Source: Bacteroidota bacterium (GTDB lineage Bacteria; Bacteroidota; Bacteroidia; JABEUT01). Taken from it: 38,735 nucleotides of DNA. Position numbers and translations under genes: made by a program. Where the stretch lies: positions 1-38,735 of the forward strand of contig JABDGY010000018.1 of the NCBI GenBank assembly GCA_013285805.1, read 5' to 3'. Below, piece after piece: positions 1 through 38,735 of this stretch. How positions within the stretch are numbered: the first letter of the stretch is position 1; the number at the start of each line of letters is the position of its first letter. The notes below the pieces were generated by a model. The model saw only the letters and a program-made list of their open reading frames with translations. It did not search any database and had not been told where the DNA came from.

Positions 1-2160
1 GAAAAATATCAATCGTTTACAGTTGCTCCATTATTTTCTGTAGGCCATTCAACGGATAATGAAAGACGTCACCTTGCTGTCACACCTTTGTTCTGGCATA
101 TAAAAAATGGAACCTATACAAGTAATACGCTTATAACATTTTGGTGGAACCGTGAGCTAATAAGTTATCATATTAATGCTAACGGCGTTAAAATTGCCGA
201 CACAAATTCAGCTACTTATGTTTTCCCGCTTTTCTGGTCGCATAAAAATGAAAACGGGCAACAGACTATTGTCTTCCCGCTTCTATGGGGTATAAGAGAC
301 AGAGAGAAGCAATCGCTTACATTATTTCCTCTCTTTTCAATGGGCCATTATAACGATGGGGCAAAAAATTACGTTGCGGTTACTCCGTTTTTCTGGCACT
401 TCAAAACATCATACGGGCATACCAATGTTTTATTTCCATTATGGTGGAATTCAAAAAAAATGAACTACCACGATACATCCGCAACAAACATAATATTCCC
501 TTTATACTGGTCTCGTCACAGTTGGTATTCCAATTACAACATATTCTTTCCTTTTATATGGGATATTAAAACCAAAAGCTACCATTCATTCACCTTTGAG
601 CCGTTTTTCTCAACAGGCAAATCAACAGATGGTAAGCGGAGGCATATAGCCATTACACCATTATTCTGGCATTATAGCGATAGCAACCAAATTAAGAATA
701 GGCTATTCCCCATTTGGTGGTACAAGAAGGATATTTATAAAAATGATACAAATATTACCAATGTATTATTCCCCATATACTGGGCATACAAAGGGCATAA
801 CTACAATAATAAAGTACTATTCCCTATAATTTGGGTATTAAATAATGGAAGGTACAAATCACTAACTATTGAACCATTATTCTCAGTCGGCCATTCAACT
901 GACAACAAGAAAAAGCATATTGCAATTACACCCTTATTCTGGCATGTAAAAGATACACTGGGTTATAAAAACAGGCTGTTCCCCATTTGGTGGAATAATA
1001 AGCGGATAGAATACCAATATGCTAATGGTAAAGAAATAGTGTACGATACTAATTGTACAAATGTAATTTTCCCGCTATACTGGTCGTATAGCAACAATCA
1101 CAGGACAAACAAAGCATTTGCGCCATTCTTTTGGGAGCATAAGGATAGCCTAAGTAAATCGGTAACCGCTATTCCATTATTCGCTTATGGTAATTCAATA
1201 AAGGAGAAGAAATCATATTTGGCTATCACACCCTTATTCTGGCATATAAAGGATTCAGATAAATACAGTAATACACTAATCCCTTTCTGGTGGAGTAAAT
1301 CAAGGGTAATATATAAGTGGAATGGGAAGAGAATTATACCGGTTGATACGGAACATACCACTGAAGTTTTCCCACTCTACTGGTCGTATCATAGCAAATG
1401 GGAAAGCAATAAAGTGTTCATTCCTTTTCTATGGAGTCATAAAGATAGCCTCAGCAGGTCATTTACGTTTGCTCCCTTCTTTTCATTCGGCAATTCTGCA
1501 AAAGAAAAAAAATCATACCTCGTTGCCACGCCCCTATACTGGCATTTTAAAGATAGTGTTGGTTACAGTAATACCTTTTTCCCTTTGTGGCGAAGGCGGA
1601 TGCGCGTAAATTATAAATGGAACGGGTTTAAATATGTTCCGTACGATACATCTCATGCTACCGAAGTTACTCCGCTATTTTGGTCGTATCACGATAAAAC
1701 TCAAAATTACAAAGTGTTGTTCCCACTATTGTGGAGTTTTAAAGACAGCGTTCGTAAGTCATTTACTTTTGCCCCGCTTTTTTCCGCCGGGCATTCACCA
1801 GTAAGTAAGAAATCGTATCTGGTGGCAACACCGTTATTCTGGCATTTTAAAGACCGCACTTCGCATACTAATTTATTTTTCCCTTTCTGGTACAATCATC
1901 AGCGAATTGAATATGCTATGAAAAACTCAAAAATGGCACTTGTTGACACCATAAGGGCTACTTATGTTTTCCCGTTTTATTGGTCTTATAGGGATATGGA
2001 TGTGCTCAGGAATATCTTCTTCCCTATACTTTGGAGTAATAAAGATAAATTTCATAGTTCGTTTACATTGTTCCCTTTCTTTTCATCAGGCCGTTCAACC
2101 GATAATAAAAGCAGTCATTTAATTATTACTCCCTTGTTCTGGAGTTTGAAATCACATGGT
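1..2160 (+). repeat. Protein-coding tandem repeats of 300 nt (100 aa) or 273 nt (91 aa)
   Basis: Repeat boundaries taken at the '(K/S)xxxSFTxxPLFSxG' motif: 1, 301, 574, 847, 1147, 1447, 1747, 2047. Unit lengths 300, 273, 273, 300, 300, 300, 300, then degenerate. Confidence 0.9.
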
Positions 2161-2817
2161 ATTATGCGCACAACATTATTCCCTCTTTTTAATACATATA
2201 AGGATACAACGGGGGAAAAAAAAATCAATGTGCTGTATGTGGCATATAGATATAGAAAAATAGCGGATAGTGTTTCGGTCAACTTTTTATGGCCTATAGT
2301 GGAATATACTCATGCAAAAGCTCTTAGATATTTCAGGATTACCCCTATAGTATGGTATAAAAAATCGCCTAAGGTCAATTACTTCACTGTGCAGCCCTTT
2401 TATTACCATGGAAAAGACACGGCTGGTGAAAGCACCCACATTTTATGGGAGCTATTTGTTCACAAAAGGCAGTTTAATAAAATGAAATCTACCCGTTTTT
2501 TATGGAGAACAGTTGTGGCTAATAGGTATGATAATGGAGACCATGAATTCAGAATATTACAGTTTGTATATGTAAATGCAAAGAAAGACAGTACCACTGA
2601 ACATGGTATATTCCCTTTCTACCACAAAGTTGTACAGAAAAACGGGGATATGTCGTTCTCAACAATGATGGGTTTTTATCATCATATCAGGCGTCAGGTA
2701 CCTGATACTAAGGAGTATTACGAGGAGGTCAAAGTACTGTGGTTCATAAGGTTACTATCGAACGCTAAGGCACTTAAAGCAAAAGGTATTGATATGAAGC
2801 AGAAGAAACTTATATAG
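1..2817 (+). CDS. Hypothetical tandem-repeat protein with FPLFW/FPxWW/PLFSxG motifs (5'-truncated at window edge)
   Basis: Frame +1 is open from base 1 (EKYQSFTVAPLFSVGHSTDNERRHLAVTPLFWH...), so the listed start at 88 is internal. About 7 full repeats plus degenerate C-terminal copies; stop at 2817. Confidence 0.9.
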   Translation, partial: EKYQSFTVAPLFSVGHSTDNERRHLAVTPLFWHIKNGTYTSNTLITFWWNRELISYHINANGVKIADTNSATYVFPLFWSHKNENGQQTIVFPLLWGIRDREKQSLTLFPLFSMGHYNDGAKNYVAVTPFFWHFKTSYGHTNVLFPLWWNSKKMNYHDTSATNIIFPLYWSRHSWYSNYNIFFPFIWDIKTKSYHSFTFEPFFSTGKSTDGKRRHIAITPLFWHYSDSNQIKNRLFPIWWYKKDIYKNDTNITNVLFPIYWAYKGHNYNNKVLFPIIWVLNNGRYKSLTIEPLFSVGHSTDNKKKHIAITPLFWHVKDTLGYKNRLFPIWWNNKRIEYQYANGKEIVYDTNCTNVIFPLYWSYSNNHRTNKAFAPFFWEHKDSLSKSVTAIPLFAYGNSIKEKKSYLAITPLFWHIKDSDKYSNTLIPFWWSKSRVIYKWNGKRIIPVDTEHTTEVFPLYWSYHSKWESNKVFIPFLWSHKDSLSRSFTFAPFFSFGNSAKEKKSYLVATPLYWHFKDSVGYSNTFFPLWRRRMRVNYKWNGFKYVPYDTSHATEVTPLFWSYHDKTQNYKVLFPLLWSFKDSVRKSFTFAPLFSAGHSPVSKKSYLVATPLFWHFKDRTSHTNLFFPFWYNHQRIEYAMKNSKMALVDTIRATYVFPFYWSYRDMDVLRNIFFPILWSNKDKFHSSFTLFPFFSSGRSTDNKSSHLIITPLFWSLKSHGIMRTTLFPLFNTYKDTTGEKKINVLYVAYRYRKIADSVSVNFLWPIVEYTHAKALRYFRITPIVWYKKSPKVNYFTVQPFYYHGKDTAGESTHILWELFVHKRQFNKMKSTRFLWRTVVANRYDNGDHEFRILQFVYVNAKKDSTTEHGIFPFYHKVVQKNGDMSFSTMMGFYHHIRRQVPDTKEYYEEVKVLWFIRLLSNAKALKAKGIDMKQKKLI

Positions 2818-3228
2818 CAAATGACCATTAAAAGTAGCTGTAGAATAAAGGTATTTTACCTGCTCCCTCAGTTCTTGTAGCGATTCTTTTCAGATGTTTA
2901 TAGAAATTTCCTGGGGTTTGTTGATAATTTGTTTATAAATTGCGGCCTGAAACTAAACGCAGTAGTAATTTTTAAAACTCTATTTCACTGTTTAATGAAC
3001 CTTGGTAAGATGATTATGCCTGTATTACAGGATGTTGAAGCGCGGTATGGCTCCGGAACCCAATATTGGCAGACCAAAACAAAATATATTGCCCTGATTT
3101 GCTTACAGTTAAAACCTTTTAGACACATTGCCTTAACAAATAGTTAGCTTAATGATAAGTATAGCGTAAGTTTACTCTCGCTTAACTGAAGTAGTTTCGC
3201 CCTCGGAAACTAAATCCCCCTTAATCAA

Positions 3229-4107
3229 ATGAAAATAAACAAAACAGAAAACATGAAAGAAAACCTCGGCGCCGTAAATGAAAAATCGGCTGAAATGATA
3301 AAATCATTTATCGAAAGTAGCGCAAAACAGTTTGACATTACAATGAATGCTAGCAAAGCAATATTTGAAGCCATTACAAAGCAATATTCCTTTAAAGGAG
3401 CAGTAGGCGAAAAGACTGATGAAGCAAAGAATGGTATTCAGGAAACAATTGCTACTGCAAATAAATGGTTCTCAGAGTCTTCGAAGATTATGATGGACCT
3501 ATACGAAAAACAATCAAAGCATTTATTGGATTCGTACAATAGTTACATGAACCTTGCGTATGAAGGCCTGAATAAAATAAATGAAAACGAACATGGTGGC
3601 GCTTTCCGCCCGCAGGTGGAGATGTTTATTAAAAACCTTGAAGATTCAGCTATGATTTCCAAGAAAATGTTCAGCACAGTAATTTCTTCGCTGAATAATG
3701 AAGATGACAAAGTATATGTAACTGAGGTACTTGATATGATGCTCAACACATATAATAAGCAGACCGAAGAACTGGTTAAGTTCAGTAAAAACCTGTTTGA
3801 TACAGCACAGATTGAAAAATCTATAAGCCTGAACAAGGAAATTTCGGAAAAGCTGCAAAAGGACATGGAAAGGAATTTTGAGGCATCAAAAAAACTCATC
3901 AGCGCTATTGCCGATACATATAAAGAAACCGATTTATCTGCTAAGGCAGGTAGTAAAATGCTCGATGAAATTTTTGCCGAAATTGACGTGGTAACCAAAA
4001 ACAATATAAAATTCTGGAACAACTGGTTCGAGCAGGTACGCAACAGCAAAGCATCGGAAAAATCGGAAAAAACTGTCTCTTCTTCAGTAAACGGTCACAC
4101 ATCTTAA
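3229..4107 (+). CDS. Phasin-like PHA granule-associated protein
   Basis: Long amphipathic helical protein (SAEMIKSFIESSAKQFD...), directly upstream of a second similar ORF and phaC. Confidence 0.7.
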   Translation: MKINKTENMKENLGAVNEKSAEMIKSFIESSAKQFDITMNASKAIFEAITKQYSFKGAVGEKTDEAKNGIQETIATANKWFSESSKIMMDLYEKQSKHLLDSYNSYMNLAYEGLNKINENEHGGAFRPQVEMFIKNLEDSAMISKKMFSTVISSLNNEDDKVYVTEVLDMMLNTYNKQTEELVKFSKNLFDTAQIEKSISLNKEISEKLQKDMERNFEASKKLISAIADTYKETDLSAKAGSKMLDEIFAEIDVVTKNNIKFWNNWFEQVRNSKASEKSEKTVSSSVNGHTS

Positions 4108-4145
4108 TCCCCCCTATATAACTTTTCAAATTTTAAAACACAATC

Positions 4146-4766
4146 ATGAAAAACACAACAATCAACAAACAAGCTGAAGCGCTGAAAAAAAGCATAGACA
4201 GCGTTTCTGAAAGCTCAAAGGAAAGCATTAAGTCTTTAATCGAGACTAATTCAAAACAATTCGATAAAGCGCTTGATGTAAACAAAAAAACATTCGACTC
4301 AATAAGCAAAATGCTTTATGAGAAAGAAATGGATCCTACCATTGTTAGCTCATTTAAAACTACTTTCGGTAAAGGCATCAAATTATCGGAAGATGTAATT
4401 GATTCAGTAATTGATTCGCATACCAAACGTATGGACCTCTCTATCGATTTTACAACCAGGTTCATGGAGGCTTTAAGGAGTGAAGACCTTAGTACCAAAG
4501 AAGGTATGGACAAACTTATGGAACTTGTAAAGGAAAACCTCGATAAGTCAACCGAACTTTCTATGAATAATATGGAAAAGATTGTAAATGTTTATAACGA
4601 GCACCTCAATCTTGCCCTGAATTTCAATAAGAAGTTTGCTGATAATATCAATTCACAGGTAGTATCAATGTTTAAACTTCAGAAGAAGAATATTGATACA
4701 TTTTTCTCACTCGACATGGTATCGGAGTGGTGGAAAAATGCAAGCGAAGAAAAAACAAAAGCATAG
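4146..4766 (+). CDS. Phasin-like protein, paralogous to the preceding ORF
   Basis: ESIKSLIETNSKQFDKALDVNKKTFDSISK resembles EMIKSFIESSAKQFDITMNASKAIFEAITK of the upstream ORF; next to phaC. Confidence 0.72.
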   Translation: MKNTTINKQAEALKKSIDSVSESSKESIKSLIETNSKQFDKALDVNKKTFDSISKMLYEKEMDPTIVSSFKTTFGKGIKLSEDVIDSVIDSHTKRMDLSIDFTTRFMEALRSEDLSTKEGMDKLMELVKENLDKSTELSMNNMEKIVNVYNEHLNLALNFNKKFADNINSQVVSMFKLQKKNIDTFFSLDMVSEWWKNASEEKTKA

Positions 4767-4786
4767 TTTTAGTGTGTCAAAGCTAA

Positions 4787-4831
4787 ATCCCTGTAACCTG
4801 TCCCCTTACCGGTTGCAGGGATGGCTTTTTT
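4787..4831 (+). terminator. Rho-independent terminator between phasin genes and phaC
   Basis: ATCCCTGTAACC...GGTTGCAGGGAT stem followed by GGCTTTTTT. Confidence 0.8.
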
Positions 4832-4856
4832 AATGAACCGGACAAATTGTATAACC

Positions 4857-4879
4857 CGTCGGTATTTTAAATACGGACG
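4857..4879. promoter_or_regulatory. 11-bp inverted repeat upstream of phaC (candidate operator or 5'UTR hairpin)
   Basis: CGTCGGTATTT-T-AAATACGGACG, one mismatched pair, 15 nt before the phaC ATG. Confidence 0.55.
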
Positions 4880-4893
4880 AAATTTTATTTATA

Positions 4894-6660
4894 ATGGACA
4901 AGGATAATAAAGAAATTCAGGCTGATTTCAGCAAATTGTACGAGACCTACTCCACCGCCGGAATAGAGATATTTAATAAGGTCATGAAGGAGTCTCCTGA
5001 TTTTATTAATGATAGCATAGAAACTTCACAGGACTATTCGAGGTTTTTTTCAGAAGTTTCTTCTGATAAGGAAGGTATTGCTAAAATGCAGGCCTATTAT
5101 ATCGATTTTATAAAAAAACAGCAGGACCTTTTTAAAAACCTGGCCGAGCACCAGGTAGGGAAGAAACCCGATGCCGTTATAAACCCTGCACCTGAAGATA
5201 AACGCTTCAAAGCCGAAGAATGGAATACACTTCCTTACTTTGATTTTGTAAAGCAAAACTACCTGCTTATATCTGAGCTGCTTACCAATATTGTAAGCTC
5301 AACTGACGTTGATGACAAGCTTAAAAGGAAAATTGCCTTTTACACCAAACAATATATTGATGCTGTATCGCCTGCCAATTTTTTTGCTACCAATCCTGAA
5401 GCAATGAAGCTGGCCTATGAAACAAAGGGGCAAAGCCTTATAGATGGCTTTAATAACATGATGACCGATTTAAAGGATGGGCGCATTAACCAGACTGATA
5501 CTTCAGCTTTTGAATTGGGTAAAAACCTGGCCACTACACCGGGCAATGTTATTTTTGAAAATGAACTTATTCAGCTAATACAATATACACCCACCACTAA
5601 AAAGATTTATGAAACACCTGTGCTTGTTATTCCTCCGTGGATTAATAAATACTATATACTCGACCTGAAACCTGAGAACTCATTTGTGAAATTTGTTGTT
5701 GACAGTGGATTTACCACCTTTCTGATTTCATGGAAGAACCCTACAGCCGAAATGAGGAATGTAGCCTTTGAAGACTATGTTGAGTCAGGAGTACTTAAGG
5801 CTACAGAGGTTATGCAGTCTATTACAGGCGCAAAAAAGATAAATACTGTTGGTTACTGCCTGGGTGGAACTTTGCAGGGTATTACACTGGCTATTTCACA
5901 TTCAAGAAAAAAAGTGCCTTTCGAATCGGCTACCTTCCTGGCTTCTATGATTGATTTTTCTGACCTGGGCCCTATGGGCGATTTAATTGACGAGGCCCTT
6001 GTAAGGAAAATAGAAGAAGGGGAATTGAAAGAAAACGGTATGATGCGTGGAAAGGTAATGGGTAACGCCTTTAACGTAATTCGTTCAAATGATCTGATAT
6101 GGAATTATGTTACTAATAATTACCTGAAAGGTAAAAAACTTACACCATTCGATGTGCTGTATTGGAATGGAGATAATACTAACCTGCCCGCTGCTATGTA
6201 TGGTTACTACCTGCGCTATATGCTATACGAGAATAAATTGAGCAGGAAAAATGCTTTGCGTATTTGCGATACTCCTATTGATATCGGAAAAATTGAAATA
6301 CCCACATTTATTGTAGGTACGACTGAAGATCATATATCACCTGCTGTTACTACCTTTACTACAACCGAACTTGTAAGCGGCCCGGTTGAATTTGTACTGG
6401 GTGGTTCGGGCCACGTTATGGGAATAGTAAATCACCCTGCTAAAAAGAAATATGGTTATTTTGCAGGCGGAGAATTGCATAAAGGATTTGCAGAGTGGAA
6501 AAAAACTGCAGCCCAGCATGAAGGAAGCTGGTGGGATCCGTGGACAAAATGGTTAAAGGGAATGTCGGGTAAACAAATAGACGCCCCTAAGACAGCGGGT
6601 AATACAAAATATAAAGTTATTGAACCTGCACCGGGACGATACGTAAAAGAGAAATGCTAA
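4894..6660 (+). CDS. phaC: Class I-like poly(3-hydroxyalkanoate) synthase
   Basis: Lipase-like box GYCLGGT, TEDHISP (Asp) and GSGHVMGIVNHP (His) triad context, 588 aa. Confidence 0.93.
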   Translation: MDKDNKEIQADFSKLYETYSTAGIEIFNKVMKESPDFINDSIETSQDYSRFFSEVSSDKEGIAKMQAYYIDFIKKQQDLFKNLAEHQVGKKPDAVINPAPEDKRFKAEEWNTLPYFDFVKQNYLLISELLTNIVSSTDVDDKLKRKIAFYTKQYIDAVSPANFFATNPEAMKLAYETKGQSLIDGFNNMMTDLKDGRINQTDTSAFELGKNLATTPGNVIFENELIQLIQYTPTTKKIYETPVLVIPPWINKYYILDLKPENSFVKFVVDSGFTTFLISWKNPTAEMRNVAFEDYVESGVLKATEVMQSITGAKKINTVGYCLGGTLQGITLAISHSRKKVPFESATFLASMIDFSDLGPMGDLIDEALVRKIEEGELKENGMMRGKVMGNAFNVIRSNDLIWNYVTNNYLKGKKLTPFDVLYWNGDNTNLPAAMYGYYLRYMLYENKLSRKNALRICDTPIDIGKIEIPTFIVGTTEDHISPAVTTFTTTELVSGPVEFVLGGSGHVMGIVNHPAKKKYGYFAGGELHKGFAEWKKTAAQHEGSWWDPWTKWLKGMSGKQIDAPKTAGNTKYKVIEPAPGRYVKEKC

Positions 6661-6696
6661 CTAAATAAAATTATAAACTACAGAGATAATTAATGT

Positions 6697-7464
6697 ATGA
6701 GGGTAAAAAATAATAAGGTCGCTTTGGTTACAGGTGGCACAGGCGGGTTAGGAACTGCAATATGCGAACGCCTTTACAAAGATGGATATTCAGTTGTGGC
6801 AAATTACAAAGACTTTACGAAAGCCATAAAATGGCGCGAAGAAGCAAAGAAATGGAGGGAGAGTGAACTGAAAATGGGTATGGATATTAATATAGTGGAA
6901 GGCGATGTGGCGAGTTTTAAATCGTCGCAGGATATGATGAAAGAGATTACTGATGAAATAGGTCCGGTTGATGTACTGGTTAACAATGCCGGTATTACCC
7001 GCGACGCTCCTTTACATAAAATGACACCCGACCAATGGTTCGAGGTGATGGATACAAACCTTAACAGCGTATTTATATGCTCTCGCCTTGTAATTGAGGG
7101 CATGCTTGCAAAAGGATGGGGAAGGATTATAAATATTTCTTCTGTTAACGGACAGAAAGGTGCTTACGGACAGACTAATTATTCCGCAGCCAAATCGGCC
7201 ATGTATGGTTTTTCTAAATCGCTGGCGCTTGAAGTGGCCAAGAAGGGAATTACAGTAAATTGTATCTCTCCCGGTTATATAGGCACTTCAATGGTTATGG
7301 CTATTCGTGAAGATATACGTGAAAAGATTGTAGCCCAGGTTCCTGCGGGGCGTTTCGGTAAGCCTGAAGAAATCGCTGATATGGTTTCTTACCTGGCTTC
7401 TGATGATGCAAGCTATATCACCGGTGCCAATATGGCAATAAACGGTGGCCTGCACATGTATTAG
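6697..7464 (+). CDS. phaB: SDR-family acetoacetyl-CoA reductase (PhaB-like)
   Basis: TGGTGGLG nucleotide-binding motif, NNAG, S-YxxxK (YSAAKSAMYGFSK), VNCISPGYI; next to phaC. Confidence 0.88.
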   Translation: MRVKNNKVALVTGGTGGLGTAICERLYKDGYSVVANYKDFTKAIKWREEAKKWRESELKMGMDINIVEGDVASFKSSQDMMKEITDEIGPVDVLVNNAGITRDAPLHKMTPDQWFEVMDTNLNSVFICSRLVIEGMLAKGWGRIINISSVNGQKGAYGQTNYSAAKSAMYGFSKSLALEVAKKGITVNCISPGYIGTSMVMAIREDIREKIVAQVPAGRFGKPEEIADMVSYLASDDASYITGANMAINGGLHMY

Positions 7465-7507
7465 TGAGCGGTGATTACCTTCGGTTTTCTCTCCTAACCT
7501 AAGTTGC

Positions 7508-7534
7508 AAACAAAGAAGCTACGCTTCTTTGTTT
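7508..7534. terminator. Bidirectional terminator hairpin between convergent phaB and ssrA
   Basis: Perfect AAACAAAGAAGC-TAC-GCTTCTTTGTTT stem with A/T flanks. Confidence 0.7.
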
Positions 7535-7608
7535 TGTTACGTCCCTGCTCATAAAAATAAATTTTCACTCCACTTTCTTCACAAAACCTTATTGCACACC
7601 TTTTACCG

Positions 7609-7973
7609 TGGAGCCGGAGGGATTCGAACCCTCGTCCAAACAAGGAAACAACAAGCTTTCTACATGCGTAGCCTTATTTAATTGTGGGGAAGTAACCGCT
7701 AAAAGGCAGAGCTATTACAACCTTAGTTCCTTTGTTTTCGACCGGGTGGCGGAACGATACCCAGGCTATCCTGCCATTTTCGATGCTTCTGTCGGGACGC
7801 CGGCTGGAAGGGCTTCCCGGGAAACATAGCTAGTTAAATCCTTCTGGATTAAGCAGCTAAGGCGTAATTTGTTTCGCCGTCTGTAATGTGAGAACTGAGA
7901 TTATCGAGCTACATTCACGACGCTCGGCATGCTTACCTGCTCTTTCTACCTGCTGTCAAAACCTGTCGGCCCC
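7609..7973 (-). ncRNA. ssrA: Transfer-messenger RNA (tmRNA)
   Basis: Minus strand starts GGGGCCGACAGGTTTTGACAGC, ends GGACGAGGGTTCGAATCCCTCCGGCTCCA (T-arm and acceptor, pairing with GGGGCCG), and encodes GETNYALAA-stop at 7878..7849. 3' CCA not encoded. Confidence 0.97.
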
Positions 7974-7994
7974 AATCATTTAGCATTTCTGCTA

Positions 7995-8002
7995 CAAATA
8001 TA
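7995..8002 (-). promoter_or_regulatory. Bacteroidota -7 box (TATATTTG) for ssrA
   Basis: CAAATATA on + strand, 22 nt upstream of the mature tmRNA 5' end. Confidence 0.55.
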
Positions 8003-8036
8003 CTAAAAACCAAGGGGTGGCAGAAGTTATAAGTTT

Positions 8037-8069
8037 ATAAAAACGGACAGGAGCCTTACGGGGCTCCTG
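8037..8069 (-). terminator. Rho-independent terminator downstream of dps
   Basis: Minus strand CAGGAGCC...GGCTCCTG stem followed by TCCGTTTTT. Confidence 0.7.
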
Positions 8070-8104
8070 CCATCTATAATGTGCCTGCATAAGTGGGTCG
8101 TGTT

Positions 8105-8605
8105 TTAAAGTACGTGTGCACGAAGCATCCACGCCATCTTTTCGTGTTGCTCCATTATGCCGGTAATGAAATCGGCTGTGCCCGCATCTTTGTAAGTATC
8201 AGTTACTTTATTAAGTTCCTGGCGGATGCTGCAAATAATAGCTTCATGGTCGCTAAGCAGGGTCTGAATAATCTTCCTTGAATCGGAGAATCTATGAGAA
8301 TCTTCACTGAGGTGAGTAACAGCTAAAAAATCTTTAAGGCTACCCAGTGAAAAGTGGCCCAATTTGCGCACGCGCTCGGCTACTTCATCAATCATTTCAT
8401 CCAGTTCTTCATACTGGAGCTCAAAGAATTTGTGAAGGTCATAAAAATGCGGACCTTCAACGTTCCAATGGGCATTACGGGTTTTGGTGCAGAGTACAAA
8501 CTCATCTGCAAGCAGAGTATTTAAAATATCTGCTACCTTTTCAAGGTTGTTGGCTTTAATGTCAATGTTTGCTTTCATGTTATTTATGGGTTTTTCTATT
8601 GGCAA
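8105..8605 (-). CDS. dps: Dps-family ferritin-like DNA-binding protein (likely start at 8578)
   Basis: TRNAHWNVEGPHFYDLHKFFELQYEELDEMIDEVAERVRKLG is the canonical Dps ferroxidase signature. Confidence 0.93.
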   Translation of the reverse strand: MPIEKPINNMKANIDIKANNLEKVADILNTLLADEFVLCTKTRNAHWNVEGPHFYDLHKFFELQYEELDEMIDEVAERVRKLGHFSLGSLKDFLAVTHLSEDSHRFSDSRKIIQTLLSDHEAIICSIRQELNKVTDTYKDAGTADFITGIMEQHEKMAWMLRAHVL

Positions 8606-8693
8606 AGGTATATAAGGTAAATATAAGCAATATGACGAATATCAGCTTTGAAGCTGAACATTATCATAAACAGCACGTTTTACCTAACCTAGT

Positions 8694-8722
8694 TTTGGAG
8701 CATAGAATATTGTATATATTTG
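8694..8722 (+). promoter_or_regulatory. Bacteroidota-type promoter TTTG-N17-TATATTTG for the tetR operon
   Basis: TTTG at 8694-8697 and TATATTTG at 8715-8722. Confidence 0.65.
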
Positions 8723-8725
8723 CAG

Positions 8726-8739
8726 ACCGAACGGTCGGT
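8726..8739. promoter_or_regulatory. TetR-type operator palindrome ACCGA-ACGG-TCGGT
   Basis: Perfect 5-bp half-sites separated by 4 bp, just downstream of the -7 box and upstream of the tetR start. Confidence 0.7.
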
Positions 8740-8755
8740 TTTAAAATAAATTAAT

Positions 8756-9373
8756 ATGGCTAAAAGGGCATCGGGTACAAGAAGCACTATATTAAAGGTA
8801 GCACTACAGCTTTTCCTGAAAAAAGGGTATAAAGATGTATCGTACGAGGATTTGATAAAGGAAACCGGCTTATCCAAGGGTGCGCTTTATCATCATTTCA
8901 GGTCGAAGGAAGACCTGCTGATTTCCACATTTGAGTTTCTCCTTGAGGCCAGCAGACAGCAAATGACAGAAGTACCCTTTAAGAAAGCAAAAGATAGAGA
9001 ATCTTTTAAGGAATTAATTGTTGGTTCCAAAAAGGAACAAATAAAGGGCATTAAGAAGCTTTTGGGGACCAAAACTATAAAGTTTAATAAACTTTTGTTC
9101 TTTTTTGAGGCCATAAATGAAAATGAGAGATTGAAGGCCAGTATAATGGAGTTAATGAAAGAGGAAATGCAATTCCTTGAAAAGTGCTTTCTGAATATGA
9201 AAAAGCATGATACGCTTCCAAAAGGTAAGGACCCTTTAATAATGGCGGAAAGCTTATACTGGATGCTCCAGGGGACAGAAATGCTTATGTTCTTCCTGAA
9301 GAATAATGACAGCGAAAAGGATTTTATCAAGATATATAATAAAACCATTGATAATTTCTTTAAAATAATTTAA
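8756..9373 (+). CDS. TetR/AcrR-family transcriptional regulator
   Basis: N-terminal HTH: TRSTILKVALQLFLKKGYKDVSYEDLIKETGLSKGALYHHFRSKEDLL. Confidence 0.95.
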   Translation: MAKRASGTRSTILKVALQLFLKKGYKDVSYEDLIKETGLSKGALYHHFRSKEDLLISTFEFLLEASRQQMTEVPFKKAKDRESFKELIVGSKKEQIKGIKKLLGTKTIKFNKLLFFFEAINENERLKASIMELMKEEMQFLEKCFLNMKKHDTLPKGKDPLIMAESLYWMLQGTEMLMFFLKNNDSEKDFIKIYNKTIDNFFKII

Positions 9374-9374
9374 A

Positions 9375-10121
9375 ATGAAAAGAGTATTTCTGTTTTTACT
9401 GGTTGGAATTATAGCAATGGCATTTGCAGCCGATGATCAGGCTAAAGATATTGTTACAAAAGCAGAGAACAATATAAAAGGGCATACCTCTCAAACAGAT
9501 ATGACCATTGAGATTATACGCCCTACCTGGAAACGTTCGTTGAGCTTAAAAGGATGGTCGAAGGGTGAAGATTATTCCATGAGTGTAGTAACGGCCCCCG
9601 CAAAAGACGCAGGAACGGTTTTCCTGAAACGGTTAAAAGAAATATGGAACTGGGTGCCAAGTATTGAGCGTGTGGTAAAGCTACCTCCTTCTATGATGGC
9701 CCAAAGCTGGATGGGAACGGATTTTACCAATGATGATTTGGTAAAGGCATCTTCACGCATTGATGATTATACCCACAAAATTCTTGGCGATACTGTGATT
9801 GAAGGCCGCAAGTGCTGGAAAATTGAAATGATACCATTACCGCAGGCTGCGGTGGTATGGGGCAAGCTAATTATGTTCATTGACCAGAAAGATTACCTTG
9901 AATTAAGGCTTGAGTTTTACGATGAAGATTTTAAGTTGGTGAATATTCTGCAATGCTCTGATGTGAAGATAATGGGTGGAAGAACCATTCCGGCAAAAAT
10001 GGAAATGATACCTGCGGGCAAAAAAGGGCAGGAGACAGTTATTATATATAACAGCGCCATTTTCGATAAGCCTATAGAGGATAGTTTCTTTACAACCGAT
10101 AACATGAAAAAAGTAAGGTAA
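9375..10121 (+). CDS. LolA-like outer-membrane lipoprotein-sorting protein (COG2834-type)
   Basis: Signal peptide, then IVTKAENNIKGHTSQTDMTIEIIRPTWKRSLSLKGWSKGEDYSMSVVTAPAKDAGTVFLK...WNWVPSIERVVKLPPSMM. One nt after tetR stop. Confidence 0.85.
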   Translation: MKRVFLFLLVGIIAMAFAADDQAKDIVTKAENNIKGHTSQTDMTIEIIRPTWKRSLSLKGWSKGEDYSMSVVTAPAKDAGTVFLKRLKEIWNWVPSIERVVKLPPSMMAQSWMGTDFTNDDLVKASSRIDDYTHKILGDTVIEGRKCWKIEMIPLPQAAVVWGKLIMFIDQKDYLELRLEFYDEDFKLVNILQCSDVKIMGGRTIPAKMEMIPAGKKGQETVIIYNSAIFDKPIEDSFFTTDNMKKVR

Positions 10122-11338
10122 TGTATTTTAAGCTTGCATGGAGAAATATGTGGCGCAGCAGGCGCAGGACGATTATCACAATCTCGTCTATTTTCTTTGC
10201 CATGATATTTGCCATACTCATGCGTGTTATTATTATCGGAATGTTCGATAAAATGATCAGCGATACTGTCAGCATGTCATGCGGGTACTTGCAGATTCAT
10301 CACAATGGATACTGGGAAAATAAATCGGTTGACAGCACATTTGAGGAAACGCCACGCGTTACATTTATTCTTGATAAGGAGAAGGAAATTACGGCATGGA
10401 CACCACGTTTAGAAACATTTGCGTTAGCATCGTCGGGTGAACGGACCAAAGGCATGCTGGTTATAGGTATTGATCCGAAGAAGGAAAATGCAATATCAAA
10501 ACTCTCGCAAAAATTAGTTGCCGGAAAATACCTGCAGGATAGTGATAAGTACATATTGCTTGCCCAGGGTTTGGCTGAGTACCTGAAACTAAAGGTGAAT
10601 GATACGGTTATTTTGCTGGGACAAGGGTACCAGGGTAGTATGGCAGCGGCAAAGTACCCCATTAAAGGAATAGTAAAGCTTGGAATTCCAGAGATGAATA
10701 AGGGGATGGCGTGGTTACCCATGGCATGTGCAAGAGATTTCCTGAGCACCGGGGCAAGGTATACTTCCATATCTATAATGGTGAATAACAGGAATAATCT
10801 TGCAGCGTTGAAACAAAACATAAAAAGACAAATTGGGGGTAATGAATACGAGGTGATGACCTGGCAGGAAATGGTTCCTGAACTTGACCAATTATTTCAG
10901 GCAAAGCTGGGCCAGAATGAAATTATGTCCGGGGTACTATATCTGGTCATTGCGTTTGGAATTTTTGGAACGATATTAATGATGCTTAACGAGCGTATGC
11001 ATGAATTTGGTATTCTTATTGCAGTGGGAATGAGAAAAGGTATTCTGGCCAGGGTAGTAGTTATGGAAATGATATTAATGTCGATAGTAGGGACTATATT
11101 GGGCATGGGCGGAGCTTTCCCTATTGTACTGTATTTTAGGGTACACCCTATTCATATGAGCGGGGTTTGGGGTAAAGAAATGGAGCAATTCAATTTCGAA
11201 CCCATCCTGCAGCCGTCTATGGACTTTTCAAATTTTATTATTCAGGGATATGCAGTATTGTCAATTGCAGTTCTGTTATCGACTTATGCCATTTATAAAA
11301 TATATCGAATAAAAGCTATAGCAGCTATAAACAGCTAA
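10121..11338 (+). CDS. FtsX/LolE-family ABC transporter permease
   Basis: LAWRNMWRSRRRTIITISSI N-terminus, periplasmic domain, C-terminal FtsX TM region (MMLNERMHEFGILIAVGMRKG). TAATG overlap with upstream gene. Confidence 0.92.
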   Translation: MYFKLAWRNMWRSRRRTIITISSIFFAMIFAILMRVIIIGMFDKMISDTVSMSCGYLQIHHNGYWENKSVDSTFEETPRVTFILDKEKEITAWTPRLETFALASSGERTKGMLVIGIDPKKENAISKLSQKLVAGKYLQDSDKYILLAQGLAEYLKLKVNDTVILLGQGYQGSMAAAKYPIKGIVKLGIPEMNKGMAWLPMACARDFLSTGARYTSISIMVNNRNNLAALKQNIKRQIGGNEYEVMTWQEMVPELDQLFQAKLGQNEIMSGVLYLVIAFGIFGTILMMLNERMHEFGILIAVGMRKGILARVVVMEMILMSIVGTILGMGGAFPIVLYFRVHPIHMSGVWGKEMEQFNFEPILQPSMDFSNFIIQGYAVLSIAVLLSTYAIYKIYRIKAIAAINS

Positions 11339-11456
11339 TTAATTTCAGATTTAGAATTTAAGGAATATGATTTATAGCTCTTAAATAAACTAACAAATAT
11401 CATAACCATGAACACAGTAAATCTTAAATCCGAAATCTCAAATCTTAAATAATCAC

Positions 11457-12668
11457 ATGCTTTTTAAAGTGGCCTGGAGAAATATTTGGAGAAACAAGAC
11501 ACGCAGTATCGTTGTAATTGCATCGGTGGCTGTTGGTTTATTTGCCGGCATGTTTATGATGGCATTTTTTATGGGGCTGGTGAAGCAGGAAATAAGCAGC
11601 GCCGTTGAAACACAACTGTCGCATATTCAGATTCATAATCCTGCTTTTGCCGATGATAAGGAAGTAAGCGACACCATAGCGAATGCAGCAGCCATTATAG
11701 AAAAACTCAAGAATGATTCAACCGTAAAAGGAGTATCGGGCAGGGTGGTAGCTGCCGGAATGATATCTTCTTCATCGGCCGCAATGGGTGTGGAAATACA
11801 TGGTATTAACGCGGCTGACGAAAAAAAAGTAAGCAGTATATCGGGAGAAATGAAAGAAGGCATTTATTTTTCAGGAAAAAAGAATGAAATAGTGATAGGG
11901 CAAAAACTTGCTGAAAAACTTGGAGTGAAACTACACAGTAAAATAGTGCTTACGTTTCAGTCTGTTACCGGTGATTTAACTGCAGGCTCTTACCGTATTG
12001 CGGGGATTTTCCGCTCGCGTAATTCAGCTTTCGATGAAATGACGGTATTCACGAATGATAATGAACTGGGGCAACTTCTGGGCACCAGAAGCGGCATACA
12101 TGAAATTGCAGTTATTTTAAAAGACGATAAAAATGTTAATAACGCAGCGACCGAATTAAAAAAACAAAACCCGGCATTGCTTGTTCAAACATGGACGGAG
12201 CTTTCTCCTGAAATGGCACTTATTACAGGTATTTTCGACCAGATAATGTATATAATTATCGGCATTATTCTTCTCGCCCTTATGTTCAGTATTATAAATA
12301 CTATGCTTATGGCTGTACTGGAACGCCAACGTGAATTTGGTATGCTAATGGCCATAGGTATGAACAAACCAAGGGTGTTTTTTATGGTTGTTCTTGAATC
12401 GGTTATGCTTACGTGCGCCGGTATACCGGTAGGGATATTACTTACCATTGGTGTGGTAGAATATCTGGCTAAACATGGTATTGACATGTCAGCATTTTCT
12501 AAGGCATTGTCACAATTCGGATTCAGTAATATTGTGTACCCCGAACTGCAAACTTCAATGTTCCTTCCTATTAGTTTAATGACCGGACTAGCCGCTATTT
12601 TATCGGCCATTTATCCAGCCGTAAAAGCATTACAATTTAAACCTGCAGTTGCAATACATAAAATATAA
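11457..12668 (+). CDS. FtsX/LolC-family ABC transporter permease
   Basis: VAWRNIWRNKTRSIVVIASVAVGLFAG and MLMAVLERQREFGMLMAIGMNKPRV. Confidence 0.92.
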   Translation: MLFKVAWRNIWRNKTRSIVVIASVAVGLFAGMFMMAFFMGLVKQEISSAVETQLSHIQIHNPAFADDKEVSDTIANAAAIIEKLKNDSTVKGVSGRVVAAGMISSSSAAMGVEIHGINAADEKKVSSISGEMKEGIYFSGKKNEIVIGQKLAEKLGVKLHSKIVLTFQSVTGDLTAGSYRIAGIFRSRNSAFDEMTVFTNDNELGQLLGTRSGIHEIAVILKDDKNVNNAATELKKQNPALLVQTWTELSPEMALITGIFDQIMYIIIGIILLALMFSIINTMLMAVLERQREFGMLMAIGMNKPRVFFMVVLESVMLTCAGIPVGILLTIGVVEYLAKHGIDMSAFSKALSQFGFSNIVYPELQTSMFLPISLMTGLAAILSAIYPAVKALQFKPAVAIHKI

Positions 12669-12674
12669 TTTATC

Positions 12675-13373
12675 ATGAGCTACGTTATTGAAGCACATAA
12701 CCTGACAAAAATTTACAACCCTAAAACCATACCGGTGTATGCCGTAAATGGTGTTGACCTGCAGGTAGAGGAGGGAGAATTTACCGCATTGGTTGGCCCG
12801 TCGGGTTCGGGTAAAACTACTTTACTCAATCTTATAGGTGGATTGGATTACCCCACAACGGGAGATGTGAAAATAGCAGGAGTTGACATTACAAAAATGA
12901 GCGAGAACAAGTTGATTGATTTCCGTCTGCAGAATATAGGTTTCGTTTTCCAGGCTTACAACCTGATACCCGTTCTAACGGCCAGTGAAAATGTGGAGTT
13001 TGTAATGCTTATGCAAAAGAAACCTAAGCGTGAAAGAGAACAACATGCAATAGAACTGTTGAAAGAAGTTGGACTTTCCGACAGATTAAACAATCGCCCT
13101 ACTGAATTATCGGGTGGGCAACAACAGCGCGTAGCAGTTGCAAGGGCACTGGCATCAAAACCACGATTTATTCTTGCTGATGAACCTACTGCTAACCTTG
13201 ATTCAAAATCGACGGAGAATTTGCTGGATATTATGGCAAAGCTTAATAAGGAAGATAAAATGACATTTATTTTTTCTACGCACGACCAACGTGTAATTGA
13301 TAAGGCTAGGCGTGTAGTTACGCTGGTAGATGGTAAAATAGTTTCAGATGAGAAGCAAACTCAAAGTTCATAA
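12675..13373 (+). CDS. LolD/MacB-type ABC transporter ATPase
   Basis: Walker A GPSGSGKTT, Q-loop, LSGGQQQRVAVARAL, Walker B FILADEPTANLD. Confidence 0.96.
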   Translation: MSYVIEAHNLTKIYNPKTIPVYAVNGVDLQVEEGEFTALVGPSGSGKTTLLNLIGGLDYPTTGDVKIAGVDITKMSENKLIDFRLQNIGFVFQAYNLIPVLTASENVEFVMLMQKKPKREREQHAIELLKEVGLSDRLNNRPTELSGGQQQRVAVARALASKPRFILADEPTANLDSKSTENLLDIMAKLNKEDKMTFIFSTHDQRVIDKARRVVTLVDGKIVSDEKQTQSS

Positions 13374-13413
13374 AGGTGAAAGTTCGTAAAGTTTATAAAG
13401 TTTGTAAAGTTGT
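13362..13413 (+). repeat. Short degenerate ~9-nt tandem repeat (AAGTTyrTA)
   Basis: CAAAGTTCATAAAGGTGAAAGTTCGTAAAGTTTATAAAGTTTGTAAAGTTGT spans the ATPase stop and the next gene start. Confidence 0.7.
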
Positions 13414-14575
13414 CAAGGTTTTGACTTTTTGCTTTATGAATTCTCTGCTTTTAACTCGCGTAGCCGCTCAAACCGATAGCACAAAGCACCTGCCAAAATT
13501 TACTGTTAAAGGTTACATAAAATATCTCGACGAAGTTAGTTTTGTGGGTAGTGCCACTGATCTTCTTACGAACGAATTAATTCACAATCGTCTTAATTTC
13601 CGGTACGAGTTCAGCCAGCATTTTAACCTGAGGCTGGAAGTACGCAACAGGCTTTATTATGGTGAACTGGTGCAGAGTTATCCAAACTATACTTCGTATG
13701 TAACCGCTTCATATGGAACATTCGATTTGTCGAAGAACTGGGTTAACCAGGGTGCGGTACTGGCTAACAGTACTATTGACCGTGCATGCGCCGAATATAC
13801 AGCAGGCAAGTGGGATATAACCATAGGCAGGCAACGTATTAATTGGGGAATAAGCACGATATGGACACCCAACGATATATTCAACACTTTTAACTATTTC
13901 GATTTTGATTATGAAGAGCGGCCCGGAAGCGATGCGGCAAGGGTGCAATATGCGCTTACATCTTCTTCTTCGCTTGAATTGGCTGTGAGCCCGGGTAAAA
14001 CAACTAACCAGAATATTGAAGCATTAATGTACCGCTTTAATAAGTGGAATTATGACTTCCAGGTTTTCTCCGGAGTTTATCAGCAGGATTTTACGGCTGG
14101 GGTAGGGTGGGCAGGTAATATTAAATCGGCGGGATTTAAAGGAGAGGTTTCATACTTTACGCCTTACCAGCATTTTTCCGATAGTGGTGCAATTGCTGCA
14201 TCATTGTCTTTCGATTATGGATTTAAAAATGGAATATACCTGCTTATATCGGGATTATATAATAACCTGGGCAGCGACAGCATACCCAATATTGCACAGC
14301 TAACTACTGAAACACTTTCGGCAAAAAATATGTTCCCATTCAAATACACTGCTTTTGTAGAAATATCGTACCCCTTCACACCCATTTTTAAAGCTTCACT
14401 TGGTACAATGTTTTCACCAGCTGGTAATTCCTTTATAGTGTTACCCACATTAACTTATTCTATATCCGATAACTGGGTGCTCGATTTAATTGGCCAATCG
14501 TTTTTTGCACAAAGTGGTGGAATATATAGGCCACTTGGTAATGGTATTTACCTTCGGCTTAAATGGGGATTTTAA
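13376..14575 (+). CDS. Outer-membrane beta-barrel protein (DUF1302/porin-like); start GTG 13376 or ATG 13436
   Basis: Alternating aromatic beta-strands; WDITIGRQRINWGISTIWTPNDIFN...ERPGSDAARVQY; C-terminal YLRLKWGF. Confidence 0.8.
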   Translation: MKVRKVYKVCKVVKVLTFCFMNSLLLTRVAAQTDSTKHLPKFTVKGYIKYLDEVSFVGSATDLLTNELIHNRLNFRYEFSQHFNLRLEVRNRLYYGELVQSYPNYTSYVTASYGTFDLSKNWVNQGAVLANSTIDRACAEYTAGKWDITIGRQRINWGISTIWTPNDIFNTFNYFDFDYEERPGSDAARVQYALTSSSSLELAVSPGKTTNQNIEALMYRFNKWNYDFQVFSGVYQQDFTAGVGWAGNIKSAGFKGEVSYFTPYQHFSDSGAIAASLSFDYGFKNGIYLLISGLYNNLGSDSIPNIAQLTTETLSAKNMFPFKYTAFVEISYPFTPIFKASLGTMFSPAGNSFIVLPTLTYSISDNWVLDLIGQSFFAQSGGIYRPLGNGIYLRLKWGF

Positions 14576-14578
14576 TGT

Positions 14579-15100
14579 CTATTCCCCTTCTTTAAACCAA
14601 CTGGAATACAAGAGGTAATTATCGGCTATGCGGTGAACCTCTCCCTTAAGTAGCTCAGGATTAATGCTTTTCACTTTTTTGGCCGGTACCCCGGCATAAA
14701 CACTCCCTTCTTCTACTATAGTGCCTTCTAATACAACCGCTCCTGCTGCTATCAGGCTGTTGCTGTTTATAATGGCATTATCCATTACAATGGCGCCCAT
14801 GCCTATTAATACATTGTCGTGTACTGTGCACCCATGCACTATTGCATTATGGCCTATAGATACATTATTACCTATGGTAGTGCCTGTTTTCTGGTAGGTA
14901 CAGTGTATAATGGCCCCATCCTGTATATTTACCTTATTGCCTATTTTAATGAAGTTAACGTCGCCCCGAACCACAGCATTGAACCATACGCTGCAATCGT
15001 CGCCCATAACTACATCGCCTACCAGGGTAGCGTTTTCAGCCAGGTAGCAGTTATCGCCAACTTTGGGATGCATACCCTTTACAGCCTTAATAAGAGCCAT
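14579..15100 (-). CDS. Gamma-carbonic anhydrase family / hexapeptide-repeat protein
   Basis: Left-handed beta-helix hexapeptides, IGHNAIVHGCTVHDNVLIGMGAIVMD, YAGVPAKKVK. Confidence 0.92.
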   Translation of the reverse strand: MALIKAVKGMHPKVGDNCYLAENATLVGDVVMGDDCSVWFNAVVRGDVNFIKIGNKVNIQDGAIIHCTYQKTGTTIGNNVSIGHNAIVHGCTVHDNVLIGMGAIVMDNAIINSNSLIAAGAVVLEGTIVEEGSVYAGVPAKKVKSINPELLKGEVHRIADNYLLYSSWFKEGE

Positions 15101-15159
15101 ATTTGTAATATTTTACCCAAAAATACGATATTAGCCGTATACTGATTTAAAAATTATAC

Positions 15160-15167
15160 TACCTTTG
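15160..15167 (+). promoter_or_regulatory. -7 box TACCTTTG for rplU
   Basis: Matches TAnnTTTG, ~43 nt upstream of rplU ATG. Confidence 0.5.
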
Positions 15168-15209
15168 CAGCCCTTAAATAAAAAGCATAATAATAAATCA
15201 ACAGGAATC

Positions 15210-15740
15210 ATGTACGCAATTGTTGAAATAGACGGCCACCAGCATAAGGTGACAAAAGCACAAAAGATATACGTTAACCGCCTTAGCGCTGACGAAGGTA
15301 CCAATGTCGAATTCGATAAGGTATTGTTAGTAGATAACGAGGGCGATGTAATTGTTGGACTGCCTTTTGTAGATGGCACACGTGTAGCAGCCAAGGTTAT
15401 GGCCCATTTAAAAGACGATAAAGTATTCATTTTCAAGCATAAAAGAAGGAAAGGATACCGTCGTTTCAATGGCCACAGGCAATATATGACCGAGCTTTTT
15501 ATTCACGGTATACTTGGTAAAGGCGAAACGTTGAAAGAAGATTTGGCACCTGTAAGAGCACCTAAAAAAGTTGCCCCTGCAAAGGCTGAAGCTAATGTAG
15601 CTGAAACAGAAGCTCCAAAGAAAAAAGCTGCTGCTCCTAAAAAGAAAGCCGCTGCCCCTAAGAAAGAAGCCGCTGAGCCTAAAGCAACAAAGAAGCCTGC
15701 AGCCAAGAAAGCAGCTCCTAAGAAAAAATCAAAAGAATAA
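15210..15740 (+). CDS. rplU: 50S ribosomal protein L21 with Lys/Ala/Pro-rich C-terminal extension
   Basis: MYAIVEIDGHQHKV...KVFIFKHKRRKGYRRFNGHRQ. Start at M16 of the listed ORF (15210). Confidence 0.96.
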   Translation: MYAIVEIDGHQHKVTKAQKIYVNRLSADEGTNVEFDKVLLVDNEGDVIVGLPFVDGTRVAAKVMAHLKDDKVFIFKHKRRKGYRRFNGHRQYMTELFIHGILGKGETLKEDLAPVRAPKKVAPAKAEANVAETEAPKKKAAAPKKKAAAPKKEAAEPKATKKPAAKKAAPKKKSKE

Positions 15741-15768
15741 TTAACTAACCCAATAATACTTAAGCGTC

Positions 15769-16041
15769 ATGGCACACAAGAAAGGCGTCGGTAGTTCGAA
15801 AAACGGTAGAGAGTCGCACAGTAAGCGCCTCGGTGTTAAAATATTTGGCGGTCAACCCGCAAAAGCCGGCAATGTAATCCTTCGTCAGAGGGGTACTGAA
15901 TACCATCCGGGCAAAGGTGTAGGTATTGGTAAAGACCATACCATTTTCGCACTTGTTGACGGTAAAGTGGTATTTACAGTTAAGAGAGCGGACAGGCGCT
16001 ACGTATCGGTAGAGCCATCTGCAGAAGCTGTTTCAGCTTAA
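15769..16041 (+). CDS. rpmA: 50S ribosomal protein L27
   Basis: [29 protein letters not shown]...[24 protein letters not shown]. Confidence 0.99.
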
Positions 16042-16061
16042 CTGTTAGCAGGAATAATATT

Positions 16062-16100
16062 AAATCCTGCCTGTGGCTTTTGCCCATAGGCAGGATTTTT
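16062..16100 (+). terminator. Rho-independent terminator after rpmA
   Basis: AAATCCTGCCTGTGG...CCCATAGGCAGGATTTTT. Confidence 0.8.
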
Positions 16101-16148
16101 CATTTATAGTTTAAATCAAGATTTTATATTTACCCAAATTTTTAAAAT

Positions 16149-17420
16149 ATGCTCGAGATAGCCTACATACGACAGAATTCGGAAGATGTTATTACACGCC
16201 TTGCGGTAAAGCATTTTGATGCTAAAGCAGTTATAGCCGAAATACTTTCTGTAGATGAAAATAAACGTGCCATTCAAACCAAGCTTGATGATGTTCTGTC
16301 ACAGCTTAATAAAGCTTCTAAAGAAATAGGCGACCTATATAAAGCAGGAAAGAAGCAGGAAGCCGATGAGTTGAAGAATAAGACTACTGCATGGAAACAG
16401 GAGATAACTAGCCTTGAAGGAGATTTAAAAAAGGCAGACCAGGACTTGCAGGATAAAGCCGTATTGCTTCCTAACCTTCCTAATAAAAATGTACCTAAAG
16501 GCAAAACACCTGAAGATAATGAAGTGGTATTTAAACATGGCGATATACCACAGTTGCCTGAAAGCGCATTGCCTCACTGGGAGCTGACGAAGAAGTATGA
16601 CCTTATTGATTTTGAACTGGGCGTTAAAATAGCCGGGGCGGGCTTTCCTGTTTACAAAGGAAAAGGAGCAAAGCTGCAACGTGCGCTTATCAATTATTTT
16701 TTAGATAAAGCGGCCGAAGCAGGGTATATGGAAATTGAACCACCTATATTGATTAATAAGGATTCCGGTTTTGGTACCGGGCAGCTACCCGATAAAGAAG
16801 GGCAGATGTATCATGTTACTCTTGATGATTTGTATATGATACCTACGGCAGAAGTGCCCATTACCAATATATACAGAGATGTTATAGTTGACGAGGAATC
16901 GTTGCCGATAAAAAACTGTGGGTACACTCCTTGTTTCAGGCGCGAGGCCGGTTCGTATGGGAAAGATGTGCGCGGACTTAACCGCCTGCATCAATTCGAT
17001 AAGGTAGAGATTGTGCAAATACAACATCCTGACAAGTCGTATGCAACCTTGGAAGAAATGCGCGAATACGTTGCAGGTTTATTAAAAAGCCTTGAATTAC
17101 CATTCCGTACCCTCAGGCTTTGCGGAGGCGATATGAGTTTTGCTTCGGCCCTTACCTACGATATGGAAGTATATTCGGGTGCACAGAAACGCTGGCTTGA
17201 GGTAAGTTCGGTTTCTAACTTTGAAACCTTTCAGAGCAACCGTATGAAATTGCGTTTTAAAGGCGGGAAAGATAAGCCCCGTTTGGCACACACGCTTAAC
17301 GGAAGCGCGCTTGCTTTGCCCAGAATTGTTGCCGCTATCCTGGAAAATAATCAGACTGAAAAGGGTATACGAATGCCAAAGGCTATAGTTCCTTATACAG
17401 GGTTTGAAATGATAAGCTAG
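16149..17420 (+). CDS. serS: Seryl-tRNA synthetase
   Basis: N-terminal coiled coil, class II motifs (CFRREAGSYGKDVRGLNRLHQFDKVEIV; LNGSALALPRIVAAILEN). Confidence 0.98.
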   Translation: MLEIAYIRQNSEDVITRLAVKHFDAKAVIAEILSVDENKRAIQTKLDDVLSQLNKASKEIGDLYKAGKKQEADELKNKTTAWKQEITSLEGDLKKADQDLQDKAVLLPNLPNKNVPKGKTPEDNEVVFKHGDIPQLPESALPHWELTKKYDLIDFELGVKIAGAGFPVYKGKGAKLQRALINYFLDKAAEAGYMEIEPPILINKDSGFGTGQLPDKEGQMYHVTLDDLYMIPTAEVPITNIYRDVIVDEESLPIKNCGYTPCFRREAGSYGKDVRGLNRLHQFDKVEIVQIQHPDKSYATLEEMREYVAGLLKSLELPFRTLRLCGGDMSFASALTYDMEVYSGAQKRWLEVSSVSNFETFQSNRMKLRFKGGKDKPRLAHTLNGSALALPRIVAAILENNQTEKGIRMPKAIVPYTGFEMIS

Positions 17421-17439
17421 CACGAATAATAAGATTAAC

Positions 17440-17469
17440 TTGGTTTTATCGTAGATAAAACTATTTTTG
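17440..17469 (+). promoter_or_regulatory. Promoter TTG-N19-TATTTTTG whose spacer is a perfect palindrome GTTTTATC-GTA-GATAAAAC
   Basis: TTG 17440-17442, palindrome 17443-17461, TATTTTTG 17462-17469. Confidence 0.65.
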
Positions 17470-17489
17470 TGCTACTCAATTAATCTCAA

Positions 17490-18161
17490 TTGAAAAAAAT
17501 ACTTTCCACTGCAGTAGCTTTTTGTTGCCTATTGATTATTTTTTCAGGGTGCAAGGACAGCATATTCCATCATCGCCTTAAAGAAGGTTCTATACAATAC
17601 AAGATAGCTGTGCTGGATACCGTAAACCCGATGGCTAAAATGGCCCCGGATGAAATGACCATTAAGTTTAAAGATAACAGATCGCGCGCTGAACTACTGG
17701 CAGGTATGGGTATGTTTCAAATATCATTTATTAATGATGAACCCGGTAAAAAAATAATGCAACTGGTTCGCGAAGCCAGCAAGAAAATGGCTTGTGTAAT
17801 GGATACCTTAGCCGTTAATAAAGATCTGGAGCACGATGTGCAGTTTAAAATAACCGAGACCAGCGACACCCTTACTATTGCCGGATATAAATGTCACAAA
17901 GCGCTGGCAAAATCGGTTGATGGTAAGGCACCCGATTGCGAACTCTTTTACACAGACGATATAAAACTCGATAATCCGAATTGGGCAACGCCTTTTAAAG
18001 CTGTAAAAGGTGTACTGTTAAAATACCGCCTTAATAAATATGGGGTGTATATGGAATTTACCGCTGAAAAAGTGGCATCTGAAAAAGTTGACGACGAAAT
18101 GTTCAGGATGCCTGCCGATTATAAAATTGTTCCCAAGCAGCAAATTGACGAGCTGTTCTAA
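17490..18161 (+). CDS. Lipoprotein (DUF4412/GLPGLI-like), copy 1; TTG start
   Basis: MKKILSTAVAFCCLLIIFSGCKD lipobox; highly similar to the next gene. Confidence 0.88.
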   Translation: MKKILSTAVAFCCLLIIFSGCKDSIFHHRLKEGSIQYKIAVLDTVNPMAKMAPDEMTIKFKDNRSRAELLAGMGMFQISFINDEPGKKIMQLVREASKKMACVMDTLAVNKDLEHDVQFKITETSDTLTIAGYKCHKALAKSVDGKAPDCELFYTDDIKLDNPNWATPFKAVKGVLLKYRLNKYGVYMEFTAEKVASEKVDDEMFRMPADYKIVPKQQIDELF

Positions 18162-18167
18162 GAAAAA

Positions 18168-18198
18168 TTTGGCTTTATCGCAGATAAAATTACTTTTG
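18168..18198 (+). promoter_or_regulatory. Promoter TTTG-N19-TACTTTTG with spacer palindrome TTTATC-GCA-GATAAA
   Basis: Same architecture as at 17440-17469: palindrome at 18174-18188, -7 at 18191-18198. Confidence 0.65.
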
Positions 18199-18219
18199 TA
18201 CTGCTTAAATCATAATTAC

Positions 18220-18903
18220 TTGAAGAAATTACTTACTGCAGGGGTAACTTTTTGTATCATTTTACTTGTCTTTTCCGGGTGTAAGGATAGCATATTTCAC
18301 AGCCGCGTTAAAGAGGGTTCTATAGAGTATAAAATTGTTGTACTCGATTCGTCTAATTCAATGGCTAAAATGGCTCCTGATAAAATGACGGTTAAATTCA
18401 AAGATAATAAGTCGTATGCGGAACTTATAGCCGGTATGGGCCTTTTTGAAACATCATTTATTAATGATGAACCCGGGAAGAAAATTACGCAAATGGTTCG
18501 GCTTCTGAATAAGAAAATGGCATATGTTGCCGATACTGCAGCTATTACTAAGGAACTGCAGCATGATGTGAAGTTTAATATTACTGAAACCACTGAAACA
18601 AAAATGATAGCAGGGTATAAATGCAAAAAAGCTATTGCAAAATCGGTTGACGGCAAAGCACCCGATGTAGACTTATATTATACCGATGATATAAGGCTGG
18701 AAGACCCTAACTGGGCAACTCCGTTTAAAACAATAAGTGGAGTATTGATGCAGTACAGGATAAGCAAGTATGGTTTCTATATGGAATTTACCGCCCAGAA
18801 AGTTACAGATGAAAAAGTTGATGATGCACTTTTTACGCTGCCTGCCGACTACAAAATTATTTCCAAGCAGCAGATAGATGACCTGTATAAAGGATTTCAG
18901 TAG
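18220..18903 (+). CDS. Lipoprotein (DUF4412/GLPGLI-like), copy 2; TTG start at 18220 (not 18040)
   Basis: LKKLLTAGVTFCIILLVFSGCKDSIFHSRVKEGSIEYKI aligns end-to-end with copy 1. The 18040 start would overlap copy 1 in another frame. Confidence 0.87.
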   Translation: MKKLLTAGVTFCIILLVFSGCKDSIFHSRVKEGSIEYKIVVLDSSNSMAKMAPDKMTVKFKDNKSYAELIAGMGLFETSFINDEPGKKITQMVRLLNKKMAYVADTAAITKELQHDVKFNITETTETKMIAGYKCKKAIAKSVDGKAPDVDLYYTDDIRLEDPNWATPFKTISGVLMQYRISKYGFYMEFTAQKVTDEKVDDALFTLPADYKIISKQQIDDLYKGFQ

Positions 18904-18923
18904 GAGAATACCTTTATAATTCC

Positions 18924-18931
18924 TAACTTTG
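18924..18931 (+). promoter_or_regulatory. -7 box TAACTTTG
   Basis: Matches TAnnTTTG, ~23 nt upstream of the 18954 start. Confidence 0.5.
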
Positions 18932-18953
18932 TAATTAAATAAAAAATCATTTT

Positions 18954-19646
18954 ATGAAAAAATTTGTTCGTATAGCATGTATTGGCTTAGCAGGCATTGC
19001 GCTTTTTGCATTCTCAGCGGCCGATGACAGTTCATTTGAGGGTGTTATAACATATAGCATGAGTTTTGGTTCAGGTAGTTCTTCACCCCAGGCAGCGGCC
19101 ATGATGCAGGGAAGCAATACAAAAATTTATATTAAAGGCGATAAAACACGAATAGAGGTAAATACCGGCATGTATAAGCAGGTGGTTATCGGCGACAGGA
19201 AAACCAAAGAAGAAATTACCCTAGTGGAAATGATGGGGAATAAATATGAAATTAAATCGAATGCTGATACAAAGAAGGATGACGCTAACTTAGACATTAA
19301 ATATATTGACAGTACAAAAACAATAGCCGGTTATACATGTAAAGCGGCGGTTGTTACTACAAAAAACCCTAAGACAGGGGAAACTTATAATACAACCGTT
19401 TTCTATACCGATCAGTTACCTTATTCTACCGATATGGGAAGATTTAAAGGGTTGAAAGGTTTCCCTTTACAATATGGTGTAAAGCAGCAAGGTATGGATA
19501 TTAGTATTGCAGCCCAAAGTGTTGAAAAGAAGCCACTTTCTGATACCCTTTTTGTTGTTCCGGCCAAAGGCTATAAACTGGAAAACTCCCGCGAAGATAT
19601 GATGAAGGATATTCAGAAGGATATGAGTGGTGGCGGCGGTCAATAG
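18954..19646 (+). CDS. Secreted DUF4412-like protein
   Basis: Signal peptide; GVITYSMSFG...KTIAGYTCKAAVV...FYTDQLPYSTDMGRFKGLKGFPLQYGV, same layout as the two upstream lipoproteins. Confidence 0.75.
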   Translation: MKKFVRIACIGLAGIALFAFSAADDSSFEGVITYSMSFGSGSSSPQAAAMMQGSNTKIYIKGDKTRIEVNTGMYKQVVIGDRKTKEEITLVEMMGNKYEIKSNADTKKDDANLDIKYIDSTKTIAGYTCKAAVVTTKNPKTGETYNTTVFYTDQLPYSTDMGRFKGLKGFPLQYGVKQQGMDISIAAQSVEKKPLSDTLFVVPAKGYKLENSREDMMKDIQKDMSGGGGQ

Positions 19647-19670
19647 CATTTAAATACTGGCTTTAAAGAG

Positions 19671-19696
19671 AAAAACGGTTTTTTAACCGTTTTTTT
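19671..19696 (+). terminator. Rho-independent terminator
   Basis: AAAAACGGTT-TTTT-AACCGTTTTTTT. Confidence 0.85.
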
Positions 19697-19820
19697 CGTT
19701 TTAGCTTGGATTTGAAAAACTTATTTATTATATTTGTAGAAGGAATTTAACAGTAAATTAAGCTTGGCTTAGTATTATTGATTAAAGGCAATGGTAAAAA
19801 TATAGTTGTAAAATATTAAC

Positions 19821-21704
19821 ATGAAGAAATCTACTCGTATTTTTATAAATCTGGTTTCAGGCTTGTTCATGGTTTTGATTTGCTTGCCTGCCCTCGGACA
19901 AAACAACGTCGGTATAGGAACCAATGTTCCCGATCCTTCCTCAATAGTTGAAATGAAATCTACTACGCAGGGTATGCTAATACCGCGTATGACTGAATTG
20001 CAGATGTTGGCTATTGTGGCGCCTGCACCCAGTCTTATAATTTATAATACCGATACAAATTGTTACTTCTTTTATAATCCTGCTACAACCTTATGGCAAT
20101 CGTTATGCCGTGCTGCTGCTGTTGGCCCTACCGGCCCTACAGGAGCTAACGGAGTTGGTTCTGCCGGCCCGACAGGCCCTACCGGCCCTGCTGATACTAC
20201 TGCCGGCCCTCCTGGTCCTACAGGCGCTGCTGGCGCACCCGGTGCTACCGGCCCTGCGGGTACTGCAGGTGTAACCGGCCCCACCGGCCCTATGGATACT
20301 GTTGCAGGCCCTGTTGGTGCTACCGGCCCTACAGGTGCGCAAGGCGCTACCGGTGTAGGTGTTGGTATTCCCGGCCCAACTGGTCCTACTGGAGCAACCG
20401 GTGTTGCAGGAACAAATGGTACTAACGGTACAAATGGAACCAACGGTACAAATGGGGTAACCGGCCCAACTGGTCCTACAGGTGTGGCTGGTACGAACGG
20501 AACAAACGGTACAAATGGAACCAACGGTACCAATGGTGTAACCGGCCCTACCGGTGCAAATGGTACTAATGGTACGAACGGAACGAATGGTACAAACGGA
20601 ACGAATGGCGTAACTGGCCCAACCGGCCCGGGTACTATATGCGGTGCAGCTACAACCGATTATGTTACAAAGTTTACTGCACCTACAACCATGTGTAATT
20701 CAATTATGTATGATAATGGAACGGCGGTTGGTATTGGTACTACAACACCTTCTACTTCTAAAGTAGGTGGTACTTCTACAGTAGGATTCAATGTATATAA
20801 CGCTACTGCTGCTGGAGGCGACCAGGAAGAATTTACAAACTTCGGTGGCAATGGGGTTGCCGTTGAAATTAATAACACCCTTACCACATGCGCGTATAAT
20901 ACAATGGAAGGTATTACACCTTATACGGGGAATACAAATATTCCATCTGGTATTTGGGGACTTGCAAGTAGTGGTTCAGGAACACAAACTGCTGTTGGTG
21001 CAACAGGTTATAATAATGGTAAAGCAGGTTACGGTGTTTATGGAGTGCTGGTAACTGCCGGGGCAGGATACGGTGGATTGTTTCTTAACGGCTTGGGTTA
21101 TACAGGCGCTTTAACAGCTGTATCAGATGAACGGACAAAAAAAGATGTCCGTGCTATTCCCAACGCATTGGCAATTATCAATAGGTTAAATGGGGTGAAC
21201 TATGAATATGATACGCAGAAGTACCCTTATCTCGGATTGGAAAACACTATGCAGTATGGTTTTATTGCACAGGATATTCAGAAAGTGCTTCCCGAATTGG
21301 TTCTTGAGAAGCAACTTGATACGTATGCATGTATACCTAGAAAATCAACTGAAGCAGTTCCGGCTCATTTTGAAACCTTCAAAACAGTAAACTACATAGG
21401 AGTTATTCCTATTCTGGTTGAAGCCATAAAAGAACAACAGAAAGAAATTGAAACCAAACAACCATCGCAGGATGTTGGTTCAGGACAACTTGTAAATGGC
21501 AAGGCACACATTGATATGGATAATTCATTCGCCCAATTGATTTCAGACCCGCAGAATGTTAAAGTATTTATTCAGCTTCAGGGCGACTGCAAAGGTGTAT
21601 ATGTTACTAATATTACATCAACAGGTTTCGATGTAGTTGAACTCAATGGCGGAACATCAGGTGTGAAATTTTTCTGGCAGGCAATTTCGGGTACTACAAA
21701 TTAA
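19821..21704 (+). CDS. Collagen-like surface protein with C-terminal S74/intramolecular chaperone domain
   Basis: Signal peptide; [30 protein letters not shown]; Gly-X-Y repeats; SDERTKKDVRAIPNALAIINRLNGVNYEYD...YGFIAQDIQKVLPELV. Confidence 0.92.
   Translation: MKKSTRIFINLVSGLFMVLICLPALGQNNVGIGTNVPDPSSIVEMKSTTQGMLIPRMTELQMLAIVAPAPSLIIYNTDTNCYFFYNPATTLWQSLCRAAAVGPTGPTGANGVGSAGPTGPTGPADTTAGPPGPTGAAGAPGATGPAGTAGVTGPTGPMDTVAGPVGATGPTGAQGATGVGVGIPGPTGPTGATGVAGTNGTNGTNGTNGTNGVTGPTGPTGVAGTNGTNGTNGTNGTNGVTGPTGANGTNGTNGTNGTNGTNGVTGPTGPGTICGAATTDYVTKFTAPTTMCNSIMYDNGTAVGIGTTTPSTSKVGGTSTVGFNVYNATAAGGDQEEFTNFGGNGVAVEINNTLTTCAYNTMEGITPYTGNTNIPSGIWGLASSGSGTQTAVGATGYNNGKAGYGVYGVLVTAGAGYGGLFLNGLGYTGALTAVSDERTKKDVRAIPNALAIINRLNGVNYEYDTQKYPYLGLENTMQYGFIAQDIQKVLPELVLEKQLDTYACIPRKSTEAVPAHFETFKTVNYIGVIPILVEAIKEQQKEIETKQPSQDVGSGQLVNGKAHIDMDNSFAQLISDPQNVKVFIQLQGDCKGVYVTNITSTGFDVVELNGGTSGVKFFWQAISGTTN
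20124..20632 (+). repeat. Collagen Gly-X-Y repeat region (GPTGPTG, then (GTN)n blocks)
   Basis: Gly every third residue, with short breaks, over ~170 codons. Confidence 0.95.
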
Positions 21705-21728
21705 TATAATCAATCCTCCTTATAAACT

Positions 21729-23681
21729 ATGAACAACATGACAAGATTAATTAGAAACGCAGCATTAGGCATCATTATGATAGCTGCTTTTTCTGTTAAA
21801 TCAGAAGCACAGAACAACGTAGGTATTGGAACCAATGTTCCTGACCCTTCGTCTATTGTTGAAATGAAGTCTAATACCCAGGGTATGCTTATTCCACGAA
21901 TGAATACCATAGGTATGAATGCTATCGCAGCTCCTGCTCCAAGCTTGATAATTTACAATACTGACTCGAACTGCTACTGTTTCTATAATGGAGGAACTTT
22001 GAAATGGCAATCGCTTTGCCAGCCTGCCGGCGCTGGTGCAGCTGGCCCTACTGGCCCAACAGGTAATGCGGGTGCTCCCGGTGCAACAGGCCCTGCGGGC
22101 TCTCCCGGCGCAACTGGTCCTGCCGGTGCTCCCGGTGCAACGGGCCCTGCCGGAACAGCAGGTGCTACGGGCGCAACAGGTGCTGCCAGTGTTGTTCCAG
22201 GCCCTACAGGCCCAACAGGTGCCGGTGTAGGTATACCGGGCCCAACAGGTCCTACAGGTGCAGCTAGTGTTGTTCCAGGTCCTACAGGCCCAACGGGTGC
22301 TGCAGGAACAAATGGTACGAATGGAACAAACGGAACAAATGGTACCAACGGAACAAATGGTACGAATGGTGCAACAGGCCCGACAGGCCCTACATGGACA
22401 CTTTCAAGTGTAACATATAATAATACAGGTACAGTAACAGTTACCGGAACAGCCGGTGGCGGAACAGTAACCAGTGGCGATGCTGCATGGTTAACTACCG
22501 GTAATACTGGTATTGTTGCCGGTACTAATTTCATAGGCACGCTTAATGCTGCTGATTTTGTAATGAAAACCGCAGGTGCTGCCGCAACCAATGAACGTAT
22601 GCGTATTACTTCTGCGGGTTTGGGTGTATATAATAATACAACCCCGATTGCAGGTGACGTATTTTCTGTTTATGGTACTGGTGTAGTAGGCGCAATAAAT
22701 GGATTAGGTACTAGTTCAATAAATGGTTATAGCAATGGTGGCGATGGTATATTCGGTGAAGATGTGGGACTTGGTATAGGTGTAATAGGTTATGGTAGTG
22801 ACAACGCTGCAACTTTCGGAAGTGGTGTTGGTGTACTTGGTGAAGCAATGGGTGAAACATTTGCAATAGATGGATACGCACCCAATAAAACAGAGGGCGT
22901 TGGTGTTTCCGGTTATGCTCCGGCTGTAGGAATGGGTATAGGTGTGTGGGGAACTGACTCAGATGGTTTTTCAGGCGTGGTTGGTAATGATTCCAAAGCC
23001 TATAATGGTGTATCTGTAACCCTTGGAGGCGCTAATGCCGGTGGCTCATTTACAGGTTTTGAGGCAGGTGTTGTTGGATATGCTTACCCTCTAACTACAG
23101 CGGTTAACTCAGAGGGTGGTTTTTTCTCAGATAGTATAAGTGCTGCAAAATATATACAAGTTAGTGTAGCCGCGTATAATGGTGGTACTAAATACAAGAT
23201 ATTAGGTAGTTCCTTAGGTGCTGTTTCTACTTCTGTAAAGGATTTAGATGACAAAGCAGTAATAATGTTCGCACCGGAAGCACCTGAAATGGTATTTGAA
23301 GACTACGGAGAAGGCCAGTTGGTAAATGGTGAGGCACAAATTTCACTCGACCCTGTTTATGCAAAGAACGTAGCCATTAATGATAAACACCCGTTACGTG
23401 TATTCATTCAATTAGAAGATGAATGTAATGGTGTGTATGTAACTGATAAAACTGCAAACGGGTTTACTGTAAAAGAACTGCATGGAGGTAATTCCAATGC
23501 CAAATTCTCATACCGCGTTGTGGCCAACGTAAAAGATGAAATAGAGAACGGAGAAGTTGTTTCTAAGAACCAGGATTTAAGGTTCCCGCTCTACCAGAGC
23601 CCTGGTGTAACAAAAATTATCAGACGCCCGCATGTTGACTATTCTAAGGCAATATTGGGTAGCAAGAAGAAACTGCAATAA
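21729..23681 (+). CDS. Collagen-like surface protein, paralogous N-terminus, no S74 domain
   Basis: Shared [40 protein letters not shown] repeats; C-terminal [17 protein letters not shown]...[40 protein letters not shown]. Confidence 0.9.
22029..22394 (+). repeat. Collagen Gly-X-Y repeat region
   Basis: [19 protein letters not shown]... then (GTN)n. Confidence 0.95.
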
Positions 23682-23702
23682 CGGTAAATAAAATAATAAA
23701 GT

Positions 23703-23732
23703 AAAAAGGGCCTGATTTTATCAGGCCTTTTT
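23703..23732. terminator. Bidirectional terminator between convergent genes
   Basis: AAAAAGGGCCTGA-TTTTA-TCAGGCCTTTTTT. The stem contains the stop codon of the minus-strand ORF. Confidence 0.8.
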
Positions 23733-24299
23733 TGTTTTCTTATTCTTCTCCTCGAACTCTTTTCCTATTTCTTCCGGGGTTTTACCAAGCAATTTTATGG
23801 CTTGTCTTGCCTGGGTAGAAATACTATCGTTAGGGAACCTGTTTACCAGTTCCGAGTATTTTGCATGGGCCTTTGCTGTATCGTTCAGATTGTTGTCGTA
23901 AATAAAACCTTCAACCAGTAAACATTCAGGAATAAGCCTGCTGTTAGGGAATTTAGTGCAAACACTATTATAGAAGCCCAGCGCTTGTGTATACTGACCC
24001 ATGCTTGAGGCAATACCACCGGCATTAAACAAAAATGCGGCCGATAGGGTATCGTTTGGAAAATGATTGGCGTAATTATTATAAGCCGTAATGGTAATGT
24101 TGCCATTAAAGGCATCGATAGTTTGTGTTGTTTTAAGTTTAGCCTCTGCCGCCCTTACAACCTGCAACAGCGCCTGCTTGCTGGTATCGGGTTGTGTACC
24201 CTGAACGCCTGTATTGTGCGCAGGCCGTTCGCTGTTACTGCAACCTGTTGAATAGATAAATGCAAATAACGATGCTGCATAAATTAAATACTTCCTCAT
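23721..24299 (-). CDS. TPR-containing lipoprotein (BamD/YbgF-like)
   Basis: Lipobox STGCSNSE; ALGFYNSVCTKFPNSRLIPECLLVEGFIYDN...AKYSELVNRFPNDS. Confidence 0.85.
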   Translation of the reverse strand: MRKYLIYAASLFAFIYSTGCSNSERPAHNTGVQGTQPDTSKQALLQVVRAAEAKLKTTQTIDAFNGNITITAYNNYANHFPNDTLSAAFLFNAGGIASSMGQYTQALGFYNSVCTKFPNSRLIPECLLVEGFIYDNNLNDTAKAHAKYSELVNRFPNDSISTQARQAIKLLGKTPEEIGKEFEEKNKKTKKA

Positions 24300-24304
24300 G
24301 GTAT

Positions 24305-24883
24305 TTATTTTTTTAATGGAAATTTCATACGGTAAGTTACCTCTACATCGCCTTTCGATATATCGGTAAGTTTTCTTTTCAATAACCTTTTGCGCAAAGG
24401 GTTTATTTTATCTACAAATAGTACTCCTTCAATATGGTCGTATTCATGCTGAATTATGCGGGCCTTTATTCCTTCATAGGTTTCCTCATGTTCCTTAAAT
24501 TTTTCATCGAGGTAACGTATTTTCAGCACCGGCTTACGCTCTACATCTTCTCTAATAGTAGGTATGCTCAGGCATCCTTCATTAAATTTCCAGGGCTGGC
24601 CGTCTTCCTTAAATACCTGCGCATTTATAAATATTTTTTTAAACCCTTCCAGCTCTTTTTGCTTTTTTTCATCTTCCTGGTCCTCGGCATAAGGCGATGC
24701 ATCTACAATAAACAGGCGTATTGACAGGCCAACCTGCGGCGCTGCTAATCCCACGCCTTTGGCATTATGCATGGTATCGAACATATTTTCTATCACCTTT
24801 TCCAGGTTAGGGTAATCAACCGGAATATCCTGTGCTTTCTTTTTCAGAACGGGGTCTCCGTATGCTATTATTGGTAAAATCAT
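24305..24883 (-). CDS. def: Peptide deformylase
   Basis: GVGLAAPQVG, EGCLSIP, QHEYDHIEGVLFVD motifs. Confidence 0.98.
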   Translation of the reverse strand: MILPIIAYGDPVLKKKAQDIPVDYPNLEKVIENMFDTMHNAKGVGLAAPQVGLSIRLFIVDASPYAEDQEDEKKQKELEGFKKIFINAQVFKEDGQPWKFNEGCLSIPTIREDVERKPVLKIRYLDEKFKEHEETYEGIKARIIQHEYDHIEGVLFVDKINPLRKRLLKRKLTDISKGDVEVTYRMKFPLKK

Positions 24884-24918
24884 AGGTTGTGTCTCTCTAT
24901 GGGTTCAAAAATAATAAG

Positions 24919-25359
24919 TTACATTGAAACAGAGGGCGGTAAGTTGCCTTCTTTCTTCATTTCCATAAAAGTCTGCAGTATAAGTGCAGCGCTTACCATG
25001 TCTATGGTGGCCTTGTTTTGCCTGTCTTTTTTCTTTAATCCGCCGTCAATCATACTCTGGAACGCCATGCGCGATGTAAGCCGCTCATCAACCCTGTAGA
25101 CGGGCATCCCGGGTAATTTACTGCATAGTTGTTCAATAAATTTTCCTGTAGATTCAGCACTTTGTGCGGGGGTATTATCCATATGCTTAGGCTCGCCCAC
25201 CACTATGCCTTCCACCTTTTCTTTGGCCATATAATTGGCCAGGAAGGTGAATATTTCCCTGGTCGGGACGGTAGTAAGCCCTGTGGCAATAATCTGCTGG
25301 GGGTCGGTAACCGCTATACCCGTGCGAACGCTTCCGTAATCAATAGCAAGAATCCTCAT
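24919..25359 (-). CDS. ruvX: Putative pre-16S rRNA nuclease / Holliday junction resolvase-like YqgF (RuvX)
   Basis: MRILAIDYGSVRTGIAVTDPQ...VVGEPKHMDNTPAQSAE...YRVDERLTSRMA. Confidence 0.95.
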   Translation of the reverse strand: MRILAIDYGSVRTGIAVTDPQQIIATGLTTVPTREIFTFLANYMAKEKVEGIVVGEPKHMDNTPAQSAESTGKFIEQLCSKLPGMPVYRVDERLTSRMAFQSMIDGGLKKKDRQNKATIDMVSAALILQTFMEMKKEGNLPPSVSM

Positions 25360-25367
25360 ATATAATG

Positions 25368-25375
25368 CAAAGTTA
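25368..25375 (-). promoter_or_regulatory. -7 box TAACTTTG for ruvX-def operon
   Basis: CAAAGTTA on + strand just upstream of the ruvX start. Confidence 0.45.
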
Positions 25376-25404
25376 CGAATTAAAGAGCCTTAGGCTGTTT
25401 TACA

Positions 25405-25412
25405 TATATTTG
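25405..25412 (+). promoter_or_regulatory. -7 box TATATTTG for dapD
   Basis: TAnnTTTG match 19 nt upstream of the dapD ATG. Confidence 0.5.
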
Positions 25413-25430
25413 CTACTATAAAATTTATGT

Positions 25431-26246
25431 ATGTCGGAAGAAATTAAACTTATTGAGAGTGCATGGGTAAACCGTGAGTTAACCAAAGACGAAGCAGTGC
25501 GTAAAGCCATTAACGATACTGTTGAAAAACTGGACAAAGGATTGTTGCGTGTGGCCCAACCTGAAGGTGATGGCTGGAAGGTGAATGAATGGGTGAAGAA
25601 GGCTATTTTAATGTTTTTCCAGATACGCAACATGGAAACAATTAAAGCAGGAGACCTTGAATTTTACGATAAGATACCCTTAAAGAAAAATTTTAAAGAA
25701 ATAGGGGTGCGCTCCGTTCCTCATGGGCTTGCGCGTTATGGTTCGTTTCTTGCACCGGGGGTTATAATGATGCCATCGTATGTTAATATTGGCGCATATG
25801 TAGATACAGGCACTATGATTGATACCTGGGCCACCGTGGGCTCATGCGCGCAAATCGGGAAGAATGTGCACCTTAGCGGAGGAGTGGGTATTGGCGGTGT
25901 ACTAGAGCCACCACAGGCCGCCCCGGTAATTATTGAAGACAACTGTTTCGTGGGTTCGCGCTGCATAGTTGTTGAGGGCGTAAGGGTACAAAAAGAAGCA
26001 GTGCTTGGGGCTAATGTAGTACTTACACAATCGACTAAAATTATTGATGTAAGTGGTGATAAACCAATTGAATATAAAGGTATTGTGCCTCCCCGCTCAG
26101 TAGTTATACCCGGAAGCTATGAGAAGAAATTCCCTGCCGGGAATTATTCCGTTTCATGCGCGCTTATTATTGGCAAAAGAAAGGAAAGCACTGATACCAA
26201 AACATCGTTAAACGAAACGCTGAGGGAATTTAATGTTCCTGTTTAA
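25431..26246 (+). CDS. dapD: 2,3,4,5-tetrahydropyridine-2,6-dicarboxylate N-succinyltransferase
   Basis: VRSVPHGLARYGSFLAPGVIMMPSYVNIGAYVDTGTMIDTWATVGSCAQIGKNVHLSGGVGIGGVLEPPQAAPVIIEDNCFVGSRC. Confidence 0.97.
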   Translation: MSEEIKLIESAWVNRELTKDEAVRKAINDTVEKLDKGLLRVAQPEGDGWKVNEWVKKAILMFFQIRNMETIKAGDLEFYDKIPLKKNFKEIGVRSVPHGLARYGSFLAPGVIMMPSYVNIGAYVDTGTMIDTWATVGSCAQIGKNVHLSGGVGIGGVLEPPQAAPVIIEDNCFVGSRCIVVEGVRVQKEAVLGANVVLTQSTKIIDVSGDKPIEYKGIVPPRSVVIPGSYEKKFPAGNYSVSCALIIGKRKESTDTKTSLNETLREFNVPV

Positions 26247-26267
26247 TAGGATTATCCGTGAGGGTAA

Positions 26268-28295
26268 ATGAATAAAAAAGGCAATAAATACAGATTAAAT
26301 CAACCTCCTGCAAAGGCAAAGGTTACCAATGTGTCAAAACCTTTGAAGGAAGATACAGGGGCTACCGTAAACCTTAAGTGGGGGTTAATGATTGCCATAG
26401 CTGTAATTACCTTCTTATGCTACAATTATACCCTGAAAAACGAGTTCTCAAATTGGGATGACCAGCTTTATGTGCAGGATAACCCCTATGTAAAGGACCT
26501 TACCTGGCCGAACATGAAGATGATATTGCTCCACAATATCACCAATAACTATTACCACCCCATTACCATGCTCACCATAGCAATGAATTACCATTTTGCT
26601 AAAATGAGCCCGGAATTTTATTACTTCACCAATGTATTTATGCATGTGCTGAATACAGGCCTTGTGTTTCTTCTGCTGTTTATGATTTTGGAAGCCATGG
26701 AACAAAAAGGATATCCCTACATAAAAGGTAAATACTGGTTGGCGGCAATAGGGGGGCTGTTATATGGTATTCACCCCATGCATGTGGAATCGGTATCGTG
26801 GCTGGCAGAAAGGAAAGATGTGATGTATGGTTTCTTTTATTTCCTTGGTTTAATGGCGTATATAAAATATACTAAGGAAGAGGACTTGAAGTGGCTGCTA
26901 TATACAGCCGTTTTATTTGGCTGTTCACTTTTATCGAAACCATTGGCAGTTGTATTCCCGCTTTCCTTATTTGCTTTCGATATATTATTGAAAAGGAACA
27001 ATGTAAAAAGGATATTGATTGAAAAAGCTCCTTTGCTTTTAATATCGCTTGCAGCCGGTATATGGGCAGTGCAGGCGCAGAAAGCGGCTGGTTCCTTGTC
27101 GGGTGTTAGCGCTATGAATTTATGGCAACGGACAATGTTCGCGGGATACGGATTCTCAATGTATATAGTTAAAGCATTTTTACCATTCAATCTTTGTAAT
27201 TATTACCCTTATCCTGAAGATTTTAATAATGCGCTTCCGGGATACTTTTATATTTTGCCATTGGTAGCCATTGCTCTTGTTGCGGTGCCTGTCTATATCT
27301 CGTACCGTGCGGGCGAAAATTATTTTCGTGTAACCCTTTTCGGGCTGGGCTTTTTCGTTATTAACCTGATGTTCGTACTCCAGTTTATTTCATCGGGCCC
27401 GGCAATTATGGCCGACAGGTACACATATATAGCTTACTTCGGGCTGTTTATGCTGGTAATATATTATGGAAATCTTTTAGTTACAAAGTCACCTTCTTTT
27501 AAAATACCCTTGCAGGTGTTATCTGTCGGTTTCTTAGTAATGCTTTCTGTATTGTGTTATGGCCGGACCAAAGTATGGCATAATTCAAAAATATTGTGGG
27601 AAGATGCAATAAGGCAGTATCCGCACCGTATCTCTGATGCTTACAATAATCTTGGTTCCTATTACCAGAAGAATAACAATTTAGATTCGGCCCTGGTGGA
27701 TTTTACTGAAGCCATCAGGCTCAGGCCCGATTTTCCCCAACCGCATATTAACCGGTCGGATATATACAGAGTAAAAGGCCAGTACAACCTGGCTATTACT
27801 GATTGTGATTCGGCTATTAATGAAGATAAAAGCTACGTAGAGGCATATATGAACAGGGGAATTGCTGAATGCTTTGTGGGGAAATTTGATAATGCGCTGA
27901 AAGACTTTTCCTTTGTAATTTCGCATCAGCCGAATAATTCAACTGTATATTGCAATAGGGGTAATTTATATGATATGAGAGGTAAAACAGATTCAGCATT
28001 TGATGATTACAATAAGGCCATAAGCCTTGATGATAGTTATGCTGACGCCTATTTCAGCCGTGGGCGGACCTATTTGAAAATGGGAAAAGACAAAGAAGCA
28101 ATAAGTGATTTGAACAAAGCAATTGATTTGAAAACAACCTCCAATGGAGTATATCTTTTCCGTTCGCAGGCATATAAAGATTTAGGCGATTATAATGCTG
28201 CCTTAAAAGATGCTATAACTGCGGACCAGCTTGGAATGCAGGTGAACAAAGATTATATGAGTGAACTGCAACGACTTGCAAATAGTAAAAAATGA
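26268..28295 (+). CDS. TMTC-like multi-TM GT-C-type protein with C-terminal TPRs, copy 1
   Basis: FSNWDDQLYV, GIHPMHVESVSWLAERKDVMYGFFYFLGL, SKPLAVVFPLSLFAFD, SSGPAIMADRYTYIAYFGL, followed by about six TPRs. Confidence 0.88.
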   Translation: MNKKGNKYRLNQPPAKAKVTNVSKPLKEDTGATVNLKWGLMIAIAVITFLCYNYTLKNEFSNWDDQLYVQDNPYVKDLTWPNMKMILLHNITNNYYHPITMLTIAMNYHFAKMSPEFYYFTNVFMHVLNTGLVFLLLFMILEAMEQKGYPYIKGKYWLAAIGGLLYGIHPMHVESVSWLAERKDVMYGFFYFLGLMAYIKYTKEEDLKWLLYTAVLFGCSLLSKPLAVVFPLSLFAFDILLKRNNVKRILIEKAPLLLISLAAGIWAVQAQKAAGSLSGVSAMNLWQRTMFAGYGFSMYIVKAFLPFNLCNYYPYPEDFNNALPGYFYILPLVAIALVAVPVYISYRAGENYFRVTLFGLGFFVINLMFVLQFISSGPAIMADRYTYIAYFGLFMLVIYYGNLLVTKSPSFKIPLQVLSVGFLVMLSVLCYGRTKVWHNSKILWEDAIRQYPHRISDAYNNLGSYYQKNNNLDSALVDFTEAIRLRPDFPQPHINRSDIYRVKGQYNLAITDCDSAINEDKSYVEAYMNRGIAECFVGKFDNALKDFSFVISHQPNNSTVYCNRGNLYDMRGKTDSAFDDYNKAISLDDSYADAYFSRGRTYLKMGKDKEAISDLNKAIDLKTTSNGVYLFRSQAYKDLGDYNAALKDAITADQLGMQVNKDYMSELQRLANSKK

Positions 28296-30553
28296 GTAAA
28301 AAGAGCCAGAAATACAGGTTACAGCAACCCAAGCCGCAAGCAAAGGGCCAGGTTAAACAAGATAAACCCAAGGCTAAAACTCAACGGTTTGTAAACGAAA
28401 TTGAAGCCGAAACGGGTACTCCTCCTTGGCTTAAATGGGCTTTGGTTATTGGTGTTGCTGTTATAACTTTCTGGTGTTACCGCTATACACTGCAAAACCA
28501 GTTTACTAACTGGGACGATGGGCTGTATGTAGAAGCAAACCCCTATGTAAAGAACCTGACCAAGGAGAATATGAAGATGATACTGTTCCATAATATTACG
28601 AACAACTATTATCACCCTATTACAATGCTAACCATTGCATGGAACTATCACGTTGGTAAAATGGCGCCTTTTATATATTACTTCACCAATGTATCTGTTC
28701 ATGTACTGAATACTATAGTAATGTTCTTTCTTGTACTTCTGCTTTTGGAAGCGATGATGGCGAGGGGGTACGAAAGAATAGAAGGCAAATATTGGCTGGC
28801 AGCAGCCGGCGCACTTTTTTACGGGGTGCACCCCATGCATGTTGAGTCTGTTTCATGGCTGGCAGAAAGGAAGGATGTAATGTATGCCCTCTTTTATTTT
28901 CTGGGGCTTATAGCGTATATAAAATATGCCAATGATAAGACGTTTAAGTGGGCCGTGTTGGTTATACTTTGTTACGGATGTTCCATGTTATCAAAGCCAT
29001 TGGCGGTGGTGTTTCCGTTTTCGTTAATAGCATTTGATGTGCTGTTGAAAAGAGACAAGGAAAATCCGGAACTTAAAAAAGATATTATTGCGTTTGTAAT
29101 ACTACTGGCAAGTTCTTTTATTGTAATGATGCTGGTAGTAAAACTGAATTTGATACGGGTACTTTCAGTTGACGTGATTGTACTAGGCGCGTTGCTGGCG
29201 GCATGGATTTTCACCATACGGTATTACAGAACAAAAAGTATTTCTACTGCATTGCTCGAGAAATTTCCATTCTTTCTTTTATCACTGGCAGGTGGTATAT
29301 GGGCATGGCAGGCGCAGAAAGCCAGCGGCGCTGTAGCTTCATTCGGGTCCATCAGTATTTTGCGAAGGGCTATTTACGCCAGTTACGGACTAACAATGTA
29401 TGTGGTAAAAGCATTTATACCCAGTCACCTCTGTTCCTATTATCCATACCTGTTGCGCGACCCTGCCAAGGCCCCGATTCCTTACATATATTATATGCTT
29501 CCGTTAGTTGCAGTTGCCATAATTACTGTGCCGATAGGGCTAGTCTGGTTTTTTGCAAAAAAATATTTGCGGGTGGCGCTTTTTGGTATGGGATTTTTCT
29601 TTTTCAATGTAATGTTTGTATTGCAGTTTGTCTCCTCGGGCCCAGCAATTATGGCTGACAGGTATACCTACGTAGCATATTTCGGAATATTTTTTACTGT
29701 AGTTTATCTTGCAGGAGTGGTTATAGCTAGAAAGCCATCGGCAAAAGTGACTGTGGCCGGTATATTAGCGGTATACCTTGCTGTGTTTTCTTACCTGTGT
29801 TACGAGCGCACCTATGCGTGGCACGATACCCGCACATTGTGGCAAGATGTAATTGAAAAATATCCGGGCAGGGTACAGACCTCTTACAAAAACCTGGGTA
29901 ATTACTATGCCGACCTTGGCCCCAAGGACCCCAGGAATTATGATAGCGCTTACACAAATTATGCCATAATGGTGAAAGACTCCCTGGCCGATGCTGGCAC
30001 CTTCAGCAACCTGGCTAATATTTATGGAATAAGAAAGCAATGGGATAAATCGCTGGAGGCGTATGGCCAGGCGTTAAAGCTCGATAGTACAAGTATTGAT
30101 GCCCACCTTGACAGGGCCATTACATTATCGATGATGAAAAGATACGATGAAGCCATGAAGGATTATAGTTTCGCTTATAGAGCAGATCCTAAATCGGAAA
30201 AAGTACTGGAGAATATGGCAAGTACGTATGAAAACACGGGTATGCACGATAAAGCCATAGTGTACTTTAATAAGCTTATAGATATAAATCCAGATGACCC
30301 GAGTTTTTATAACCAGCGCGGAGCTTCGGAATTTAATATGGGGAATTATAAAGCAGCCCTTGATGACTTTTTAAAGTCGAACACACTGGGGCCTAACAAT
30401 GGGCAATGCCTGTATAATCTTGCTGTAACCTATGAACACCTGAAAGATTACCCCAATGCGCTTAAATATGTGCAACTGGCGCAGCAGGTAAAATTCAGTG
30501 TGTCGGCCGATTACATTAAGAACCTTCAACAGGAAGCCAACTCCAAAAAGTAA
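28292..30553 (+). CDS. TMTC-like multi-TM GT-C-type protein with C-terminal TPRs, copy 2
   Basis: Close paralog of the previous gene (FTNWDDGLYV...GVHPMHVESVSWLAERKDVMYALFYFLGL), overlapping it by 4 nt; extra hydrophobic insertion. Confidence 0.88.
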   Translation: MSKKSQKYRLQQPKPQAKGQVKQDKPKAKTQRFVNEIEAETGTPPWLKWALVIGVAVITFWCYRYTLQNQFTNWDDGLYVEANPYVKNLTKENMKMILFHNITNNYYHPITMLTIAWNYHVGKMAPFIYYFTNVSVHVLNTIVMFFLVLLLLEAMMARGYERIEGKYWLAAAGALFYGVHPMHVESVSWLAERKDVMYALFYFLGLIAYIKYANDKTFKWAVLVILCYGCSMLSKPLAVVFPFSLIAFDVLLKRDKENPELKKDIIAFVILLASSFIVMMLVVKLNLIRVLSVDVIVLGALLAAWIFTIRYYRTKSISTALLEKFPFFLLSLAGGIWAWQAQKASGAVASFGSISILRRAIYASYGLTMYVVKAFIPSHLCSYYPYLLRDPAKAPIPYIYYMLPLVAVAIITVPIGLVWFFAKKYLRVALFGMGFFFFNVMFVLQFVSSGPAIMADRYTYVAYFGIFFTVVYLAGVVIARKPSAKVTVAGILAVYLAVFSYLCYERTYAWHDTRTLWQDVIEKYPGRVQTSYKNLGNYYADLGPKDPRNYDSAYTNYAIMVKDSLADAGTFSNLANIYGIRKQWDKSLEAYGQALKLDSTSIDAHLDRAITLSMMKRYDEAMKDYSFAYRADPKSEKVLENMASTYENTGMHDKAIVYFNKLIDINPDDPSFYNQRGASEFNMGNYKAALDDFLKSNTLGPNNGQCLYNLAVTYEHLKDYPNALKYVQLAQQVKFSVSADYIKNLQQEANSKK

Positions 30554-30556
30554 GGC

Positions 30557-31114
30557 ATGAAAGAAGAGTTAAGGAAAAGCCTTCATGAACTGCGAAAAGG
30601 CGGGGTTATTCTATATCCAACCGATACAATATGGGGATTAGGATGCGATGCTACCAATGAAGAGGCGGTAAAGAAAATATTCAGTATAAAGCACAGGCCC
30701 GGCACTAAAAGCATGATAATACTTGTTGCTGAACCTATGCAGGTGAAGTTTTATGCCGATGCACCTGAAGTTGCTTTAGATTTAATGGAATATGCTGAAC
30801 AGCCGCTTACACTTATTCTGCCAAAAGCAAAAGGAGTAGCTAAATCGCTTATTTCAGATGATGGCACAATTGGCATTAGAGTGGTGAAAGATGAATTTTG
30901 CAGGCAGATTATTCATGCCATGCACAAACCACTTGTATCTACTTCGGCTAATATAAGCGGGGAGCCTGCACCGGCCAATTTCTCTGAAATAAGTGAGGAG
31001 ATTAAAAACAAAGTTGATTATGTGGTAAATTTGAGGCAGCATGAGACGCACAAAAGCGTTCCATCGCGGATTATGAAGATAGATATGGACGGCAGAATAG
31101 AAGTAATACGTTAA
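30557..31114 (+). CDS. L-threonylcarbamoyladenylate synthase (Sua5/YciO/YrdC family)
   Basis: GGVILYPTDTIWGLGCDATNEEAVKKIFSIKHRPGTKSMIILV...PLVSTSANISGEPAP. Confidence 0.95.
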   Translation: MKEELRKSLHELRKGGVILYPTDTIWGLGCDATNEEAVKKIFSIKHRPGTKSMIILVAEPMQVKFYADAPEVALDLMEYAEQPLTLILPKAKGVAKSLISDDGTIGIRVVKDEFCRQIIHAMHKPLVSTSANISGEPAPANFSEISEEIKNKVDYVVNLRQHETHKSVPSRIMKIDMDGRIEVIR

Positions 31115-32556
31115 TGGCTACGGAACAAAATACAAAACAGGTTTTTATGCCCGAGGCGCTTACGCACCCCGTTTTTAAGGTGGTGGCTGAAGTGGCCGAT
31201 GAAATGGGTGTGAAGGCTTATGCAGTTGGTGGCTTTGTACGCGATTTTATTTTATACAGGCCATGCAAAGACATTGATATAGTGGTTGTCGGCAAGGGTA
31301 TTGAGGTGGCATTAAACGTTGCAGCCAAACTGGGGGACAGGAAAGTAAATGTTTACAAAACCTTTGGTACTGCCCAGGTTGTTTACGAGGACTATGATAT
31401 TGAATTTGTGGGCGCCAGGAAGGAATCATATAATCGCGAATCGCGGAAACCTGTTGTGGAAGATGGTACGCTGGAAGACGACCAGAAGCGCAGAGATTTT
31501 ACGATTAATGCGCTCGCCATTAGTTTGAATAAAGAAAATTATGGCCTGCTGCTCGACCCTTTTGGAGGTATGCAGGATATAGAGGATAAGATTATCCGTA
31601 CCCCTCTCGACCCTGATATCACCTATAGTGATGACCCTTTACGGATGATGAGAGCTATACGTTTTGCATCGCAATTAGATTTTCAGATTGAGGCTAAGTC
31701 ATTTGAATCAATAATTCGTAATAAAGAAAGGATAGAAATAATTTCGAAAGAAAGAATAGCGGAGGAACTGAATAAGATAATCCTTTCTGATATCCCTTCT
31801 ATTGGTTTTAGTTTGCTGTTCGACTGCGGATTACTGCATCTTATTTTTCCGGAAATGGTAAAACTACAGGGTGTCGAGACCATTAATGGTATGAGCCATA
31901 AAGATAATTTCTACCATACATTGCAGGTACTCGATAATCTTGCTTTGCGCAGCAAGGACCTTTGGCTGCGATGGGCCGCTGTGTTGCACGATATTGCCAA
32001 ACCCGCTACAAAACGGTTTGATACTAAAGTGGGATGGACTTTTCACGGACATGAAGATAAAGGTGCGCGAATGGTCCCGAAAATATTTGCGGAGTTGAAG
32101 TTACCGTTAAATGAAAAAATGAGGTATGTGCAGAAAATGGTACAACTTCACTTGCGCCCTATTGTGCTTGCACAGGAAACTGTTACCGATTCAGCAATAA
32201 GGCGGTTACTGGTAGATGCGGGAGATGATATTGATGACCTGATGTTGCTGTGCCAGGCCGATGTTACTACCAAGGATTGGAATAAACAGAAGAAATACCT
32301 GAAAAACTTTGAGTTAGTAAAGCAGAAGCTTAAGGAAGTGGAGGAGAAAGACAGCCTGCGTAATTGGCAACCACCTATTACAGGACAGGATATTATGGAA
32401 TGTTTTGGAATTGGCCCATCACTTCAGGTAGGTATAATTAAAGATGCCATTCGCGAAGCTATACTGGAAGGAATAATACCCAACCAGCGTGAGGCTGCCT
32501 ATGGCTTTATGCTTGAAAGAGGCAAAGAAATGGGACTTAACCCCAAGCAAAAATAG
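31114..32556 (+). CDS. CCA tRNA nucleotidyltransferase / poly(A) polymerase family with HD domain
   Basis: AYAVGGFVRDFIL, DIDIVVVG, RRDFTINALA, DPLRMMRAIRFASQL, and HD motif (AAVLHDIAKPAT). ATG overlaps the preceding TAA. Confidence 0.94.
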   Translation: MATEQNTKQVFMPEALTHPVFKVVAEVADEMGVKAYAVGGFVRDFILYRPCKDIDIVVVGKGIEVALNVAAKLGDRKVNVYKTFGTAQVVYEDYDIEFVGARKESYNRESRKPVVEDGTLEDDQKRRDFTINALAISLNKENYGLLLDPFGGMQDIEDKIIRTPLDPDITYSDDPLRMMRAIRFASQLDFQIEAKSFESIIRNKERIEIISKERIAEELNKIILSDIPSIGFSLLFDCGLLHLIFPEMVKLQGVETINGMSHKDNFYHTLQVLDNLALRSKDLWLRWAAVLHDIAKPATKRFDTKVGWTFHGHEDKGARMVPKIFAELKLPLNEKMRYVQKMVQLHLRPIVLAQETVTDSAIRRLLVDAGDDIDDLMLLCQADVTTKDWNKQKKYLKNFELVKQKLKEVEEKDSLRNWQPPITGQDIMECFGIGPSLQVGIIKDAIREAILEGIIPNQREAAYGFMLERGKEMGLNPKQK

Positions 32557-32672
32557 CTGTCTCCGTTCACCGACTTTTTCCGCCATTTACCGATATTTTA
32601 TATGCCGATTACCTATTTGCTATAACCATCCGGTTAGAGTAATATTAGTTTTGAATCGTAATTAATGGTAAT

Positions 32673-33104
32673 ATGAAAGAAGTAAGAACAGAAATAAATA
32701 TTAATGCCCCGGCCGAAAAAGTATGGCGCATACTCACAAGTTTTAAAGATTATCCCAACTGGAACCCGTTTTTAAGATGGCTGGATGGTAATGTGGCTGT
32801 AGGTAACAAAATAGCCGTACGTATCGCGCCTCCGGGTTCAAATGCTATGACATTTAAACCAACTGTGCTGGAATATACTGCCAACAAAAAGTTTCGCTGG
32901 TTAGGCCATTTGCTTTTTCCCGGATTATTTGACGGGGAACATATTTTCGAGCTTACCAATAATGGCAATGGCACAACTACATTAGTGCAGCGTGAGCAAT
33001 TTAAAGGTATACTGGTTCCTCTGTTCAATAGTATGCTGGAAGTGAATACAAGAGAGGGGTTTGAAGCTATGAATTTTAAGTTGAAAGAGAGAGCAGAGAA
33101 GTAA
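32673..33104 (+). CDS. SRPBCC (START/polyketide cyclase-like) domain protein
   Basis: EININAPAEKVWRILTSFKDYPNWNPFLRWLDG...GEHIFELTNNGNGTTTLVQREQFKGIL. Confidence 0.9.
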   Translation: MKEVRTEININAPAEKVWRILTSFKDYPNWNPFLRWLDGNVAVGNKIAVRIAPPGSNAMTFKPTVLEYTANKKFRWLGHLLFPGLFDGEHIFELTNNGNGTTTLVQREQFKGILVPLFNSMLEVNTREGFEAMNFKLKERAEK

Positions 33105-33131
33105 AAAAGGGAGGCATTTGCCTCCCTTTTT
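33103..33131. terminator. Bidirectional terminator
   Basis: AAAAAAGGGAGGCA-TT-TGCCTCCCTTTTT between convergent genes. Confidence 0.9.
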
Positions 33132-33149
33132 CTTAGCGTTCTTCACGCT

Positions 33150-33401
33150 TTATTTACCGGCATGGCAATCTTTCGATTGGCATTTTTCATGCGCGCATTT
33201 GTCCTTATCGCAGACGCCTTTTGTGCAGCAGCTTTTGTCGCATTTACATTTGGCAGTGCAGGCACTGCAGCATGTGCCGCTTTGTGCACCATTGTCTTTT
33301 GAACCGGTTTGTGCAAGGGCAGCCAATGCTATGAGCATGGCTGAACCTGCTATTACAAGTTTACGTTTCATAATATTAAATTTTAAACAAAAATATTTCA
33401 A
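33150..33401 (-). CDS. Small secreted Cys-rich protein, metallothionein-like (likely start at 33371)
   Basis: MKRKLVIAGSAMLIALAALAQ signal peptide, then ~42 aa with 11 Cys and 2 His (TCCSACTAKCKCDKSCCTKGVCDKDKCAHEKCQSKDCHAGK). Confidence 0.75.
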   Translation of the reverse strand: MKYFCLKFNIMKRKLVIAGSAMLIALAALAQTGSKDNGAQSGTCCSACTAKCKCDKSCCTKGVCDKDKCAHEKCQSKDCHAGK

Positions 33402-33424
33402 TTAGAATCAACCGCGGATTTTTG

Positions 33425-33471
33425 TCCGCCAACTGGCGGATGAACTCCGTTTAGGATAAAACTTATCCTAA
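33425..33471. promoter_or_regulatory. Two consecutive inverted repeats in the gap between Cys-rich genes
   Basis: TCCGCC-AACT-GGCGGA (33425-33440) and perfect 9-bp TTAGGATAA-AAC-TTATCCTAA (33451-33471). Confidence 0.6.
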
Positions 33472-33831
33472 AAGACAAGCAGTATTCTCAGGCGGTTGCC
33501 AGCACTCACATACAAATTGCGATGCAAGGGGTTGGTTGTATATATGCTCGACTTCTTTAACCTGGCTTAATGCGGCTGGGCTTGTAATAATTTTTGAAAC
33601 TACAAATCCGCCACCTCCGCCACAAAAAGGGCAATAAAAAGGTGCAGGGCAATTGCTTTTTGGCTTTGCAGGAGGGGTTTTACATTCTTTATGGCAGCAA
33701 TTCATTTTACAGGTTGCTTCTGTATGACAGCTGCCCTTCATTTGATACATTGCGGGCTGAAACATAAAGAAAGAAAAACAAGTAAGTAATATCAGTGCAA
33801 CACTTTTCATGTAACGAAGGTAAGCTACCAT
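33463..33831 (-). CDS. Small secreted Cys-rich hypothetical protein (likely start at 33810)
   Basis: Signal-peptide-like MKSVALILLTCFSFFMFQPA, then CHTEATCKMNCCHKEC, FYCPFCGGGGG, FVCECW. Confidence 0.65.
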   Translation of the reverse strand: MVAYLRYMKSVALILLTCFSFFMFQPAMYQMKGSCHTEATCKMNCCHKECKTPPAKPKSNCPAPFYCPFCGGGGGFVVSKIITSPAALSQVKEVEHIYNQPLASQFVCECWQPPENTACLLG

Positions 33832-33986
33832 TTACCTATTCAGGGAAAGATTAACAGATTTTAACAATATCAAATATATAGCTGTATATAACAATGAAAA
33901 GATGGTTTTATGGTGGTATTTTCCATAATTCCACTAAGGACGAAAAATTATTTATATTAGCAGAAACCTTTTAAACCCTTAATACA

Positions 33987-34496
33987 ATGAAAAAGATCAA
34001 ATTACTAATGGTGGTAGCTATTTCGGCCGTATGCTTAAACTCATGCTCGAAAGGAGACACCGGCCCTGCAGGCCCTACAGGAGCAACAGGTAATGCTAAT
34101 GTGGCCATTGGAAACTTTATCGTGCCCGCTTCCGACTGGGTAGTTGACGGTTCTGATGCCTACCAGATTGACTGTACTGTAAATATCACTTCAGGGCCCG
34201 ACCTGACTAGCGGCGCTTGTATGGCTTATGTTAGCGCAGATGATGTGAATTGGACTGCTTTACCTTATTCTTATGAATCAGGAGGGGTGCAATACAGTTG
34301 GAATTATACTTTCAACAGTACTTCATTAATAATGTATATTCAGAACACTACGCCTTTCAGTACAACAGTGCCTGGCGCCTATGCAACTACCTACCTGAAA
34401 TTAGTAGTTATTCCTCCAGCAGTTATGAAACAACATCCTAATGTTGATTGGAAAAATTATAATACCGTTCAGGCTATAATGAAATCTAATAAATAA
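33987..34496 (+). CDS. Small lipoprotein with short collagen-like stalk
   Basis: MKKIKLLMVVAISAVCLNSCSKGDTGPAGPTGATGNANV: lipobox followed directly by Gly-X-Y. Confidence 0.82.
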   Translation: MKKIKLLMVVAISAVCLNSCSKGDTGPAGPTGATGNANVAIGNFIVPASDWVVDGSDAYQIDCTVNITSGPDLTSGACMAYVSADDVNWTALPYSYESGGVQYSWNYTFNSTSLIMYIQNTTPFSTTVPGAYATTYLKLVVIPPAVMKQHPNVDWKNYNTVQAIMKSNK

Positions 34497-34518
34497 GGGA
34501 GTTTCATTAATTTAATTG

Positions 34519-34549
34519 AAAAGCCCGGGGTTTACTTCCGGGCTTTTTT
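34519..34549 (+). terminator. Rho-independent terminator between convergent genes
   Basis: AAAAGCCCGG...CCGGGCTTTTTT. Confidence 0.85.
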
Positions 34550-34569
34550 GATTAGGTAAATTTCCTCTT

Positions 34570-37335
34570 TTAATGCGCCTCAAGCCAATTCTTCCCTGTA
34601 CCAATATTTACATCTACCGGAACATTAAGGGATAGGGCAGTCTTCATTTTGCTTTCTACCATGGGCTTTAATACTTCCAGTTCTTCAGGATAAACATCAA
34701 AAACCAATTCGTCATGCACCTGCAAAATCATTTTTGATCGCAGTTTCAGCTTATTTATTTCGTTGTGAATGTTAATCATGGCAATCTTTATCATATCAGC
34801 CGCTGAGCCTTGTATGGGTGCATTAATGGCGTTGCGTTCAGCAAAACCTCTCACAGCATAATTCTTGGAATTTATATCGGGCAGGTAACGTTTTCTTCCC
34901 ATTAATGTTTCTACATAGCCCTTTTGCCTTGCTGAAGCAATGCTTTTATCCATATATTCTTTAACAGCAGAGTATTGGGTGAAATACTGGTTAATCATTT
35001 CACCTGCCTCCTTGCGCGGGATGCCTAATCGTTGTGAAAGCCCGAAAGCCGATATGCCATAAATAATACCAAAGTTTACGGTTTTGGCATTGCGGCGCAT
35101 TTCAGCCGTTACCCCATCTAAAGGCACATTATATATTTTAGCCGCTGTAGCCGAGTGAACATCGTAATTCTGGTGGAAAGCATCAATCATGGCCTTATCT
35201 CCGCTGAGTGAGGCAATAATGCGCAGCTCAATTTGAGAATAATCTGCTGAAAGAAGAACCATATTCAAATCACCTGCAATAAACGCTTTACGTATTTCAC
35301 GGCCTCTTTCAGTACGGATAGGAATATTCTGCAGGTTAGGGTCTTCAGAGCTAAGCCTACCAGTGACAGCTACCACCTGGTTGAAAGTTGTGTGTATTCT
35401 GCCATTTTTCGGGTCGATTAATTGGGGTAGGGCATCAACGTATGTATTCTTAAGCTTTTGCAACTCGCGGTAGTCAAGTATTTTGCCAACTATAGGGTGG
35501 TCAACTGCTAATTCTGTTAAAACTTCTTCATTGGTAGAATACTGGCCTGTCTTGGTCTTTTTTACTTTATCGGTTATCTTCAATCTCTCAAAAAGAACAT
35601 CGCCAACTTGCTTGGGAGAGTCAATATTGAAATCTATTCCGGCTATGGTTTGTATTTCTTTTTTCAATCCTTCAATATCACTCTGCAATGTGCCCGATAA
35701 TTCTTTGAGGGTGTCCTTATTTACCTTTATTCCCAATATTTCCATATCGGAAAGTACTTTTTCTAAGGGTATCTCAACTTCATTAAACAAACGCTTTGCT
35801 CCTGTTTCTTCCAACCGTTGGGCAAGCACATCATGAAGCCGGAATAGTACATCGGCACGCTCGCAGCATATATGCATTATCTGCTCATTCGATACCATAT
35901 CCATGCTTAACTGCTCCTTCAATGGCTTGCGGGTTTCAGCCCCAAATTCTGTTATTGACAGGTTAAGTACCGTGGATGCGATATCGGGAAGCGATTGGTT
36001 TCCTTCCGGGCGGATGAGGAAGTGGGCAATCAATGCATCAAAAGGTTTACCTTCTATTGAAATACCTTTTTTATTCAGATAGTTCATGCATTTCTTTATG
36101 TCATATCCCGCTTTTTGGGTAGCTTTTTCAAAAAAAGCTTTCACTATTTGCCAATGTTGCTGTTCTAATGAAGGTATGAAAAATGCCTCCCCGGCTGCAC
36201 CACTGAAAGCCATTCCTAAACATTCATTATTCTGAATAGCTATAAAAAATGCAGTGCGTGGAACATCAATCAATTTAGCGAATACACTTTCAAGCGCTTC
36301 TATACTTTCAATTGTCTCATATTTTCCTTCGATTTTTTTCGCACTGTTAGAAGGTTGCTGTTCTTCTTTCAAAAGCGATGTTTCTTCAGCGGCAGCTATT
36401 TCTGAATTAGTTGCAGGCGCACCGTTTTCCAAATCAGTTTCAGACAAAGGGTATGCTTTAAGCGCTCTTACAGCAAGGGTTTTAAATTCCAGTTCATTAA
36501 ATACTTCAAGTAGGGCCTTTCTGTCCGGCGCCTGTATCTGCATCTCATCAAGATTAAAAGGCAAAGGAACGTCGCAAATAATAGTCGCCAGCTTTTTTGA
36601 TGAAATGGCCTTGTCTTTATTCTGCTCTACTTTTTCTTTCAGCTTTCCTTTCAGCTTGTCAGCGTTCTCCAATACATTTTCAACACTACCATAGTCCTTT
36701 ATTAATTGCATGGCGGTTTTTTCCCCTACACCCGGTATGCCTGGTATATTATCTACCGCATCGCCCATCAGGCCAAGTATATCAATTACCTGCCTCGGGT
36801 TTTGTATACTGAATTTCTCGCACACTTCTTTTATGCCTAGTATTTCGGCAGGCTTACCCTTGTTTGAAGGTTTATAAATAAAAACATGGTCGGTTACCAG
36901 CTGGCCGTAATCCTTATCCGATGTCATCATATATACTTTATACCCTTGTTTTTCTGCTTCTACTGAAAGGGTACCAATTATATCATCAGCTTCATAACCA
37001 TCTTTTAAAAGAACCGGAATTTTCATGGCTTCGGCAATACGGATAATATAAGGCACGGCTTTAATAATGTCTTCAGGTGTTTCTTCCCTGTGTGCTTTAT
37101 AGTTGCTATCCATTTCATGGCGAACGGTTGGAGCATGGGTATCAAATACAATGGCTATGTGTGTAGGCTTTTCTTTTTCCAGTATTTCAAGCAATGTATT
37201 AGTAAAGCCAAGCATAGCCGATGTGTTCAGCCCTTTTGATGTTACGCGTTGATTGTTGCTGAATGCAAAATATGCCCTGAATACAAGCGCCATAGCATCG
37301 AGTAAAAAAAGCTTTTTAGGATGGTCGGGTGTCAT
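34570..37335 (-). CDS. polA: DNA polymerase I
   Basis: 5'-3' exo (LLDAMALVFRAYFAF, GDAVDNIPGIPGVGEKTA), Pol A motifs (LSADYSQIELRIIASLSGD, RRNAKTVNFGIIYGISAFGL, LQVHDELVFDV). Confidence 0.98.
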   Translation of the reverse strand: MTPDHPKKLFLLDAMALVFRAYFAFSNNQRVTSKGLNTSAMLGFTNTLLEILEKEKPTHIAIVFDTHAPTVRHEMDSNYKAHREETPEDIIKAVPYIIRIAEAMKIPVLLKDGYEADDIIGTLSVEAEKQGYKVYMMTSDKDYGQLVTDHVFIYKPSNKGKPAEILGIKEVCEKFSIQNPRQVIDILGLMGDAVDNIPGIPGVGEKTAMQLIKDYGSVENVLENADKLKGKLKEKVEQNKDKAISSKKLATIICDVPLPFNLDEMQIQAPDRKALLEVFNELEFKTLAVRALKAYPLSETDLENGAPATNSEIAAAEETSLLKEEQQPSNSAKKIEGKYETIESIEALESVFAKLIDVPRTAFFIAIQNNECLGMAFSGAAGEAFFIPSLEQQHWQIVKAFFEKATQKAGYDIKKCMNYLNKKGISIEGKPFDALIAHFLIRPEGNQSLPDIASTVLNLSITEFGAETRKPLKEQLSMDMVSNEQIMHICCERADVLFRLHDVLAQRLEETGAKRLFNEVEIPLEKVLSDMEILGIKVNKDTLKELSGTLQSDIEGLKKEIQTIAGIDFNIDSPKQVGDVLFERLKITDKVKKTKTGQYSTNEEVLTELAVDHPIVGKILDYRELQKLKNTYVDALPQLIDPKNGRIHTTFNQVVAVTGRLSSEDPNLQNIPIRTERGREIRKAFIAGDLNMVLLSADYSQIELRIIASLSGDKAMIDAFHQNYDVHSATAAKIYNVPLDGVTAEMRRNAKTVNFGIIYGISAFGLSQRLGIPRKEAGEMINQYFTQYSAVKEYMDKSIASARQKGYVETLMGRKRYLPDINSKNYAVRGFAERNAINAPIQGSAADMIKIAMINIHNEINKLKLRSKMILQVHDELVFDVYPEELEVLKPMVESKMKTALSLNVPVDVNIGTGKNWLEAH

Positions 37336-37500
37336 ATTGGAAACTTATGGTTACAAAAGAAAGCAAAATAAACCGATTATTAGATATATAAATATTTCCG
37401 GGTGTTTTTTATAAAATTGTCCTGTATATTTCCTTTATAGCATCTAACCAATATTTATAAAGTATGCAGCACTTTAATTTACAAAGTTGATAGAAACATT

Positions 37501-37508
37501 TATATTTG
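37501..37508 (+). promoter_or_regulatory. -7 box TATATTTG
   Basis: TAnnTTTG match 26 nt upstream of ORF 37534. Confidence 0.45.
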
Positions 37509-37533
37509 CAGCATCACTAAACAGCAAGTTTTT

Positions 37534-38454
37534 ATGAAACTCAGCAGGTCTTTGGGGGGTGAATATCTGATATTGATATTTTTTTCTTTATTCGCAATAA
37601 GAGGTAAGGCACAATTTAAATTTATGAACCTTATTAAATTAAAGGGCGACACGATAGTGAATACATACTTAGTAACAGAGGACCCTAAAGTTGGGTCAAC
37701 GTATATTGATATATTGAGCAAATACTGGACTTTTTCAAAAGTCAGGGTTATAACATCGGATAGAATTAGAGAGACAGATACTTCCAGGAGTTGTGTTTTC
37801 AGGCTGGTGAAGCGAATTTATAATGTATATAGTAAGGACAAGGGTTATGTAGATTCTTTTTCGGATATTTATCTAAATCTTACATATGGTGAAAACTATA
37901 TAATGCGATTCGGATTATGTTGCTCTTTGTCATATGAATTAGGCTATCGTTGGGATACAATACATCCCACTTTTCACTCTACGCCCCAATATGATTGGAG
38001 CCCTGGTTTATTAAAAAATTACATTCAGGCTGCAGTCAATTATATAAATAATTGGAAATTAATAAAACCATCAAAGAAAATTGCACAAAAAGAACAGCTT
38101 AAGAAGCTCAGAGATGATACACTTTATATACCCGATTACCTATTATTTGCTTATAAGCGAGATTTTGGCGCTAAATCTGGTATATTGTATAGTGAGCAAA
38201 AAGAAGATATTGCTGCGGTAATGCAGGATTATAAGTATAGGTATCGGTTTATTAAGAGCGATGAATTAAACAAAATGCTTCTTGACAGCAGCAAGCATAT
38301 ATACTATATGATTGGTCATTATAATACTATTCGGGGCGCAATATCAATAATTGATTCACAATCAGGGGATATACTTTATTCTGCACATAAACGACGTTAT
38401 GGCCTTAGGCAAATGGAAGTAAATAAAATCCAAAAGATAATTGCCGGGAGTTAG
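37534..38454 (+). CDS. Hypothetical secreted protein
   Basis: 306-aa ORF with hydrophobic N-terminus (YLILIFFSLFAIRGKAQ) and upstream TATATTTG; no family recognised. Confidence 0.65.
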   Translation: MKLSRSLGGEYLILIFFSLFAIRGKAQFKFMNLIKLKGDTIVNTYLVTEDPKVGSTYIDILSKYWTFSKVRVITSDRIRETDTSRSCVFRLVKRIYNVYSKDKGYVDSFSDIYLNLTYGENYIMRFGLCCSLSYELGYRWDTIHPTFHSTPQYDWSPGLLKNYIQAAVNYINNWKLIKPSKKIAQKEQLKKLRDDTLYIPDYLLFAYKRDFGAKSGILYSEQKEDIAAVMQDYKYRYRFIKSDELNKMLLDSSKHIYYMIGHYNTIRGAISIIDSQSGDILYSAHKRRYGLRQMEVNKIQKIIAGS

Positions 38455-38472
38455 AAAGTAGAATTAATCGTA

Positions 38473-38735
38473 TTATGGCCATAACCACTTTATCCAGCTT
38501 AACCGGACATTATAAGCGCCGTTGGTTGAAACTCCAACTTTCAGATTAACCTCTCTTAACTTATTCCATTTGTTAAAATGTGTTTTGCTTATTTCGATAA
38601 CAGGTTCTATCCATCCTGTAGTAAATGTATAGGAGCCTAAATCTCCTTGAGCATCAATTCTGATGCCTTCAACTGGTTGATAAAATAAAGGCGCTTTTGT
38701 ATATTCTAACCCAATACCCAAAATAAATCCTTCAT
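38473..38735 (-). CDS. Hypothetical beta-rich (outer-membrane-like) protein, C-terminal part, truncated at window edge
   Basis: Frame stays open to base 38735 (EGFILGIGLEYTKAPLFYQ...). The listed start at 38721 is an internal TTG. Confidence 0.5.
   Translation of the reverse strand, partial: EGFILGIGLEYTKAPLFYQPVEGIRIDAQGDLGSYTFTTGWIEPVIEISKTHFNKWNKLREVNLKVGVSTNGAYNVRLSWIKWLWP

What the first reader, a model, noticed from the sequence alone, without database searches (positions are those of the whole stretch)
1..2817. Large repeat protein built from five-motif aromatic/proline modules (PLFSxG - TPLFWH - FPxWW - FPLYWS - FPxxW)
Each ~100-aa unit has five hydrophobic aromatic strands in fixed order: xPLFSxGxSxxxKKxHLAI / TPLFWHxKDSxxYxN / xLFPxWWxxxR / TxVFPLYWSYxxxxxxNK / VxFPFxWSxKDSxxxSFT. 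At least seven full copies are visible and the N-terminus is beyond the window. Regularly spaced F-P-L-[FYW]-W strands joined by charged turns suggest a beta-solenoid, beta-propeller-like or very large beta-barrel/amphipathic surface structure. I cannot assign it to a characterised family. This is a prime candidate for an undescribed cell-envelope protein.
Basis: partly seen in the sequence, partly recalled or inferred. Interest (0 to 1): 0.8.

Follow-up and report, generated by a model that had tools for sequence, protein, structure and literature searches.

The report
Giant secreted aromatic-proline hairpin repeat protein
Some uncultured Bacteroidia carry a single gene for a very large secreted protein built almost entirely from dozens of copies of one 17-residue greasy 'FP' beta-hairpin, a family that no protein or structure library searched here describes and whose role, probably in the cell envelope, is unknown.

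Summary
Window 1-2817 is the 3' part (938 codons; the contig starts here) of a tandem-repeat gene. Seven complete units of 91 or 100 aa each carry five motifs in fixed order, then a degenerate eighth unit and a conserved ~210-aa C-terminal region. The true building block is a 17-21-residue element with an uncharged seven-residue belt (V-L-F-P-L-F-W) between polar turns. Relatives from 20 other Bacteroidia genomes (873-1830 aa when complete) show the missing front: a Sec signal peptide ending A/S-Q and a conserved FDFGxTR head. There is one gene per genome, no conserved neighbours and patchy occurrence, including absence from the window's own genus. No Pfam, NCBIfam or PDB sequence match. The AlphaFold model of the window protein failed (pLDDT 26). 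A two-unit model of a relative reached only 62.5: all-beta, two short strands per 17-mer; Foldseek found nothing at E<=1e-3 but weakly pointed to antiparallel meanders (OspA, CPAP TCP domain). Covariation moderately supports hairpins closed at the polar turn. Best reading: a secreted, envelope-associated beta-hairpin repeat ribbon with one greasy edge and one basic, length-variable edge. A solenoid, propeller or transmembrane barrel is less likely. Function is inferred, not shown.

The parts
1..2817 (+). 3' part of the repeat gene (938 aa, 5'-truncated by the contig end)
   Evidence: open frame from base 1; window = contig C18 from base 1
1..297 (+). repeat unit 1 (A-E)
298..570 (+). repeat unit 2 (91 aa)
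571..843 (+). repeat unit 3 (91 aa)
844..1143 (+). repeat unit 4 (100 aa, longer turn after motif C)
1144..1443 (+). repeat unit 5 (100 aa)
1444..1743 (+). repeat unit 6 (100 aa)
1744..2043 (+). repeat unit 7 (100 aa)
2044..2175 (+). degenerate unit 8 (motifs A and B, then diverging)
   Evidence: 2047-2295, E=2.9e-16
2176..2814 (+). conserved C-terminal region, itself derived from the repeat, ending in YYxExxxxWFIRLxSNxxxLKxKG
   Evidence: its profile also weakly matches internal repeats

Best explanation
The gene encodes a very large Sec-exported protein of uncultured Bacteroidia. It consists almost entirely of a 17-21-residue element, repeated about 30-80 times in complete members and arranged in five-element units. 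Each element probably makes two short beta-strands: one before the F-P-[LFIV] hinge and one after it. The strand after the hinge pairs antiparallel with the strand before the hinge of the next element, across a polar turn (K-[DN]-x-x-x-x-N/S). The chain would then be a long antiparallel beta ribbon. All greasy FP hinges lie on one edge, and all polar, basic, length-variable turns lie on the other. I infer that the protein sits in the cell envelope, most likely on the outer membrane or cell surface, as a structural or adhesive element. Its aromatic/proline edge would pack against itself, lipid or another hydrophobic partner, and its basic edge would face out. Shown: repeat anatomy, uncharged belt, signal peptide in relatives, single copy, patchy occurrence. 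Moderately supported: hairpin topology. Inferred: location and function.
For: Anatomy. Over 422 elements, positions -3 to +3 around P hold 0-4% charged residues, against about 20-64% at most positions outside. The common length variants differ in the polar turn, not at FP. Single-element losses (units of 74, 70 and 53 aa) leave everything in register only if each element is self-contained. Signal peptide ending A/S-Q and FDFGxTR head in the intact relatives. Two-unit AlphaFold model: best pLDDT 62.5, 20 short strands broken at each FP and each polar turn. Foldseek puts the antiparallel single-layer sheets OspA (probability 0.95) and CPAP TCP domain (0.91) among its hits. Covariation across the polar turn at register p+q=0 scores 7.8 against 3.7 for the next register. 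With a background-centred statistic on all proteins, registers 0 and -2 score 3.0 and 3.1 and the other registers at most 0.4. Pairing of whole 13-residue strands (the 'far' halves) gives no signal at p+q=0. Basic and aromatic composition: K+R 13% and D+E 7% in the window protein, 12-18% against 6-9% in the family; FWY 18-25%. No T9SS sorting domain.
Against: The usable model is of a relative, not of the window protein, and only one of five models rose above pLDDT 35. The window protein itself failed. Foldseek has no match at E<=1e-3 and all TM-scores are low. The hold-out covariation (7 proteins) favours p+q=-2 and 0 only modestly, and pairing about the FP hinge is not reproduced there. Location and function rest on inference alone; no conserved neighbour supports any pathway.
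Confidence: 0.42

Rival explanations
1. A two-sheet beta-solenoid in which each 17-21-residue element is one coil and equal positions stack in parallel.
For: Period 17-21 aa, tolerance of single-element insertion or loss, and near-constant positions are typical of solenoids. In the all-protein test the + halves of adjacent elements have q-p=0 as their top register (2.4).
Against: In-register stacking is not the leading signal for the - halves (q-p=0 scores -0.9; it scores 3.4 only in the small hold-out). Foldseek against PDB lists antiparallel folds and no obvious beta-helices among its best 50 hits. Hydrophobic residues lie on both faces of the strand.
Confidence: 0.2
2. A very large outer-membrane beta-barrel or sector of one, with each element a membrane-crossing strand.
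For: The uncharged belt is seven residues long with W/Y at its edge, flanked by polar turns; Sec signal peptide.
Against: Both strand faces are hydrophobic, so there is no polar lumen face. Five elements per unit and single-element losses would put equivalent loops on alternating sides. The C-terminus ends LKxKG rather than in an aromatic beta-signal. 'Far' strand halves do not covary at p+q=0.
Confidence: 0.13
3. A hydrophobic groove or conduit across the periplasm, working like the repeating-beta-groove lipid-transfer proteins (AsmA/TamB).
For: Five motifs per unit, strong hydrophobicity, great length, no other domain.
Against: No Pfam or NCBIfam hit to AsmA/TamB models. Intact relatives have a cleavable-looking signal peptide rather than an inner-membrane anchor. 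Single-element losses break a five-strand groove module. Few genomes carry it, so it is no housekeeping lipid bridge.
Confidence: 0.1
4. A string of beta-propellers with each unit or group of units a blade set.
For: WD40 and other propellers dominate the weak Foldseek list.
Against: The listed Foldseek TM-scores are 0.31 or less with E>=0.0095; element number per protein and per unit is irregular; no propeller model in Pfam matches.
Confidence: 0.1

Closest known systems
CPAP/TCP10 G-box (TCP domain), PDB 4bxr
   Same: Freestanding single-layer sheet of about 20 consecutive short antiparallel strands joined by tight turns (PMC3776556). The two-unit model has 20 strands in 182 residues, and 4bxr is among the Foldseek hits.
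   Different: No sequence relation; TCP lacks a hydrophobic core whereas these repeats carry seven consecutive uncharged residues; here the chain is several times longer, exported and bacterial.
Borrelia OspA single-layer beta-sheet
   Same: Antiparallel single-layer hairpin sheet of an exported bacterial protein; Foldseek probability 0.95.
   Different: OspA is much shorter and a lipoprotein (own knowledge); no sequence match; TM-score only 0.31.
AsmA/TamB repeating-beta-groove proteins
   Same: Long all-beta repeats with a hydrophobic surface in the envelope.
   Different: No profile match; signal peptide instead of inner-membrane anchor (compare PMC11014939); single-element indels tolerated; patchy occurrence.
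RHS/YD-repeat shells (teneurin)
   Same: Long runs of short antiparallel strands; mouse teneurin-3 (8r51) appears in the weak Foldseek list.
   Different: No YD/RHS profile match, no cargo or protease region, no variable C-terminal domain.

Membership tests
Any described Pfam/NCBIfam family | score above curated cut-off | tested here: not met
   no hit near a cut-off in the window protein or the relatives scanned
T9SS-secreted surface protein | C-terminal T9SS sorting domain | tested here: not met
   NCBIfam scans of the window protein and four relatives list no sorting-domain model; the C-terminus is a conserved ~210-aa region ending in KG
AsmA/TamB repeating-beta-groove | AsmA/TamB sequence domain | tested here: not met
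AsmA/TamB repeating-beta-groove | hydrophobic groove along the chain | not testable with these tools
   no confident structure
Outer-membrane beta-barrel | alternating lipid-facing/lumen-facing residues | tested here: not met
   positions -3 to +3 uncharged and hydrophobic on both faces over 422 elements
Outer-membrane beta-barrel | aromatic C-terminal residue (beta-signal) | tested here: not met
   C-termini
Beta-solenoid | parallel in-register stacking of coils | tested here: inconclusive
   antiparallel turn register stronger overall, some q-p=0 signal in subsets
TCP-like freestanding beta-meander | consecutive antiparallel short strands in one sheet | tested here: inconclusive
   model pLDDT 62.5 of a relative; Foldseek probability 0.91 but E=0.08 and TM 0.27; covariation partly agrees
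Sec-exported protein | N-terminal signal peptide | tested here: met
   seen by eye in the relatives with an intact front (no signal-peptide predictor was run); the window copy itself lacks its front

The most novel reading that the evidence does not exclude
A new giant beta-fold: a continuous antiparallel ribbon of some 60-160 very short strands, folded at a proline in every element, with one fully hydrophobic edge. It would form a tens-of-nanometres filament, sheath or lipid-embedded strip in the envelope of uncultured Bacteroidia.
Probability: 0.3. Interest if true: 0.75.

Novelty: new variant of a known kind. Interest (0 to 1): 0.52.

Why it matters
An exported protein with one 17-residue greasy element repeated up to about 80 times has no counterpart in the libraries searched. 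If the hairpin-ribbon reading holds, it extends the rare class of freestanding beta-meanders to giant size with a hydrophobic edge. The element's regularity and its tolerance of single-element gain and loss make it attractive as a designable material. It also marks an accessory, probably surface-related trait of uncultured Bacteroidia.

Tried and rejected
Full-length AlphaFold of the window protein with one relative: pLDDT 26, discarded. Relatives in viral contigs, plasmids and phages: none. Conserved operon partner: none; only pairs of close relatives share neighbours, and the PhaC/phasin genes after the window gene are not next to other copies. The first covariation attempt, with crude element typing, was too noisy; the mutual-information version with weights gave both predicted registers as top of their class but with rival peaks of similar size elsewhere. 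Weak hits (penicillin V amidase, RfaH, DUF7132, TamA, Nsp1) lie far below cut-offs or look like composition matches. Search of other phyla was not possible because a plasmid record is not accepted as a centre. Two class-level hits without a proper open frame (G059, G204) were set aside. Paper searches for the motif strings found no relevant paper. I have a vague memory of FPLFW-like repeats in other bacterial phyla; it is untested and would lower the novelty if true.

Full report
Observation. Window 1-2817 (+) is an open frame of 938 codons that runs off the start of the contig. The translation shows five motifs in fixed order: A PLFSxG, B TPLFWH, C FPxWW, D FPLYWS, E FPxxW. The A-sites are spaced 91 or 100 aa apart, giving seven complete units and a degenerate eighth. 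Across 15 units from the window and one relative, 11 columns are invariant. The elementary period is 17, 19, 17, 21, 17 aa, with 30 instead of 21 in the window's 100-aa units.

Relatives. A groundwater Bacteroidia MAG (L002) has a complete 1395-aa homologue, 45% identical. Profile searches brought 12 more carriers near that genome (13 of 393 genomes of its order, counting itself) and seven more in a class-wide sample. In that class sample the clear carriers, window genome included, are 8 of 295 genomes, in eight families; two further marginal hits have no proper open frame. The same-genus genomes listed there have no match, three of them at least 96% complete, and one search found none in the ten other members of the order. 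No match besides the window was found in a 396-genome phylum sample. The C-terminal profile finds one full match per carrier. Neighbours are not conserved. So this is an accessory single gene with patchy occurrence. The searches did not reach other phyla.

Whole-protein anatomy. Complete members are 873-1830 aa. Those with an intact front begin with a signal peptide ending in A/S-Q and continue with a conserved FDFGxTR head. The C-terminal ~210 aa are conserved and appear to derive from the same repeat, because their profile also weakly matches internal repeats. Elements can be lost singly: units of 74, 70 and 53 aa occur. Near-identical units in G423 (97% over 103 aa between its two contigs) point to recent tandem duplication or homogenisation.

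The element. Aligned on the proline, 422 elements show an uncharged belt at -3 to +3 and polar, often basic residues outside. Hydrophobic residues occupy both alternating faces near the proline. The common length variants (17, 19, 21, 30) differ in the polar turn.

Fold. AlphaFold of the window protein with one relative failed (pLDDT 26). A two-unit stretch of the relative with eight repeat rows gave one model of five at pLDDT 62.5 (pTM 0.38; the others 32-35): 20 short strands, two per element, broken at FP and at the polar turn. Foldseek found no match at E<=1e-3 in PDB or viral models. The PDB list mixes propellers with OspA, the CPAP TCP domain and teneurin. The TCP domain is a freestanding meander of about 20 short antiparallel strands (PMC3776556).

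Covariation. With elements typed by an order-aware profile, residues after the proline of element i covary with residues before the proline of element i+1 on the antiparallel register p+q=0 (7.8, next 3.7). With duplicates removed and background centred, registers 0 and -2 lead (3.0 and 3.1); in seven held-out proteins they are the two highest of nine (2.4 for -2, 1.8 for 0). Pairing within an element about FP leads in the full set (3.7) but not in the hold-out. The opposite halves ('far') show nothing at p+q=0. This supports a hairpin at the polar turn, suggests but does not prove a second turn at FP, and gives no support to one long strand per element.

Interpretation. The best reading is a Sec-exported, envelope-associated ribbon of short antiparallel strands with a greasy FP edge and a basic, variable edge. 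Location and function are inferred from the signal peptide, the composition (K+R 13%, D+E 7%, FWY 20% in the window protein) and the single-copy, patchy occurrence. No T9SS sorting domain, no AsmA/TamB match and no barrel features were found.

Novelty. No described family was matched. Giant secreted repeat proteins are a known kind; this repeat and its inferred hairpin-ribbon arrangement are a new variant, possibly a new fold.

Noticed in passing
window 3229-7464: Polyhydroxyalkanoate-like cluster right after the repeat gene: two small phasin-like proteins without a Pfam match, PhaC (4894-6660) and a short-chain dehydrogenase (6697-7464).
   Followed up: partly
window 9375-13373: LolA-like protein, two FtsX/MacB-type permeases and an ABC ATPase in a row, resembling a lipoprotein-sorting or lipid export set (Pfam run on the first two).
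   Followed up: partly
window 19821-23681: Two adjacent similar proteins sharing [20 protein letters not shown] near the N-terminus, with collagen repeats; the first also has an endosialidase-type chaperone domain (Peptidase_S74).
   Followed up: partly
L040 3-1340 and L041 10313-11352 (G423): The two contig ends inside what looks like one repeat gene carry nearly identical units (97% over 103 aa), as if the tandem array broke the assembly.
   Followed up: no
L038 8583-12524: One member has a long stretch built mainly of alternating C/D/E-type elements instead of the five-element unit, showing that the unit order is not obligatory.
   Followed up: no
L035 8967-11597 and L046 611-3223: Two carriers have homologous lipoproteins (similar to gliding/T9SS SprE from memory) a few kb from the repeat gene.
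   Followed up: no
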